Of a DNA stretch of 64,000 nucleotides, positions 1 to 64,000 are shown piece after piece. Below the pieces are notes generated by a model. The model ran no database searches. It was not told the origin of the DNA and saw nothing but the letters and a program-made list of their open reading frames with translations. Made by a program: the position numbers and the translations under genes. Location of the stretch: NCBI GenBank assembly GCA_947629455.1, contig CANRDT010000002.1, positions 62,001 through 126,000 on the forward strand, read 5' to 3'. Each line of letters begins with the position of its first letter. Position 1 is the stretch's first letter. The stretch comes from an uncultured Ruminococcus sp. GTDB lineage: Bacteria; Bacillota; Clostridia; Oscillospirales; Ruminococcaceae.

Positions 1-732
1 TGCGCCGTAACCCGGAACAAGGAAGAGAGTATGCGGCAGTGCGGCTCTCATTTCGGCAAGCTGTTCGGGGTAAGTCGCTCCCACGACCGCGCCCACAGCC
101 GAATAGCCGTACTTGCCCATAACGGACGAGCCCCATTTTTCGCACATATCGCCCATTACCGCATAGACCGCTTTACCGTCGATCTTTCTGTCCTGCAATT
201 CACCGCTCGACTTGTTTGAAGTCTTGGCAAGTACAAAGATACCTTTATCAAAAGCCTCGCACTGTTTAAGCAGTGGGTCGATACCGTCCGTTCCGAGATA
301 TCCGTTTACCGTCAGAGCGTCCGCGCCGAAAGCCTCGGCTTTTTCGCCGTCAATATCGGTAACGCCGAGATGAGCCGCTGCATACGCCTCCATAGTCGCG
401 CCTATATCGTTGCGTTTACCGTCGGTAATTACGAACATTCCTTTTTCTTTAGCGTATTGGATCGTCTTGTAAAGAGTTTTTACTCCCTCAAAACCGTACA
501 TTTCGTAATATGCCGCCTGCGGCTTTATTGCCGGGCAGATGTCGTGTATTTCGTCGATGATACCCTTGTTAAATTCCAGGATCGCCTTGGCAGCGGCTTT
601 AAAGGTCTTGCCGTATTTCTTGTATTTCTTTTCCCTGATATACATTGGCACATATTCAAGCTTGGGGTCAAGTCCCACTACCGAGGGATTCTGCGTTTTT
701 ACGATGTTTTCGATCAGTCGGTCAAATGACAT
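1..732 (-). CDS. pyrF: Orotidine 5'-phosphate decarboxylase, 3' end cut by window
   Basis: This enzyme decarboxylates OMP to UMP, the last step of pyrimidine synthesis, in the cytosol. The ORF track misses it because the gene runs off the left edge: 244 codons are visible, starting MSFDRLIENIV. The OMP decarboxylase signature ITDGKRNDIG lies near residue 100, and the substrate-binding stretch VNGYLGTDG follows. The overall look (YVPMYIREKKYKKYG, QAAYYE) is that of the longer type-2 PyrF subfamily of about 300 residues, so some 50 residues should be missing. The ATG at 732 has a GGAGG ribosome site just upstream. It lies 45 bases downstream of pyrC on the same strand, so cotranscription is likely. 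Confidence 0.93.
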   Translation of the reverse strand, partial: MSFDRLIENIVKTQNPSVVGLDPKLEYVPMYIREKKYKKYGKTFKAAAKAILEFNKGIIDEIHDICPAIKPQAAYYEMYGFEGVKTLYKTIQYAKEKGMFVITDGKRNDIGATMEAYAAAHLGVTDIDGEKAEAFGADALTVNGYLGTDGIDPLLKQCEAFDKGIFVLAKTSNKSSGELQDRKIDGKAVYAVMGDMCEKWGSSVMGKYGYSAVGAVVGATYPEQLAEMRAALPHTLFLVPGYGA

Positions 733-777
733 AAATTTTCCTCCGTTATTCCTCCGTTGTTGGTATAGATAAAACCT

Positions 778-2058
778 CTATTGTGCGCGGCTTGCGTCCT
801 CATAGACGATCTGTCCGCCGCAGACGGTATAAACGTTTCTGCCCGTAAAGGTCTCACCCTTGAAAACGGTATTTTTTGATTTAGAATGAAGCTCCTCGGG
901 AACGACCGTCCATTTCTTTTCCGCGTCAAAAATACAAAGCTCGCAGGGCGAACCCTCCTGTATCTTTACAGGCTCGAGCGACAGTATCTTTCTGGGATTT
1001 ACGGACATAAGCAATGCGATCTTTTCAAGACTGCACTTTCCTGTATGATAAAGCTTTGTAAGAGTTGCGGCAAGCGAAGTTTCAAGTCCCACAACTCCGT
1101 TCGGCGCGGTGAGAAAATCCGCTTTTTCCTCCGCAGTGTGAGGAGCGTGGTCGGTAATGATACAGTCTATCGTTCCGTCAAGCAGGGCTGATTCCACCGC
1201 GGCTCTGTCCTCTTCCGTCCTGAGCGGCGGAGACATTCTGTAACAGGCATCGCGCGAATAAAGCTTATCCTCGGTATATGTGAAATAATGCGGAGCGGTC
1301 TCGCAGGTGACTTTAACGCCGTCGCGCTTTGCCGCTCTGATGATATTCACCGAACCTTTTGTGGAAACGTGGCAGATGTGTACCCCTGCACCGCAGGAGG
1401 CAGCCAGAGCGATCTCTCTCGCGGTGATATAATCCTCGCTCGCCCTGTCCATACCGCGTACTCCAAGCTCACGGGATACCTTGCCCTTGTTGATTATTCC
1501 GCCGTTTATTATTCCAAGATCTTCACAGTGAGAAAGTATCTTCATACCGTTTTGCACGGAAAGCTCCAACGCGCGGCGCATAAGCTCGGCTTTTTCGACA
1601 GGTCTGCCGTCGTCCGTCAGAGCGAATACTCCCGCCTTTTTCAAAGCGTCGTGATCGCTCAGCTCTTCGCTTTTCATTCCCTTGGTGATACAGGCGGCAG
1701 TGTAGATATTTATCCCCGTCTTTGCGCCTTTATCGAGAATGTATCTCACCGTTTCGGGATCGTCGCAGGCAGGTCTTGTGTTGGGCATAAGCAGAACGCC
1801 GGTGAATCCGCCTGCTTTCGCCGCGGCAGCGCCGGTAAAAATATCCTCCTTATGCATAAGTCCCGGATCACGGAAGTGGACGTGCATATCAAAAAGCCCG
1901 GGAAAAGCCGTAAACCCCCGACAGTCTACAACTCTGTCAGCACTGCCGCCGAAACTTCCTATCTTTTCAATGATACCGCCGCGGACAAAAATGTCTGTAA
2001 TTTCATTAAGTCCGCACTGCGGATCGACAGCGCGGACATTTTTGAAAAGTAAAGTCAT
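778..2058 (-). CDS. pyrC: Dihydroorotase
   Basis: Dihydroorotase closes carbamoyl-aspartate to dihydroorotate in pyrimidine synthesis. The 426-residue length is typical of the class I (PyrC/AllB-like) amidohydrolase. The metal-binding HVHFRDPG sits at about residues 59-66, LSHCED near 175 and ITDHAPHT near 300, so the zinc and catalytic aspartate positions look intact. The start lies three bases after the stop of the membrane-anchored gene upstream (TAA-cat-ATG), so translational coupling is likely; the gene's own ribosome site is weak. pyrF follows, so this is a partial pyr cluster; no carA/B, pyrB, pyrD or pyrE is in the window. Confidence 0.95.
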   Translation of the reverse strand: MTLLFKNVRAVDPQCGLNEITDIFVRGGIIEKIGSFGGSADRVVDCRGFTAFPGLFDMHVHFRDPGLMHKEDIFTGAAAAKAGGFTGVLLMPNTRPACDDPETVRYILDKGAKTGINIYTAACITKGMKSEELSDHDALKKAGVFALTDDGRPVEKAELMRRALELSVQNGMKILSHCEDLGIINGGIINKGKVSRELGVRGMDRASEDYITAREIALAASCGAGVHICHVSTKGSVNIIRAAKRDGVKVTCETAPHYFTYTEDKLYSRDACYRMSPPLRTEEDRAAVESALLDGTIDCIITDHAPHTAEEKADFLTAPNGVVGLETSLAATLTKLYHTGKCSLEKIALLMSVNPRKILSLEPVKIQEGSPCELCIFDAEKKWTVVPEELHSKSKNTVFKGETFTGRNVYTVCGGQIVYEDASRAQ

Positions 2059-2061
2059 ATG

Positions 2062-2565
2062 TTACTTGAAGTCCTCAAAGCTCTTGCCGTTTGAATACGG
2101 ATCGGGCAGCTTTTCGGGCATTTCACAATCGTAGATATAGTCGGTGTTGGCGATAAGGAAAGTCGCCGTTTCGGGATCGGTGCTGTCCTTGTCTTCATCG
2201 GCGGGATCGTAAAGATCGGTATACGAGATCTTTGCAAAGAACTTCATCTTTACAGCCTTCTCAAAGTCGGAATTGTAATGTCCCGGCAGGAGGAAGAGCT
2301 TGATCTCCTTGGAATCTTCGTCTACCTTGAAATAACCGTCTGCGATAACGGACTTATCCTTGGTATTTGCAAGCTGGAACTGTCCATCCGATCTGAACTG
2401 AAGCTTGATATTCTCATCATCGTCATACCATACACCGTTGATAAGCTTACGCGAATCGCCGTCACGGGCAGGCTGGCTGAGCATATAGCTGCCCACAACT
2501 ATTCCGCAGACTACCAGTGCTATAAAGATCAGCACCAGAATAAACTGAATGATCTTCTTTACCAT
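2062..2565 (-). CDS. Membrane-anchored protein of unknown function
   Basis: The 167-residue protein starts at the ATG at 2565 (MVKKIIQFIL); the track's GTG start at 2577 overlaps the ribosome site AAAGGG. One hydrophobic N-terminal segment (about residues 5-27) anchors an exposed domain rich in Asp, Lys and Tyr. WYDDDENIKLQF and DGYFKVDEDSKEIKLF suggest a small beta-barrel or lipocalin-like fold with one strand pair per sequence repeat, but I recognise no family. It sits between ilvD and pyrC in a likely operon, nearly touching pyrC. No function can be assigned. Confidence 0.8.
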   Translation of the reverse strand: MVKKIIQFILVLIFIALVVCGIVVGSYMLSQPARDGDSRKLINGVWYDDDENIKLQFRSDGQFQLANTKDKSVIADGYFKVDEDSKEIKLFLLPGHYNSDFEKAVKMKFFAKISYTDLYDPADEDKDSTDPETATFLIANTDYIYDCEMPEKLPDPYSNGKSFEDFK

Positions 2566-2655
2566 AATTAAATACACCCTTTCATAATTTTACACGGCAA
2601 AAGCCGATGTTTTTCATAACTGCCGCGCGAACGCCGCTGCCGACGATTACCGCGC

Positions 2656-4326
2656 TTACTTCTTGATCTGAAGAACGGCTCCCCTGTTGCCTGATGTCAC
2701 CAGAGCCGCATATCTTGCAAGATAACCCGTTGTTATCTTCGGCTCTCTCGGCTGCCATTTCGCCTTTCTTTCAGCCATAACTTCGTCCGATACTTTCAGA
2801 GTGATCGTGTTCGCCGGAATGTCGATGGAGATGATGTCCCCCTCCTCGACCAGAGCGATAGGACCGCCCACGGCAGCCTCGGGCGAAACGTGACCGATAG
2901 CCGCGCCCCTTGTCGCGCCGCTGAAACGTCCGTCGGTAATGAGCGCTACCGACGAGCCGAGTCCCATTCCCGAGATCGCCGAGGTGGGATTGAGCATTTC
3001 TCTCATTCCCGGACCGCCCTTGGGGCCTTCATAGCGGATGACCACAACGTCGCCGTGATCTATCTTTCCGCCCCTTATAGCCGTGATAGCGTCCTCTTCG
3101 CAGTCGAATACTCTTGCAGGGCCTTCATGCACAAGCATTTCGGGAGCGACTGCGGAACGTTTCACCACGCAGGTATCGGGAGCAAGATTACCCCTCAGCA
3201 CCGCGATGCCGCCCGTCTGTGAGTAAGGATCGTCGATAGGACGGATAAGCTCGGGATTTCTGTTTACGCAGCCCTCGATATTTTCCGCGACCGTCTTTCC
3301 CGTACAGGTGATAAGATCGGTATTGAGCAGACCTTTCTTGTTAAGCTCGTTCATAACGGCATAAACGCCGCCCGCCTCGTTGAGATCCTCCATATATGTA
3401 TTTCCGGCAGGAGCAAGATGACAAAGATTAGGCGTGCGCGAGGAGATCTCGTTTGCGATGTCAAGATCGAGATCGATACCGCATTCGTGAGCGATAGCCG
3501 GCAGGTGCAGCATGGAATTTGTCGAACAGCCGAGCGCCATATCCACCGTAAGCGCGTTCATAAACGCCTTTTCGGTCATAATATCCCTTGGTCTTATATT
3601 CTTTCTGTAAAGCTCCATGACCTGCATACCTGCGTGCTTTGCAAGCTTTATTCTCTCGGAATACACCGCAGGGATCGTTCCGTTTCCTTTAAGCCCCATA
3701 CCGAGGGCTTCGGTCAGGCAGTTCATGGAATTTGCAGTATACATTCCCGAGCATGATCCGCAGGTGGGGCAAGCCTTGTTCTCAAATTCCTCAACGTCCT
3801 CCAGAGAACAGTTTCCTGCGGAATAAGTTCCCACCGCCTCGAACATACTTGAAAGAGATGTCTTTCTCCCCTTGACATGACCTGCCAGCATAGGGCCGCC
3901 CGAAACGAAAATGGTCGGAACATTCACCCTTGCCGCCGCCATAAGCAGACCCGGCACGTTCTTGTCGCAGTTGGGAACCATAACCAGCGCGTCAAAGTGA
4001 TGAGCTATAGCCATACATTCGGTGGAATCGGCTATAAGATCGCGCGTGACAAGAGAATATTTCATTCCCACATGACCCATAGCTATTCCGTCGCAGACTG
4101 CGATAGCCGGAAACACTACGGGATTTCCTCCTGCCATAGCGACTCCCATTTTTACAGCCTCGACGATCTTGTCGATGTTCATATGACCCGGCACGATCTC
4201 GTTATAGGACGAAACGATACCTACCAAAGGCTTATTCATTTCCTCCTTTGTCATACCCAGAGCGTTGAAAAGCGATCTCTGGGGAGCCATATCGACTCCG
4301 TCGCAGAAATAATTACATTCTGACAT
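2656..4326 (-). CDS. ilvD: Dihydroxy-acid dehydratase
   Basis: This cytosolic iron-sulfur enzyme dehydrates dihydroxy-isovalerate and its homologue to the keto acids of valine, leucine and isoleucine synthesis. The 556 residues match the family's usual length. Cluster ligands are visible in PNCDKNVPG (about residue 120) and [18 protein letters not shown] (about residues 190-207), and GRFSGATRG near the C-terminus is also a family signature. The ATG at 4326 is better placed after GAGG than the track's TTG at 4332. No ilvB/N/C or leu genes are next to it; it follows glk by 32 bases and is probably carried on the manA transcript, an unusual context. Confidence 0.96.
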
Positions 4327-4358
4327 TTTCAATTACCTCTTTCGCATATATTTTAAAT

Positions 4359-5312
4359 TCAGTGGGAAAGTCCCAGAAAAGCCGCGCCTATTATTCCGGC
4401 GTCATTGCCGAGCTGAGCTATCACGATCTCGGTGTTCTTTGCGGAATCGCGCGTATATACTTCTTTTGCCACCAGTTCTTTAAGCGGCAGCAGCAGCGGA
4501 TCGCCCTCGTTGCATACTCCTCCGCCGATACAAAGAATATCAGGCTGGAAAATATTGATAACGTTTGTGATACCGCACGCGAGATACCGAATGTACTTAT
4601 CGACTACGGCTTTAGCGGAGGCGTCGCCCTTTCTCATGGCATTGAACGCCGTTCTTGCCGAGACCTTTCCGTGTTCCTGAGATTCCGCCCACATAAGAGA
4701 ATCCTTGTCTGCCTCCATAGCCTCGTTCGTCATACGCACAAGACCCGTTGCCGAGGAGAACGTTTCAAAGCAGCCTTTTCTTCCGCAGGTACACTGAGGA
4801 CCGTTGGGATCGATCACGGTATGACCGATCTCCGCGCCGGCAAAATTTGAGCCCGAATAGATCTTGCCGTCGATTATTATTCCGCCGCCTACGCCTGTTC
4901 CGAGCGTTATGCAGACCGCATTTTCCGCGCCTTTGGCAGCTCCTGCCACATATTCGCCGTATGCCGCCGCGTTTGCGTCGTTCTCAACGTAGCAAGGCTT
5001 GTCGATGTATGTTTTCATAAGCTTTACGACTTCAAAATCTTTGAATTTCAGATTGTTTGAATATTCGATAACGCCCTTGTCGAAATTCGCGATACCCGGA
5101 GTGCCTATGCCCACACTTTCGATCTGATCGAGCGTCAGAGCCGCTTTATCCACCGCTTCAAGAGCGACTTTTGCCATATCCCTGCATATCTCCTCCGCAG
5201 GGCGCGGAAGATCGGTCTTGCAGGTGGCTTTTGAAATAATAGAGAAATTCTCGTCCACAACGCCTGCCTTGATATTGGTACCGCCAAGGTCGATTCCTAT
5301 GTAATACTTCAT
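4359..5312 (-). CDS. glk: ROK-family glucokinase
   Basis: It phosphorylates glucose to glucose-6-phosphate at the entry to glycolysis. The 317 residues match the ROK glucokinases of Gram-positive bacteria. The ATP phosphate-binding motif IDLGGTNIKAG is at residues 6-16. The sugar-binding ENDANAAAYGE is near 105, EIGHTVIDP near 160, and the zinc-binding CTCGRKGCFE near 170-180. It lies 28 bases after manA, so hexose phosphate interconversion genes are cotranscribed. A ROK kinase of other specificity (for example N-acetylmannosamine kinase) cannot be excluded from sequence alone, but the motifs fit glucokinase best. Confidence 0.9.
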   Translation of the reverse strand: MKYYIGIDLGGTNIKAGVVDENFSIISKATCKTDLPRPAEEICRDMAKVALEAVDKAALTLDQIESVGIGTPGIANFDKGVIEYSNNLKFKDFEVVKLMKTYIDKPCYVENDANAAAYGEYVAGAAKGAENAVCITLGTGVGGGIIIDGKIYSGSNFAGAEIGHTVIDPNGPQCTCGRKGCFETFSSATGLVRMTNEAMEADKDSLMWAESQEHGKVSARTAFNAMRKGDASAKAVVDKYIRYLACGITNVINIFQPDILCIGGGVCNEGDPLLLPLKELVAKEVYTRDSAKNTEIVIAQLGNDAGIIGAAFLGLSH

Positions 5313-5340
5313 AATTCTAATCTCCGATCGTTAATGATTT

Positions 5341-6303
5341 TTATACTTCTTCTATTCTCGTAAGCACAAGGCTGCATTTGCCGTCCACAGTAAATTCTCC
5401 CGTACCTGCGTCGATAAAAATGCTGTCGCCCTTTTTGAAATCGACGGTATCATCGCCGCGCACCGCGCCCTCGCCGTCCAGAATGAGCAAGCTCACAAAG
5501 CTTGACTTATCCGCCGCAAGAACAGCCTTGCCGTCCACCTCGAGCGCGTATGTCGTAAAATATTCGCAGGAGGAGAGCAGTTTTTCGGTATAGCCGTCCT
5601 TTGATACCGCAGGCGATTCGGGATATGGCTGCGCAGGCTTTAAAGATGTGACTTCCTTTGCCTTTTCAACGTGAAGTTCTCTCGGCTTGCCGTCCTTGCC
5701 GACTCTGCCGTAGTCGTAGATCCTGTATGTGGTATTGGAATTCTGCTGTATCTCGGCAATAAGTATCCCCTTGCCTATCGCGTGCAGAGTTCCCGATCTG
5801 ATAAAGAACACATCGCCTTTTTTAACGGGTACCGAATTTGTCACCTCGAGCAGTGTATTATCGGCTATGCGGGCGGCAAATTCCTCCTTGGATATTTCTT
5901 TTGTAAATCCGTAGAGCAGCTGCGCTCCCTCGTCGCAGTCAACGACATACCACATTTCCGTCTTGCCGTATTCGCCCTCTACCCTGAGAGCGTATTCGTT
6001 GTCGGGGTGTACCTGCACCGAAAGGTTATCCTTTGCGTCTATAAGCTTGATAAGTATCGGAAAATTCTCAAATTTCCTACAGTTTTCGCCGAGTATATCC
6101 CTGCCCTTTTTCTCGATATACTCCGCAAGGGTAAGTCCTGCATATTCTCCCGTGGAAACCACGCTGCTGCCGTCCTTATGGCAGGAGAGTTCCCAGCTCT
6201 CGGCGATCTTTTCGAGGTCGCACTGTTTACCGAAATCGTCCCTCAGTCTTGTGCCGCCCCATATGTAATCCTTGAACGCCGGAGTAAGTCTGACTATTGA
6301 CAT
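5341..6303 (-). CDS. manA: Mannose-6-phosphate isomerase, class I
   Basis: It interconverts mannose-6-phosphate and fructose-6-phosphate with a zinc cupin site. The real start is the ATG at 6303 (MSIVRLTPAFKDYIWGG) behind GGGAGG, giving 320 residues as in short Firmicutes ManA; the track's start at 6414 falls inside the promoter. Zinc-site motifs are QVHPDNEYA (about residue 95), TEMWYV and SGTLHAIGKG (about 170). QQNSNTTYRIYDYGR is a further family hallmark. It appears to be the first gene of a manA-glk-ilvD-unknown-pyrC-pyrF transcript. Confidence 0.92.
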   Translation of the reverse strand: MSIVRLTPAFKDYIWGGTRLRDDFGKQCDLEKIAESWELSCHKDGSSVVSTGEYAGLTLAEYIEKKGRDILGENCRKFENFPILIKLIDAKDNLSVQVHPDNEYALRVEGEYGKTEMWYVVDCDEGAQLLYGFTKEISKEEFAARIADNTLLEVTNSVPVKKGDVFFIRSGTLHAIGKGILIAEIQQNSNTTYRIYDYGRVGKDGKPRELHVEKAKEVTSLKPAQPYPESPAVSKDGYTEKLLSSCEYFTTYALEVDGKAVLAADKSSFVSLLILDGEGAVRGDDTVDFKKGDSIFIDAGTGEFTVDGKCSLVLTRIEEV

Positions 6304-6333
6304 AATTATGCCTCCCGATCTGTCGTTTCGTCC

Positions 6334-6366
6334 TATACGGAAACGGCTGATACGCCCGTCCGTATA
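6334..6366 (-). other. Leader hairpin upstream of manA
   Basis: In the 5' leader, TATACGG and CCGTATA pair, with an inner CGG/CCG, to give a strong stem between the predicted transcription start and the ribosome site. There is no T-run, so it is not a typical terminator. Its role is unknown. Confidence 0.5.
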
Positions 6367-6385
6367 AGCAGATATTCTTAGAAAT

Positions 6386-6414
6386 ATTATAGCATAACAA
6401 GAGTATTTTGTCAA
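6386..6414 (-). promoter_or_regulatory. Consensus housekeeping promoter of the manA operon
   Basis: Read on the minus strand, TTGACA, a 17-base spacer and TATAAT form a perfect sigma-A promoter. Transcription would start about 75 bases before the manA ATG. Confidence 0.85.
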
Positions 6415-6455
6415 CTGCCGAGAAATGCGGTTTTCAAGTACGTTTTTCTGTACAG

Positions 6456-7418
6456 TCAGCTTTCAGGGACGAGCCTTGAATAGCCGCTTTTTTCGATTAT
6501 CTCCTGTCCCTGATCCGAAAGTATCCAGTCGATAAGCCGTTTTATATTGGGATCGTCGTCACCCTTGCGGTAAACGGCGTAAAACTGACAGGTGAGCGGA
6601 TAACTGCCGTCCGATATGCTTTGCGTATCGGGATAAACGCCGTTCACCGACAGCATTTTCACTCCGCCCTCGCCGATAACGTCCTGAACATAATACCTGA
6701 ACGTATACGCGATACAACTGCCCATAAAAACATCATAATCGGGCAATATCGGCTCTTCGACCATAAATTTCTCCATAACCGACTGACTGCCGCTGCCGTT
6801 TATCCTGCGCACCGCGCCGATCGGCTTGTTCTTTCCGCCAAGCTGTTTCCAGCTGCGGTATTTTCCTGAATATATCCCCCTAAGCTGTTCGTCCGTGAGA
6901 TCATCTATCGGATTGTCCGCATTTACGATAAAAACAAAACCCTCTCTGCCTATCGGAACAAGCTCAAATTCCACGCCTTTATTGGCGGCATATTTCACCT
7001 GTTCTTCGGACGGCGCAGCGCAGATCACTATATCGGCATCGCCGTCCGCAAGAGCCTTGTACGCTCTGAGGGTATTTCTGTACTGCATCGCGCTGTCGGG
7101 AGAAAATTCTCCGTTTTCAAAGCCGACCGAGTCCGACGGATAGCAGGCGTTCACAAATGCCGAATACACGGGAAAAAGCGCAGCCGCGCCATCAATGACG
7201 GGAACATCTCCGTCAAGAGTGAGATCAGCCCTGACTTTTATTATTTCTGAATTTTCGTCAAACGGAAGATACTTCTCCACTTCGATCGAATCGGACTTTA
7301 TCTGAGAATTGTAGGGATTTATACACCGTCTTGTGAAGATAAAATATATCCCCAGATCGACTGCCGCAAAAAACGCGGCGAGCAGTATTATAATAATTAT
7401 CTGTCTGCGCAGTTTCAT
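6456..7418 (-). CDS. Membrane-anchored phosphate-binding-like (PstS-type) protein
   Basis: This periplasmic-binding-protein-fold protein is anchored by one N-terminal membrane helix (about residues 5-27) rather than a lipobox. PIDDLTDEQLRGIYSG, KPIGAVRRINGSGSQSVM (the phosphate-loop region) and WILSDQGQEIIEKSGY are typical of PstS-family proteins. The ATG at 7418 is preferred: the track's TTG at 7439 lies upstream of the GGAGG that serves this ATG. No pstC, pstA, pstB or phoU is in the window, so it may be an orphan ligand-binding or sensing protein. It starts one base after the stop of the 45-residue membrane gene upstream, which suggests coupled expression. Confidence 0.8.
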   Translation of the reverse strand: MKLRRQIIIIILLAAFFAAVDLGIYFIFTRRCINPYNSQIKSDSIEVEKYLPFDENSEIIKVRADLTLDGDVPVIDGAAALFPVYSAFVNACYPSDSVGFENGEFSPDSAMQYRNTLRAYKALADGDADIVICAAPSEEQVKYAANKGVEFELVPIGREGFVFIVNADNPIDDLTDEQLRGIYSGKYRSWKQLGGKNKPIGAVRRINGSGSQSVMEKFMVEEPILPDYDVFMGSCIAYTFRYYVQDVIGEGGVKMLSVNGVYPDTQSISDGSYPLTCQFYAVYRKGDDDPNIKRLIDWILSDQGQEIIEKSGYSRLVPES

Positions 7419-7419
7419 A

Positions 7420-7557
7420 TCAACCTCCGTTTGCGACAAACGCTATCACGGATACGTCTTTGTAAAGCAGTATCGTGTAAACGGTCAGCGCAATGACCGA
7501 CAGCGAACCGATAACGGTAACTGCGATAAGTATTCTGTGAAATGTCTTTTCTTTCAT
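7420..7557 (-). CDS. Small single-pass membrane protein (45 aa)
   Basis: The start MKEKTFHRIL at 7557 follows a good AAGGAGC ribosome site. The track's longer reading from 7647 has no such site. Residues 9-31 form one hydrophobic helix (ILIAVTVIGSLSVIALTVYT), followed by a short outward-facing tail. The stop is one base from the ATG of the phosphate-binding-like gene, so the two are almost certainly translated together. A partner or anchor role is inference. Confidence 0.65.
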   Translation of the reverse strand: MKEKTFHRILIAVTVIGSLSVIALTVYTILLYKDVSVIAFVANGG

Positions 7558-7694
7558 AAAAAAGCTCCTTTGCACAAGTCGGGGGAATAATAAAAATGCC
7601 GACGGCTGTCCTCCCGGACGGGGCATTTCCGCCCGTCCACGGTGCATATCGCTCCGGCTTTATAAATAGGGCGGAGAAAGTTTTTTGTATATTA

Positions 7695-7765
7695 TGTTAT
7701 TTCCTTTGCTTTGCGACAGAGAATATAACAAAAAATTTGCAAAACTGAGCGGAAAATAATTCTCT
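7695..7765. repeat. Decayed copy of the two-hairpin intergenic repeat
   Basis: GAGAATATAACA followed by TTTGCAAAACTG, GCGGAA and ATAAT matches the flank of the intact copy at 43972-44045. The inner palindrome has decayed, but the outer TGTTAT/ATAACA remains. AAATTGATTTCC just to the right is also shared with the other copies. Confidence 0.6.
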
Positions 7766-7801
7766 CATAAAATTGATTTCCTTGCCGACGGCTTGGAAAA
7801 G

Positions 7802-8044
7802 TTACATATGCGTGATCGAAATGCTGAAGAGTATCACAAGCGTGACAAATGCGGACAGCAGCACGCCCATTATGATCGAGGATATGATGAGCCGCGTCCG
7901 CCTTGATTGTTTTTCGGGAGCGTCCTTATCGGTTCTTTTATATTTTACAAGACTTACCGTAAAAAAGCTGACGGACAGCGCAGGAAGTCCGAAAACCGCG
8001 CCGATAATAAGGACAGTGGTAAGTATTTCCAATACATCTTCCAT
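7802..8044 (-). CDS. Small two-helix membrane protein (80 aa)
   Basis: The start at 8044 (MEDVLEILTT) has GAGGTAAAGC upstream; the track's start at 8128 has no support and would overlap the CPBP gene. Two hydrophobic segments (about residues 7-30 and 55-77) flank a basic, hydrophilic loop with KYKRTDKD and KQSRRTR, so the loop is probably cytoplasmic. It lies 23 bases after the CPBP-like gene in the same direction. I recognise no family. Confidence 0.65.
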   Translation of the reverse strand: MEDVLEILTTVLIIGAVFGLPALSVSFFTVSLVKYKRTDKDAPEKQSRRTRLIISSIIMGVLLSAFVTLVILFSISITHM

Positions 8045-8067
8045 ATGCTTTACCTCTTTAATACATT

Positions 8068-9384
8068 TCAGACGCGCTGCACAAATCTTATGGAAAAGAT
8101 AAAGAGCAGCATAGCAATTACTCCCCACACCGCGATCGGGATATTCGAGAACATAACCCTGAGCTTGCGCGTAAGTCTGCGGTCGGAATTTCCTCCGTCG
8201 ATATTAAAGGACATACCGCCGTAGAAGATCTGTCTTGTGAAAGTCATCATAGCGATCACGAATATCAGCAGACAGCAGGAATAATCAAGTATCCTGCCCT
8301 GCGTATCGCCGAGCCTTGCCGTGGTGTATGTGATAAAGTATAGTCCGAACCGCGCCGATATTCTCATAACGAGCGCAGTGATTATCGAGCCGCTGCGAAT
8401 GGTAAACAATCCCACAAACATCGACGCGCAGAAAAGGTAGAGCACCTGCGACGGACTGTAAATGCACACGCTACTCATCAGGCTTGTGACAAGTATTGCG
8501 AACAGGTCGCCGAACTGACGGAACGTCTGCAAAAGATAACCGTGGAAAAGCAGCTCCATAAGCAAAGGCGAAATAACTATCTGCACAAGAAAGAACACCA
8601 GCGTCGAGAGCCAGTCCTCCCCCTCGATATAATCATAGTAGGTTGAGTCGATACCGATACGGCTGAAAAGAAATGCTATAACGTAGTTGCCCATTCTGCC
8701 GAGCGCAAGAATGACGAGCATTACGGTAATTCCGCCCGAATAAAAGCCGCGAGGAGTATCTTTATTAACGGGCATAGCTACCTTTGCGGGTATGCCGGAG
8801 ATCAGTCTGAAAAACAGGATAGGCAGCAGATATTTCAATACGCTGAACGCCGCCGCGGTATAGACGATATGTGCCGGAAAGGAAACCACGCCCGTTTCGG
8901 CAAGATCGGTATAAAACAGCCTTGTACCGTCCTGCAAGCCGAAAATATGTCTGTTGACAAGCATTTTTGAAAAATCCACCAGAGCCATTATTATCATGGT
9001 AAAGCCGAGCAGCGAACAGCACCTTGTCAGCGACTGCCGCTCGGCAGGCACGGGACTGTTATCGACAAAGCCCTCTCCGTCAACGTAAGTATGCTCTCTG
9101 GTATCGTGAACGTAGGTATAGCCGTATCTGTTGTCGGGATCTTCACGCCATTTATGCAGCGCACGGTTATATTCCTCGCTCTGATTCTGATATTTATGCT
9201 CTTTTGCGACGTCTATCATATATTCCGAGCCGGTGTTTTCCTTATCGGTATGTCTGATACTGCTGTCGTTTATGTTCACATCGGTGTATTTTTTTATGTT
9301 TTTATATTTTTTACGTCTGCCGCTGTCGGTATGCGCCGATCGGTCAAATCTGTGCAAAACTTCGCCCCCTTGGTATAATATCAT
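8068..9384 (-). CDS. CPBP-family membrane protein with degraded protease motifs
   Basis: The protein has a hydrophilic N-terminus of about 115 residues rich in Tyr, Asp and Arg, then 7-8 membrane segments. The region from LLMELLFHGYLL onward aligns with the CPBP (CAAX protease and bacteriocin-processing, Abi) core. However, EExxxR reads MELLFH, the motif-2 histidine position is Tyr/Ser (VCIYSPSQVLY), and the final HxxxN reads VMRISA. It is therefore probably not an active protease. A TTG start at 9357 with AAGGGGG seven bases upstream is a good alternative to the ATG at 9384. Function unknown. Confidence 0.75.
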   Translation of the reverse strand: MILYQGGEVLHRFDRSAHTDSGRRKKYKNIKKYTDVNINDSSIRHTDKENTGSEYMIDVAKEHKYQNQSEEYNRALHKWREDPDNRYGYTYVHDTREHTYVDGEGFVDNSPVPAERQSLTRCCSLLGFTMIIMALVDFSKMLVNRHIFGLQDGTRLFYTDLAETGVVSFPAHIVYTAAAFSVLKYLLPILFFRLISGIPAKVAMPVNKDTPRGFYSGGITVMLVILALGRMGNYVIAFLFSRIGIDSTYYDYIEGEDWLSTLVFFLVQIVISPLLMELLFHGYLLQTFRQFGDLFAILVTSLMSSVCIYSPSQVLYLFCASMFVGLFTIRSGSIITALVMRISARFGLYFITYTTARLGDTQGRILDYSCCLLIFVIAMMTFTRQIFYGGMSFNIDGGNSDRRLTRKLRVMFSNIPIAVWGVIAMLLFIFSIRFVQRV

Positions 9385-9497
9385 ATTTTGCCGTTACAAT
9401 ATATTCATTATAATTATATCACAGCAAGCGAGCTATTTCTACAAATCGCGCATCAGTTTTCTTTTTGTTTACATTTGGGAAATATTTTTTAGAGAAT

Positions 9498-9531
9498 AGA
9501 AAAACAGGACAGCTTGTTTAACTGCCCTGCC
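9498..9531 (-). terminator. Terminator after the acidic lipoprotein gene
   Basis: On the minus strand, CAGGGCAG and CTGTCCTG pair around a short A-rich loop and are followed by TTTTT. Confidence 0.7.
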
Positions 9532-9538
9532 ATACTTA

Positions 9539-9835
9539 TCATCTGAGTATATCGTCGGTAACGTCCTCCGCCGCGTCAAGACCTCCGTCTATTCCGTCGG
9601 CAATATCGTCGCCCACGTCGTCTGCTTTATCCTTGACATCGCTTTCGGCTCTGTCGGCGTCGTCCTTCATTCTGTCGCTGCTGTCGTCTCTGTCACTGTT
9701 TTCGGCACGCGAATAACTTTCGGGTACTTTTCCGTTGGAATCCGCGCCGCTGCCGCTGTCATCTCTGTCGGAGCAGGACGCCAGCATTAACGTGCAGGCG
9801 GTAAGACTTAACACAGCCGCAAGTATTTTTTTCAT
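9539..9835 (-). CDS. Small acidic lipoprotein
   Basis: The 98-residue protein has a signal peptide ending in the lipobox LASC at about residues 18-21, so it should be lipid-anchored outside the membrane. The mature part is almost all Asp, Ser, Glu, Lys and Arg, with alternating charges (DRDDSSDRMKDDADRAE) and then DVGDDIADGIDGG repeats, probably an extended or helical acidic tail. It has its own terminator. No family is recognised. Its composition resembles the 'CsbD-like or YtxH-like' short charged proteins only superficially. Confidence 0.75.
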   Translation of the reverse strand: MKKILAAVLSLTACTLMLASCSDRDDSGSGADSNGKVPESYSRAENSDRDDSSDRMKDDADRAESDVKDKADDVGDDIADGIDGGLDAAEDVTDDILR

Positions 9836-10098
9836 AATACAAGCTCCTTTCTTGATTCGCCGTGCTTAAAACGTTACAGATCGTTCCTGCGCGGCGGTAT
9901 GAAGGTATTATTCCACGAGCCGCCGCGATTATTCCGATAAATTATTCTCTGCACGCAGGCTTGAAAAATTTTCAAAATAAAAACGACGGTCAATTGCGCC
10001 GCATAGTCTTTCATAAAAACAAACAGACCGCGGAATTCAATTTTATAGGAGTGTTTTTATTCTTATAATTATATTTTGCTCAATCAGGCGAGATTTTT

Positions 10099-10172
10099 GT
10101 TATATTCTCCGCCGCAGGCGGAGAATATAACATTAAATTATTTTTCCTCCGCCATTGGCGGAGGAAAAATAA
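10099..10172. repeat. Intact two-hairpin palindromic repeat, copy A
   Basis: Two perfect palindromes lie six bases apart. The first has 15-base arms (GTTATATTCTCCGCC) with loop GCA. The second has 16-base arms (TTATTTTTCCTCCGCC) with loop ATT. The spacer is ATTAAA. The same arrangement occurs inverted at 43972-44045. Confidence 0.9.
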
Positions 10173-10246
10173 CCCAAAAGTCTGCATTGGCAAGTAAAAT
10201 ATATTAAAATGCTTACTTAAAATTTAATAATTGATTTCCGTAGCAA

Positions 10247-10275
10247 ACAGACCGCCAAAAAACGACGGTCTGAAT
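10247..10275 (-). terminator. Terminator after surface protein A
   Basis: On the minus strand, CAGACCG and CGGTCTG pair around a T-rich loop, with a short T-rich tail. Confidence 0.6.
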
Positions 10276-10289
10276 ATATATTGCCAATA

Positions 10290-11582
10290 TCAATAGAATT
10301 TATTCTTATGTCTGATAACAACTACTACAACTACCACGATAACGACCGCAACAGCTGCGATCACCACGATCAGCACGAGACTAAGACCGCCCTTATCGCT
10401 TGTCTCAATTTTCTCCTGCTTGAGGGTGTTCTGCTTCTGCTCCTGCTTGATAACGTCGCCGCTGTTGGTGACTTTGGCGTTGGAATTGTATGTATCCATC
10501 GTCTTGATCTGATATGACGCGCCGCTGTCGTCTTTAAGCGAGGAAATGAATGTAACGTTGTCGAGGTAGATAACGTCTCCCTCATACGCCTGAGAGATCG
10601 GGACTTTTATTACCACGGACTTTGTATTAGTGCCGCTCGCTATCGGTATGAACTGCTTTTCATAGCTGTTTACATTTGCAAGCTGATCGAGCACTATCGC
10701 CTTGACAGAAGTCGTGGTCATCTCGCCGTTTTCGTCAATTCCGAACGCGCTAAGCTTATTGTCGAAAATATAACCGTCAACGTTGGTATTGAAACGCACA
10801 AGCACGCTCAGGGTGTATCCGTCAAAATTTTCAAGTCCGAATTTTTCCGCATCGAACACAACGCCCAATGTGGTGGTTTCGTCCGTTGCGTAATCGGGTA
10901 CTTCGGTCACTTTTGCCGTAAGCTTTACCGATGCTCCCTGATACACCACGTTGGTTTCCTTTTTAAGAGAAAGACTTCCCGAATCGGTATTGTCGTAAAC
11001 GCCGATATAGTCGCTCCAGTCGTCCGAATCGAAAGCGATAGTAGGCGCGGTATCGTCCGTGGTAAGGTTTTCATTATCCGCAGCCGCACTGTCACCGCCG
11101 CCCGAGGCAGCCTCTCCGAGTCCGCTCACTTTGAATACGACGGAGATCTTTTTCTGTCCCTCCAGTTCGTCAATGGCTGTATTATTATCCCAGTCCTCAA
11201 TTACTTTAAGCTGCTGACCGCCCGCAACGTAGCTGTTCGCCCAGCTGTCGGCGACCGCTACTTCAGAATCCCCTGCCAGTACCTTGACTGCTTTTACGTC
11301 GATCTTCTGATCTAACACGTTATCGAACTGCACTCCGAGGAACGTCACGACCGAGGGCAGCTCCTGAGAAGAGGTAAATTCTACCGTGTACTCGCCGTCG
11401 CCCGTGATCTCCGTAAGAGGTGCGGCGTCGCTTGCCTCCCACGACTGTATCTCGGTGTTCTCACCCGAATAGCACAGATAAGCGGTGACTTCGCTGCTGT
11501 CGGCAGCTGCCGGAAAAGCAAGCACGCTCAGCGCGGCAGCCGCAGCCGTGACTGCCGTAAATAATTTCTTAAATACAAACAA
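10290..11582 (-). CDS. Surface protein with C-terminal membrane anchor and RHKNKFY tail (paralogue A)
   Basis: The 430-residue protein has a signal peptide (about residues 1-28) and an N-terminal beta-rich domain (about 30-165). A Ser/Asp linker leads to a second domain (about 185-370), then one membrane helix and the tail VIRHKNKFY. The second domain is homologous to the protein at 11849 (PTIAFDSDDW, YQGASVKLTA, YLDNVTF). The YLDNVT pattern recalls galactose-binding-like carbohydrate modules, so glycan binding is a guess. The start is TTG at 11582 after AGAGAG; no ATG is available. It has its own promoter (11702-11730) and terminator. Confidence 0.8.
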   Translation of the reverse strand: MFVFKKLFTAVTAAAAALSVLAFPAAADSSEVTAYLCYSGENTEIQSWEASDAAPLTEITGDGEYTVEFTSSQELPSVVTFLGVQFDNVLDQKIDVKAVKVLAGDSEVAVADSWANSYVAGGQQLKVIEDWDNNTAIDELEGQKKISVVFKVSGLGEAASGGGDSAAADNENLTTDDTAPTIAFDSDDWSDYIGVYDNTDSGSLSLKKETNVVYQGASVKLTAKVTEVPDYATDETTTLGVVFDAEKFGLENFDGYTLSVLVRFNTNVDGYIFDNKLSAFGIDENGEMTTTSVKAIVLDQLANVNSYEKQFIPIASGTNTKSVVIKVPISQAYEGDVIYLDNVTFISSLKDDSGASYQIKTMDTYNSNAKVTNSGDVIKQEQKQNTLKQEKIETSDKGGLSLVLIVVIAAVAVVIVVVVVVVIRHKNKFY

Positions 11583-11701
11583 TTAAGATCACTCTCTTTT
11601 TATGTAAATTTATGGGTATTTTAAAGAGAACCCACATAGAAACTCTCGGGTCTTTGATGAGGGAGGGAGCTTTGCCGTCCGTGTAATCGTTTTACATTTA
11701 T

Positions 11702-11730
11702 ATTTTAATATAAATATTATGATTTGTCAA
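11702..11730 (-). promoter_or_regulatory. Promoter of surface protein A
   Basis: On the minus strand, TTGACA, 17 bases and TAAAAT. It leaves a leader of about 110 bases before the TTG start. Confidence 0.8.
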
Positions 11731-11784
11731 TAGCGAAATTTTAATAATCAGAAAAATATGCAAGTAGTTTCAGTCAAGGATAGA

Positions 11785-11818
11785 TAAAAACTCCGCACCG
11801 ATCGCACGGCGCGGAGCA
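11785..11818 (-). terminator. Terminator after surface protein B
   Basis: On the minus strand, CTCCGCGCCG pairs with CGGTGCGGAG, followed by TTTTTAT. Confidence 0.85.
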
Positions 11819-11848
11819 TTACTGTTTGTCAGTGTAAAATACCGCTCA

Positions 11849-12823
11849 TCAATAGAATTTGTTCTTGTGTCTGATGACAACGAAAGCAACTACGCCTGCA
11901 ACGAGCAGGAAGATCACAACGATGACTACTATCAGCACAACGCTCGTGCCGCCTTCTTTTGCCTTGTCGCCCTCGGCAATGCTTACGGTATTGCCCTCTT
12001 TCTTGATCTCAAGACCCTCGATAGTTTCCTGCGGCTTGGCGTTAGCATTGTAGCCGTCAATGTTCTTTATGACCAGCTGCTTGCCGTCCTCGCCCTTGGG
12101 AAGACGTATCGTGATGTTGTCAAGATAGAACGCATCCGAAGAAAGATTTGACAGCACGGGAACCTCAAACACGAATCTTGTCGCGTTTGACTCGGCAGCT
12201 GCCGGACAAGCGATACTGCGGTACTGTGAAACGTTGTCGTTGTCGATAACGTTATATGTCAGCGTTACGGGAGTTGACGCAAGGTGCGCATATTCCTCGT
12301 CAACAGGATAAACGTACACCGCATCTCCCATAAGTTTGCCCTTTACGTCCGTACCGATCCTGTAGTAGAACGAGATCGTGCAGCCGCTGAAGCAGGAAAG
12401 TCCGAAATCCTCGGCTCTCAGCTCGATACCCGGGTTTACATAAGGAGTATTTTCATCATAATCGGGGTGAACGAGGTTATTGTCGGCATCGCGCAGGCTC
12501 TCGCCATAAGAGAACGGCTTGTCGGGAGCCGAACCGGACGCTGTAATTTTCAGAGATGCGCCCTGATAGTAGGTTTTTGTATCCTGTTTCATCTGCACGC
12601 CCACCAGATCGGCGTCTGGAGTAAGGTGCAGATAATTCTCCCAGTCCGACGTATCAAAAGAGATGGTCGGCTGCGACGTGTCTTCCGATACCATAGACTC
12701 GTCATAGGTAAACTTGATGATCTCTTTTTCTTCTTCATTTTCATCTGCGCTCACGGAACATACAAAACAGCTTACCGCCAGTACAGCGGCGGCTGCGGAG
12801 CAGATCAATCTTCTAAAAAGCAT
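11849..12823 (-). CDS. Surface protein with C-terminal membrane anchor and RHKNKFY tail (paralogue B)
   Basis: The 324-residue protein has a signal peptide (about 1-26), a single beta-rich domain (about 45-265), a polar linker, a membrane helix and the tail VIRHKNKFY, identical to its neighbour's. PTISFDTSDW, YQGASLKITA and FYLDNITI align with paralogue A, which has one extra N-terminal domain. GGAGG precedes the ATG. There is no sortase motif: anchoring is by the helix. Promoter (12944-12972) and terminator (11785-11818) make it a separate transcription unit. Function unknown; carbohydrate binding is inferred weakly from the YLDN pattern. Confidence 0.8.
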   Translation of the reverse strand: MLFRRLICSAAAAVLAVSCFVCSVSADENEEEKEIIKFTYDESMVSEDTSQPTISFDTSDWENYLHLTPDADLVGVQMKQDTKTYYQGASLKITASGSAPDKPFSYGESLRDADNNLVHPDYDENTPYVNPGIELRAEDFGLSCFSGCTISFYYRIGTDVKGKLMGDAVYVYPVDEEYAHLASTPVTLTYNVIDNDNVSQYRSIACPAAAESNATRFVFEVPVLSNLSSDAFYLDNITIRLPKGEDGKQLVIKNIDGYNANAKPQETIEGLEIKKEGNTVSIAEGDKAKEGGTSVVLIVVIVVIFLLVAGVVAFVVIRHKNKFY

Positions 12824-12943
12824 ACTTTAAGCCTCCTACAAAAATAAAAGACAATTTATACCAAACCTTACAGAGATCTTTGCGGAGCATACACCGTCCG
12901 ACCCTGTCGGAAGAGTCTGCGCTCTGTGAAGTCGTATACTACT

Positions 12944-12972
12944 ATATTACACCAATATGAGAATATTGTCAA
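12944..12972 (-). promoter_or_regulatory. Promoter of surface protein B
   Basis: On the minus strand, TTGACA, 17 bases and TAATAT. The leader is about 115 bases, the same layout as for paralogue A. Confidence 0.8.
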
Positions 12973-13057
12973 GGACGAAACCGCCCATTCAGACAACTTG
13001 TAACCTATTTGTAATATTAGATGTCCGCCGTTATATTTTCATTAAAAATATGTCCAC

Positions 13058-13087
13058 AAAAAAATAAAACGGCTGCGCCGAGCCGTC
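13058..13087 (-). terminator. Probable terminator downstream of the 291-aa membrane protein
   Basis: On the minus strand, ACGGCT and AGCCGT pair, followed by TTTATTTTTTTG. It lies about 190 bases beyond the stop codon at 13277, with a decayed repeat copy in between. Confidence 0.6.
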
Positions 13088-13151
13088 CTGTTCAAGGAGA
13101 ACAATTTTAATAATTTTTGATAGCATATTTCACTGAACGCGGCAGACTTTT

Positions 13152-13214
13152 TGATTATTTTTCCCATGCCTGCGGCGTAGGAAAGATATATTCTCCGCGT
13201 TGGCGGAGAATATA
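13152..13214. repeat. Diverged copy of the two-hairpin repeat
   Basis: TATATTCTCCGC and GCGGAGAATATA (13187-13214) match hairpin 1 with one C lost. TTTCCCATGCC and GGCGTAGGAAA (13160-13184) are a degraded hairpin 2 with one G-T pair and one mismatch. The order matches the copy at 43972. Confidence 0.65.
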
Positions 13215-13276
13215 CGCCCCAAAACAGCTTTCAGAAAGTCAAAAATTGATCTTCGCTGCGATAAAAGACTTCGCTG

Positions 13277-14152
13277 TCAGGAAATTCCCAGAAATACCAG
13301 ATAATTCTTTTCGGGCATATTCTGTTCGGTAACGGAGGATTCTCCCAACGCACTTTCTTCCGTAACTCTGTACTGCACGGCATATTCCCTCGTGCCGTCG
13401 GCTCTCGTGCGGATAGTCCAGCCGACGCTTGCCGGCAGTATGCCTCTTATACCGTTGCTTGCGATAGTTTTTCGTATTCCCTGCTGTTTAAGAGTGAAGA
13501 ATTTCAGTTCTCTGTCCTGACCGTAAGGCTCGACGTATATCTTTATGGCTCCGTCGGCGCTGTCCTTGACGTCAACAAGATAGAATCTGTATTTGCCGTC
13601 GGGGGATATGGTGTTTTCGTCTGACGAAAGCTGCGCCAGTTTTTCCATCTGATCTTCATAGATAGCGTACACACTGCCGCTGCGGTCAAGGTTCATATCA
13701 AGAGTAGTTTCCACCGAAGAACCGCCCATAAGCATATTCAGTACAAAGTAAGCCACAAGTCCCAGAACGTAAAGCAGCAGATAGATCGTTCCCATTATTA
13801 CTTTAGTGTTTTCACTCGTTCCTGCGGCGAAAAAGACCACCAGTGCCACGATAAAGGGCGGTACTATGAGTATCCATTGCCCCATATTGAACAATATCAG
13901 GCAAAAGACCACCGGCAGCAGGAGCAGACTTATAAACCTTGTCAGGATAAGCTCTCTCGTATAGATCATAAGTATGAGAAAGAACAGGCTTGCCGCGGCA
14001 AATATCACCAGAAAAGTACCCTGCATACCGTCGACAAATTCAAGACGGTACAGAAAAGTCGCGTAAGTCAGCAGCGTGATAACGGCAAGGTAGGTGATAT
14101 TGAAAACCGCCACACATCTTTTGACCCATATATTTGTAATAAGATCCTTCAT
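13277..14152 (-). CDS. Multi-pass membrane protein of unknown function
   Basis: The 291-residue protein has five or six hydrophobic segments in residues 10-145, then a hydrophilic C-terminal domain of about 140 residues. That domain carries YRFYLVDVKDSADGAIKIYV and looks beta-rich. GGAGG precedes the ATG. It follows the membrane-fusion lipoprotein gene by 48 bases in the same direction, so the two may act together, but it has none of the Walker or FtsX-type features expected of an ABC partner. No family is recognised. Confidence 0.7.
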   Translation of the reverse strand: MKDLITNIWVKRCVAVFNITYLAVITLLTYATFLYRLEFVDGMQGTFLVIFAAASLFFLILMIYTRELILTRFISLLLLPVVFCLILFNMGQWILIVPPFIVALVVFFAAGTSENTKVIMGTIYLLLYVLGLVAYFVLNMLMGGSSVETTLDMNLDRSGSVYAIYEDQMEKLAQLSSDENTISPDGKYRFYLVDVKDSADGAIKIYVEPYGQDRELKFFTLKQQGIRKTIASNGIRGILPASVGWTIRTRADGTREYAVQYRVTEESALGESSVTEQNMPEKNYLVFLGIS

Positions 14153-14200
14153 CAGAACTTTCCTCCAAAAAAATCTGTTCTACATTATTTTAAGCCTACA

Positions 14201-15178
14201 TCAGTTGAGGATTATCTCTTCCCCACCGCTCAGACCGCTTAATATTTCTACATTATCGCCGTCGCTTATGCCAAGCTCGACGTCCTGCTCGACTTTAACG
14301 CCGTCCACCAGAAGATTTACGAAATCACGTTTTCCCACCATTTTGACAGCTTCTGACGGCACTACCACCGTATCCAGCCGCGAGTAGACGTCAAAGCAGA
14401 CCTCCACCTCTTCAAAATCAAAGAAATCGGCATCTTCATCGGGAGAGATAACATAGATATTGCTTGAATAGTCGCCGCTCTCGTTATAGATTATATCCGT
14501 GACTATCCCCTTACTTTCGTGAGCGCCCTGCGTGAGCAGCACCTCCGTGCCGAAATTGACATCTTCAAGGGAAACGTCGTAAGCGTTGCAGCAAAGATAC
14601 TGTTTCGAGTTATCCACCGCCATACCGATGACTTCGCCCGCATTGACGTAATTATAGACGTTCAGATCGCGCGTCATTGAAAATCTTCCGCTGCAGGGAG
14701 CGTAGACATTATAATCATCGAGCGAATCCACCAGATGATCGTATTCAAGCTGCTGTATATCAAGATCTATCTTCGCCATTTCTATTTCAGCGGCATTGCC
14801 GTTTTTTGATTGCAGCGTACTAAGCGTTTTCTTCGCCTGCTCGAGATATATCTCCTTTTCCTCGATCTGCTCCTGAACGGCGTCGGTATTGAGCGTAAAG
14901 AGCAGCTGTCCCTTTTCGACCTCGTCCTCCGACTCGACGTTTATGGATTCTATCTGTCCGCTCTGTTTGAACGACACCATTTCATAATAGGGATAGCCGT
15001 ATGATCCTTCAAGATAATATTTCCGGGAAATATCCGAGATCTCAGCTTTCACCGTATTGAAAGTCTGCTCCTTGGTTTCAAGGATCGGCACTTCTATTTC
15101 ATTTCCGACGCTTGTTTTTCCGCAGGCTGACAGGCTCAGCGCGGCGGCTACAATGATCGTCAACAACAGTTTTTTCAT
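14201..15178 (-). CDS. Membrane-fusion (HlyD/MacA-like) lipoprotein adaptor
   Basis: The signal peptide ends in the lipobox LSAC (about residues 16-19), so the 325-residue protein is a surface lipoprotein. A coiled-coil hairpin (about residues 95-140, EEKEIYLEQAKKTLSTLQ) is flanked by split lipoyl-like halves (VESEDEVEKGQLLFTL and YAPCSGRF). A beta-barrel region follows. This is the layout of periplasmic adaptor proteins, which in Firmicutes usually sit beside a MacB-type ATPase and permease. Neither is next to it here. The ribosome site is GGAG. Confidence 0.85.
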   Translation of the reverse strand: MKKLLLTIIVAAALSLSACGKTSVGNEIEVPILETKEQTFNTVKAEISDISRKYYLEGSYGYPYYEMVSFKQSGQIESINVESEDEVEKGQLLFTLNTDAVQEQIEEKEIYLEQAKKTLSTLQSKNGNAAEIEMAKIDLDIQQLEYDHLVDSLDDYNVYAPCSGRFSMTRDLNVYNYVNAGEVIGMAVDNSKQYLCCNAYDVSLEDVNFGTEVLLTQGAHESKGIVTDIIYNESGDYSSNIYVISPDEDADFFDFEEVEVCFDVYSRLDTVVVPSEAVKMVGKRDFVNLLVDGVKVEQDVELGISDGDNVEILSGLSGGEEIILN

Positions 15179-15385
15179 AATGCGCTCCAGTCCGCAAAGT
15201 CGCCCGTAAAAGCTCCTCTGCTATAGTCGCTGTTCACCCAAAGAACGCCGCTGCGTCAGAGCTGAAACGGCTGACACCGCTCACGGTCATTCCCTAAATA
15301 TTTTATCATTTTTTCTTTGTAAATGCAATAATCTTTTTGCCACATTGTATATCTGCACAAATATCCGCAATGGTTTTAGGCATTT

Positions 15386-16492
15386 TTACCAATACAACAA
15401 TCGCACCGTGATCTCCTCGGAAAGCAAAAATCCCTGCGGAGTAAGTCTGATGACATTCCCGTCCGTGCGGCAAAGTCCGTGCTTTTGCATTTCAGCCGCA
15501 AGCAGGCGCATATGATCTGCGGCAGGCTGCGAAAGTCCCAGGCTCTGCGCTTTGCTTATGCTTATACCCTCCGTCAGGCGCAGACCGAGCATAACATACT
15601 CTTCCGCGCGGTCGACATTCTCCTCCTGAACCGTGCGCCGCTGAATATCCGAATGAATAAAATCCTCGGTATCGGCAGGACAGAAATATCTTGCCCCGTC
15701 AAAATACGAATGGGCCGCAGGTCCGATACCGATATATTCCTCACCCTGCCAGTATTTCAGATTATGCCTGCTTTGCCTGCCGTGACGTGCGAAGTTTGAG
15801 ATCTCATACTGTTCAAATCCGTATTCCGTCAACGTTTCCACCGCCGTGAGATAAAGGCTGCACATCAGCTCTGCGTCGGCGGCAGCGGTGCGTATCTCCT
15901 CGCAGTCAAACGCCGTGCCTTGCTCGATCTTGAGCATATATGCCGAAATATGTTCAACGGGCAGCGCGGCGATCTGCACTATCTCATTTACGAGCCGTTT
16001 CTCGTTCTGCCCTGCCGCGCCTATTATCATATCGCAGGAAATATTTTTAAATCCCACCTCTGCGGCGTCGTAAATTCTTGAAAAAGCGGTCTTTTTGTCG
16101 TGAAGTCTGCCGAGCCACACGAGAGTATCATCATCTGCGGACTGAACGCCTACAGAGAGTCTGTTTACTCCTGCGGAGAGGTAACTGCGCAACTTATCGC
16201 GGTCTATCGAGGAGGGGTTACATTCGAGCGTTATCTCCGGCTCGACAAGTTTAAAGGAATCATCGCAGCAGTCTATCACCGAGGCTATCTGAGCGGGGGT
16301 AAGCAGCGAGGGCGTGCCTCCGCCGAAGTAGACGGTATCGACCGGGATATTTCTGCCTTTATATGCCTTGATATTGCGCTGCACCGCTTCGGTATATTCC
16401 TCCGCCGTCCTTAAAGAAAATATACCCGAATAAAAATCGCAGTAGGGGCATTTTCTCAGGCAGAACGGCACATGGATATATATGCCTGTCAT
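15386..16492 (-). CDS. hemW: Radical SAM heme chaperone HemW
   Basis: This coproporphyrinogen-oxidase-like radical SAM protein is now understood as a heme chaperone. The cluster motif CLRKCPYC is at residues 11-18 (CxxxCxxC), followed by FGGGTPS near 57, CNPSS near 91 and VGVQS near 113. The length of 368 residues is normal. It lacks the extra cysteine reported for true HemN enzymes, and FCLRKCPYCDFYS fits HemW. Its ATG overlaps the stop of the membrane protein upstream by four bases (ATGA), indicating coupling. Confidence 0.92.
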   Translation of the reverse strand: MTGIYIHVPFCLRKCPYCDFYSGIFSLRTAEEYTEAVQRNIKAYKGRNIPVDTVYFGGGTPSLLTPAQIASVIDCCDDSFKLVEPEITLECNPSSIDRDKLRSYLSAGVNRLSVGVQSADDDTLVWLGRLHDKKTAFSRIYDAAEVGFKNISCDMIIGAAGQNEKRLVNEIVQIAALPVEHISAYMLKIEQGTAFDCEEIRTAAADAELMCSLYLTAVETLTEYGFEQYEISNFARHGRQSRHNLKYWQGEEYIGIGPAAHSYFDGARYFCPADTEDFIHSDIQRRTVQEENVDRAEEYVMLGLRLTEGISISKAQSLGLSQPAADHMRLLAAEMQKHGLCRTDGNVIRLTPQGFLLSEEITVRLLYW

Positions 16493-16980
16493 TGGGTCTT
16501 GCTCTCCTCATCGTCACTGAACGCGCCGTCTATATAATCCGCGGAACGCTCGATATTTCCGCGTATATGCTTTATCGCACGCCCTATCCCCTTTATCCCG
16601 AAGCACACCGCGTACATCATAGCCATAATAAACGCGGCTGAGAGAATGAAGTAGGTCTGTTTCTTAAATCCGTCATATCCGTCGGGGTAGAAATAAGTCG
16701 AATGTTTTTCGAGAAATTTCACGGCTGCCGGGTGTATCACGACAAAGCCGATCATTCCCATTATACCGCTGTAGGCAAGGCAGGCGGAGATCCCCGTAGC
16801 CGCGCCTTTTGAACTGAGCGGCGAAAATTTAACTCCGCAGAACACCGACCAGCAGGCGATAAGAAACAGCGCAATTCCCTGAGAGAGGTTGATATAACAT
16901 TCATAAAGCACCGGCAGGACTGCCGCTCCCGACAAGCCGAGCAGCAGCGATAGTTTCATGGAACGGTCAAAATCTTTCAT
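16489..16980 (-). CDS. Four-helix membrane protein of unknown function
   Basis: The 163-residue protein has hydrophobic segments at about residues 10-28, 33-50, 62-85 and 108-128, ending in a charged cytoplasmic tail with DDEESKTQ. AGGAGC precedes the ATG at 16980. It overlaps hemW by four bases. It starts a run of four small membrane proteins between hemW and lepA, none of which I recognise. Confidence 0.7.
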   Translation of the reverse strand: MKDFDRSMKLSLLLGLSGAAVLPVLYECYINLSQGIALFLIACWSVFCGVKFSPLSSKGAATGISACLAYSGIMGMIGFVVIHPAAVKFLEKHSTYFYPDGYDGFKKQTYFILSAAFIMAMMYAVCFGIKGIGRAIKHIRGNIERSADYIDGAFSDDEESKTQ

Positions 16981-17032
16981 ACGGCTGCTCCTTTTGGAGC
17001 GCCCCTCCTTTCCGATAAATGCCGCGCTTTCG

Positions 17033-17482
17033 TCAGAAGATTATCCCCGACGAAAGCAATCCCCCTCCGACGGCGATAAACGAAAGCGTACCGAGGATAA
17101 GTCCGAGATAAACGGTTATCCGCGCGTTGAGGTCGAACGCGCATTTCTTTTTTTCGCAGACTCTCAGCTTTACGCTGCTGTCGGGAATGTAAAAGCGGTT
17201 TCTGAATATCATTTCCGCAGGGAGGTAGTTGGGATATTCCTCACCGTCGGATATGTAGTAAGCCACGTCAAAGCCGCCGTTGGGAGCTTTATCTATATGA
17301 GAGAACCGAGCGTCTGTCCTTTTCGACCCTGCAAGCAAAAAAGCGCAGCGTATAAAGAACAGCAGGATAAGCAGCAGTATGACCTCCAGAAGAATAAGTC
17401 CGCCCGCAATAATGTATGCTCCGTTCACGCCAAGGCAGACGCACAGAAGTACTATCACCGCCGCGGCTACGATAAATTCCAT
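17033..17482 (-). CDS. Membrane protein with exposed central domain
   Basis: The 149-residue protein has two hydrophobic segments near the N-terminus (about 3-50) and one at the C-terminus (about 120-145). Between them is a polar domain with GFDVAYYISDGEEYPNY and CEKKKCAFDL. It resembles a DUF3592-like arrangement (two or three helices around a small beta domain), but this is only a resemblance. The ribosome site AGAGG is seven bases before the ATG. Confidence 0.65.
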   Translation of the reverse strand: MEFIVAAAVIVLLCVCLGVNGAYIIAGGLILLEVILLLILLFFIRCAFLLAGSKRTDARFSHIDKAPNGGFDVAYYISDGEEYPNYLPAEMIFRNRFYIPDSSVKLRVCEKKKCAFDLNARITVYLGLILGTLSFIAVGGGLLSSGIIF

Positions 17483-17495
17483 ATCAGACCTCTTT

Positions 17496-17981
17496 TCAGT
17501 ATGTATGTTTCCTGAGCCAGTCGGAGTTGTTTTTCCCGAGCCTGAACGCGCAGAAAAGTCCGCCGATAAAGACTATCCCAAGTGAGTTGAGTGCTATTTT
17601 TACAAACATCTCTCGGCTGTAGCTGTAGGTGTTGTAGATCTGCGAGTATAACTGCCAGAACAGCGACTGCGTATCGGGTCGAAAATAATTCTGCGCCCAG
17701 AAGTATATCGCGCCGCAGCCTGCTACATACGCCGTCAGGAATATCGTAAACTGCTTTGCCAGCTCGGCGGTACTGTTGGGGCAAAAGCTGACGGTCAGGA
17801 TAACCACGCAGACAAGCCACAGCGGATAGCGCAGATACAGTTCATATCGGTAGATAAGGTCAAGATCCTGCGAACCGAAATAGACGTACCAACACACAAG
17901 CGAATGTGCGGCGGCAGTCAGCGCAGCCCAGAGCGGAGCAAGCTTCTGAAAAATATTCTTTTTTCTGAACAATGTCGCCAT
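17496..17981 (-). CDS. Polytopic membrane protein of unknown function
   Basis: The ATG at 17981 (MATLFRKKNIF) is preferred over the track's GTG at 17990, because GGGGTGAG forms its ribosome site. The 161 residues contain four hydrophobic segments with many aromatic residues (WYVYFG, YRYELYLRYPLW, YFWAQNYF). The TGA of the upstream gene lies within that ribosome site, so translation is probably coupled. No family is recognised. Confidence 0.65.
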   Translation of the reverse strand: MATLFRKKNIFQKLAPLWAALTAAAHSLVCWYVYFGSQDLDLIYRYELYLRYPLWLVCVVILTVSFCPNSTAELAKQFTIFLTAYVAGCGAIYFWAQNYFRPDTQSLFWQLYSQIYNTYSYSREMFVKIALNSLGIVFIGGLFCAFRLGKNNSDWLRKHTY

Positions 17982-17986
17982 TTCGC

Positions 17987-18544
17987 TCACCCCGTATAAA
18001 ATTCCTCATAAGGCAGTTCCGTGACATCGCCGTCGTAATTATCGGTCACGGCAACTCTGTCGCTTTTCCATTCGATACTCGGTCTTGACGGGAAATCGCC
18101 TGCAAATTCCGTATATGTCACCGCTCCCGTCCTGACGTAAAGGTAATAGTCTCCGCCTAATATCCATGTGGGGCGGTACTGCTCGGCGATCGCATATTTT
18201 CCGTCGTCGGAGCGTATCACCTTTACAGGATAATTGTCCGTAAACATAAGCCCTAAGATAAACGACAGTACAGCCGCGGCGGCTGCGATAACGGTCGATA
18301 TTATCCCGATGACGATACGCCGCTTTTTTCTTTCGGATACGGGCAGCGACTTTATCACAAGCAGCGGCAGAGATACCAATGCCGCGGCAAAAAGCACCAC
18401 TGACGCCGTCATTATCTCACAGGAGGATATACCGAAGATAACGATTATCCTTTCTCCGGTGAAATTATACAGCAGTATCATATAGAGGATAAAGCACACG
18501 GGCATTATCACAGTCGGTATTATCCAGAGTCTGCGGCGTTTCAT
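17987..18544 (-). CDS. Membrane protein with short extracytoplasmic domain
   Basis: The start at 18544 (MKRRRLWIIP) follows GGGAGG; the track's longer reading enters lepA. The 185-residue protein has three hydrophobic segments (about 7-28, 40-62 and 80-105) and then an exposed beta-rich domain with DGKYAIAEQYRPTW and GGDYYLYVRTGA, which looks like a small DUF5412-like domain. It starts 17 bases after lepA and could be on the lepA transcript. No function assigned. Confidence 0.65.
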   Translation of the reverse strand: MKRRRLWIIPTVIMPVCFILYMILLYNFTGERIIVIFGISSCEIMTASVVLFAAALVSLPLLVIKSLPVSERKKRRIVIGIISTVIAAAAAVLSFILGLMFTDNYPVKVIRSDDGKYAIAEQYRPTWILGGDYYLYVRTGAVTYTEFAGDFPSRPSIEWKSDRVAVTDNYDGDVTELPYEEFYTG

Positions 18545-18560
18545 GGTTTTCCTCCCAAGG

Positions 18561-20363
18561 TCATTCGTCAAGCTTGAGCACCGACATAAAAGCCTCCTGC
18601 GGAACTTCCACCGAGCCGAGCTGCCGCATACGCTTTTTGCCTTCTTTCTGTTTTTCAAGCAACTTTTTCTTACGGGTGATGTCGCCGCCGTAGCACTTTG
18701 CAAGCACGTCCTTACGCATAGCCTTGACGGTCTCGCGCGCGATGATCTTGCCGCCTATCGCCGCCTGTATCGGCACTTCAAACAGCTGACGAGGTATATT
18801 CTCCTTCAGCTTTTCGGCGATCCTTCTGCCGCGAGCGTAAGCCTTATCAGCGTGAACGATAAAGGACAGCGCGTCCACCGCCTCGCCGTTGAGCAGAATA
18901 TCGAGCTTTACCAGCTTTCCGGGAACATACCCTTTCATTTCATAATCAAACGACGCATATCCCCTTGTACGGGATTTCAGCGCGTCAAAGAAGTCATAGA
19001 CTATCTCGTTGAGCGGCAGTTCGTAGTGCAGTTCAACGCGGCTTTCGTCAAGATAAGTCATATCCTTGAAAACGCCCCTGCGCTCCTGACAAAGCTCCAT
19101 AATATTTCCCACAAATTCGGAGGGGGTAAGTATATCGGCTTTCACAAAAGGCTCTTCCGCCGAGGCTATCACCGCAGGGTCGGGGTAGTTGGTAGGATTG
19201 TCGATATACACGGTAGAACCGTCCGTAAGATTGACTTTATAAATAACCGACGGCGCGGTAGTGATAAGATCGAGATTGTACTCTCTTTCAAGGCGTTCCT
19301 GTATGATCTCCATATGCAAAAGTCCGAGAAAACCGCAGCGGAAACCGAACCCGAGCGCAATGGAGGTCTCAGGCTCGAATGACAGCGACGCGTCGTTGAG
19401 CAGGAGTTTTTCAAGAGCGTCGCGCAGGTCGGGATATTTTGCGCCGTCCGCAGGATAAATGCCCGAAAAGACCATGGGGTTCACCTTTTTATATCCGGCA
19501 AGAGGTTCGCTGCATGGGTTATCCGCATCGGTGACGGTATCGCCCACACGGGTATCGCCTATATCCTTTATTGACGCGGCGATATATCCCACTTCACCGG
19601 CATTGAGTTCTCCCACCGGTACAAGATCGGTCGCGCCCATATAACCTATTTCGGTAGTGACAAATTCCGCTGCGGCAGCCATAAGGCGTATTTTTCCGCC
19701 CGTCTTTATTTTTCCCTCTTTAACTCTCACGAAGATAATAACGCCTTTGTAGGAATCGTAATAGCTGTCGAAGATAAGCGCTTTGAACGGCGCGTCGGGG
19801 TCGCCCTTGGGAGAGGGTATATCGGTAACTATCCTTTCAAGCACCTCGCGGATATTCTCTCCCGTCTTGGCTGAAACTCTCGGAGCATCAAGCGCAGGGA
19901 TACCGATGACATTTTCTATCTCATTGCAGGCGCGGTCGGGGTCGGCTGAGGGCAGATCAATTTTATTTATGATCGGCAGGACTTCAAGATCGTGTTCGAT
20001 AGCGAGATAAGTATTTGCAAGAGTCTGCGCCTCGATACCCTGCGAAGCGTCCACCACCAGCACCGCGCCTTCACAGGCGGCAAGGGAACGGGAAACTTCA
20101 TAATTGAAGTCCACATGACCGGGGGTGTCGATAAGGTTGAAGATATAGTCCCGACCGTTCTGTGCGTGGTAGCAAAGTCTGACGGCGCGCGCCTTGATAG
20201 TTATGCCGCGTTCGCGTTCGATGTCCATATTATCGAGCAGCTGATTTTCCATATCACGCAGAGCGACGGTATCGGTAAGCTCCAGTATCCTGTCGGCGAG
20301 GGTCGATTTGCCGTGATCTATATGAGCGATAATGCAAAAATTCCTGATATTTTCCTGATCCAT
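18561..20363 (-). CDS. lepA: Elongation factor 4 (LepA)
   Basis: This translational GTPase acts on the ribosome, where it is associated with back-translocation and assembly. The 600-residue length is exact for the family. G1 is AHIDHGKST (about residues 13-21), G3 DTPGHVDF (about 79) and G4 NKIDLPSAD (about 133). The C-terminal signature [17 protein letters not shown] is diagnostic. GGGAGG lies before the ATG. The reading frame is intact. Confidence 0.97.
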
Positions 20364-20433
20364 TAATAAGATCCTCCCGAAAAAGTATAATACAACATAA
20401 TAAGTATTATAGCACTTTCCAAGCGTAATGTCA

Positions 20434-20467
20434 AATGAAAAAACCGCCTTATTCGGACGGTTTTTGA
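20434..20467 (-). terminator. Terminator of the two-gene small-protein unit
   Basis: On the minus strand, AAAACCG and CGGTTTT pair with inner CC/GG and are followed by TTTTTT. The stem begins inside the last codons of the 65-aa gene. Confidence 0.75.
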
Positions 20468-20646
20468 GATATTTTCATTATTTCTTCTCTTGTCAGCGCG
20501 CTGTCATATTCTTTATCTTTTGGAAATACTATCCTGAACGGTTCAAGAATATAACGAGGAAAATTTTCGTCAAGTACAAATTCCGTATCTTCGGGATAAT
20601 CTTCAAAAGTCTTACCTTCGGGAATTTCAGATATTTTGATTTTCAT
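20449..20646 (-). CDS. Small acidic protein of unknown function (65 aa)
   Basis: The start at 20646 ([14 protein letters not shown]) follows GGGGAG; the track's start at 20808 would run across the preceding gene in another frame. The protein is rich in Glu, Asp, Pro and Lys and has no membrane segment. It follows the 63-aa gene by 28 bases and the pair has its own promoter and terminator. A toxin-immunity or orphan cassette is possible but unsupported. Confidence 0.6.
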
Positions 20647-20674
20647 TGCAAAGCCGCTCCCCACCGAAATCATT

Positions 20675-20866
20675 TTATTCAACTTTTTCAATATCTTTTT
20701 CCGTGCAGTAAAATAAAGGGAATCTATCGTCGTCGTCAGCACATTCAGGATATTCTTCATCACTTTCAACGATATATTTTGTTGTGCCGTTTGCTTCATA
20801 AATATCAACTATAGTTCCTATCAAATTATTTGAGATAATTCTTACTCTTTCAAACAATTCAAACAT
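20675..20866 (-). CDS. Small DUF4926-like protein (63 aa)
   Basis: The start at the second ATG (20866, MFELFERVRI) is nine bases from AAAGG; the ATG at 20872 is too close. NLIGTIVDIYEANGTTKYIVE looks like a small SH3-like barrel of the DUF4926 type, which often occurs in solitary small proteins and near toxin systems. Acidic runs (ECADDDDRF) follow. It is the first gene of a two-gene transcript. The family assignment is tentative. Confidence 0.6.
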   Translation of the reverse strand: MFELFERVRIISNNLIGTIVDIYEANGTTKYIVESDEEYPECADDDDRFPLFYCTEKDIEKVE

Positions 20867-20930
20867 TAACATCGACCTTTCTATGAATGGGGATAAATCA
20901 TTATAAATTATTTCACGCGCCTTTTAAATT

Positions 20931-20959
20931 ATTTTATCACCTTTGCCCTTACCTGTCAA
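20931..20959 (-). promoter_or_regulatory. Promoter of the two-gene small-protein unit
   Basis: On the minus strand, TTGACA, 17 bases and TAAAAT, about 60 bases before the first start codon. Confidence 0.8.
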
Positions 20960-21065
20960 TCCTTTATACTATAAATTCTTCTACTGCCACTGCGCGGGCG
21001 TGAGCATTCCCGATTCCGTTTATAAGAAAACCGCCGTGTTATGGGCGTGTGCCTTGGTGACTGCA

Positions 21066-21093
21066 TAAAAAAGACGGCTGAGAGCCGTCTTTC
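21066..21093 (-). terminator. Terminator of the leucine-rich-repeat surface protein
   Basis: On the minus strand, AAGACGGCT and AGCCGTCTT pair around a three-base loop, followed by TTTTT. Confidence 0.85.
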
Positions 21094-21098
21094 AATGT

Positions 21099-22460
21099 TT
21101 ATTTCCTGCGCTTTACACCTGCCGTTACTGCGGCGGCTGTTATTGTAAGAACTGCGGCTGCAGCGGTCTTTGCGCCGGTATCGGGAACGCTGTCGTTATT
21201 GTTATTATTGGCGTTGCCGTTATCGTTGCCATTATCATTTGCGGAAGAACCACCGTTTGCGGAATTATCTTCGTCCTGATCACCGTTTGAGGGGGTATCG
21301 CCATTACCATTTTCCTCTTTCTCGGGAACATCGGTAAGCGGTTCGGTGAGATATTCATAATCAATTCCGAACGTCTTTGCGTATTCCTCTCCTGCGCTGC
21401 CCTCAAATACGCCGAGCTTGAACCCGTCAGTGTAGTAATAATCATAATCAAATGCCGATCTTGCAAATTGGATATTGAATCCCAATGCTCTTTCGCCTAT
21501 CGTTTTTACCGACTGAGGAACGGCAACGTATTTGAGTTTCTTAAAGTCAACAAAAGCATACTGATCAATTTCCTCAACGCCCTCGCCGATATAGAGGTTT
21601 TCAAGGCTTAACTGTAATGCGCTGTAGCAGAGTGAGCAGTCTCTGTCTATCTTTTTGTAGCCGCCGTATAAATAAAGGTTCTTTACACCACAGGATGCAT
21701 CGTCAAATGCGCCGTCCATTTCTGTAACTGTGCTTGGAATAGTCAGGGTGCCAATATTGCCGAATGCGCACTTTCCTATCTTAGTAACACCGTAAGAAAC
21801 GTCAAGCCTTTCTATATTTGATTTAGAAAATGCATAATCGCCTATTTCTTTCAGATTTTTTGAAAGCTTTACATTTTTAAGAGTTTCGCCATTTTCACTA
21901 TATAAACCATAACAACTAAAAGCGCTTGGTCCTATCGTTTCAACACTGTCTCCCATTTCAAGAGTGTCATATCCATAAGTATAATGAAATGCGCTGTTGC
22001 CTATAGTTTTAACATTTGAGGGAATAACAAGCTTATCGGGTATAAGACATTCCTGAAAAGCAAAATCTCCTATGGTTACAAGGCTCTCCGGCAGGACGAG
22101 TTTTTTGAAATCTATCATTCTGAATGCACCAGATTCGATCGTTGTCACGCCCTCGGGTATTACCAGAGAAACTTCTCCGCGAACATCAAAATTGGTCGAA
22201 TAAGGTGAGAAAGATTCCTCGCCGATCACGGTGACTTTTTTGCCGTCGATTTCAGAGGGTATCTCAATATCGCCGCTTTCGCCCTTATATTCAGTGATCT
22301 TGACTGTTCCGTCGCTAAGCACTTCATATTCATAATCATTATAAGTTGCCGCGCTTGCGCTTATCGAAAAGCTATCGGACACTATTCCCGACCCTGCCGC
22401 CGCGCCTGCACCGACTACCAATACCATTGCCGCCATTGCCGCTAATATTTTCTTATACAT
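21099..22460 (-). CDS. BspA-type leucine-rich-repeat protein with sortase signal
   Basis: The start at 22460 (MYKKILAAMA) follows GGAGG; the track's longer reading starts upstream of the promoter region. The signal peptide spans about residues 1-37. LRR_5 (BspA/TpLRR) repeats, such as VIPEGVTTIESGAF and LVTIGDFAF, fill residues 60-350. A Ser/Asn/Gly-rich wall-spanning stretch follows. It ends in VPDTGAKT, a hydrophobic helix and KRRK, which is a cell-wall sorting signal. A class B sortase is encoded at 55417. Such proteins often mediate adhesion, which is inference here. Confidence 0.88.
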   Translation of the reverse strand: MYKKILAAMAAMVLVVGAGAAAGSGIVSDSFSISASAATYNDYEYEVLSDGTVKITEYKGESGDIEIPSEIDGKKVTVIGEESFSPYSTNFDVRGEVSLVIPEGVTTIESGAFRMIDFKKLVLPESLVTIGDFAFQECLIPDKLVIPSNVKTIGNSAFHYTYGYDTLEMGDSVETIGPSAFSCYGLYSENGETLKNVKLSKNLKEIGDYAFSKSNIERLDVSYGVTKIGKCAFGNIGTLTIPSTVTEMDGAFDDASCGVKNLYLYGGYKKIDRDCSLCYSALQLSLENLYIGEGVEEIDQYAFVDFKKLKYVAVPQSVKTIGERALGFNIQFARSAFDYDYYYTDGFKLGVFEGSAGEEYAKTFGIDYEYLTEPLTDVPEKEENGNGDTPSNGDQDEDNSANGGSSANDNGNDNGNANNNNNDSVPDTGAKTAAAAVLTITAAAVTAGVKRRK

Positions 22461-22777
22461 CTTCTTTTCCTCCGTTTTTATTTTTTCGGCATACCGTATC
22501 CGTTCTGAGAAACGTAACTGTTCCTTACAGATGGACGGTATTATCCCAATAAAAATATACCGCAAAATGCAGTAAAAGTCAATACGACAATTAAAAAATC
22601 TTTGTCGGAATACTGATTTTTGTGAATAGTAAACAATTTTTCCATAAATATTTACTGCAAATTGCAGTAACATAAATACAACAAAATGCAGTATGTTATA
22701 GTTTATTTATGAACGCAATTAAAACGTTCAGATGTTTCCAAAACTCTTAAAGATCCACCGTCAAGGAGGAATATTAA
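22461..22777. promoter_or_regulatory. Divergent control region with repeated TGCAGTA operators
   Basis: This gene-free region lies between the surface protein (leftward) and the XRE regulator (rightward). It holds a near-perfect palindrome TTACTGCAAATTGCAGTAA (22652-22670) and two half-type sites, CGCAAAATGCAGTA (22561-22574) and ACAAAATGCAGTAT (22681-22694). They are likely operators for the XRE protein and could control both genes. Confidence 0.6.
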
Positions 22778-22996
22778 ATGTATAATCGTATCCGCGACCT
22801 GCGCGAGGACGCAGATCTCAAACAAAAGGATATGGCAAAAATTCTCTGCTGCTCACAGCAGGTCTACAGCAATTACGAACTCGGTCAGCGCGATGTCCCT
22901 ACCGATATTCTTATCGCCCTCGCCGAATTTCACAAAACCAACGTTGACTATATCCTCGGTCTTACCAACAAAAAGACCTACTACAAAAAACTGTGA
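22778..22996 (+). CDS. XRE-family transcriptional regulator (72 aa)
   Basis: This is a single helix-turn-helix domain protein. LKQKDMAKILCCSQQVYSNYELGQRDVP spans the recognition helices (about residues 14-41) and is typical of Cro/CI-like regulators. The ending DYILGLTNKK is common in minimal XRE proteins. AAGGAGG lies seven bases before the ATG. It is divergent from the LRR protein, with TGCAGTA operators between them, so autoregulation and control of the neighbour are plausible. Confidence 0.88.
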   Translation: MYNRIRDLREDADLKQKDMAKILCCSQQVYSNYELGQRDVPTDILIALAEFHKTNVDYILGLTNKKTYYKKL

Positions 22997-23141
22997 CAGA
23001 ATATTATTATCCCCATTTGTATAACATCTCCAAATCAAGCGCCCTCAATTTGTACAAATAGCAGAAATTCAACCGAAAACGCCGTGTTTTGGCTTTCCGG
23101 TTCGTTTTATATATAGAGGGGCAAAAAAGGAGGTATGCACT

Positions 23142-24404
23142 ATGAAATTTACAAAAAATATTCAAAAAACACTTGCCGCACTTACGGCTGTGATATTCTT
23201 TACGGCGGCGATGTCGGGCTGTGAAAAAGACGAGGACAAAAAGCTGCTCGATATTCCCGAACGGCTCGGCGATTACGGCGAGAGCAGAACGGACAGCGAC
23301 GGCGGCGACAACTACAATATGAACAACAACTACATCAACTACAAGGGCGACAAAGGCAGCAACTCCCAGAATACCGACTATGTGCAGACGGAAATCGAAA
23401 ATATGCAGGGCAAAGAGGAGGTATATGCGCAGAATCTGAAAAGGCTGAATTTTGAAAATATCTCGTTTGACGACGATCTTCTTATCGACCTGCCGCAGCA
23501 GATAGGATACTGTTCCTACAAGATCACTGAAAGCGGCAGCTATGTTGAGAATTTCCGCGATATTTTTAAATATCTGGACGAGGATCTTGATGAAGAAAAA
23601 ATCAAACCGTATGACAAGAAATACGACTGTATAGATTATGTAAATGATGATACAGATATTTGTGCGTATCTCTATTCGACAGGATCGATATTGTACAGCA
23701 AAGGGAATTTTTTTGAGCGCTACAGAAACAGTGATATATACGTTGCTACATACAATTTAAATCAGGCGGCAGCGTGCGGTGAAAAATACCCAACAGCCGA
23801 CGGAACGGAGGTTTCTCCCAAGGAGGCTCTGGATATGGTCCAGGAATTAGCCGACGATATAAACGATCTGCAAAACGCCCCATACAGGCACAAGGCGGTG
23901 GCGGCTGATCTTTATCTGACGGCGGAGGGGTATTATTACTACAATGTCCGCTTTACTTCCGTTCTGACGGGCGGCGGTCGGATCATAGAATACGGCAGTA
24001 TGGGTACTGATACAGCGGCAGAACGGATCGTTTCTTCCGAATTTGATAACGCGGTCGTCAACGGCGGCAGTGTGTGCTATTACTCACAGTCGGGATTTTT
24101 GCAGCCGATCGGCGAGATCAAGCCTATCGAAAAGACTATTGGTATCACAGACGCCGCTCTCTGTCTGAGCAGGTCGCTGACTCCGCCCATAAAATACCGC
24201 ATAAGCCGTGTCGCGCTGGAATACCGAATGACCGACGTTGAGAAAAACAGGTACGTGGACAGCAGAATTGCGGAGGGCAGGATCTACAAAAGCCGCCCCT
24301 GCTGGGTTTTCTATGTGAGTGAAAAAAATATGCAGGAACTGTACCTGATCGTCGACTGCATTGATAATAAAGTGACTATTGTCGATAATAATTATGTAAA
24401 CTGA
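23142..24404 (+). CDS. Lipoprotein of unknown function (420 aa)
   Basis: The signal peptide ends in the lipobox MSGC (about residues 24-27), so the protein is surface lipid-anchored. An Asn/Asp/Tyr/Gly-rich linker (about 45-80) leads to a large polar domain. Within it, YPTADGTEVSPKEALDMVQEL and CWVFYVSEKNMQELYLIVDC resemble YycH/germination-lipoprotein-type beta domains, without clear family signatures. AAAGGAGG precedes the ATG. It is monocistronic, with a strong terminator just after the stop. Confidence 0.8.
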   Translation: MKFTKNIQKTLAALTAVIFFTAAMSGCEKDEDKKLLDIPERLGDYGESRTDSDGGDNYNMNNNYINYKGDKGSNSQNTDYVQTEIENMQGKEEVYAQNLKRLNFENISFDDDLLIDLPQQIGYCSYKITESGSYVENFRDIFKYLDEDLDEEKIKPYDKKYDCIDYVNDDTDICAYLYSTGSILYSKGNFFERYRNSDIYVATYNLNQAAACGEKYPTADGTEVSPKEALDMVQELADDINDLQNAPYRHKAVAADLYLTAEGYYYYNVRFTSVLTGGGRIIEYGSMGTDTAAERIVSSEFDNAVVNGGSVCYYSQSGFLQPIGEIKPIEKTIGITDAALCLSRSLTPPIKYRISRVALEYRMTDVEKNRYVDSRIAEGRIYKSRPCWVFYVSEKNMQELYLIVDCIDNKVTIVDNNYVN

Positions 24405-24410
24405 AGTGAA

Positions 24411-24441
24411 CGCCGCAGGGTCTGACCTTGCGGCGGTTTTT
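24411..24441 (+). terminator. Terminator after the 420-aa lipoprotein
   Basis: CGCCGCAGGG and CCTTGCGGCG pair with one G-T pair, followed by GTTTTTG. Confidence 0.85.
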
Positions 24442-24504
24442 GCGGTAAATGTTTATCCTCGCAGCGCGTTTTATTTCCCCAAAAATTTCACCCCGATCAC
24501 CCTC

Positions 24505-24533
24505 TTGAAAAATTTTGCGGGATATGTTATAAT
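24505..24533 (+). promoter_or_regulatory. Promoter of the dehydratase-activator operon
   Basis: TTGAAA, 17 bases and TATAAT. The leader is only about 30 bases. Confidence 0.8.
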
Positions 24534-24569
24534 CATAATGAAATATTGTGTTTTGCGAGGTATATGCTT

Positions 24570-27518
24570 ATGAACGATACACTGTGTCTTGGCGTAGACG
24601 TCGGTTCTACTACCGTAAAAACCGTTATCCTTGACGGCAATGACATAATTTACAATAAATATGAAAGGCATTTTTCAAAGGTGCGAGAGACCGTGGGCGC
24701 ACAGCTGCGGCTCATACGCGAACTTTTTCCCGGTACGCAATTTAAGATCGCGGTCACGGGCTCGGCAGGTCTCGGCATAGCTGAGGCGTGCGGACTGCCT
24801 TTCGTGCAGGAGGTCTTTGCGGCATTTACCGCCGTGAACGTTTCCTATCCCGATGCGGACGTGGTGGTGGAGCTTGGCGGCGAGGACGCTAAAATAATCT
24901 TCCTGACGGGCGGAGTCGAGCAGAGAATGAACGGCTCCTGCGCAGGCGGTACTGGCGCGTTTATAGATCAAATGGCAGGTCTGCTCGGCGTTGCTCCCGA
25001 TCAGCTGGACGAACTGTCACTCAAAGCGGAAAAGATATACCCCATTGCGTCGCGCTGCGGAGTTTTTGCAAAGTCGGATATTCAGCCCCTGCTCAATCAG
25101 GGCGCGCGCAAGGAAGATATTGCCGCGTCTATCTTTCAGGCGGTCGTTGATCAGACGGTTTCCGGCCTGGCACAGGGCAGAAAGATAGCAGGGAAAGTAC
25201 TCTTTCTGGGCGGTCCGCTCTCCTTCCTTAAAGGGCTGAGGAAAGCGTTTGTCGATACGCTCGGTCTTGATGAGGAACACGCCGTATTTCCGCAGCTTGC
25301 GCCCTGTTTTATGGCATATGGTGCTGCTCTCCATGCAGCAAACGAAAAGGAGTCTATGACCGCAGACGAGGCACTTGGCAGAATACTCAACGCGAAAGCG
25401 CAGGATTCGGTAGTCACGGGAAAGCCGCTTTTTGAAAGTCAGGAGGACTACCGCAGATTTGTCGAAAGGCACAGACAGTCGGATCTCAAATACGAGGATA
25501 TAAAGACTTACGAGGGGGACGCTTTTCTCGGAATAGACGCAGGCTCGACCACCACAAAGCTTGTGCTTATAACGCCTGACGGCAGACTGCTCTATCAGTA
25601 CTACGGCTCGAATAAGGGGCAGCCGCTTGACGTTATCGCGTCAAAGCTTGAGGAAATATACGCTATTTCCTCCCCCGAACTGAAAATACGCTCAAGCGCG
25701 GTCACGGGATACGGAGAAGACCTTATAAAGGCAGGTCTCGGGGTAGATCACGGCATTGTGGAAACGGTCGCGCATTACAAAGCGGCGGCGTACTTCTGCC
25801 CCGACGTGGATTTCATTATCGACATCGGCGGACAGGATATAAAGTGTTTCAGGATAAAGAACAACGCCATTGACAGCATTATGTTAAACGAGGCGTGTTC
25901 CTCCGGCTGCGGCTCGTTCATACAGACGTTTGCGCAGGCTATGGGATATGAGATAGCCGATTTTGCAAGGGTGGGACTTTTTGCAAAAGCTCCCGTCGAG
26001 CTCGGCTCGAGATGTACCGTGTTTATGAATTCCTCGGTAAAGCAGGCGCAGAAAGACGGCGCGTCGGTAGAGGACATTTCAGCCGGACTTTCCTCCTCGA
26101 TAATCAAAAATGCGATATATAAGGTAATAAGAGCAAAATCTCCCGAAGAACTGGGTAAGAATATCGTCGTGCAGGGAGGAACTTTCTTGAATGACGCCGT
26201 GCTGCGTTCTTTTGAAATTGAACTCGGCAGAAACGTGATACGTCCTGCAATTGCCGGACTTATGGGCGCGCTCGGCTGCGCTCTGTTCGCTATGGAAAAG
26301 TATAAAAGCAGCGGCAGACAGACCACCCTGCTTGACAAGGCTCAGCTTGAAGAGTTTGCGTATAACTCAACGGCGACTCAGTGCCGCGGCTGCACCGCAC
26401 ACTGCAATCTCACGATAATAAGATTCAACGACGGTCACAGGTTCATTTCGGGCAACCGCTGCGAAAAGGGCGCGGGGATAAAGACTGAGAACCGTATGGA
26501 AAATATGGTGGAATACAAGTACGACTATATTCTCGGACTTGAAAAGAACAAGCCGCAGTCGCCGCTTGCAAGGGTGGGAATACCGCTCGCGCTGGGATTC
26601 TATGACCTTATGCCGTTTTTCCACACGCTTTTCAGTACACTCGGATTTGAAGTCGTGTTTTCGGAGCAGTCCACAAGGGACACCTACTACAAGGGTCAGC
26701 AGACGATACCTTCCGACACGGTGTGCTATCCTGCGAAGATCTGTCACGGGCATATACTAAGCCTGCTTGAAAAGAATGTGGACTTTATTTTCTACCCATG
26801 TATGAGCTACAACGTTGACGAGGGCGGTTCGGACAATCACTACAACTGTCCCGTAGTGGCATACTATCCCGAACTGCTGAAAGCCAATATACCCGAGCTT
26901 GACGATGACAATTTCGTTTCGCCGTATCTTGATCTTAACAACAAGAGCCATGTGGCAAAAACGCTTTTCGGAGTACTGAAAAAATACGGAATTACCCTTA
27001 AACAGATCTCACAGACGCTCAACAAGGCGTATTCCGAACAGATAAGGTACAGAAAACGCAGCGAGCGCAAGGCGCAGGAGATCATAGCGCAGGCGAGGGA
27101 AAACGGCCGCAAGATAATCGTGCTGGCAGGACGTCCCTATCACATAGACCCCGAGATAAATCACGGCATACACAAGCTCATCTGTTCGCTGGGATTTGCG
27201 GTAGTGACAGAGGACAGCGTGGCCGGACTGGTCGATGTGCCGCCGCTTGACGTACTCAATCAGTGGACGTATCATTCGCGGCTTTATCGGGCGGCGGAGT
27301 ATGTATGCGAAAATGACGATATGCAGCTTGTGCAGCTTGTATCGTTCGGCTGCGGTATCGACGCGGTGACTACCGACGAGGTGAGGGCGATACTCGAGCA
27401 GCACGGCAAACTGTACACGCAGCTCAAAATAGACGAGATAACAAATCTCGGAGCCGCAAAGATAAGGCTGAGATCGCTGGCGGCGGCTCTTGAGGAAAAG
27501 GAGGAAAGCGCGGTATGA
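24570..27518 (+). CDS. Acyl-CoA dehydratase activase, long two-domain form
   Basis: This ASKHA-fold ATPase is related to the activators (HgdC, BadF/BadG) that inject electrons into 2-hydroxyacyl-CoA dehydratases. The ATG at 24570 is nine bases from GAGG; the track's TTG at 24546 lies before that site. Two BadF-type domains are seen: GVDVGSTTVKTV with SCAGGTGAF, and GIDAGSTTTKLV with ACSSGCGSF. A CRGCTAHC iron-sulfur motif (about residue 610) and a DUF2229-type domain follow. Clostridia usually have one protein of about 1,400 residues; here the C-terminal part is a separate overlapping gene. The true substrate is unknown. Confidence 0.9.
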   Translation: MNDTLCLGVDVGSTTVKTVILDGNDIIYNKYERHFSKVRETVGAQLRLIRELFPGTQFKIAVTGSAGLGIAEACGLPFVQEVFAAFTAVNVSYPDADVVVELGGEDAKIIFLTGGVEQRMNGSCAGGTGAFIDQMAGLLGVAPDQLDELSLKAEKIYPIASRCGVFAKSDIQPLLNQGARKEDIAASIFQAVVDQTVSGLAQGRKIAGKVLFLGGPLSFLKGLRKAFVDTLGLDEEHAVFPQLAPCFMAYGAALHAANEKESMTADEALGRILNAKAQDSVVTGKPLFESQEDYRRFVERHRQSDLKYEDIKTYEGDAFLGIDAGSTTTKLVLITPDGRLLYQYYGSNKGQPLDVIASKLEEIYAISSPELKIRSSAVTGYGEDLIKAGLGVDHGIVETVAHYKAAAYFCPDVDFIIDIGGQDIKCFRIKNNAIDSIMLNEACSSGCGSFIQTFAQAMGYEIADFARVGLFAKAPVELGSRCTVFMNSSVKQAQKDGASVEDISAGLSSSIIKNAIYKVIRAKSPEELGKNIVVQGGTFLNDAVLRSFEIELGRNVIRPAIAGLMGALGCALFAMEKYKSSGRQTTLLDKAQLEEFAYNSTATQCRGCTAHCNLTIIRFNDGHRFISGNRCEKGAGIKTENRMENMVEYKYDYILGLEKNKPQSPLARVGIPLALGFYDLMPFFHTLFSTLGFEVVFSEQSTRDTYYKGQQTIPSDTVCYPAKICHGHILSLLEKNVDFIFYPCMSYNVDEGGSDNHYNCPVVAYYPELLKANIPELDDDNFVSPYLDLNNKSHVAKTLFGVLKKYGITLKQISQTLNKAYSEQIRYRKRSERKAQEIIAQARENGRKIIVLAGRPYHIDPEINHGIHKLICSLGFAVVTEDSVAGLVDVPPLDVLNQWTYHSRLYRAAEYVCENDDMQLVQLVSFGCGIDAVTTDEVRAILEQHGKLYTQLKIDEITNLGAAKIRLRSLAAALEEKEESAV

Positions 27519-28798
27519 GCGAAATTAACCTTACAGAAAACGAAGATGAAGTGCAGTCGGGGATCTCTCCGTCCGGCAGAGTGAACAGGACTATCTTCAC
27601 GGAGGATATGAAAAAGGACTACACCATACTCGTTCCAGATATGCTGCCGATACACTTTAAGCTGATAATAAGGATATATGAGAAATACGGTTATCATATG
27701 GAGCTTTTGCAGAACGATTCGCGCAGCGTGATAGACGAGGGGCTGAAAAATACCCACAACGACGCGTGCTATCCCGCGCTGTTGGTAATAGGTCAGTTTA
27801 TGGACGCGCTCAAAAGCGGAAAGTACGACGTAAACAAGACCGCTCTGCTCATTTCACAGACAGGCGGCGGCTGCCGCGCGTCAAACTACATTCATCTTAT
27901 CAGAAAAGCGGTATCGGCGCAGTTTCCGCAGGTGCCGGTGCTTTCTCTGAATTTCAGCGGACTTGAAAAGAATCCGGCTTTCCCGATGACCCCGGCGATC
28001 GCTCTGCGGCTCGTCTATGCCGTTATGTACGGCGATATGCTTATGCTGCTCTACAATCAGTGCAAGCCTTACGAGTTAGAACGCGGCACGACCGACCGTC
28101 TGCTTGCAAGGTGGCAGCACAGACTCGGAAAGCTTATGGATACAAACGATTATCTTTCGCCCGTGCCGATATACAAGGCAATGCTGAAAGAATTTGCGGA
28201 TATACCACGTTCAAAAGAACCTAAGCCCAAGGTGGGTATCGTGGGGGAGATATACGTCAAGTATTCTCCGCTGGCAAATAATCATCTGAATGAATTTCTG
28301 CTCTCCGAGGGCTGCGAACCAAACGTTCCCGGACTGCTCGACTTTGTGCTGTACTGCGCGTCCGCCATTCTTACAGACGCCGATCTTTACAATAAAAAGG
28401 ACAAGCGCACCGCAATGTACGCAGTCGGCTATAAGGTGCTTTACAAATTCCAGAAGCAGCAGATAAAGGTCATTAAGGAACACGGGGTATTCCGGCCGCC
28501 GCACGATTTTGAACATCTCCGCCGCTGCGCCGATAAATATATCAATCAAGGTGTAAAAATGGGCGAGGGCTGGCTCATAACCGCGGAAATGGCTGCGCTT
28601 GCCGAAACGGGTACAAAGAATATCATCTGTACTCAGCCGTTCGGCTGTCTGCCCAATCACATTGTTGCAAAGGGTATGTCGCGCGTTATCAAGCAGGCTT
28701 ACCCCGACGCAAATATCGTCGCGATAGATTACGACCCCGGCGCGACAAAAGTCAATCAGGAGAACCGTATCAAGCTTATGCTGGCAAATGCGAGGTAG
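27515..28798 (+). CDS. Acyl-CoA dehydratase-like partner of the activase (detached C-terminal module)
   Basis: The 427-residue protein corresponds to the C-terminal module of the long activase-related proteins and resembles HgdB/BcrB-type dehydratase subunits. KDYTILVPDMLPIHF, CYPALLVIGQF, QTGGGCRASNY and QPFGCLPNH are family features, with several Cys that could hold iron-sulfur clusters. Its ATG overlaps the upstream stop by four bases (ATGA), and there is no frame disruption, so this is a clean gene split rather than an obvious frameshift. The two products presumably form one complex. Confidence 0.88.
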   Translation: MSEINLTENEDEVQSGISPSGRVNRTIFTEDMKKDYTILVPDMLPIHFKLIIRIYEKYGYHMELLQNDSRSVIDEGLKNTHNDACYPALLVIGQFMDALKSGKYDVNKTALLISQTGGGCRASNYIHLIRKAVSAQFPQVPVLSLNFSGLEKNPAFPMTPAIALRLVYAVMYGDMLMLLYNQCKPYELERGTTDRLLARWQHRLGKLMDTNDYLSPVPIYKAMLKEFADIPRSKEPKPKVGIVGEIYVKYSPLANNHLNEFLLSEGCEPNVPGLLDFVLYCASAILTDADLYNKKDKRTAMYAVGYKVLYKFQKQQIKVIKEHGVFRPPHDFEHLRRCADKYINQGVKMGEGWLITAEMAALAETGTKNIICTQPFGCLPNHIVAKGMSRVIKQAYPDANIVAIDYDPGATKVNQENRIKLMLANAR

Positions 28799-28889
28799 AA
28801 AAGCTCACGACAAGCAATGCTTATCCGACGGTTTTTCCCACAACAGTTTGATTTCACGCTCTGTAGTTGCGGCGAAAACAAAGTCGGCA

Positions 28890-28940
28890 TATCAAAAACT
28901 TTTCGCTCAAGCCTTTTCCTCAAAAGCTTTGGCAGACGCA
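28890..28940. repeat. Relic of the hairpin-cluster repeat family
   Basis: TCAAGCCTTTTCCTCAAAAG and its flanks match, in reverse, the stretch at 51085-51125 (AAGCCTTTTT, AAAAGGCTTG). Only the core remains, without a clean hairpin. Confidence 0.45.
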
Positions 28941-28967
28941 ATTTTTTCATTGAAAGGACGTTTTATT

Positions 28968-29237
28968 ATGAGAGCCGTAGTCACAGTTATCGGCAAGGAC
29001 GCCGTAGGTATTCTTGCCAAAGTCAGCACGGAATGTGCCGAACACAACGCAAATGTCATTGAAGTTACACAGTCGGTATTGCAGGATATGTTCGCTATGA
29101 TAATGCTGGTGGATATTTCAAAACTTTCGGGCAGCTTTGCCGAATTGGCAGACAGCCTGTCAGAGATCGGCGACAAGCTCGGTCTGAAAATACATACCAT
29201 GCATGAGGACATTTTCAACTGTATGCACCATATCTGA
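28968..29237 (+). CDS. ACT-domain protein, UPF0237 family
   Basis: The 89-residue single ACT domain starts at 28968 (MRAVVTVIGKD) after AAAGGACG; the track's longer N-terminus is non-coding. GKDAVGILAKVSTECAEHNANV is the ligand-binding ACT motif region. UPF0237 proteins are nearly always encoded beside a UPF0210 protein, and this one is, 18 bases away. The ACT domain presumably binds an amino acid or similar effector; the role of the pair is unknown. Confidence 0.92.
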   Translation: MRAVVTVIGKDAVGILAKVSTECAEHNANVIEVTQSVLQDMFAMIMLVDISKLSGSFAELADSLSEIGDKLGLKIHTMHEDIFNCMHHI

Positions 29238-29255
29238 CTTTGTGAGGTTTTGTAA

Positions 29256-30611
29256 ATGATAAATACTTATGACGTACTTGAAACTATCCGTATGATACAG
29301 GACGAATGTCTTGACATAAGGACCATAACCATGGGTATCTCGCTGCTCGACTGCATAGACAGCGATATAGATACCGCCTGCGAAAAGGTCTATAAAAAGA
29401 TCACGCAAAAAGCCGCGCGGCTGGTGGAGGTCGGCGAACAGATCGAAAAGGAACTGGGTATACCGATAATAAACAAACGTATCTCAGTTACTCCGATTGC
29501 GATCGTGTCGGCTGCCTGCGGCTGCTCTCCCGTACCGTTTGCAAAGGCTATGGACAAGGCTGCCGCCGACGTGGGCGTGAACCTTATCGGAGGATATTCC
29601 GCGCTTGTTCAGAAAGGATTCTCCGCAGGCGACGAACAGCTCATACGCTCTATACCCGAGGCTCTCGCCTGTACCGAAAGAGTATGCTCCTCGGTAAACG
29701 TCGGCTCAACAAAGACGGGAATAAATCTCGACGCTTGCAGGATAATGGGCTCGGTTATCCGCGAATGTGCCGAAAAAACGGTGGATTCCGCCTGTTTCGG
29801 AGCGGCAAAGCTGGTGGTGTTCTGCAATGCGGTAGAGGATAATCCGTTTATGGCAGGCGCATTTCACGGCGTGGGAGAACCCGATTGTATGATAAACGTG
29901 GGCGTTTCAGGTCCCGGCGTGGTCAGAGCGGCTTTGCAGAAATATCCTGACGCGGACATCACACAAATATCCGATGTCATCAAGAAGATCTCCTATAAGA
30001 TCACAAGAGTAGGTCAGCTTGTAGGCGTGACGGCATCGCAGCGCCTCGGAGTGCCTTTCGGTATAGTCGATCTTTCGCTTGCTCCCACTCCTGCCGTCGG
30101 CGATTCGGTAGCGCATATCCTTGAAGAGATCGGACTTGAAAAATGCGGCACGCACGGAACTACCGCCGCTCTTGCGCTGCTCAACGACGCGGTAAAGAAA
30201 GGCGGGGTTATGGCTTGCTCGCGTATCGGCGGACTTTCGGGAGCATTTATCCCCGTTACGGAGGACGCCGGTATGATAGAGGCTGCAAAGTGCGGCGCTC
30301 TTTCCATTGAAAAGCTGGAGGCTATGACTGCGGTCTGCTCGGTCGGACTCGATATGATCGTCGTTCCCGGCGATACGAGCGCGGACACTCTTGCGGCTAT
30401 AATCGCGGACGAGGCGGCTATCGGTATGGTGAACAGCAAGACTACCGCAGTGCGCATTATCCCTGCGATCGGCAAGGATATAGGCGAGGAGCTTGACTGG
30501 GGCGGACTTTTCGGCTGCGGCCCCGTTATGCCGCTCAAAAAGGAATCCCCCTCTAAATTTATCAACCGCGGCGGACAGATACCCGCTCCCCTGCATTCAC
30601 TGAAGAACTGA
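29256..30611 (+). CDS. UPF0210 (DUF711) family protein
   Basis: The 451-residue protein has the usual family length. [42 protein letters not shown] and TEDAGMIEA are UPF0210-like; the fold is related to the glycyl-radical/PFL-like superfamily by earlier annotation only, and the biochemical function is not established. It is cotranscribed with the UPF0237 ACT protein, which suggests effector-controlled activity. GAGG is before the ATG. The C-terminal [14 protein letters not shown] is also conserved in the family. Confidence 0.92.
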
Positions 30612-30653
30612 TCTGCAAATCAGTACAAAAAAACGTACACAAAGGAGCTTTTG

Positions 30654-31520
30654 ATGAATATTAACGGGCTTGCGGATATGCATACTCATTCCGATTTTTC
30701 TCCGGACGCGAAGTCCTCTCCCGAGCAGATGTGTGAAAGCGCGGTGCGGCTCGGTCTTGCGGCATATGCGATCACCGATCACTGCGACTGCAATATGCGT
30801 TTTCCGCCCGAGCATTACACGGACGATGTTTCCGCCCTCAAAGACGCGGATATGTACGGTTCGCAGAAATACGCCCTTGACAGTATCGCATATCAGACAA
30901 AACTCAAAGAACGTTATCAAGGCAGGCTGGAGCTTATTTGCGGTATCGAACTTGGGCAGCCTTTGCAGGATATGGAATTTGCGCAGATGATCTCCTGTGA
31001 CGAGCGTCTTGACTTCATTATCGGCTCGCATCATCAGAACAGGGGCGAGGACGACTTCTATTCGTTTGAGTACAATAAAATGGACTCCGGTCAGATCGGC
31101 ACACTTCTTGAAAACTGTTTTTTGCAGACTCTTGATATGTGCAGGTGGGGAGGTTTCGACGTACTCGGTCATCTCACCTATCCGCTCAGATATATCGAGG
31201 GGGACTACGGTATCAGCGTGGATATGAGCAGATACGAAGATATTATCAGGGAGATTTTTTGTACACTTATTCAGAGCGGCAAGGGCATAGAGATAAATAC
31301 CTCGGGACTTTGGAAAGGGTACGGAAAAACTCTTCCCGTCGAGCGGCTGATAAAAATGTACCGTCAGCTGGGCGGCGAGATACTGACCGTAGGCTCTGAC
31401 GCGCACAATGCGGACGATGTGGGAAAAGGCATAGCGGAGGGCGCGGAACTTGCGAAGAACGTCGGTTTCGGGTATCTGACAGTTTTTAAGAAACGCACGG
31501 CGAATTTTATAAAAATATGA
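30654..31520 (+). CDS. hisK: PHP-type histidinol phosphatase
   Basis: It removes phosphate from histidinol-phosphate in histidine synthesis. The ATG at 30654 suits AAGGAGC better than the track's TTG at 30651. PHP metal motifs are DMHTHSDFS (about residue 7), TDHCDC (about 42), GSHHQN (about 125) and GSDAHN (about 245). The length of 288 residues fits. No other his genes are in the window, so the substrate is inferred from family. Confidence 0.88.
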   Translation: MNINGLADMHTHSDFSPDAKSSPEQMCESAVRLGLAAYAITDHCDCNMRFPPEHYTDDVSALKDADMYGSQKYALDSIAYQTKLKERYQGRLELICGIELGQPLQDMEFAQMISCDERLDFIIGSHHQNRGEDDFYSFEYNKMDSGQIGTLLENCFLQTLDMCRWGGFDVLGHLTYPLRYIEGDYGISVDMSRYEDIIREIFCTLIQSGKGIEINTSGLWKGYGKTLPVERLIKMYRQLGGEILTVGSDAHNADDVGKGIAEGAELAKNVGFGYLTVFKKRTANFIKI

Positions 31521-31522
31521 AA

Positions 31523-31564
31523 CAAAATATCCCTCACTGTTTTTACAGCAAGGGATATTTTTAT
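31523..31564. terminator. Bidirectional terminator between hisK and thiE
   Basis: AAATATCCCT and AGGGATATTT pair around an inner CTGT/ACAG stem. Runs of A and T on both sides let it serve the convergent hisK and thi operons. Confidence 0.85.
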
Positions 31565-31576
31565 GTGCATATTTTA

Positions 31577-32200
31577 CTATTCGGTCCACAAGCGTTTGAT
31601 CTCGCAGGCGGCGGCTCGTATATCGGGCTTTGAAACTATTGCGGAGATAACGGCTATGCCGTCAATTCCCATACCCTTGAAATTTGAAAGCGTAGACTGA
31701 TTTATACCGCCGATAATGACTATCGGTATATCGACTGCCGCGCGAATATCCGCAAGGACTTCCTTCGTGACAAATTCCGTGTCCGTTTTGGTGGAGGTGG
31801 GATACATCGCGCCTACGCCGAGATAGTCAGCGCCGTCCTGCTGCGCCCTGACAGCCTCCTCAACGGTAGATACCGAAACGCCAATCAGCCTGTCGCCTAA
31901 AATTTTCCGAGCCACTTTGCAGGGCAGATCGCTTTGTCCGAGATGAACTCCCGAGCAATCCGCGGCAAGCGCAATATCCGCGCGGTCGTTGATTATCAGC
32001 GGAACACGGTATTTATCGGTGATCTCTTTGACCCTGACCGCCAGGTCATAAAACTCCAGACTGCTGACATCTTTTTCACGCAGCTGGACGACCGTCGCGC
32101 CGCCCTCCACAGCCTCTCTGACCGACTGCTCTACCGTATCGCAGGACATAAGCTCCCTGTCGGTACAAAGATACAGAGTATAGTCCACTCTATCTTTCAT
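31577..32200 (-). CDS. thiE: Thiamine phosphate synthase
   Basis: It couples HMP-pyrophosphate to thiazole phosphate to make thiamine phosphate. The 207-residue TIM barrel shows QLREKDVS (about 41), INDRADIALAA (about 70), GVHLGQSDLP (about 84), VSTVEEAVRAQQDGADYLGVG and IGGINQST. All usual active-site stretches are present. It overlaps thiM by 11 bases and is the last gene of the thi operon, ending before a bidirectional terminator. Confidence 0.96.
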   Translation of the reverse strand: MKDRVDYTLYLCTDRELMSCDTVEQSVREAVEGGATVVQLREKDVSSLEFYDLAVRVKEITDKYRVPLIINDRADIALAADCSGVHLGQSDLPCKVARKILGDRLIGVSVSTVEEAVRAQQDGADYLGVGAMYPTSTKTDTEFVTKEVLADIRAAVDIPIVIIGGINQSTLSNFKGMGIDGIAVISAIVSKPDIRAAACEIKRLWTE

Positions 32201-33017
32201 AGATCTTTATCCTTTCAGATATTATTGCCGGATCAAGCCTGCTGAGGGCGTCAATGACCGCGACTCTGTAGCTGCCCGTGCCCGACTGCCCTGCTCTTTC
32301 GTATGCGATCTCTCCGGCTATTCCCATTGCTGATATACCGGCGCACGCCGCCGTGAGCATATCCTCCGCCGCGCCTGCAAAACCGCCGATAATTCCCGTA
32401 GTCATACAGCCCGTACCCGTCACCAGGCGCAGCATAGCGCTGCCGTTTTCAATGCGGACTATGCGTTTTCCGTCGGATATGCAGTCGACCGCTCCCGTTA
32501 TCGCAGCAACGCAGCCGAATTTTTCCGCCGCCGACACCGCTACCTTTTCGGGATCGTTATTTTTGTCCTTGTCAGAGGAATCCACGCCTTTTGTGGAAAC
32601 CTCAAGTCCTGCCATAAAGGACATCTCGGACAGATTTCCCCTGAGTACGGAAACCTTTACGTTCTCCATTATCCTTGCCGCCGTGGAATTTCTCAGACCG
32701 CTTGCGCCCGCTCCGACAGGGTCAAATACAACGGGTATATCCGCAGCGTTCGCAGCCTTTCCTGCGGCTATCATCGACTCGACTGTCCGCGAATTAAGAG
32801 TACCCATATTAAGTACCAGAGCCGACGCAATAGAAGCAATATCCGCAGCCTCGTTTATATCGTCCGCCATAATGGGGGACGCGCCGACCGCAAGAATGAC
32901 ATTCGCAACGTCGTTGACGGTCACATAATTTGTAATGCAGTGTACAAGAGGGCATTTTTCCCTGACAACCTCACAAAGGCGGCAGATATTTTCCGCAATA
33001 TCGGTTTTAGTATTCAT
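32190..33017 (-). CDS. thiM: Hydroxyethylthiazole kinase
   Basis: It phosphorylates hydroxyethylthiazole, allowing salvage of the thiazole half of thiamine. The 275 residues contain VHCITNYVT (about 24), VFDPVGAGAS (about 95) and the GTGC anion-hole motif in VTGTGCMT (about 195). It lies between thiW and thiE. With ThiW as the likely thiazole transporter, this forms a salvage module. GGAGG precedes the ATG. Confidence 0.95.
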   Translation of the reverse strand: MNTKTDIAENICRLCEVVREKCPLVHCITNYVTVNDVANVILAVGASPIMADDINEAADIASIASALVLNMGTLNSRTVESMIAAGKAANAADIPVVFDPVGAGASGLRNSTAARIMENVKVSVLRGNLSEMSFMAGLEVSTKGVDSSDKDKNNDPEKVAVSAAEKFGCVAAITGAVDCISDGKRIVRIENGSAMLRLVTGTGCMTTGIIGGFAGAAEDMLTAACAGISAMGIAGEIAYERAGQSGTGSYRVAVIDALSRLDPAIISERIKIYER

Positions 33018-33020
33018 TTT

Positions 33021-33545
33021 TCAGACCTCCGCGGCAGCTTTGGACGTGCCGAGGAATTTATCGAACACGCCTGTTTTCTTGAGGGCGGTAACAATAAAGA
33101 TCGCCAGCACCGTACCGCCTGCGCAGCTTACGAAAAACGGCAGTACGAATCCGAACACGGCAGCCTCAGCATTGCCCATTATGAATTTTGCGACGGGGTA
33201 AGCAAGCAGTCCGCCAAGGACTGACGTTCCGACAAGCTCGCCTATGTAGGCCGCAGGCAGAGCCTTGAAAAGCCTATAGAGTATACCTGCCAGCAGTGCG
33301 CCGACCATAGAACCGGGGAATGCCATAAGCGTACCCAAACCGAGCAGATTTCTCAGCAGCGACGCCGCAAAAGCGCAGCCGACACTCCATGCCGGTCCTA
33401 AAAATACCGCCGCCATAATGTTTACCAGGTGCTGCACCGGAGCGCATTTCGATCCGCCGATAGGAAAAGAGATGAGCGAACCTACCACCGCCATAGCCGT
33501 AAGCACTGCGGCAAACGACAGTCTGTGAATGTTTGTTTTTTTCAT
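33021..33545 (-). CDS. thiW: ThiW-type ECF transporter substrate-binding subunit
   Basis: The 174-residue membrane protein has about five helices and the look of ECF S components (GSLISFPIGGSKCAPVQH, LGTLMAFPGSMVGA, GELVGTSVLGGLLAYPV). ThiW is thought to bind the thiazole precursor and to share the general ECF energising module, which is not in this window. It is three bases from thiM, supporting that role. AGGAGG lies eight bases before the ATG and may be masked by upstream pairing (see findings). Confidence 0.9.
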   Translation of the reverse strand: MKKTNIHRLSFAAVLTAMAVVGSLISFPIGGSKCAPVQHLVNIMAAVFLGPAWSVGCAFAASLLRNLLGLGTLMAFPGSMVGALLAGILYRLFKALPAAYIGELVGTSVLGGLLAYPVAKFIMGNAEAAVFGFVLPFFVSCAGGTVLAIFIVTALKKTGVFDKFLGTSKAAAEV

Positions 33546-33770
33546 AGAAAAGACCTCCTGAGTTCTTGCCGCAAGCTATACCATATCCAGCGGCAGAAAA
33601 TTAAAATTTCCGGTCGGCGCTTTATTGCGCCCTCTCACCCCGAAACACGGGTTCCCTCGCTGAATATGGTTTTGCCGCAAATGCCGGAAAACTCCGCAAG
33701 ACGCTCCTCAGGCGGAAAAAAGATATATCATATTAACGGCAATGCCGATAATACGCAGTATAAATAAGCC
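33546..33770 (-). promoter_or_regulatory. Structured leader between thiC and thiW, possible thiamine-pathway riboswitch
   Basis: This 225-base gap within the operon contains a GGCGC/GCGCC hairpin (33618-33632), a TGCCGC/GCGGCA stem (33567-33597), and CCTGAG (33707-33712) able to pair with CTCAGG (33557-33562), which overlaps the thiW ribosome site. I do not see the TPP aptamer consensus. A second thiamine-related riboswitch is plausible but unproven. Confidence 0.45.
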
Positions 33771-35084
33771 TTATCTCTCCGAGCAGAATTTTACTTCCTT
33801 GCCCTCGAGTATCATATTGGTCGTTCTCACGGCGCACATTTTTCCGCACATGGAACAGGTATGCCTTTCGGACGGAGGGGTCTGCTCGTAGAATCTCTTT
33901 GCCTTTTCGGGGTCGATCGCGATACTGAACATTTCGTCCCAGTCAAGCTTGTGTCTTGCCGCAGCCATGGCGTTATCCCTGTCCATCGCGTGAGGGATAC
34001 CCTTGGCAATATCGGCAGCGTGAGCCGCTATCTTGCTTGCCATAATGCCCTCGCGCACATCGTCGGCATCGGGCAGACGCAGATGTTCCGCAGGAGTTAC
34101 ATAGCAGAGAAAATCCGCACCGCTTGCCGCCGCGATCGCACCGCCGATAGCTGAGGTGATATGATCGTACCCGGGCGCAATATCCGTAACGAGCGGTCCG
34201 AGCACATAGAAAGGCGCATTGTGGCAGATCCTCTTCTGGAGTTTCATATTTGCGGCGATCTGATCCATCGGCATATGTCCGGGGCCTTCCACCATTACCT
34301 GAACGTCCTTTTCCCACGCACGTCTTGTAAGATCGCCAAGCTCGATAAGCTCCGACACCTGTCCTGCGTCTGTCGCGTCCGCAAGGCAGCCGGGACGCAG
34401 CGCGTCGCCGAGGGAGATCGTTACATCGTATTCTCTGAGTATCTCGAGAACATCGTCATAAAATTCAAAGAAAGGATTTTCGTTCCCCGTCATCATCATC
34501 CATGCAAACAGCAGAGAACCTCCTCTTGAAACGATATTCATTTTTCTGCCTTCTCTTCTGAAAGCTTCGACTGCGCGGCGGTTGATACCGGCGTGGATAG
34601 TCATAAAATCAACGCCCTCTTCCGCGTGCGCCCTTACCACTTTAAGAAAATCCTGTGCGGAGATCTCGAGCAGATCCTTGTCCAGATAGCCGATAGCGTC
34701 GTACATAGGCACCGTTCCGATCATTGCGGGCGATCTCGCGATAAGCTCCTCTCTGAACTTATTGGTCTTGCCGTAGTTTGAGAGATCCATTATCGCCTCC
34801 GCGCCGAACTTTATCGCCATATCCACTTTCTGCATTTCGAGATCATAGTCCTTGGCGTCGCCTGAGATACCGAGATTAACGTTTATTTTAGTCCTCAGAC
34901 CCGAACCGATACCCTCTGCCGAAAGCGCGGTATGGTTCACGTTTGCCGGAATACACACCTCGCCCTTTGCAACAAGCGACATAAGCCTGCTCACATCAAT
35001 AGATTCCTTTTCGGCGACCGTTTTCATTTCGGGAGTGATTATTCCCTTTCTGGCAGCCTCCATCTGCGTAGCATAGTTCCTCAT
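33771..35084 (-). CDS. thiC: Phosphomethylpyrimidine synthase
   Basis: This radical SAM enzyme rearranges aminoimidazole ribotide into HMP-phosphate. The 437 residues correspond to the short bacterial/archaeal form without the N-terminal extension. The C-terminal cluster motif is [21 protein letters not shown] and [15 protein letters not shown] are diagnostic. It follows thiD by two bases and is under the TPP riboswitch. Confidence 0.97.
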
Positions 35085-35086
35085 AG

Positions 35087-35884
35087 TCAGATTCCTTTCA
35101 TTTTATAATATTCGTAGAAGTGATTGACAGGTCCTCCGTTTTTTCCCACTTCAAAAGACATCTTTATCGCGTTTGTGATATAATCCTTTGCCGCCGCCAC
35201 AGCCTGTACAGCGCTGTCGCCGAGGGCGAGCCTTGCGGTTATTGCGGAAGAAAGAGTACAGCCCGTTCCGTGAGTGTTTGACGAATCAACTTTCGGGCAA
35301 GAAAACTGCGTGTATGTTTTTCCGTCATAGAGAATATCCACCGCGTCGCCGTCAAGATGACCGCCCTTTACAAGCACGTTCTTCACGCCCGTTTTCAGCA
35401 GCTCTGCCGCAGCATTTTTCATATCCGCAATATTATTTATTTTTATACCTGTGAGTATTTCCGCCTCCGGGATATTCGGAGTGACAAGAAAGCAGAGCGG
35501 AAGAATTTCGGCTGCGATCTTCTCCGCCGCTCCCGACTGCGCCAGACTTCCGCCGCTGGTAGCCGAAAGCACGGGGTCGAGCACGGTAAATGGAGGGGCG
35601 TACTTTCGCAGTTTCCGAGCGACCGTTTCAATTATCCCGACCGAGCAGAGCATACCGATCTTTACCGCGTCAACGGAAATATCTTCAAACACCGCGTCTA
35701 TCTGATCGGCGACCGTCTTTTCATCTACCTGCCCGAGAGAGATGACTCTCGAAGTATTTTCCGCAACCACCGAGGTGATGACGCTCATACCGTATACGCC
35801 CATTGCGGCAAACGTTTTGAGATCGGCTTGTATACCTGCTCCCGCCGAACAGTCAGAGCCGGCTATAGTAAGACATTTTTTCAC
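35087..35884 (-). CDS. thiD: HMP/HMP-phosphate kinase
   Basis: It phosphorylates HMP and HMP-phosphate for thiamine synthesis. The start is GTG at 35884 ([11 protein letters not shown]) behind AGGGGGG; the track's ATG at 35935 falls inside the riboswitch terminator. Family motifs are [16 protein letters not shown] (about 7-22), [13 protein letters not shown] (about 103) and [12 protein letters not shown] (about 205, with the GTGC motif). Length is 265 residues, as usual. It is the first gene of the thi operon. Confidence 0.95.
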
Positions 35885-35916
35885 AAACGACCCCCCTAAA
35901 GCTTGTCCGCATCGCA

Positions 35917-35944
35917 AAAGAAAAAGCTGCCGCACGGGCAGCCT
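35917..35944 (-). terminator. Riboswitch-controlled terminator before thiD
   Basis: On the minus strand, GCTGCC and GGCAGC pair around CGTGC, followed by TTTTTCTTTT. It sits between the TPP aptamer and thiD. Confidence 0.88.
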
Positions 35945-35964
35945 TATTATCGCTCACGCAATTT

Positions 35965-36048
35965 GGCTCCCTACAATGGTATTAACCAACAGGTTCTAAG
36001 GGTCAGGTTTTACCTTCTCAACCTTGCAAATGCACAGTTCCCCTGCAA
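35965..36048 (-). promoter_or_regulatory. TPP riboswitch aptamer (THI element)
   Basis: On the minus strand the conserved parts occur in order: CAGGGGAACTG, TTGAGA (for CTGAGA), ACCCTTAGAACCTG, GGTTAATACC and GTAGGGA. With the terminator downstream, TPP binding should stop transcription of thiDC and the genes behind it. Confidence 0.93.
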
Positions 36049-36057
36049 ATCAACAAT

Positions 36058-36086
36058 ATTATAGCACATTTTTCCCCTTATGTCAA
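36058..36086 (-). promoter_or_regulatory. Consensus promoter of the thi operon
   Basis: On the minus strand, TTGACA, 17 bases and TATAAT: a perfect match, about ten bases before the riboswitch. Confidence 0.9.
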
Positions 36087-36136
36087 GGGCGGCGCGAATG
36101 TTTTCGCGAAGAGTAATTTTTAAATTTTAAATATTT

Positions 36137-36215
36137 TTGTTTCGGGTAGTTAAATTTCACCGAACAATGCATTTTTGTTATTTCCTACATTTGCGAAAAA
36201 TTACACCCGAAACAA
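36137..36215. repeat. Eleven-base inverted repeat downstream of cls
   Basis: TTGTTTCGGGT (36137-36147) and ACCCGAAACAA (36205-36215) are perfect inverted repeats 57 bases apart, between the cls stop and the thi promoter. Possible terminator or processed 3' end for cls; there is no clear T-run. Confidence 0.45.
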
Positions 36216-36233
36216 TTTTCAGAAAATCGGATA

Positions 36234-37781
36234 TTACAGCAGCGGCGCGAAAACTCTCAGAATTGCCGATACCATACGCCGTCCCACCGATCTTGACGCG
36301 CAGTACTGCGGAGTTATCTCCTGACAGCGTTTTGCGAGCATATCCAGAAAATCCGCTTTTACGTCCATAACGGCAGGGGTCTTGTACATATAAGTCGCAC
36401 ATTCAAAATGCAGATAAAGACTTCTGTAATCGAGATTTATAGTTCCCACAACGGCAGCGGTATCGTCCGAAACAAAATTCTTTGCGTGGATAAAGCCGTC
36501 GTATTCGTATATCCTGACTCCCATTGCGATAAGTTCGCCGTAATATGACGCGGCTATCGAACGGCAGTACCATTTATCGGGGATACCCGGGGTGATTATC
36601 CGCACGTCAACGCCGCTTTTCGCAGCATAGCCGAGCGCGGTGACCGTTTCGTGATCGGGTATCAGATAAGGCGTTGTGATATACACATAATCCTTCGCGC
36701 CGTAAATAATGCTCAGATACGTCTGCTGACCGACCGCCTCTGAATCAAGCGGAGAATCTCCGTAGGGAATGACATAGCCCGCGCAGCCGTCAAATTCGTG
36801 CGTGTCGGGACGGTAGATCTCGTAATCGGTAGAGCCGCTTTTAGAGTCCACGACCTCCCACATCTGCAAAAACATCATGGTAAAGCTCCATACCGCATCT
36901 CCCTTTATCATAACCGCGGTATCTTTCCAATGTCCGAAACGCTCCTTGCGGTTGATATATTCGTCCGCAAGATTCACTCCGCCGTTAAACGCGGTGTTGC
37001 CGTCGATAACGCAGATCTTGCGGTGATCGCGGTTGTTCTGGATAGACGAAAGCATCGGGCGGAACGGATTGAATACGCGGCAGTTTATTCCTATATCGCG
37101 CAGTTTCTTATCATATCTGAAAGGCAGCAGCGACTGCGAACCCATACCGTCATAAAGCAGCCTTACCTCAACGCCTTCCTTTGCTTTGCGGACAAGTATC
37201 TCCTCTATAGCGTCCCACATCTCGCCCTGATCTATTATGAAATACTCCATAAATATGAACTTTTTCGCCTTTTCAAGTTCCCTCAGCATTGACGCGAATT
37301 TTTCCTCGCCCAGCTTGTAATATTCGGCGTAGGTATTGCGGTAAACGGGATAACCTCCGAAATTGTCGATATACTTTGCAAGACGCTGAACGTCTGTACT
37401 TTCTTTTGCTATCTCGTCGCGCACAGACTGCTCCTGTTTCAGATACGGTCTGGTGGAGGCGCACTTTTTTGCGTATGCGCTCCTTGCGGCTCTCGCGCTG
37501 TACTGATTGCTGAGTATGAAATATGCCAGAGTCGCAAACAACGGAAAAGCCATGAGAGGTATTATCCACGCCAGCTTGTAGGCAGGATTCTCAGGCTTGT
37601 TAAGAATATATACGGCAAGCGCTATGCTTATCACCCTCGATACCTGAGTGATGTAGTTTGCATATTCGCTCAGCCTGAGCACAGTGAACACGATAAACAT
37701 TATCTGCGCTATCAGCAGCAGGATAATAGTCGTCCTCTGCGAAAATAAAAATTTAGCCGTTTTTTTCAGAAATTTCAACAT
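36234..37781 (-). CDS. cls: Cardiolipin synthase
   Basis: This phospholipase D-fold membrane enzyme makes cardiolipin from phosphatidylglycerol. The start at 37781 (MLKFLKKTAKF) gives 515 residues, the usual length; the ribosome site is weak. Two N-terminal helices (about 17-37 and 44-90) precede two HKD motifs: HRKICVIDG (about 253) and HAKNFVSDD (about 430). The C-terminus KRCQEITPQYC matches the family. It is last in a murC-lexA-zinc-ribbon-cls run. Confidence 0.93.
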   Translation of the reverse strand: MLKFLKKTAKFLFSQRTTIILLLIAQIMFIVFTVLRLSEYANYITQVSRVISIALAVYILNKPENPAYKLAWIIPLMAFPLFATLAYFILSNQYSARAARSAYAKKCASTRPYLKQEQSVRDEIAKESTDVQRLAKYIDNFGGYPVYRNTYAEYYKLGEEKFASMLRELEKAKKFIFMEYFIIDQGEMWDAIEEILVRKAKEGVEVRLLYDGMGSQSLLPFRYDKKLRDIGINCRVFNPFRPMLSSIQNNRDHRKICVIDGNTAFNGGVNLADEYINRKERFGHWKDTAVMIKGDAVWSFTMMFLQMWEVVDSKSGSTDYEIYRPDTHEFDGCAGYVIPYGDSPLDSEAVGQQTYLSIIYGAKDYVYITTPYLIPDHETVTALGYAAKSGVDVRIITPGIPDKWYCRSIAASYYGELIAMGVRIYEYDGFIHAKNFVSDDTAAVVGTINLDYRSLYLHFECATYMYKTPAVMDVKADFLDMLAKRCQEITPQYCASRSVGRRMVSAILRVFAPLL

Positions 37782-37806
37782 TCCGATACATAGATCCCTT
37801 CGCCGC

Positions 37807-38451
37807 TTATATAAACATCGCCATAAGCTCCGCGTCAAGGAGCTTTTCGTCAATGACGGGATCACCGTCCTTTTCGATATATTTAACGCGGACATTCCAT
37901 TTTACCGAAAACGCGACGGAAAAATCCTCGCCGTTATGAGTTCCCGAGTATTCGGCGGTAAATGAAAAGGGGTTGTAGCTCCATTTTCCGCCGTCGATAT
38001 ATCCGTCAAGCGCCTCTCCGAAATTGTCGCAGGTCATTTTCATCTGCGTATCAAACTCGTATGACGATAACCTGACGCGCATTATCTGCAAAAGAGAAAG
38101 CAGTAAATATACTATCAGCAATGCGGTCAGCAGCTTGAGCATAAAGAACACCGTTTTGCGCCCCGTACCCGACTTTCTGCGGTCTTTCCCTGCGCCGACT
38201 TCTGCCACACACGGCTGCGCGTCGTCATAGTCGTCGTAATAATCCGCCTCGTTCCTCTCACGGCGCGGTCTTTCGTCGGAATGTACGCGCCCTTGTCCGC
38301 TGCTGCGTTTTCTTTTGCGCGGATACTCCTGCGGATAGTCTTTTGCGCCGTTTGCCGACCGCTTTGTCTGAGATACCACTCTGCCGCACCGAGGACATAC
38401 CTTTGTCCCCTCACGGAGCTTTGCGCCGCAGGCGGTACAATAAAGGCTCAT
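37807..38451 (-). CDS. Zinc-ribbon membrane protein of unknown function
   Basis: The 214-residue protein starts with a zinc ribbon (YCTACGAKL, VCPRCGRV, four Cys). A basic, disordered region follows (about 28-95), then one membrane helix (about 100-122) and an exposed domain of about 90 residues. This is the common layout of Firmicutes zinc-ribbon membrane proteins of unknown role. Its ATG overlaps the lexA stop by four bases. No function assigned. Confidence 0.75.
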   Translation of the reverse strand: MSLYCTACGAKLREGTKVCPRCGRVVSQTKRSANGAKDYPQEYPRKRKRSSGQGRVHSDERPRRERNEADYYDDYDDAQPCVAEVGAGKDRRKSGTGRKTVFFMLKLLTALLIVYLLLSLLQIMRVRLSSYEFDTQMKMTCDNFGEALDGYIDGGKWSYNPFSFTAEYSGTHNGEDFSVAFSVKWNVRVKYIEKDGDPVIDEKLLDAELMAMFI

Positions 38452-39032
38452 ATATATCTCACTACCGCAACAACGCGTCCCAGTATGGAAACGTCGTCGG
38501 AAATTATAGGCTCGAGCATTTCGTTTTCAGGCTGTAAGCGGTAGTGTCCGTCCTCTTTATAAAAACGCTTTACCGTCGCGCTGTCGCCGTCCACAAGACA
38601 TACCGCTATCTCGCCGTTTGCAACGACGGGAGTCTGCTCGGCGACAACGATATCTCCGTCCAGTATCGCCGCATTTATCATAGAATCTCCGCGCACTTTC
38701 AAAGCAAACAGCGGATTTGCATAATGTCTGTCCGGCTGGAAATTTATGTAGCCCGTAATATCCTCCACCGCAGTGATCGGAGTACCTGCCGTGACCGTTC
38801 CCACCAGCGGCACAAGAGTTCCCTGCCGACCCACGAGCTTGATCGCGCGGTTCTGATTCGCTCCCTTTTCAAGCAGTCCCTTGTCGGTCAGCGACTGTAT
38901 ATACCTGTGCGCCGTGGAAGTGGATCTGAAGCCGAATTCCATACAGATCTCGCGCACGGTCGGAGGGTATCCCTCCTCCAGTCTTTGCTTGATAAATTCA
39001 AACACTTTCCTTTCGTTTTCCGTAAGTTTCAT
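38448..39032 (-). CDS. lexA: LexA repressor
   Basis: LexA represses the SOS response until RecA-stimulated self-cleavage. The 194 residues show an N-terminal winged helix (TVREICMEFGFRSTSTAHRYI, about 20-40). The cleavage site AG is in VTAGTPI (about 90), the catalytic Ser in RGDSMI (about 117) and the Lys in SATVKRF (about 155). It lies 40 bases after murC, and I see no LexA box directly upstream, so it may depend on the murC promoter. Confidence 0.95.
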   Translation of the reverse strand: MKLTENERKVFEFIKQRLEEGYPPTVREICMEFGFRSTSTAHRYIQSLTDKGLLEKGANQNRAIKLVGRQGTLVPLVGTVTAGTPITAVEDITGYINFQPDRHYANPLFALKVRGDSMINAAILDGDIVVAEQTPVVANGEIAVCLVDGDSATVKRFYKEDGHYRLQPENEMLEPIISDDVSILGRVVAVVRYI

Positions 39033-39072
39033 AAGCTCCCGATCCTTTCATTTTCAGCCGTTCACCGCGATC

Positions 39073-40509
39073 CTACTTCCTGCCGCGCTCCGCCTTTTCG
39101 CGAAGTTTCTCTGCAAGCATGACCGCAGCCTTATAAACGTCGCCGCAGCCGAAACTTATCACCAGATCTCCCTTTTCGCAGTTGTCGGCGATATAGTCGG
39201 TTATCTGACCAAAATTATATATTTTCTGCTCCTCGGTCTGTGCGTCCGCCGCAGCGTGCGGAGTTTCAAACCAGACGGAATTTTCTATCTTCCCTGCCAG
39301 ATCTTCGGCATAGATACCAAAAGTATTTTTTTCTCTGCTGCCCATAATATCGGTTATCGCCGCAATATCCGCAAGCGAGAGCGCATCGGCAAAATCATCG
39401 AGCAGCAGGCTCGTTCTTGAATAGGTAAACGGCTGGAACAGCGCCCATACCCTGTTGAAACCGAGCTGCTTTGCGGCGGCAAGGGTGCATTTTATCTCCT
39501 TGGGGTGATGGCCGTAATCGTCCACCACAGTCACTCCGTCCACCTCGGCTATCTGCTGAAAGCGTCTTACCGCTCCTCTGAAAGCCTGTAATCCCATTTC
39601 TATGCCGTCGTAGGAAACGTCCAGATACCTTGCCGCGGCAATGGCTGCAAGCGCGTTGAGAACGTTGTGATCTCCCGGGACGAAAATCGTCATATCCCTG
39701 ACCTCTTCGCCCTTATAATAGAGCGTAAAAGTCGTCCTCAGACCCTTTTTTTCCTTTATCTTCGCGCTGTAGTCGCAGGATATGTCAAAGCCGAAAGTGA
39801 TCGTTTCTTTATCTATACCCTTTATTGCAGTCATGGTATTTTCATCGCCGCCGTTGACTATCAGCGCTTTTGAGGTCATCTGCGCAAATTTTCTGAAAGA
39901 GGCGATAATATTCTCAATGTTTCCGAAATACTCGAGATGATCTGCGTCCACATTCAGAATGACCGAAATATCGGGTGCGAGCATAAGAAAATGATCCTTG
40001 AATTCGCACGCCTCGCAGACGAGTATATCGCTTTTTCCGCAGCGTCCCGAACCGCCTATGCTCGGCAACTTTCCGCCGATAACGCAACTGACGTCCACGC
40101 CCTCCTCCATAAATATCTGCGTAAGCATTGAAGTCGCGGTAGTCTTTCCGTGAGTGCCGCAGACGCAGACCGCATTCAGATATTCTCTCGTCACAAGACC
40201 GAGCAGCTCGGCTCTTTCGACAAGCAGAGCGCCGCTGTTTCTCGCCGCGATAAGTTCGGGATTGTCGTCCATGATCGCAACGGTGTAGACAATGAGATCC
40301 GCGCCGTCAATATTTTCCGCACGCTGTCCCATAAATACCTGTATGCCCATACTGCGGACAGCTTTAAGAGTATCCGTTTCGTTATTATCCGAGCCGGTAA
40401 TGAAATACCCTCTTGAATGAAGTATCTGCACGAGCGGATACATACCCGAACCGCCTATACCGATAAAGTGAACGTGTCTGATATTTTCAAGCTGTTTATC
40501 CGAAAGCAT
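39073..40509 (-). CDS. murC: UDP-N-acetylmuramate-L-alanine ligase
   Basis: It adds L-alanine to UDP-MurNAc in peptidoglycan synthesis in the cytosol. The 478 residues carry FIGIGGSGM (about 16), the ATP loop GTHGKTTATSM (about 118), NVDADHLEYF (about 187) and DDYGHHPKEI (about 330). These are the Mur ligase landmarks. The ATG follows GAAAGGG. A TATAAT about 60 bases upstream is a likely -10 element with a poor -35. Confidence 0.96.
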   Translation of the reverse strand: MLSDKQLENIRHVHFIGIGGSGMYPLVQILHSRGYFITGSDNNETDTLKAVRSMGIQVFMGQRAENIDGADLIVYTVAIMDDNPELIAARNSGALLVERAELLGLVTREYLNAVCVCGTHGKTTATSMLTQIFMEEGVDVSCVIGGKLPSIGGSGRCGKSDILVCEACEFKDHFLMLAPDISVILNVDADHLEYFGNIENIIASFRKFAQMTSKALIVNGGDENTMTAIKGIDKETITFGFDISCDYSAKIKEKKGLRTTFTLYYKGEEVRDMTIFVPGDHNVLNALAAIAAARYLDVSYDGIEMGLQAFRGAVRRFQQIAEVDGVTVVDDYGHHPKEIKCTLAAAKQLGFNRVWALFQPFTYSRTSLLLDDFADALSLADIAAITDIMGSREKNTFGIYAEDLAGKIENSVWFETPHAAADAQTEEQKIYNFGQITDYIADNCEKGDLVISFGCGDVYKAAVMLAEKLREKAERGRK

Positions 40510-40696
40510 ATTATCGCCCTTTCCGCGTAAAGATCAAAGCGGAGCAGACAGCCCGTTTTGATACATTTTCATCTATAAACATTATAGTACATTTTTCCGA
40601 AAAAATAAACCCCTTTTTGAATATTTTTTTACTTTCGGGAAAAACTTTCTATGTAACGGCACCGCAGCGGCAAATTATACTGAAAGGAAGACAAAA

Positions 40697-40984
40697 ATGG
40701 ATATTACCGAGATCAAAGTAAGAAAACTGCTGAGCGACGGAAAGCTCAGGGGAATAGTCAGCATAACGGTAGACGGCGTTCTGGCGGTACACGACATAAA
40801 GATCGTTCAGGGGGAGGAACGGCTGTTTGTGGCTATGCCGAGCCGCCGTGACGATTCCGGAATGTTCCGCGACATCGTTCACCCCATTTCGAGCAGTTCG
40901 AGAGAGGACATCGAATCGAAGATACTTTCCGCCTACCGAATGGAGCTTGACCGTCAGGCGGCGGAAAACGCAGACAGATCATAA
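40697..40984 (+). CDS. spoVG: Septation protein SpoVG
   Basis: This small nucleic-acid-binding regulator is linked to septation and sporulation in Bacillus and to RNA-level control elsewhere. The 95 residues are typical: MDITEIKVRKL at the start, LVVH-type VLAVHDIKIVQG, FVAMPSRR and FRDIVHPISS. AAGGAAG precedes the ATG. It is monocistronic on the plus strand. Its presence does not by itself prove that the host sporulates. Confidence 0.96.
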   Translation: MDITEIKVRKLLSDGKLRGIVSITVDGVLAVHDIKIVQGEERLFVAMPSRRDDSGMFRDIVHPISSSSREDIESKILSAYRMELDRQAAENADRS

Positions 40985-41024
40985 CAGACTTCCGGCTGGA
41001 TAGATAGCCGGAGTATACATAAGC

Positions 41025-41918
41025 TCATTCTTCCACTATGCGCGTGCCCTCGTTGTCGATCGAAAACTCCCTGACTTCCCAGCCGCCCAGACCTGCATTA
41101 TCGAGCGAAAATCTGACTTTTCCGGCAAAATATGTGTTATCCTCGTCGGCTATCGCCATAATGGTAGGTCCTGCGCCGCTTATATAAACTCCGTAAGCGC
41201 CGTGAGTGTACGCTATGTCAAACACTTCCCTTGCGCGCGGAATAAGCTCCATACGGTAAGGCTGGTGCAGACGGTCGTGTACCGCCGTGCGCAGGTTCTC
41301 AAATTTTCCCGTCAGCAGCGACGCCGAAAAAAGCGCAGCCCTCGACAGATTATAAACCGCGTCCTTGTGCGATACCTCCTGCGGCAGGCAAGCTCTCGCC
41401 TTGTCAGTCTTTAATTCAAAATCGGGTATTATAGCTATGAATTTCAGCTTTGTAAAGACCTCCTGCTTTACCCAATGCACCTTTCTCCCGTCAAAGACCG
41501 CAGTGACTATCCCGCCGAGAAAGGCAGGCGCGGTGTTGTCGGGGTGTCCTTCTATCTGCGCGGCAAGATCGACAAGATCGTCTGCGGAGAGCGGATCGCC
41601 CAACATTCTGTTCGCTCCGGCAAGTCCTGCCACTATACACGCGGAGGACGAGCCGAGACCTCTTGCCATAGGTATCGCGCTGGTCTGGACAAGTCTTATC
41701 CCCGGCAGTTTTTTTCCGCACACGGCGTAAAGATCCTTTGCGGAAACGTACACAAGATTATTTTCATCGCGCGGAATATCAAGACCGTCCGCCGAGGTTA
41801 TTTCTATTCTGTCCCATTCTTCCATTTCGGCATAGTTATAGAAGGACAGCGCAAGTCCCAGCGCATCAAATCCCGCTCCGAGATTTGCGGACGTCGCCGG
41901 TATGCGTATTTTTATCAT
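41025..41918 (-). CDS. thrB: Homoserine kinase
   Basis: This GHMP kinase makes O-phosphohomoserine for threonine synthesis. The start at 41918 (MIKIRIPATSANLG) follows GGGAG; the track adds 18 unsupported residues. The GHMP phosphate loop is PMARGLGSSSACIV (about 85-98), and ISGAGPTIMA (about 245) is the third family motif. Length is 297 residues. It follows hom on the same strand, separated by 121 bases with a GGACGGCAG/CTGCCGCCC palindrome (41988-42005). Confidence 0.95.
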   Translation of the reverse strand: MIKIRIPATSANLGAGFDALGLALSFYNYAEMEEWDRIEITSADGLDIPRDENNLVYVSAKDLYAVCGKKLPGIRLVQTSAIPMARGLGSSSACIVAGLAGANRMLGDPLSADDLVDLAAQIEGHPDNTAPAFLGGIVTAVFDGRKVHWVKQEVFTKLKFIAIIPDFELKTDKARACLPQEVSHKDAVYNLSRAALFSASLLTGKFENLRTAVHDRLHQPYRMELIPRAREVFDIAYTHGAYGVYISGAGPTIMAIADEDNTYFAGKVRFSLDNAGLGGWEVREFSIDNEGTRIVEE

Positions 41919-42039
41919 AACATCAACTCCCAAGCCGCACCGAAAGGGTACACGGCGGTTTTTATTAAGCAAAATTTAAATAGGACGGCAGACTGCCGCC
42001 CTTTTTCTGCAATTTAACAAGCTATAAAATATTATCCCA

Positions 42040-43278
42040 TTACAGCAACCTTATCTTGCTTGCTATCTCGCTCGAATGAGAAAGTATGGCAAGATTAAGA
42101 TCTATATCCTCCTCGGTCATATGCGGAGTAATGAACGCCAGCTCGTTATCCGGTCTGCCTGCGCGCTCGATATACATAAGCTTGCCGAACATCTCGGATA
42201 TTGCCGACTTGAGCGCCTGAGCGTCCTCCGCCTTTATCCGCACATACATAGACACCTGATCTTTTTTATAATCCGCAACATAGTCCTTGTCAAAGCAGTC
42301 CTCCCAGCTGAGCGCAAGCACTTTGTGATGATGTTTAAGGCAGTCTATTATATCACCGACTACCGCAGACGCGGTCGGGAGCCTGCCTGCTCCCCTGCCG
42401 TAAAACAGCACGTCGCCTACGCCGTCTCCCACAACGGAAATGGCGTTATATACATCGTCCACCGAGGCGAGCAGATTGCTCTTTTCGACAAGACGCGGAC
42501 ATACGATAGCAAGCACCTTGCCGTTTTCGGCAGGCTTTACTGTACCGATGAGCTTTATGGCATATCCTGCGTTTTCGGCATATTCAACGTCGTCGGGAGT
42601 TATGCCCGAAATTCCCGAGCAGTGTACATATTCGGGATATATCTGTTTTCCGAACGCCAGAGAACCGAGAATACATATCTTGCGGCAGGCGTCGTGACCT
42701 TCAATATCGGCAGTGGGATCCTGCTCGGCGTAACCAAGCTCCTGTGCAAGTTTAAGCGCACTGTCAAAATCCATCTGCTCTTTTATCATCTTTGTGAGTA
42801 TGAAATTGGTAGTACCATTGAGTATGCCCGAGATCTGCTTTATCTCGTTTCCTGCAAGGCACTTGTTGAGCGGTCTGATTATGGGTATGCCTCCGCCTAC
42901 GCTCGCCTCGAAAAGATAATTGCAGTTGTGCGCTCTTGCTATAGCGATAAGCTCCGCGCCGTGCGCCGCCACAAGCTCCTTGTTTGAGGTGACTACGCTT
43001 TTGCCGCGCTCGAGCAGTTTTTTGGTATATTCATATGCAAGAGTCGCTCCGCCGATCATCTCGGCTACGACTTCTATATCCTCATCGTTAAGGATAATAT
43101 TGAAATCCTTGACAAGCTTATCCTCAAACGGATCGCCCGGAAAATCCCTCAGATCGCAGATATATTTTATATCGCACTTCCTGCCGACTTTCTTCGAGAT
43201 CTCCTCCCTGTGCTTTTCAAACAGTTCTACCGTGCCGGAACCGACTACTCCATAGCCTATTACTCCAACCATACTCAT
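42040..43278 (-). CDS. hom: Homoserine dehydrogenase
   Basis: It reduces aspartate semialdehyde to homoserine. The 412 residues show the NAD(P) motif IGYGVVGSGTVELF (about 8), TSNKELVAAHG (about 95), GILNGTTNFIL (about 155) and DPTADIEGHDA (about 190). A C-terminal ACT domain (about 335-410) should give feedback control by threonine. An ACT regulator gene precedes it and thrB follows, forming a threonine-branch operon. Confidence 0.95.
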   Translation of the reverse strand: MSMVGVIGYGVVGSGTVELFEKHREEISKKVGRKCDIKYICDLRDFPGDPFEDKLVKDFNIILNDEDIEVVAEMIGGATLAYEYTKKLLERGKSVVTSNKELVAAHGAELIAIARAHNCNYLFEASVGGGIPIIRPLNKCLAGNEIKQISGILNGTTNFILTKMIKEQMDFDSALKLAQELGYAEQDPTADIEGHDACRKICILGSLAFGKQIYPEYVHCSGISGITPDDVEYAENAGYAIKLIGTVKPAENGKVLAIVCPRLVEKSNLLASVDDVYNAISVVGDGVGDVLFYGRGAGRLPTASAVVGDIIDCLKHHHKVLALSWEDCFDKDYVADYKKDQVSMYVRIKAEDAQALKSAISEMFGKLMYIERAGRPDNELAFITPHMTEEDIDLNLAILSHSSEIASKIRLL

Positions 43279-43350
43279 AATAAATAAAACGTCCTTTCTG
43301 TATATCCCTGCCCTTATAGACAGAGCATTTTCCTGTAGACCGCAAGCCCC

Positions 43351-43797
43351 CTACTCTCCGGAGATAAGTTTTACGTCTATCACTCCGTATAGAGCCGAAA
43401 GCTCCTTTCTCAGCGCGGCAGTATCCATTTCCTCATTTTCGAGCCGCACCGAAAAGGTGACAGTCGCCGCCGAATCAATAGGGATATTCTGATTTATCGT
43501 AAGGATATTCGCGTTCATCTCATACAGCTTTGAGATTATCGACGAAAGAACACCCTTTTCATCTCTCAGCAGACAGTACACCGAAACTATCCTGTTGGTA
43601 AACTGCTCCTCGTAATTAAAGACCGAATCCTTATACTTGTAATACGCGCTGCGCGAAATGCCTGCCGCCCTGCACGCCTCCGCCGAAGTCGCCGCCTCGC
43701 CGCCTGCGCGCATACGCTTTGCCTCGAGTACTTTTAAAATGATCTCCGGCAGAACGTCAGCTCTTACGACTACAAGTCTGCTGTCTGAGTCTTTCAA
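43351..43797 (-). CDS. ACT-domain protein, UPF0735 (PheB-like)
   Basis: The 148-residue protein begins at TTG (43797) nine bases from GGGAGG. An N-terminal helical region with GISRSAYYKYKDSVF (about 50-64) looks like a small DNA-binding helix-turn-helix. An ACT domain follows (about 70-145). UPF0735 proteins are commonly encoded before hom, as here, and may sense an aromatic or aspartate-family amino acid; that role is inference. Confidence 0.9.
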   Translation of the reverse strand: MKDSDSRLVVVRADVLPEIILKVLEAKRMRAGGEAATSAEACRAAGISRSAYYKYKDSVFNYEEQFTNRIVSVYCLLRDEKGVLSSIISKLYEMNANILTINQNIPIDSAATVTFSVRLENEEMDTAALRKELSALYGVIDVKLISGE

Positions 43798-43843
43798 GTC
43801 AGTCCACCTCCCGAAAACAGATGTATTCTTGTCAGATACATTA

Positions 43844-43872
43844 ACTATATCACATTAGCGTGCTGTTGTCAA
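43844..43872 (-). promoter_or_regulatory. Promoter of the ACT-hom-thrB operon
   Basis: On the minus strand, TTGACA, 17 bases and TATAGT. The leader carries a small ATGTAT/ATACAT inverted repeat. Confidence 0.8.
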
Positions 43873-43971
43873 GAGTTAATTTTTTAAATCCATGAAAATC
43901 AATTTTGAAGTTATATGTAATCATTTTTATGTCAGACAGCTATTTCAGACCAAAGCAATCTGCCTTTTGGG

Positions 43972-44045
43972 TTATTTTCCCTCCGCCGCTGGCGGAGGGA
44001 AAATAATTTAATGTTATATTCTCCGCCAACGGCGGAGAATATAAC
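43972..44045. repeat. Intact two-hairpin palindromic repeat, copy B (inverted)
   Basis: Arms of 16 (TTATTTTCCCTCCGCC) and 15 bases (GTTATATTCTCCGCC) with loops GCT and AAC are separated by TTTAAT. It is the inverse of the copy at 10099-10172. It sits in a 507-base gene-free stretch (43798-44304) between the ACT operon promoter and groEL; the remainder is AT-rich with a further TTACCTC tandem and no supported gene. Confidence 0.9.
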
Positions 44046-44224
44046 AAAGATCTTGCAAAACTGCGCGGAATAATATTTTAAAATATGCGCCGCAGGCGCT
44101 CCTTGTCTTACCTCTTACCTCTTAAAAGCGAAGCGTTCTTACTTCTTAGGAAATCAAAATTGATTTCCGTGTTTTAAATCTCTTTTAATACAGCGCCGCC
44201 TGCACGCATATCCGTGCGCATACA

Positions 44225-44252
44225 AAAAATACCCGGCAGAAAACCGCCGGGC
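44225..44252 (-). terminator. Terminator of the groESL operon
   Basis: On the minus strand, CCCGGC and GCCGGG pair, followed by TATTTTTTG. Confidence 0.85.
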
Positions 44253-44304
44253 ATTCGGGCATAACGCCTGTAAATATCCGATTTTTTGTACAGTTGGGAA
44301 GAGA

Positions 44305-45948
<1,644 letters not shown>

Positions 45949-45974
45949 CTACCTCCGATATAAATATTGTCTTG

Positions 45975-46268
<294 letters not shown>

Positions 46269-46314
46269 TTAGATATTTATGATTATGTTTGTTAGCAGAC
46301 TCGCCGCTAAAGTG

Positions 46315-46341
46315 TTAGCACTCTTTGTCTTTGAGTGCTAA
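46315..46341 (-). promoter_or_regulatory. CIRCE operator of groESL
   Basis: TTAGCACTC, nine bases and GAGTGCTAA: the full CIRCE consensus bound by HrcA. hrcA is not in the window. Confidence 0.96.
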
Positions 46342-46345
46342 TTAT

Positions 46346-46373
46346 ATTATAATACCTTTTCTTGAAATTTCAA
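46346..46373 (-). promoter_or_regulatory. groESL promoter
   Basis: On the minus strand, TTGAAA, 16 bases and TATAAT, immediately upstream of CIRCE. Confidence 0.8.
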
Positions 46374-46630
46374 GCCCATATTGTCAGTTTTTATAAAATT
46401 TGTATAAATGCACAATCGTTTTAAACATTTTACGCATTAAATAAGCATTATACTCAAACCATTTAACAAATTTTACTCTTTATGGAAGAAAATCAGGAAT
46501 TATTTGCCATATGTATTAATTAATTATTTTAATTATTGTATCTTCGTAAACGGCTTTTTGCGGCATTTTTGAAATTTACAGTTTATTAATTATTTGTATA
46601 TATTATATGCAATATTTAAATGAGGAAATT

Positions 46631-46639
46631 TGTTATAAT
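46631..46639 (+). promoter_or_regulatory. Extended -10 promoter of the two-component/HtrA operon
   Basis: TGTTATAAT is an extended -10 (TGnTATAAT). The -35 is poor. Transcription would begin near 46646, about 115 bases before the regulator ATG. The rest of the 46374-46630 stretch is very AT-rich and holds no gene. Confidence 0.6.
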
Positions 46640-46653
46640 ATTGTAAACATTAA

Positions 46654-46735
46654 ACGCAGACGGTATAACTATACCCTGACGGTAACCGCTGCGTCTTGAA
46701 TGACCAAAGCGCAGGTGATACAGGTCATCGGCGCT
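46654..46735 (+). promoter_or_regulatory. Structured 5' leader of the response-regulator operon
   Basis: ACGCAG (46654-46659) pairs with CTGCGT (46689-46694) around a GGTAT/ATACC hairpin. Then ATGACC (46700-46705) pairs with GGTCAT (46723-46728), while AGCGC (46708-46712) pairs with GCGCT (46731-46735), a crossing arrangement. It ends 25 bases before the ATG. I recognise no known riboswitch class. Confidence 0.5.
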
Positions 46736-46760
46736 AATACTTTAAGAAAGGAAGATCATT

Positions 46761-47465
46761 ATGTCATTGGGAAGAGTCTTAGTAGTAGACGACGACAAGA
46801 ACATCTGCGAGCTTCTCCGTCTTTACCTGGAAAAAGACGGTTACGGCGTTATCCTGGCTCACGACGGCGAGGAGGCTGTTGTAAAATTCAATGCACTTAA
46901 ACCCGATATTATTCTTCTCGATATTATGCTTCCGGGCATTGACGGCTGGCAGGTCTGCCGTGAGATAAGAAAAAAATCGAATGTTCCGATCATTATGATA
47001 ACAGCCAAGCAGGAAACCTTTGATAAGGTACTCGGTCTTGAACTGGGCGCGGACGACTATGTGGTAAAGCCTTTTGATACCAAGGAGGTAATCGCCCGTA
47101 TCAAAGCGGTGTACCGCCGCGTGGGTCAGTCCTCGGGCGAATCGGAGGTAAAGGAAGTAAAGTACGACAAGCTTTCGGTAAATATGACTCGTTACGAGCT
47201 GAGAGTGGACGGAAAGGTCATCGACACGCCTCCCAAGGAGCTGGAGCTGCTTTTCCACCTCGCATCGAATCCAAACAGAGTTTATACCAGAGATCAGCTG
47301 CTGGACGAAGTCTGGGGCTTTGAATACTACGGTGATTCAAGAACTATCGACGTTCACGTCAAGAGGCTCCGCGAAAAGCTTGAAGGCGTTTCCGATAAAT
47401 GGGCGCTCAAAACAGTCTGGGGCGTAGGATATAAATTTGAAGTTGCAGAAAACGCACATGAATAA
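46761..47465 (+). CDS. OmpR-family response regulator
   Basis: The 234-residue protein has a receiver domain (VLVVDDDKNICELL; phosphorylated Asp54 in LLDIMLP; Thr in MITAKQE; Lys in VVKPFD). A winged-helix DNA-binding domain follows (ELLFHLASNPNRVYTRDQLL, TIDVHVKRLREKL). AAAGGAAG precedes the ATG. It overlaps the kinase gene by eight bases and is cotranscribed with htrA, which suggests an envelope-stress regulator like CssR. The name cssR is not assigned because identity to that family was not tested. Confidence 0.93.
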   Translation: MSLGRVLVVDDDKNICELLRLYLEKDGYGVILAHDGEEAVVKFNALKPDIILLDIMLPGIDGWQVCREIRKKSNVPIIMITAKQETFDKVLGLELGADDYVVKPFDTKEVIARIKAVYRRVGQSSGESEVKEVKYDKLSVNMTRYELRVDGKVIDTPPKELELLFHLASNPNRVYTRDQLLDEVWGFEYYGDSRTIDVHVKRLREKLEGVSDKWALKTVWGVGYKFEVAENAHE

Positions 47466-48870
47466 CCGCAGGAGCATTTTTTCAAAATACTTTGTGATCT
47501 GTTCGGCAGTAATACTCGTCAGCTTTATTTGCTTGGGCGCAGTATTACTGCTTGTTTCGTACAGATACTTTCTCGAGGAGAAGAAAACAGTGCTTGAGAA
47601 AAACGTCGTTTCTCTGGCAAGCGATTCGGTCGGTATAATTTCCGATTCGCCGTCGCGCTGGAAAGACGAGGTGACGGACAAGATCACGGAGTACTCGCGC
47701 AGCGTGAGCGCCGATTTCATACTTACCGACAAAAATGGCTCGATGATCGCCTGCTCCGCTCCCGACGAGCTTAAAGATATTGAGATCCCCTCCTCTCTGC
47801 TTGAAAAATTCGGCTCAAAGCCGGCGTATGTTTTTTCAAGCCTTTCGGACAGCTACACCGACTGCCACATTGTCGGGATCTCCTTTGAGGCGAACGGACC
47901 GTCATACTACCTCATCGCGGTTTCGCCGCAGTCCAATCAGGACGCTTATATTTACGATATTATGGAGATATTCGGCGTATCTATGATAGTATCGCTGATA
48001 GTCGCCCTCATAATCGTCTACATTGCGACAATGCGTCTGGCGCAGCCTATCAAGGAGATAGCCGAGGTGTCGCAGGAGATAGGCAAGGGAAACTTCTCGG
48101 TATCCCTCCCCTCATACGACGTAAGGGAGTATCAGGAACTGAGCCGCGCTTTCAACGATATGGCGGCGTCGCTCAAAAGCTATGATACCATGCGAAACAG
48201 TTTTATAGCCAACGTTTCGCACGAGCTGCGCACGCCTATGACTTCGATCGGCGGATTTGTAGACGGTATGCTCGACGGCACCATACCGCAGGAGGAGCAA
48301 AGGCATTATCTGAAAATTATTTCCTCGGAGGTTCATCGTCTTACGCGTCTTGTGCGCTCTATGCTCAATCTTGCCAAGATCGAGGCGGGAGAGCTTGAAC
48401 CGGATATGCGGAAATTCTCGGTGCTCGAGCCTATTGTGGATTCGCTCGTCACCTTTGAGAGCCGACTTGAAAGCAAACATATCGAGATACGCGGACTTGA
48501 TGTAGACAGAGTTATGCTCTATGCGGACAGCGATCTGATACATCAGGTAATGTATAATCTTATTGAAAATGCCATAAAATTTGTAAATGACGGCGGATAT
48601 ATAGAATTTTCCTTTACGCCGGTAGGACATATGACGGTGATCTCCATAAAAAACAGCGGCGACGGTCTGAGCGAGGAGGAACTGCCGCTCGTGTTCGACA
48701 GATTCTACAAGACGGACAAATCGCGCGGTCTTGACGCAACGGGCGTCGGTCTGGGACTTAACATCGTCCGTTCGATAATACGTCTGCACGGCGGAAAAAT
48801 AATGGTCCGCAGCGTGTCGGGAGAATACACCGAATTTGTATTTACGATACCAAACACCAGGATAACCTGA
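47458..48870 (+). CDS. Sensor histidine kinase with HAMP domain
   Basis: The start at 47458 (MNNRRSIFSKY) overlaps the regulator by eight bases; the track's start at 47437 is a TTG. Two membrane helices (about 13-36 and 165-188) enclose an external domain of about 125 residues. HAMP, the phosphorylated His in NVSHELRTPMTS (about 255), an N box (NLIENAIKF) and G boxes (GVGLGLNIV) follow. All catalytic parts look intact. The sensed signal is unknown; the htrA partner suggests misfolded secreted protein. Confidence 0.92.
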   Translation: MNNRRSIFSKYFVICSAVILVSFICLGAVLLLVSYRYFLEEKKTVLEKNVVSLASDSVGIISDSPSRWKDEVTDKITEYSRSVSADFILTDKNGSMIACSAPDELKDIEIPSSLLEKFGSKPAYVFSSLSDSYTDCHIVGISFEANGPSYYLIAVSPQSNQDAYIYDIMEIFGVSMIVSLIVALIIVYIATMRLAQPIKEIAEVSQEIGKGNFSVSLPSYDVREYQELSRAFNDMAASLKSYDTMRNSFIANVSHELRTPMTSIGGFVDGMLDGTIPQEEQRHYLKIISSEVHRLTRLVRSMLNLAKIEAGELEPDMRKFSVLEPIVDSLVTFESRLESKHIEIRGLDVDRVMLYADSDLIHQVMYNLIENAIKFVNDGGYIEFSFTPVGHMTVISIKNSGDGLSEEELPLVFDRFYKTDKSRGLDATGVGLGLNIVRSIIRLHGGKIMVRSVSGEYTEFVFTIPNTRIT

Positions 48871-48886
48871 ACAAAGGAGCAGATCT

Positions 48887-50185
48887 ATGGGATTTTTTGA
48901 CGACTTTGACGACGACGACAAGGAGTCCGCAGCAAACGATACGGCAAATGACGAACCGTCGGGAAGTGACCGCGATCCCTGCCGTACATCGCCCGATATG
49001 GGCGGTCTGCCCGAAAACTTCTGGAACGATCTTTCGCAGGCAAGCATACAGCGCAGGAAAACTCCCGTTTCGCTTGTGATACTTTTGCTGCTGTTAACCT
49101 GTATGTGTATTTTTGCGATAATCGTCACCATAAAAGGGCGCGGCTGGCTGATAAATCTGATAAGCGGCGATCAGCACATTGAATTTACTCTCCCTGTTGC
49201 TGATACTCCGAGCCTTGACGATCAGTACTATGACGATCAGGGACGATATACCACCCAAGGCATAGCAAAAGCCGTATCGCCGTCGGTGGTATCTATAGAG
49301 ATATATCAATCGGGAATGAGCTTTGCCCCCGTCGGTCAGGGCAGCGGTATAATTATGACGCAGGACGGATATATCCTGACAAACGCGCACGTCGTCGATC
49401 AGGCGTCGGCAGGAATAAAAGCCGTCCTCAGCGACGGTACTGAATATGAAGCAAAGCTGGTCGGTATGGACACGGCGAGCGACATTGCGGTCATCAAGAT
49501 ACCTGCAAACGGACTTTCTCCGGCGCAGTTCGGAAATTCCGACAATGTTTCACTCGGCGAGGATATAGTCACGATCGGCTCTCCGGCAGGCTTTTACGGC
49601 TCGGTCACCAAGGGTATAGTATCAGGACTTGACCGTATGATACGCGTTGAAAAGACCTCGACACCCATGAGCTGTATCCAGATAGACGCGGCGATAAATC
49701 CGGGAAATTCCGGCGGTGCGCTGCTTAATATGTGGGGGCAGGTCATCGGGATAACTTCTTCAAAGCTTGCCTCGAGCGACTATGACGGAATCGGATTCGC
49801 CATTTCGATAAACGCCGCAAAGCCGATCATCGAAAGGCTTATGGAATATGGATATGTTGAAAACCGCGTCCGTATCGGCATAACCTTCTACGAGATAAGT
49901 CAGACGACTGCCGATATGTACGGCATTGAGCCGGGAATTTATGTAGTTTCGGTCGATCCCGAATGTGATATTTCAAACTCGGGATTGCAGCCTGATGATA
50001 TTATCACGGAATTTGACGGAACGCCGATCGCCGATCCGGATTCCGTTGAGAAATTTCTTGAAAGCAAAAAGCCCGGCGACATTGTGACCGCAAGGGTCTA
50101 CCGTCAGAATGAAACGGGCGGCGAGGAATTTGAGATAAGCTTTAAGCTTATGGAGGACAAAGGTTCGCTCGTTCCGGCAGAGTAA
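48887..50185 (+). CDS. HtrA/DegP-like membrane-anchored serine protease
   Basis: The 432-residue S1C protease has an acidic cytoplasmic N-terminus, one helix (about 61-82) and an external trypsin-like domain. The triad is His168 (TNAHVV), Asp199 (ASDIAVIK) and Ser275 (GNSGGAL). A C-terminal PDZ domain lies at about 335-430. It degrades or refolds damaged exported proteins. It lies 16 bases after the kinase gene, the third gene of the operon, and a terminator follows. AAAGGAGC precedes the ATG. Confidence 0.94.
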   Translation: MGFFDDFDDDDKESAANDTANDEPSGSDRDPCRTSPDMGGLPENFWNDLSQASIQRRKTPVSLVILLLLLTCMCIFAIIVTIKGRGWLINLISGDQHIEFTLPVADTPSLDDQYYDDQGRYTTQGIAKAVSPSVVSIEIYQSGMSFAPVGQGSGIIMTQDGYILTNAHVVDQASAGIKAVLSDGTEYEAKLVGMDTASDIAVIKIPANGLSPAQFGNSDNVSLGEDIVTIGSPAGFYGSVTKGIVSGLDRMIRVEKTSTPMSCIQIDAAINPGNSGGALLNMWGQVIGITSSKLASSDYDGIGFAISINAAKPIIERLMEYGYVENRVRIGITFYEISQTTADMYGIEPGIYVVSVDPECDISNSGLQPDDIITEFDGTPIADPDSVEKFLESKKPGDIVTARVYRQNETGGEEFEISFKLMEDKGSLVPAE

Positions 50186-50199
50186 CATCACAAAAAATC

Positions 50200-50234
50200 A
50201 AGAGGACAGAAATTAACATCTGCCCTCTTTTTTT
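50200..50234 (+). terminator. Terminator after htrA
   Basis: AGAGGACAGA and TCTGCCCTCT pair with one mismatch around AATTAACA, followed by seven T. Confidence 0.88.
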
Positions 50235-50255
50235 ATGCAAAAATTTATTATGCGG

Positions 50256-50849
50256 TCAGGTCAGCAGCTTTTCAAGCTCGGCTGCGAGCATTGAAACAGG
50301 AAGTCCGACAACGTTGAAGTAGTCCCCCTCTATACCCTCGGTAAGCAGTGCGCCGTACCCCTGTATGCCGTAGCCGCCCGCCTTATCGAACGGCTCTTTC
50401 GTTGCGATATACTCCTCTATATCTTCATCGGAAAGGCTGCGGAAAGTAACGTTCGTTTTCTGAGAAAACCAGCTGAATTTACCGTTGACGCGCACCGTTA
50501 CTCCGCTGACGACCTGATGAGTTCTTGCGGAAAGAATACGGAGCATTTCCGCGGCGTGCCGTGCGTCCCGAGGTTTTCCGAGAATTTCGCCGTCGATAGT
50601 CACGATAGTATCGCAGGCGATTATCACCGCGTCATCGGAGAATTTTTCCGCCGTCTCGGTACACTTTGCATAGGAAAGCTCCTCGGCGGCGCAAGAAAAA
50701 CGCTTGTCACCCGTGACGACCTCCTCGCCTGACGCAGGGCATATCTCAAAATCCTCGCAGAGCAGTTTCAAAAGCTCTCGCCGTCTCGGAGATGCCGACG
50801 CAAGCACCACGCGTTTATTTTCAAGAAGTCGACGTATTTTCATAGACAT
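50256..50849 (-). CDS. maf: Maf-like nucleoside triphosphate pyrophosphatase
   Basis: Maf proteins hydrolyse non-canonical or modified nucleotides and are linked to septum control. The 197 residues show SASPRRRELL (about 18), ACDTIVTIDGEILGKP (about 78), and GGYGIQGYGALL (about 157), the usual active-site stretches. AAGGAGC precedes the ATG. It is convergent with htrA and preceded by a hairpin-rich gene-free region. Confidence 0.93.
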   Translation of the reverse strand: MSMKIRRLLENKRVVLASASPRRRELLKLLCEDFEICPASGEEVVTGDKRFSCAAEELSYAKCTETAEKFSDDAVIIACDTIVTIDGEILGKPRDARHAAEMLRILSARTHQVVSGVTVRVNGKFSWFSQKTNVTFRSLSDEDIEEYIATKEPFDKAGGYGIQGYGALLTEGIEGDYFNVVGLPVSMLAAELEKLLT

Positions 50850-51270
50850 TTACAACGCTCCTTAGCTGTCAAGCACAAAAATCAATACATTAAAGGCTTT
50901 TTCCCTCCGCCGCAGGCGGCGGACGAAAGAAATACCGCCTTGACTTAGGGGACGCCCTTCTTGCAGGTCGTCCCCTCTTTCAAAACAGTCCACCGGACTG
51001 TTTTGAAATTCACCCCTTGCGGACGCAGGCGGCAGGGGGCTTTCGCCGTCTGCGGACGGCGACAAGGGACGCTGTCCCTTGACCCTGCAAGCCTTTTTAA
51101 GGAAAAGGCTTGACCGAAAACCTTTTTAATATTCAGACTTCATATTCTCCATAACTGCGTATCTTGAAATCAGCCTGCTGATAATAGCCAACTTCTTACT
51201 CCTTGCCACTTACCACTAAGCGTCAAACAATAACAAGTAATATTCCTTGACAAATTTCTTTGTCAAAATA
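50850..51270. repeat. Cluster of hairpins (dispersed-repeat remnant), no gene
   Basis: About 420 bases without a supported gene. Successive inverted repeats: CTCCGCC/GGCGG (about 50904), AGGGGACG/CGTCCCCT (50946-50976), CAAAACAGTCC/GGACTGTTTTG (50982-51006), CGCCGTC/GACGGCG (51045-51062), AAGGGAC/GTCCCTT (51063-51081) and AAGCCTTTT/AAAAGGCTT (51089-51112). The block resembles dispersed palindromic repeats and its end recurs at 28890-28940. Confidence 0.7.
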
Positions 51271-52248
51271 TCAATCCAGACGACTGCCGCACTGAGAGCA
51301 GAAATTCGTTCCTTCCTCTTCCTTGTTGCCGCATTGTGTACAGAAAATATACTTGACAGGTGCTTCACTGCCCTTGACTTCGGCAGGCTGAGAAGAGATC
51401 GGCTTTGTAACGGGAGCGGCAGGCATCTCAAAAGGCTTGATCGCCGGCTGAGGAATACCCTGCGGCTGCGAAATTGCAATTTCCTTTGCTACATTTTCCT
51501 CGGGGAGGGTATCAGCCGTCGGAGCAGGTGTCTCTTCGGGTATAACAGGTTCTGCAACGGGTGCAGGAATAGGCGCAGGCTCTGCTATAACCGACTCTGC
51601 AACAGACACAGGGATTGGCGCAGGCTCTGCTGTAACAGGCTCTGCAACGGGCGCAGGAATTGGCGCAGGCTCTGATATAACAGGCTCTGCAACAGGCGCA
51701 GGGATAGGCGCAGGCTCTGCTATAACAGGCTCTGCAACGGGCGCAGGAATTGGCTCAGGCTCTGCTATAACGGGCTCTGCAACGGGCGCAGGAATTGGCG
51801 CAGGCTCTGCTATAACGGGCTCTGCAACGGGCGCAGGAATTGGCGCAGGCTCTGCAATAACAGGCTCTGCAACGGGCGCAGGATTATTCTGGGCAGGCTG
51901 CTTTGTACCGCAGTTAGGGCAGAACAGCACCTCATATCCCAGCGTTGCACCGCAGCCGGGACAGTACTTGATACCCTTGAGAACATCTATCTGCGCTTTC
52001 ATCTGATTCAGTCCTGCGATGAGCGTGTCTATCTCACCTGCAAGGCGCAGCACCTCGGGATCGCTTATGCCGCCGATCAGACGCAGCTTGACCGCTCTGC
52101 CGATCTCGGTATATCTGTTATTGATCTCCACCATATCCGAATTTATCTTCGCGTTGAGCCTGTTGATCTCGGAGGCTCTTTTTGCCGAGTCGGAGACTGC
52201 CGACGCTCCCGAAGATATTTTTTCTCCAAGCTTGTTAAAAAATGCCAT
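51271..52248 (-). CDS. Double zinc-ribbon protein with 15-residue tandem repeats
   Basis: The 325-residue protein has an N-terminal amphipathic coiled-coil-like region (about 1-92). A zinc ribbon follows (YCPGCGATL, FCPNCG; about 95-114). Then come about eight units of 15 residues on the pattern PAPVAEPVIAEPAPI (about 123-242), a short linker, and a second zinc ribbon (FCTQCG, FCSQCG). No membrane segment or signal is seen, so it is probably cytosolic. The repeat is a 45-base direct repeat in DNA. Function unknown. Confidence 0.8.
   Translation of the reverse strand: MAFFNKLGEKISSGASAVSDSAKRASEINRLNAKINSDMVEINNRYTEIGRAVKLRLIGGISDPEVLRLAGEIDTLIAGLNQMKAQIDVLKGIKYCPGCGATLGYEVLFCPNCGTKQPAQNNPAPVAEPVIAEPAPIPAPVAEPVIAEPAPIPAPVAEPVIAEPEPIPAPVAEPVIAEPAPIPAPVAEPVISEPAPIPAPVAEPVTAEPAPIPVSVAESVIAEPAPIPAPVAEPVIPEETPAPTADTLPEENVAKEIAISQPQGIPQPAIKPFEMPAAPVTKPISSQPAEVKGSEAPVKYIFCTQCGNKEEEGTNFCSQCGSRLD
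51525..51882. repeat. 45-base direct tandem repeats within the zinc-ribbon gene
   Basis: About eight units, nearly identical at DNA level (for example GGCGCAGGAATTGGCGCAGG recurs), encode the Pro/Ala/Glu repeats. Copy number is likely to vary by slippage. Confidence 0.9.
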
Positions 52249-52269
52249 AATTATCCTCTCCCTGCTGAA

Positions 52270-53970
52270 TTATTCTGCCGCGCTGACATCGGCGGCAAGC
52301 GATGTATCACTATCCTGCTCAGATGCAGTACTGTCAGTCTGCGCCTGAGAAATATCCTCCGTACTTTCATCGGCGGAGCTGTCATCATTTGCGCTGTCCA
52401 CTGTGTTGTCCGTATCGGACGAGCTGTCTGAAACGCTGTCCGCAATTACATCATCGACCGCCTCGTCAGGCAGACTGCTCTCACTGTCGGCAATAGACGA
52501 GTTTTCAATATCCGTATCCGTATCGGTATCAGTATCGGTATCCGTATCGCTGTCGGTATCGTTCAGCTTGCCGTCGGGAATTTCGGCAGAAGTATCCTCG
52601 CCGCTGTCCGCCTGCACATCATCTGTAGCTTCAATATCTGCGGTATCTTCCTTTGACTTTTCATCGGCGGCTTTATCCAGATCGTCAACTATCTGCGAAT
52701 TGCCGATCTCCTCTTCAAGTTCCTCCTGCGTAAGCTTGCCGCGGCGCACCGCTTTCGCGCTGACGGGTGACAATTTAAGCGAAGTTCCCATATAGTAATG
52801 TCCGAGTATCTGATCGTATGTATATCCGTGACGGGCGTACAGGCAGGCTCCCCACTGCGACATTCCCACGCCGTGACCGAATCCGTATGTAGTAAATGTA
52901 AATACTCCTCCGCTGTAGCTTATCGTAAAGGCTGCCGACTTCAGATCGAGCAGACGGCGCAGCACGCTGCCTGTAAGACGTTTAGAAACGCCGTCGACCA
53001 TGCAGGTGGAGTGTCCGTCGATAGTCATTGCTCCGACGTACTTACCGCTGTAGAGCTTTTGCGCGGCAAACCAGTTCTGAACATCGTCGGAAAGGGTTAT
53101 ATTCGTCTTAGATTCGATTATCTTGCGCAGCTGCTGTTCGGTGAACCGCTTTTTAACACCAAAATTCGGGTCGTCGCTGTCGTATGCGCTCTTTACTGCA
53201 CGCAGATACGGAAATGCAGTTCCCCATTCGACTTCACTTTCGAGCGAACAGCCTGCCGAAGATGCGGAATATACGGTCTCAGCGATCGAACCGCCGTAGT
53301 AGACGCACTGACCCTCCACCGCGTTGACACACCGCAGTATCTTATTTGAATAACCCGGTTTAAGTCCCACTGTGGGGATAAGTCCGAGCGCGTCGTTATA
53401 CCGCAGATATGTATACGCCGCGACCGTCTGCGCCTTTATCGCCTCTGTACCCCAGCTGTCGCCTATCTCGTTATTTACGATACGGCAGAGCATTTCGTGC
53501 GCGTTCATCGTCACCATACCGCCCGAAACAAGATCGTAGACGGTATAATACTCCTCCGCAACGCTGCGTGTGGCGGTATAGCCGAGCGGATCGGGCATAG
53601 GATCGTAGATAGTAGTGTCACATTCCGGCAAAGCCATTTCAAAATCCGAAACAGCCGTTTCCTTTTCCTCGGTATCCTCTTTTGCGGCAGGCGCAGGCTT
53701 TTTGGGGGCAGATTTTTTAACGGTGTACGTCATATCGTACTCGTCTATCCCCGCTTTGCGGAAGGTGAGAAAATCCTGTTTTTCGGTATGCTCATCTTCC
53801 TGCGCTGCGTCGGCTGCGTTGACCTGAATAACGCTCGGCGAAGTTTTTTCATTCTGCATATCCACATCTCTGCCTGCGGAAAATGCCGATACCCCCAGCG
53901 CGGCAACGGCAATGACTGCGGCTGCGGCTGCGGCGGCTTTTTTAACTGACCTGTTCTTTAAAATATCCAT
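52270..53970 (-). CDS. SpoIID/LytB-domain protein with long acidic tail
   Basis: The start at 53970 (MDILKNRSVKK) follows GAGG; the track's start is further upstream without support. The 566-residue protein has an N-terminal membrane/signal helix (about 13-30). A SpoIID catalytic domain (about 155-415) shows YLRYNDALG, SASSAGCSLESEVEWG and GHGVGMSQWGA. The last 150 residues are an acidic Ser/Asp/Thr tail including a DTDTDTDTD run. SpoIID proteins are lytic transglycosylases acting on peptidoglycan. The tail is not part of the family. Confidence 0.87.
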   Translation of the reverse strand: MDILKNRSVKKAAAAAAAVIAVAALGVSAFSAGRDVDMQNEKTSPSVIQVNAADAAQEDEHTEKQDFLTFRKAGIDEYDMTYTVKKSAPKKPAPAAKEDTEEKETAVSDFEMALPECDTTIYDPMPDPLGYTATRSVAEEYYTVYDLVSGGMVTMNAHEMLCRIVNNEIGDSWGTEAIKAQTVAAYTYLRYNDALGLIPTVGLKPGYSNKILRCVNAVEGQCVYYGGSIAETVYSASSAGCSLESEVEWGTAFPYLRAVKSAYDSDDPNFGVKKRFTEQQLRKIIESKTNITLSDDVQNWFAAQKLYSGKYVGAMTIDGHSTCMVDGVSKRLTGSVLRRLLDLKSAAFTISYSGGVFTFTTYGFGHGVGMSQWGACLYARHGYTYDQILGHYYMGTSLKLSPVSAKAVRRGKLTQEELEEEIGNSQIVDDLDKAADEKSKEDTADIEATDDVQADSGEDTSAEIPDGKLNDTDSDTDTDTDTDTDTDIENSSIADSESSLPDEAVDDVIADSVSDSSSDTDNTVDSANDDSSADESTEDISQAQTDSTASEQDSDTSLAADVSAAE

Positions 53971-54060
53971 AATATACCTCTTGACTTCCGAAAACGTCTC
54001 AGCGAAGACCCTTTTCGGAATATACAAAATTCCCCATTATTTTTGGCAATACCTATTTAT

Positions 54061-54088
54061 ATTTTAATCATATATTAAAAAAAGTCAA
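54061..54088 (-). promoter_or_regulatory. Promoter of the SpoIID-like gene
   Basis: On the minus strand, TTGACT, 16 bases and TAAAAT. It overlaps the T-run of the preceding terminator. Confidence 0.6.
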
Positions 54089-54116
54089 GACATATTCAAA
54101 TTACGTCCTGACTTTT
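54078..54116 (-). terminator. Terminator after the SleB-like hydrolase
   Basis: On the minus strand, AAAGTCA-GAC and GTC-TGACTTT pair around an AT-rich loop, followed by TTTTT. Confidence 0.75.
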
Positions 54117-54166
54117 CGTGATTTTATACAAATATGTACCACATTTTTCGACATTCTGACAAGAAA

Positions 54167-55342
54167 TTACTTGAAAAATCTCTGTCCCTCAAGCTCCATA
54201 CAGAAAGTAAGGCTTTCAAACCATGCCGCGGTAGAACCACCGCAGTATCTCGGTGCGTAGTAGTATACCGCACCGTTTGACTGAGCCGCACCCTCGCCGC
54301 TGAGCGCCCTCTTTGCACAGTTGATAGTGCTCTGTGTAGGAGGATTTACGTTGTTGTAGTAATTGTAAATTGCCGTGAACTGGTTGGGAGAAGTGAGAAC
54401 TCCTTTAAGGGTATTTGCAAACCTGTTTGACTTTACACGGTTGATAATTACATTTGCCACGGCGATCTTACTGTTATCGGAGCAGCCGCCGACTTCGCTC
54501 TGAAGTACATAGCACATCATAGTAAACTCTTCGTCGGTGTAGCTGATAACAGACGTATCGGCAACGGTCTCTTTAGCAGTAGTCTGTGTTTTGGTCTCGG
54601 TCTTCTTTGCGGCGGCAGTAGTAGTAGTCGTTGTCGCCTTAGTCTTTTTCGCAGTGGTAGTTGTCGCGGGAGCTTTTTCCGAAAGATATTCCGCGCGGCA
54701 GTAACCGCTGTTTCCGTTATAGGTTATCTTGAGCCAACCGTCCGCAGTCGCTCCGGTGCATTTTACCTTAGTACCGAGCTTTATGATCGTAATGACCTTG
54801 CTGTCGGTAGACGCCTCGCTTCTCAGATTTACATTATCAATGGCGTAAATGTCCTTATCCGCCTTCTTGATACCCTCCGTGATAGCCGACGCCGCTTTCG
54901 GTTCAGTTGTTACCGGAGCAGTCGTTGTTTTCTTTGCGGTCGTGGTAGTTGCTTTTGTCGTAGTGGTTTCAGTAGTCGTTTTTGATGTGGTAGTGGTAGT
55001 CGTTGTTTCGGCTGAAGTTGTTGTAGTTTCGGAAGCGGTCCTGCCCTCGACAATACCGTATTCCTCAACGCCTGCCTTCCACCAGCTTACCGTGGTGGAT
55101 ACGGCTGATTCGCTTTGCGCAGTTGTCGTTACATCTTCGGCGACGGTTACAGACGATGTTTTACGTTCTGTTGCAGCCTGTGTTTCCTTGCTGAGATCAT
55201 CAGCGCCATTTGTCAGAGCGAATATTCCCGCTCCGCTTATCGCCATAACAGCGAACGCGCTTATCCCGAGCATTGTTCCTACTTTCCTGACAGAGGGTGC
55301 CGAACTGCGTTTGACAGCCTCCCCAGATCGTGTCTGCTTCAT
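54167..55342 (-). CDS. SleB-like cell wall hydrolase with SH3 domain
   Basis: The start at 55342 (MKQTRSGEAVK) is chosen; a GTG at 55351 is an alternative, as AAAGG lies upstream of both. The 391-residue protein has a membrane helix (about 27-48), then Thr/Ser-rich and TTTTTT stretches. A bacterial SH3 domain follows (NVNLRSEAS to YCRAEYLSE, about 165-225), another Thr/Lys linker, and a C-terminal Hydrolase_2 domain (about 270-390; CYVLQSEVGG, NVIINRVKS, QFTAIYNYY). SleB-type enzymes cut peptidoglycan; here a vegetative role is plausible given the SH3 and anchor. Confidence 0.88.
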   Translation of the reverse strand: MKQTRSGEAVKRSSAPSVRKVGTMLGISAFAVMAISGAGIFALTNGADDLSKETQAATERKTSSVTVAEDVTTTAQSESAVSTTVSWWKAGVEEYGIVEGRTASETTTTSAETTTTTTTSKTTTETTTTKATTTTAKKTTTAPVTTEPKAASAITEGIKKADKDIYAIDNVNLRSEASTDSKVITIIKLGTKVKCTGATADGWLKITYNGNSGYCRAEYLSEKAPATTTTAKKTKATTTTTTAAAKKTETKTQTTAKETVADTSVISYTDEEFTMMCYVLQSEVGGCSDNSKIAVANVIINRVKSNRFANTLKGVLTSPNQFTAIYNYYNNVNPPTQSTINCAKRALSGEGAAQSNGAVYYYAPRYCGGSTAAWFESLTFCMELEGQRFFK

Positions 55343-55416
55343 TAGTATCACATTACCTTTCCGACGACGCTGAGCCGTCATGCATACGGACGTGAAAATT
55401 TTCCGCAGCAGTTAAA

Positions 55417-56526
55417 TTAGTAAGACCAACCCAGATACTTTTTGTTATTTCCCCAGACGTTTCTCCAGCATCTCGGGAAGTAAATATCCTGATCGGGTCT
55501 TTCCTTATAGGATTTGACTATAAGGTCAAGGTTGTCGTCTACGGTCATTTTCTTTGCAACGATGACCCATCTCATCTCCGCGACTTCGTTTGAGCAGGTC
55601 GAAAGCGTGATATAATCGTCATCGGGATCACATACCACGTCGCAGGAATACCACGATTGTTTTCTGACGTTCGCTATCCAGTTGTCAAACGTGCGGTCGG
55701 TATCGTTGAAATTGCGGTATCTCCAGTAGTCAAATATCGGGATATCGTCCTGACTGTCGTCTGCCGCGGCTACGAAACAGCCGATTATTACATATCTCTC
55801 TCCGCTGTCGTAGATAGTGTTGAATTCGATGACCGGGTATTTTTTAAGAAAATCCACACCGTCCTTATACTCCGCAAGATGAGTAAACGATGTTCCCAGT
55901 CTTCTCATATGGTGACCGTAGATCGTTATGTTGTCTGCCTGACTTTCCAGAGTGATGGGTACCATGCAGTCGGCATAAATGCTGCCGGATTCATAATACT
56001 GCTTGTCGATGTTTCTGGTCAGATAATAATTGTTGCCGATCGAGGGATCGTCCGAAACGTGTTGCAAAACGGGGAAATTTATATACTCCTCGCCGTTTTC
56101 GTTTACGAATCCCGGTATCTTTATCCAGCCTACCACTTCATCGTTGCGCTCGAGCAGTTCCTTCGCCCAGTCCTGAAGTTTATGTTCCTTCTTGACCGGT
56201 TCCACCTTTTCGGGAGCAGAGTTCTGCGAGCTGCTTTCCTCCTGCGAGCTGCTGTCGCTCACATTATCGTAGGTTATGCTGTCAAAATCGGGTTCGTATT
56301 TTACGATCTCCTGAGCGTAATTAAGCTCAGCCTCGTCGCTTTTGAGAAAATCCGTAAGTTCGTTCACCGAAAAGGCGAACAGGAACACCGAGCCGACAAA
56401 GACCGCTTTCCTGAATATCTCGCCGATACTGTCGCCCTTCCACGGGATAAAGTACTTCACGAATCTTATAAAGAAATTGGTATCGTCCTTTTCGGTAAGA
56501 TTTTTAGTTTCGTTAGCCATAGACAT
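55417..56526 (-). CDS. srtB: Class B sortase
   Basis: This transpeptidase anchors secreted proteins to peptidoglycan. The start at 56526 (MSMANETKNL) is seven bases from GAGG. The 369-residue protein has an N-terminal helix (about 38-55), an acidic Ser/Glu stem, and the sortase domain. The catalytic His is in IYGHHMRRLG, Cys in TLSTCS and Arg in AEMRWV. The VPDTG protein at 21099 is a candidate substrate. It overlaps the end region of pncC closely (stop at 56529), so cotranscription is likely. Confidence 0.92.
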   Translation of the reverse strand: MSMANETKNLTEKDDTNFFIRFVKYFIPWKGDSIGEIFRKAVFVGSVFLFAFSVNELTDFLKSDEAELNYAQEIVKYEPDFDSITYDNVSDSSSQEESSSQNSAPEKVEPVKKEHKLQDWAKELLERNDEVVGWIKIPGFVNENGEEYINFPVLQHVSDDPSIGNNYYLTRNIDKQYYESGSIYADCMVPITLESQADNITIYGHHMRRLGTSFTHLAEYKDGVDFLKKYPVIEFNTIYDSGERYVIIGCFVAAADDSQDDIPIFDYWRYRNFNDTDRTFDNWIANVRKQSWYSCDVVCDPDDDYITLSTCSNEVAEMRWVIVAKKMTVDDNLDLIVKSYKERPDQDIYFPRCWRNVWGNNKKYLGWSY

Positions 56527-56528
56527 GA

Positions 56529-57107
56529 TCAATCCTCGTCTTTCTTAGGGTTTACAAGCTCTTCAAGCATTTCGAGCGCTTTAAGAGCGGTCGCTTGTCG
56601 GATGAATTTTCTGTCCATATCTTCATATTCTTTATAGAGCGCCAGATCCCTGACCAGTTCCCTGCCGCCCAGCCTGACCGAAACATAAACCGTTCCCACC
56701 GGCTTTTCCTCGCTGCCCCCCGAAGGACCCGCGATCCCCGTGACTCCGATAGCCGCCTGCGAACCCGTGAGCCGTGCCGCTCCCAGACTCATTTCCGACG
56801 CGGTCTGCGCCGAATAGACCGACCATTTGTCAAGGGTACTTTTTTTAACGCCGAGTATCTTCATCTTCATCTCCTCCGTATAGGTGGTAAGTCCTGCGGT
56901 GAAGATCTCCGATGCGCCGGGCACTGAAGTTATCAGCTGGCTGAGCAATCCGCCCGTACAGCTTTCGGCAGTACTCAGGGTCATCCCCTCGGCTATCATA
57001 TATTTTACTACACGTTCTGTAACAATGTCAAGTCTTTTTGTAACCAGTTTGTTATCTTCGGCAAATTCCACAGATTCAGATACCCGTTTGTTTGGTATTT
57101 TGCACAT
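56529..57107 (-). CDS. pncC: Nicotinamide-nucleotide amidohydrolase (PncC/CinA C-terminal)
   Basis: It deamidates NMN to NaMN in pyridine nucleotide recycling. The 192 residues contain the CinA C-terminal domain only. AESCTGGLLSQLIT (about 47-60), TAGLTTYTEEMK (about 70), GVTGIAGPSGG (about 118) and KPVGTVYV are diagnostic. The stand-alone form is common. A 35-residue N-terminal extension precedes the domain. AGGGGACG precedes the ATG. Confidence 0.92.
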   Translation of the reverse strand: MCKIPNKRVSESVEFAEDNKLVTKRLDIVTERVVKYMIAEGMTLSTAESCTGGLLSQLITSVPGASEIFTAGLTTYTEEMKMKILGVKKSTLDKWSVYSAQTASEMSLGAARLTGSQAAIGVTGIAGPSGGSEEKPVGTVYVSVRLGGRELVRDLALYKEYEDMDRKFIRQATALKALEMLEELVNPKKDED

Positions 57108-57649
57108 AAAACGTCCCCTCTTTTCGTGATAAATATTAATTTAAATTATTGATTTAACAAAAACGGACGACTTTTCAGCACCCGTTTCGTTACCGTATCG
57201 TCATATACAAGCATATTAAGATACCATAATTTATGAAAAAAAGCCGCCTTGATTTTTCCTTCAAAAGCTCAAAAAATGCCGTAAAACGGCGATTTTCTTG
57301 AATATGCCGTATTTTATGGTCTTATTTTCAGTCCTATAAATTGTACAATTGTTAAAGAAACGGTTACAGTTTTTACCGTATCGTAACTTTTTAAGTGTAC
57401 AATAAATGTAACAGTAAATTTTTCAGCCCAAAATTGTAATAAATTACCTGTCCAAAAATATGTATAAGGGCGATTTTGAAAGGTTTTAACCTTTACACAA
57501 TGAAATTTTCCTGATATTTACTGTTACATTTTTACAGATTTGCTGTTGGCATATTATGGATATTTTTGCAAAAATTTAGGTATGTCAAGCCATAAACTAT
57601 TACAGCTTAAAACCCCGTATCTGCGCGGTTTGCAGCGTTTTTCACCCTT
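57108..57649. other. Gene-free region with long inverted and direct repeats
   Basis: No gene is supported. AAATGTAACAGTAAAT (57404-57419) and ATTTACTGTTACATTT (57516-57531) form a perfect 16-base inverted repeat. Between them is AAAGGTTTTAACCTTT. TTACCGTATCGT occurs at 57190 and again at 57373. AATTGTACAATT is a further palindrome. Confidence 0.6.
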
Positions 57650-58831
57650 TCAGCAGTCGCAGCAGCGTATCAGATGAGCGGAAGTATTCTCCACAGCTTT
57701 CACGATAAGCGGCTCAAAATCATAGGAATTCTGGGCATTTTCGACTTCATCAAGTAAAGGTCTTGTCTTTGGATGTTTCGGCGTGAAAACCGTGCAGCAA
57801 TCCTCATAAGGAAGTATAGAAGTTTCAAAAGTATCTATCTTTCTCGCCGTAACAACGATCTCCGACTTGTCCATTCCGATACAAGGACGAAAAACAGGTA
57901 TACGGCAGGCGGCGTCGGTGCATACCATGGCGTACATCGTCTGACTTGCGACCTGACCAAGACTTTCTCCCGTTATAAGGCACTGACAATCTTCCTTTTG
58001 ACAGATACGCTGCGCTATCTCCATCATAAGTCTGCGCATAATAATGGTAAAATATTCTTCCGGACAATTATCTCTGAGTTTTTCCTGTATTTCGGTAAAA
58101 GGCACACAGTGAAAGTTTATATCGCCGCAGTAGCCTGAAATGATCTGCGCCAGCTTTTCCACCTTTGCCTTTGCCCTTTCGGAAGTATAAGGCGGAGCCT
58201 CAAAATGTACCGCCTGTATCTGCACTCCCCTTTTTGCCATCATATAACCTGCGACAGGCGAATCAATACCTCCCGAGAGCAGCAGCATTCCCCGTCCGCC
58301 CGTGCCTACCGGCATACCGCCTGCGCCGTCTATCCTGAGCGCATTTATGAACGCGTTTTCCTCTCTGATCTCCACCGTCACGACAACATCGGGTTCGTGT
58401 ACGTCAACGCGAAGGTGCGGCATTTTTTCAAGTATCTCGTGACCGAGCTCTCTACAGATGTCGGGCGATTTGTATGGAAATTTCTTATCGGCGCGTTTTG
58501 ACTCCACCTTGAAAGTATGCACATCGGCAAGAGCCTCCTCAAGATATTCCATTGAATCGTGCAGCACAGCGTCCATAGATTTTTCCAGAACGACCGCGCG
58601 GCAAAGCTTGACGATACCGAAAACCTTTTTCAGCTTTTCCATGACCTCGTCCATATCGACATCGTCCTCGAGCGGCTGAACATACAGCGTTGACTGTGAC
58701 CGATAGAAGTCGAATTTTCCGCTCGATCTTAGTCTGCGTCTGACGTTTTTCATCAACGCGCTTTCAAAATTATTCTTGTTAAGTCCTTTCAGCGCGATCT
58801 CTCCGTACTTGCAAAGTATTATCTCTTTCAT
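57650..58831 (-). CDS. thiI: tRNA 4-thiouridine synthase ThiI (short form)
   Basis: It installs 4-thiouridine at tRNA position 8. The start at 58831 (MKEIILCKYGEIALKG) has GAGGAA upstream, better than the track's start. The 393 residues contain a THUMP domain (about 60-165) and a PP-loop (LLSGGIDSPVAGYMM, about 178). There is no rhodanese domain, as in Bacillus ThiI, which works with a dedicated desulfurase. Such a desulfurase gene lies directly upstream. The name does not imply a thiazole role here. Confidence 0.95.
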   Translation of the reverse strand: MKEIILCKYGEIALKGLNKNNFESALMKNVRRRLRSSGKFDFYRSQSTLYVQPLEDDVDMDEVMEKLKKVFGIVKLCRAVVLEKSMDAVLHDSMEYLEEALADVHTFKVESKRADKKFPYKSPDICRELGHEILEKMPHLRVDVHEPDVVVTVEIREENAFINALRIDGAGGMPVGTGGRGMLLLSGGIDSPVAGYMMAKRGVQIQAVHFEAPPYTSERAKAKVEKLAQIISGYCGDINFHCVPFTEIQEKLRDNCPEEYFTIIMRRLMMEIAQRICQKEDCQCLITGESLGQVASQTMYAMVCTDAACRIPVFRPCIGMDKSEIVVTARKIDTFETSILPYEDCCTVFTPKHPKTRPLLDEVENAQNSYDFEPLIVKAVENTSAHLIRCCDC

Positions 58832-58911
58832 AACTATTCCTCTCTTATCATTATCCGACATTTTTCAGCCCTTATATATTATAATGGTATAAAATATTTG
58901 TTCGCGTTATT

Positions 58912-60042
58912 TTACTTAATTTTACACAATGATTTTTGTGCATCTTTAATAAATTCAAACAGAGAATCCACATCAGCGAGAGTATTTGAGCTGTCAAAGC
59001 TGATCCGCAGCACGCAATCCCGGTGTTCCTGCGGTATCTTAAACTCCCTGATAACGGCACTTTTCTTTCCCTTCGAGCAAGCCGAACCGCTTGAAACATA
59101 GACTTCTCTTTCTTCGAGAAAATGCAGCAGCACTTCTGATTTAAGACCTTCGACCGCGATTATCGAAACGTAGGGGGAACAGTCGCCGTCCGAATAGAGA
59201 TACACCCCGGGGGTATTTTCGCAATGGTGTGCAAGATGAGTTCTGAGCTGCGACACTTTTTGGTATCTCTCTGAAATATCGGCAGAATACCTATCGACGG
59301 CGGCGCCGAATCCGCAGATAAGCGGCACCGATTCCGTACCCGAACGCAGGCCTTTTTCCTGACCCCCTCCGCATATGTAGGGCGGTATATGCACGCCTTT
59401 TTTAACGATAAGAGCGCCTATTCCCTTTGGACCGTGTATCTTGTGCGCACTGACGGAGATCATATCCGCAAAAAGTTTTGGAAATTTTATCTTCAATTTC
59501 AGGTAGCCCTGAACGCAGTCGCAGTGAGTAAGCACTCGCGGAAATTTTTTCTTTATCGCCGAAAAAGCTTTTTCGATCGGGAGAACACGCCCCGTTTCGT
59601 TATTTACAAGCATTGTGGTAACAAGGCAGGTATTGTCGTCCACTGCGGAAACTATCGACTCGGCGGAAATAATACCGTTTGCGTCGGGTGCGATCCTCAC
59701 AACGTCGAATCCTCTTTCCTCCAGACGATCGCAGCAGACCGCGACGGACGGGTGCTCGACGGTAGTGGTGACGATTTTTTTCTTATGCCTGCCCACGGAA
59801 TTGGCTGCGCCGAAGATAGCAGTATTGTTGCTTTCGGTAGCGCAGGAAGTGAAAAAAACCTCCTCGGGAGAAGCTCCGACGGAACGCGCAATACTTTCAC
59901 GAGCGGAAGAGATCAATTTTTCAGCCCTAAAACCCAGACTGTGAAGTGAGGACGGATTTCCGAACATTTCAAGTCCTTGCATAACTGCCGCGCACGCCTC
60001 TTCGCAAGGTTTTGTAGTAGCGGCATTATCCAGATAAATCAA
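58912..60042 (-). CDS. Cysteine desulfurase (NifS/IscS family), ThiI partner
   Basis: This PLP enzyme releases sulfur from cysteine. The 376-residue protein starts at TTG (60042; MIYLDNAATT) with AAAGGATG upstream. The PLP lysine is in SAHKIHGPKG (about 205) and the catalytic Cys in SSGSACSKG (about 325). NAATT and ATESNNTA are family features. Together with short ThiI it matches the NifZ-ThiI pair of Bacillus. Its own promoter is at 60079-60107. Confidence 0.93.
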   Translation of the reverse strand: MIYLDNAATTKPCEEACAAVMQGLEMFGNPSSLHSLGFRAEKLISSARESIARSVGASPEEVFFTSCATESNNTAIFGAANSVGRHKKKIVTTTVEHPSVAVCCDRLEERGFDVVRIAPDANGIISAESIVSAVDDNTCLVTTMLVNNETGRVLPIEKAFSAIKKKFPRVLTHCDCVQGYLKLKIKFPKLFADMISVSAHKIHGPKGIGALIVKKGVHIPPYICGGGQEKGLRSGTESVPLICGFGAAVDRYSADISERYQKVSQLRTHLAHHCENTPGVYLYSDGDCSPYVSIIAVEGLKSEVLLHFLEEREVYVSSGSACSKGKKSAVIREFKIPQEHRDCVLRISFDSSNTLADVDSLFEFIKDAQKSLCKIK

Positions 60043-60078
60043 AACTACACATCCTTTCGGTCACAAATAACCATAATA

Positions 60079-60107
60079 AGTATATCACAAAATCGCAGTC
60101 ATTGCAA
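60079..60107 (-). promoter_or_regulatory. Promoter of the desulfurase-thiI operon
   Basis: On the minus strand, TTGCAA, 17 bases and TATACT. Confidence 0.7.
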
Positions 60108-60198
60108 GTGCCGCAGCGGCTGACATTGAGATTTTAATAAAAAACGTGCCATATATTTTAAAGGCGAAAAATATATCTTAAAATTTTCAAAAGTATAT

Positions 60199-60227
60199 TG
60201 AAATTCTGTTCAGAATGTAGTATAATA
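60199..60227 (+). promoter_or_regulatory. Promoter of the 64-aa gene
   Basis: TTGAAA, 17 bases and TATAAT, about 28 bases before the ATG. Confidence 0.85.
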
Positions 60228-60254
60228 AATAAAGCAAACAAAGGAGGCAAAATT

Positions 60255-60449
60255 ATGAGAAAGACATTTTACATAACAAAAAGCTCTGAGGAACATTCGG
60301 ATAATGAGGGTCATACCGTTCCCGATACGGATAAGTTCCGTCAGATACAAAAGCTCAACGAGCTGATCTCAGACGGCTGGATCATCAAGGATTTCTCATC
60401 GGAAAAGTGCAGTTCGTACTTTATTCTTGAAAAACCTGATCGTCAGTAA
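60255..60449 (+). CDS. Small protein of unknown function (64 aa)
   Basis: The start at 60255 (MRKTFYITKSSEEH) is seven bases from AAGGAGG; the track's earlier start overlaps the promoter. The protein is soluble, with a charged N-terminal half and a C-terminal LISDGWIIKDFSSEKC that looks like a small alpha/beta unit (DUF4177-like: 'L-N-x-L-x-x-G-W'). DUF4177 similarity is tentative. It is monocistronic, with a near-consensus promoter and ribosome site. Confidence 0.75.
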   Translation: MRKTFYITKSSEEHSDNEGHTVPDTDKFRQIQKLNELISDGWIIKDFSSEKCSSYFILEKPDRQ

Positions 60450-60673
60450 ATTCGGTTTGATTTTCATTTTATTTTGAAAATTTTCACACGGATTTACGGC
60501 ATTAATTTTATTATTTTTATACATTTTTCAGCGAATTTAATTTGCAGATACCGCGCAGATACGCAGTATTTTACACGCATTTTTTGAATTTATATGCAAT
60601 TAAGTATCTAAATTAAGCGAAATTATATTTCAATAAAAATTCAGTCTGAATTTGTCAGAACGGAGGTAATTTT

Positions 60674-61279
60674 ATGGATAACAAGGCTATGTATAAAATA
60701 TCATACGGCTTATATGTGCTTACCGCGCGCTGCGGAAGTTTTTCAAACGGCTGTATAATCAACACGCTTTCTCAGGTGACAAGCTCGCCGAACCGAGTTT
60801 CTATAACCGTCAACAAGACGGATTATACCCACTATCTCATTTCGCAGAGCGGAAAATTCAATGTGTCGGTCATTGACGAGAGCGCAGACTTTGAGCTTTT
60901 CAGGCGGTTCGGATTTTCAACGGGCAGGTGGGAAAATAAATTCTACAGATTCACCTCTATCCGCGCCGAAAACGGCATACCCTATGTGAGCGGCAGCACC
61001 TGCGCTTATTTCTGCTGTAAGGTGGTGCGCACCATTGATCTCGGCACGCATACAATGTTTATTGCCGATGTGGAGGACTGCAAAACGCTGTCGGATAAAC
61101 GTCCGATGACCTATGACTATTATCACGCAAACGTCAAGCCTAAACCCAAGCCGAAATCGGACAGCGGCGCGGAAAAATGGGTATGCAATATCTGCGGATA
61201 TATCTATGAGGGAGCTTTGCCTGCGGATTTTATCTGCCCCGTATGCAAGCACGGCGCGGCGGATTTTTCAAGGCTGTGA
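60674..61279 (+). CDS. Flavin reductase-like protein fused to rubredoxin
   Basis: The 201-residue protein has an FMN-binding flavin-reductase domain (about 5-155; GCIINTLSQVTSSPNRVSIT, FNVSVIDESADFELFRRFG). A C-terminal rubredoxin follows (WVCNICGYIYEG and FICPVCKHG, two CxxC pairs). This is the layout of high-molecular-weight rubredoxin (Hrb), an electron carrier in oxygen or NO detoxification in anaerobes such as Moorella. GGAGG precedes the ATG. No flavodiiron protein gene is nearby, so its partner is unknown. Confidence 0.9.
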   Translation: MDNKAMYKISYGLYVLTARCGSFSNGCIINTLSQVTSSPNRVSITVNKTDYTHYLISQSGKFNVSVIDESADFELFRRFGFSTGRWENKFYRFTSIRAENGIPYVSGSTCAYFCCKVVRTIDLGTHTMFIADVEDCKTLSDKRPMTYDYYHANVKPKPKPKSDSGAEKWVCNICGYIYEGALPADFICPVCKHGAADFSRL

Positions 61280-61343
61280 GCTGCGGCAAGTATCCAAATT
61301 TTTGTACATATAAATGACATTTTAATATAAAGGAGTTAAAATT

Positions 61344-62870
61344 ATGGCTTATGTAATCGGAGTAGACTGCGGTACAAGCGGTACGAAAACGGTACTTTTT
61401 GATGAAAGCGGCGCGGTCATAGCGTCTAAGACGATCGAGTACCCGATGTATCAGCCGAAAAACGGCTATGCGGAACAGGAACCCGCTCACTGGGCGGACG
61501 CTATGATCGGGACGATCAAGGCGGTTATGGCGCAGAGCGGCGTCAACAAGACTGACGTAAAAGGTATCGGAATTTCCGGTCAGATGCACGGTCTTGTAAT
61601 GCTTGACGGCGAAGGACACGTGCTGAGAAGATCTATCATCTGGTGCGATCAGCGGACGGCAGCCGAGGTCGAAGAAATGAACGAGAAGATCGGCAGAGAA
61701 AAGCTTATAGAAATAACCGCCAATCCTGCTCTTACCGGCTGGACAGCCGCAAAGATCCTCTGGGTGAAAAACAACGAGCCTGAAATATTTGAAAAGTGCA
61801 GACACATTCTTCTTCCCAAGGATTACCTGAGATACGTCCTCACGGGCGAATTTGCGACAGAGGTTTCCGACGCGTCGGGTATGCAGCTCCTTGACGTTCC
61901 AAACCGCTGTTGGTCGGAAGAGATCTGCGGCAAGCTGGGGATAGATATGTCAATGCTCGGCAAGGTTTACGAATCCTGCGAAGTCACGGGCGTTCTCACC
62001 GCAAAAATGGCTGACGAGCTCGGTCTTTGCGAAGGCACTATCGTCGTGGGCGGCGCAGGCGACAATGCGGCTGCCGCTATCGGTACGGGAGTCTGCGAGG
62101 ACGGAAAAGCATTCACGACTATCGGAACTTCAGGAGTTGTTTTTGCGCACACCTCCGCGATCTCGATCGACCCCAAGGGCAGAGTACACACCTGCTGCGC
62201 GGCTGTTCCCGGAGCGTGGCACGTTATGGGAGTTACGCAGGGCGCAGGACTTTCTCTGAAATGGTTCAGGGACAATTTCTGTCTGTCGGAAAAGGAAACC
62301 GCGAAATATATGGGCGTGGACGAGTACTACCTGATGGACAAAGAGGCTGCGACTGTGGAAGTCGGCTCGAACAGGCTGCTTTACCTGCCGTATCTTATGG
62401 GTGAAAGAACGCCTCATCTCGACCCTGACGCAAGGGGCGTATTCTTCGGTTTATCGGCTATGCACACAAAGAAAGAGATGCTCCGCGCGGTAATGGAGGG
62501 CGTTTCGTACTCGCTGCGCGACTGCGTGGAAGTATTCAGAGAAATGGACATAAACGTTTCGGATATGATGGCTTGCGGCGGCGGCGGAACTTCCGCACTC
62601 TGGCGCTCTATGCTGGCGGACTTATACTCCTGCCCCGTTAAAACGGTGACTTCAAAGCAGGGTCCCGCGCTTGGCGTTGCGCTGCTTGCTCTTACGGGTG
62701 CAGGTATCTATTCAAGCGTTCCCGAGGCGTGCGCGGCTGTTGTCAAGACCGATAAGATACAGCAGCCCGATCCCGAAAATGTTCCTCAGTATGAAAAGTA
62801 CTATCAGCTTTACCGTGAAATATATCCGGCTCTCAAGGCTGAATTTGCAAAGCTTGCCTCGCTCGATTGA
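61344..62870 (+). CDS. xylB: Xylulokinase
   Basis: This FGGY-family kinase phosphorylates xylulose. The 508 residues are standard, with GVDCGTSGTKTVLFD (about 5), ISGQMHGLV (about 75), DASGMQLLD (about 176), GAGDNAAAAIGTG (about 235) and ACGGGGTSALWR (about 412). AGGAG precedes the ATG, and a terminator follows. No xylose isomerase or transporter is next to it. FGGY enzymes vary in substrate, but the motifs fit XylB. Confidence 0.92.
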   Translation: MAYVIGVDCGTSGTKTVLFDESGAVIASKTIEYPMYQPKNGYAEQEPAHWADAMIGTIKAVMAQSGVNKTDVKGIGISGQMHGLVMLDGEGHVLRRSIIWCDQRTAAEVEEMNEKIGREKLIEITANPALTGWTAAKILWVKNNEPEIFEKCRHILLPKDYLRYVLTGEFATEVSDASGMQLLDVPNRCWSEEICGKLGIDMSMLGKVYESCEVTGVLTAKMADELGLCEGTIVVGGAGDNAAAAIGTGVCEDGKAFTTIGTSGVVFAHTSAISIDPKGRVHTCCAAVPGAWHVMGVTQGAGLSLKWFRDNFCLSEKETAKYMGVDEYYLMDKEAATVEVGSNRLLYLPYLMGERTPHLDPDARGVFFGLSAMHTKKEMLRAVMEGVSYSLRDCVEVFREMDINVSDMMACGGGGTSALWRSMLADLYSCPVKTVTSKQGPALGVALLALTGAGIYSSVPEACAAVVKTDKIQQPDPENVPQYEKYYQLYREIYPALKAEFAKLASLD

Positions 62871-62892
62871 ATCGTGTTCTAAAACAGTACAT

Positions 62893-62925
62893 AAAAACGG
62901 ACAGATCACCTCTGCCCGTTTTTTA
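62893..62925 (+). terminator. Terminator after xylB
   Basis: AAAACGGACAGA and TCTGCCCGTTTT pair with one mismatch, followed by TTT. Confidence 0.8.
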
Positions 62926-63041
62926 TTTAAGTTTATTTCATATCACAAATATCAGAAATTTCAGATACTCGGCAAGAAAAAATTTAATGAAAATATTTTT
63001 AGTAACATAATTATATTTTGCAAAGAAAATAACACCAAAAC

Positions 63042-63075
63042 AGGCTGTTACTCCCCATATGTGGGAATAACAGCC
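63042..63075 (-). terminator. Terminator after ftsH
   Basis: On the minus strand, GGCTGTTATTCCC and GGGGAGTAACAGCC pair almost fully, followed by TGTTTTG. Confidence 0.65.
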
Positions 63076-63115
63076 CGAAATGTTATATATTCCAAAATTT
63101 GATTTGCGCGGATAC

Positions 63116-64000
63116 TCAGCCGTTTTCGCCGTTTTCTCCGCTTTCGGAAATATCGGCATTATCGGCAATATAGGGATCATCGACAGTTTCCGTCGGAATC
63201 TCCAGCTCGCCTTTCATAAGCTTTTCAAACTTTACGCCGTCAATCTTCTCATGCTCCATAAGATAATGCGCTATCTGATGCAGCTTGTCGATATGCTCTC
63301 TCAGCAGCTTTTCAGCCTTTTCAAAAGCGTCCTCAACTATCGAGCGTATCTCGTTGTCGATCTCGGCTGCAACATTTTCGGAATACTCGGGCGTATTGCC
63401 GTAGTCCCTGCCGAGGAACACCTCGTGCTCTCCCCTGCCGTATACTACCGGTCCGAGATTGTCGCTGAAACCGTATCTCGTCACCATATTCCTTGCAGTA
63501 GCGGTGGCTCGTTCGAGATCGTTTGACGCACCTGTGGAAATATCGTCCAGAATGATCTTTTCGGCAACGCGTCCGCCAAGCAGAACGATAATATTTTCCG
63601 CCATTTCACGCTTGCTGACGTAGGATTTATCCTTTTCGGGCAGGCTCATCGTAAATCCGCCCGCCTGACCTCTCGGTATGATAGATACCTGATGAACTTT
63701 ATCCTGAGTATCGCAGAAATAGGTGCAGACCGCGTGACCGCCCTCGTGATACGCCGTCAGACGTTTTTCGTCCTCCGTTACCACTCTTGACTTCTTTTCG
63801 GGACCTGCCACTACCTTTATGGACGCCTCTTCCATTTCCTCTTTGGTGATAGCCTTGCGGTTCTTGCGCGCGGCAAGCAGCGACGCCTCGTTTACAAGGT
63901 TTTCCAGATCTGCTCCCGTGAATCCTACGGTGGACTTTGCGATAGTCGCAAGATCGACATCGGGAGCAAGCGGCTTGTTCCTTGTGTGGACTTTGAGTAT
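63116..64000 (-). CDS. ftsH: ATP-dependent zinc metalloprotease FtsH, 5' end cut by window
   Basis: FtsH degrades membrane and regulatory proteins. The visible C-terminal 294 residues read on past the track's Met at 63835 to the right edge. The end of the AAA domain (STVGFTGADLENLVNEASL) is followed by the M41 protease domain. The zinc motif is HEGGH (HExxH kept, with Gly instead of the usual Ala). DDISTGASNDLERATATARNMV is diagnostic. The N-terminal helices and Walker motifs lie outside the window. Confidence 0.96.
   Translation of the reverse strand: MLKVHTRNKPLAPDVDLATIAKSTVGFTGADLENLVNEASLLAARKNRKAITKEEMEEASIKVVAGPEKKSRVVTEDEKRLTAYHEGGHAVCTYFCDTQDKVHQVSIIPRGQAGGFTMSLPEKDKSYVSKREMAENIIVLLGGRVAEKIILDDISTGASNDLERATATARNMVTRYGFSDNLGPVVYGRGEHEVFLGRDYGNTPEYSENVAAEIDNEIRSIVEDAFEKAEKLLREHIDKLHQIAHYLMEHEKIDGVKFEKLMKGELEIPTETVDDPYIADNADISESGENGENG

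Follow-up and report, generated by a model that had tools for sequence, protein, structure and literature searches.

A very probable new ISAs1-type MITE family with two conserved hairpins and variable loops in a Ruminococcus-like genome

Bacterial MITEs such as MITEAba12 are short, gene-less elements that possess terminal inverted repeats, are flanked by target duplications, and occur in many copies, and the BOX elements of Streptococcus pneumoniae are modular, mobile, hairpin-forming intergenic repeats. We analyzed a stretch of 64,000 nucleotides of DNA (the window) from a Ruminococcus-like bacterium, the GroEL of which is 94% identical to that of Ruminococcus sp. Marseille-P6503, and we describe here the repeated elements that it contains. 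These elements resemble MITEAba12 in their general kind, being short and gene-less with terminal inverted repeats and duplications, but they differ from it in sequence, their double-hairpin core is more conserved than their ends, and they include composites joined at the hairpin cores. Their likeness to BOX elements is one of general description rather than of compared sequences. With the ISAs1 insertion sequences (NF033564; PF13808, PF01609) of relatives in the same bacterial family, the window elements share the same 16-bp ends and the 9-bp duplication, whereas they lack a transposase gene and any common internal sequence, and the host assembly yields no ISAs1 gene. REP/BIME elements with a RAYT are likewise intergenic palindromes in high copy number, but the window elements have target duplications and terminal repeats and no linked RAYT. 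We consider it very probable that two elements of the window, copies A and B, belong to a new ISAs1-type MITE family; the family is new, although the kind of element is already known. No published report of the element was found in a partial literature search.

An earlier note on this DNA, made from the sequence alone, had drawn attention, in each of copies A and B, to a pair of perfect palindromes that have loops of three bases and an ATTAAA spacer between them, and reading of the sequence bore this out. The hairpin features are as follows.

10099-10131, plus strand: hairpin 1 of copy A, GTTATATTCTCCGCC-GCA-GGCGGAGAATATAAC, 15-bp arms, loop GCA
10132-10137, plus strand: conserved spacer ATTAAA of copy A, between hairpins 1 and 2
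10138-10172, plus strand: hairpin 2 of copy A, TTATTTTTCCTCCGCC-ATT-GGCGGAGGAAAAATAA, 16-bp arms, loop ATT
44013-44045, minus strand: hairpin 1 of copy B, loop GTT
43972-44006, minus strand: hairpin 2 of copy B, loop AGC, stem pair T-A changed to C-G

The arms of copy B (minus strand, 44045-43972) are the same as those of copy A except for one double change in hairpin 2, where T10145-A10165 of copy A is replaced by C-G, so the reported alteration of one stem pair on both arms is correct. The similarity of A and B was also said to enter the flanks; it does so over 118 nt at 85% identity, well past the limits first recorded, and this was a pointer to a larger unit. The fold z-score of the element was -8.3, the 2.04-Mb host genome contained 78 copies of the 21-nt hairpin centre (none in the reversed-pattern control), and CTCCGCCNNNGGCGGAG was present in 129 copies (control, 0). 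On the basis of these three results the repeat is not due to chance, and the further genomic copies on which the earlier note had made its reading depend are abundant.

The whole element extends well beyond the hairpins. Similarity among the aligned host copies stops sharply at CACGGAAATCAATTTT on the left and at AAAATTGATTTCCGTG on the right, and short direct repeats flank both ends. The elements and duplications identified in the window are listed below.

10029-10242, plus strand: MITE copy A, 214 bp including both terminal repeats (family-profile nhmmer, E=3.8e-67; aligned with 27 other elements)
10029-10044 and 10227-10242: terminal repeats of copy A, 2 mismatches each
10019-10028, unstranded: left target-site duplication of A, ACAAACAGAC, 9 of 10 bases equal to 10243-10252
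10243-10252, unstranded: right target-site duplication of A, GCAAACAGAC, 10 bp with one mismatch to the left duplication
43891-44171, minus strand: MITE copy B, a 281-bp composite with a terminal repeat pair and an exact 9-bp duplication (nhmmer, E=6.7e-44)
43882-43890, unstranded: target-site duplication TTTTAAATC of B, exact 9 bp
44172-44180, unstranded: target-site duplication TTTTAAATC of B, exact 9 bp
13093-13257, minus strand: degraded copy in which hairpin 2 has decayed (nhmmer, E=1.2e-19 for 13093-13216), with terminal-repeat-like ends at 13093 and 13257 (3 and 4 mismatches)
7652-7784, minus strand: partial copy with one terminal repeat (1 mismatch, at 7784), the left flank, and part of hairpin 1 (nhmmer, E=4.6e-10)

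Copy B is organized as a terminal repeat, GAGGTAAGA repeats, a GCGCCTGCGGCGC module, the two hairpins, the right flank, and the second terminal repeat. It lies downstream of groEL and upstream of an ACT-domain gene; when the locus was compared with the nearest named relative, synteny ended at groEL and no empty site was found there. The window also holds a TPP riboswitch aptamer at 35951-36054 (minus strand, above the Rfam gathering score) and a tandem array at 51491-51927 with a 45-bp period and seven overlapping copies.

Across the host genome, the 16-bp terminal inverted repeat gave 255 matches at two or fewer mismatches, compared to 0 for the reversed-pattern control. When the 70 nearest pairs of ends were examined for target duplications, 9-bp duplications were exact in 21 and present at two or fewer mismatches in 42 (shifted control, 0/70), 12 further pairs of the 70 had 10-bp duplications, and flanking agreement fell to background immediately outside the duplicated bases. 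Most elements measured 180-340 bp, 210-219 bp being the commonest length class; the other size classes with the same ends included a 183-bp class without hairpins and composites of 250-384 bp, the composite elements being joined at a CTCCGCC core. The best copies were all intergenic (31/31) by gene calls that were crude, consisting of the longest open frames: 19 lay between tandem genes, 9 between divergent genes, and 2 between convergent genes, with the context of one undetermined. Among the tandem-gene sites, 12 copies had the same orientation as their neighbours and 7 the opposite one. Of the defining traits of a MITE, terminal inverted repeats, a duplication of fixed length, small size, absence of a transposase gene, and many dispersed copies are present, and the mobile-element reading offered earlier, as a MITE, is upheld by the terminal inverted repeats, the 9-10-bp duplications, the copy number, the intergenic sites, and the insertion sequences with the same ends described below. 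The full element was present in 0 of 15 other genomes of the genus. The exact centre pattern had no match in viral contigs or GTDB genome contigs, from which the records closest to the host are perhaps missing, and plasmid and phage collections likewise gave no match.

Two further observations concern the modular make-up of host elements. A second MITE class (e.g. L061:269-451, L066:842-1025, and L069:292-488) has the same ends and target duplications without hairpins, and holds GAGGTAAGA-type short tandem repeats and the GCGCCTGCGGCGC palindrome, part of which is carried by copy B. In at least 8 host elements, in both orientations (e.g. L070, L079, L062, and L065), a module CCGTGGACGGGCGGAAATGCCCCGTCCGGGAGGAC substitutes for one hairpin half exactly at the CTCCGCC core.

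The end sequence was found in 41 of 299 genomes of the bacterial family, and in two of these, G034 and G174, which belong to other genera, the same terminal repeat bounds 1230-bp insertion sequences. Their proteins match NF033564 (ISAs1 family transposase), and the G174 copy also matches Pfam PF13808 and PF01609. The G034 copy (L159) is a complete 1230-bp ISAs1 element with both ends exact and an open transposase frame, and its 9-bp target duplication GATTTTCAG flanks the element on either side, split over two contigs (L159 and L140), with the second occurrence left of a terminal repeat at the end of L140. At L130 one end is exact and the other has one mismatch, and a third ISAs1 element, in G240, has ends that differ by one base. 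The exact ends and 9-bp duplication in these relatives indicate that the ends and duplication length of the family match those of ISAs1. The MITE and the insertion sequences have the terminal repeat alone in common and no internal sequence; moreover, the repeat and ISAs1 do not always co-occur, G020 having 34 terminal repeats and no ISAs1 match. The linked transposase that the earlier note suggested seeking did not materialize: the host assembly (86% complete, 54 contigs) gave no match to PF01609, an ISAs1 protein, or NF033564, and its Y1 transposase gene is unlinked. The ISAs1 gene has either been lost from the host or is absent from the assembly. The shared ends suggest that an ISAs1-family DDE transposase would mobilize the MITE in trans. 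It would recognize the 16-bp ends CACGGAAATCAATTTT / AAAATTGATTTCCGTG and would insert the element at target cuts staggered by 9 bp (sometimes 10 bp), which would account for the observed target duplications. The two hairpins are an internal module of the element.

To describe diversity along the element we rescored it on copies found by the spacer pattern (right flank in 62, left flank in 45, only arms outside the pattern being scored) because the earlier set was biased, many of its copies having been found through the hairpin. The diversity of the hairpin-2 3' arm was 0.022 and that of the hairpin-1 5' arm was 0.070, compared to 0.204 and 0.285 for the respective adjoining flanks; the terminal repeats were at about 0.095, and the loops at 0.59-0.63. 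In the earlier set of 28 elements the ATTAAA spacer had a diversity of 0.035. The stem arms are thus 4-9 times less diverse than their flanks and the triloops 2-3 times more diverse, making the stems the most conserved part and the loops the least. Hairpin-2 stems were identical in 52 of 66 copies, with ten different loops. Double Watson-Crick changes numbered 26 in hairpin 1 (five pairs) and 3 in hairpin 2 (two pairs), against shuffle means of 5.0 and 0.1, counted in cells that represent copies and not independent events; no shuffle reached the observed cells. When distinct stems only were counted, the excess held for hairpin 1 and was weak for hairpin 2 (16/1000 shuffles). The covariation is real and beats shuffling, and the proposal of structure under constraint or repair is sustained by the conserved stems, the free loops, and the excess of compensatory changes. 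The claim that copies differ only in their loops fails genome-wide, since 34 stem mismatch cells stand against 29 double Watson-Crick cells and the flanks differ substantially. The expectation of compensatory stem change accordingly held in part: compensatory changes exceed shuffling, but uncompensated ones are about equally common.

The loops vary in two directions. For 16 of the 19 loop types the reverse complement is also present (GTT/AAC, GCA/TGC, GCT/AGC, and others), with p 2e-5 for this pairing and 6e-5 when a G-first or C-last bias is kept, both values applying at the level of types with descent ignored. On one of the two strands, nearly all triloops of the host hairpins read GNN (GTT/AAC, GCA/TGC, GAA, GCT/AGC, and GAC/GTC). 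The same pair was missing from both arms in two copies, L092 and L099. Mismatches on the consensus strand were more often A-C (14 cells) than G-T (5 cells). No three-base loop flip was seen among copies with two or fewer flank differences, and loop flips as the dominant recent process were rejected, the closest copies differing by single substitutions or by swaps of unrelated loops. A correlation between the left and the right flanks persists (Mantel r 0.60), so that only occasional exchange is supported and recombination clearly centred on the hairpins was rejected.

Hairpin-bearing elements were also found outside the host. G020 (L294-L322) and G165 (L295-L323), from another genus, possess ~206-bp elements with related, ISAs1-type ends and two hairpins at the same central position, the sequence of which is unrelated to that of the host hairpins. 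Double changes in these hairpins amounted to 4 and 11 cells and mismatches to 13 and 21 cells, respectively. The second hairpin of G020 is no more conserved than its flanks, so the conservation found in the host family does not hold everywhere. In G012, of the same genus as the host, CTCCGCC-NNN-GGCGGAG occurs 19 times (L174-L191) within another repeat (CGGAAAAGGATATT...AAATACCCTTTTCCGG); its loops are TTC, TGC, and, once, GAA.

With regard to what keeps the stems, the excess of A-C over G-T mismatches, the reverse-complement loop pairs, and the composites joined at the CTCCGCC core lead us to favour, with some reserve, a process acting on the DNA itself, be it template switching or strand exchange and whether or not selection takes part, over a strand-specific RNA. 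The palindrome arms would be copied or exchanged as DNA, by template switching or by recombination between copies, and the folded DNA may also be under selection, alone or in addition to such exchange. The combination of loop inversion with compensatory change is a published footprint of template switching (PMC8794818), and the set of loop types suggests that inversion took place. More tentatively, the hairpins may be a recurrent architecture of ISAs1-type MITEs, in which template switching or strand exchange in the DNA would hold the palindromes perfect, invert the loops, and also join composites at the cores. We regard the hypervariable two-way loops on frozen stems as the unusual part of the family.

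The alternative that survives best is compatible with a MITE and holds that stem complementarity is kept purely by mutation, through arm-to-arm template switching in replication, with no structural selection. That published signature of compensatory change with loop inversion (PMC8794818), the occurrence of loop types in reverse-complement pairs, the absence of the same pair from both arms of L092 and L099, and the double changes in unrelated MITE hairpins of another genus are all as this explanation would have it. It leaves unexplained, however, why stems are the same between copies (hairpin 2, 52/66 identical), as switching within a copy does not account for this, and it is further weakened by the conservation of the unpaired spacer, the lack of a three-base flip in the closest copies, and the persistence of common uncompensated changes. 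We therefore view a purely mutational origin as conceivable but doubtful, and infer that DNA-level maintenance in the broader sense, with or without selection, is the probable cause.

A structured RNA, acting in trans or within 3' UTRs and with stems kept by selection on transcript pairing, is unlikely. The very stable fold (z -8.3), the compensatory changes, and the greater conservation of stems than flanks would suit such an RNA, and when the reverse strand is read, wobble-type changes outnumber A-C by 14 cells to 5. On the consensus strand, however, A-C exceeds G-T by the same 14 to 5, whereas tolerance of G-U pairs would give the contrary bias. The two strands fold in the same way, copies between tandem genes point with their neighbours in 12 cases and against them in 7, the copies are mobile and species-specific, and the loops are unconserved. 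No Rfam family reached its gathering score, the best match having 36.4 bits against a cut-off of 80. The structured-RNA reading raised in the earlier note thus finds no backing in either Rfam or a G-U preference on the consensus strand.

The other reading raised there, of REP/BIME-like palindromes whose hairpins are themselves the substrate of a RAYT-type Y1 tyrosine transposase that spreads them, is highly improbable and was rejected. It would fit the paired palindromes of each unit, their intergenic position and high copy number, and the presence of a Y1_Tnp gene in the genome, but the moving unit is bounded by 16-bp terminal repeats and flanked by target duplications of 9-10 bp, and Y1 transposition is not known to make target duplications. 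Moreover, the sole Y1 transposase gene found in the assembly (G000:C2:724-1080, L324) is IS200-like and IS200-sized and is unlinked, with no hairpins or terminal repeats nearby, and GTAG is absent before the hairpins of A and B. Intrinsic transcription terminators dispersed with the element, to which GC-rich stems in intergenic DNA might point, are just as improbable, since on both strands a T-run precedes the stem and an A-run follows it (TTTTTCCTCCGCC...GGCGGAGGAAAAA), whereas an intrinsic terminator has the opposite arrangement, and convergent genes flank only 2 of 31 copies.

The results bring to light, in Ruminococcus-like gut bacteria, an abundant family of MITEs from the ISAs1 group, which has been little studied, and name its likely transposase. 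They provide a large set from one genome that allows stems, loops, and flanks to be compared between individual copies. They also call for caution, as covariation in dispersed hairpins need not mean a functional RNA: it is not proof of one because palindrome repair or exchange at the DNA level could give the same signature. If the hairpins are indeed a recurrent architecture maintained in this manner, the 78 copies in this one genome would preserve, in nature, the traces of a process that can seldom be observed.
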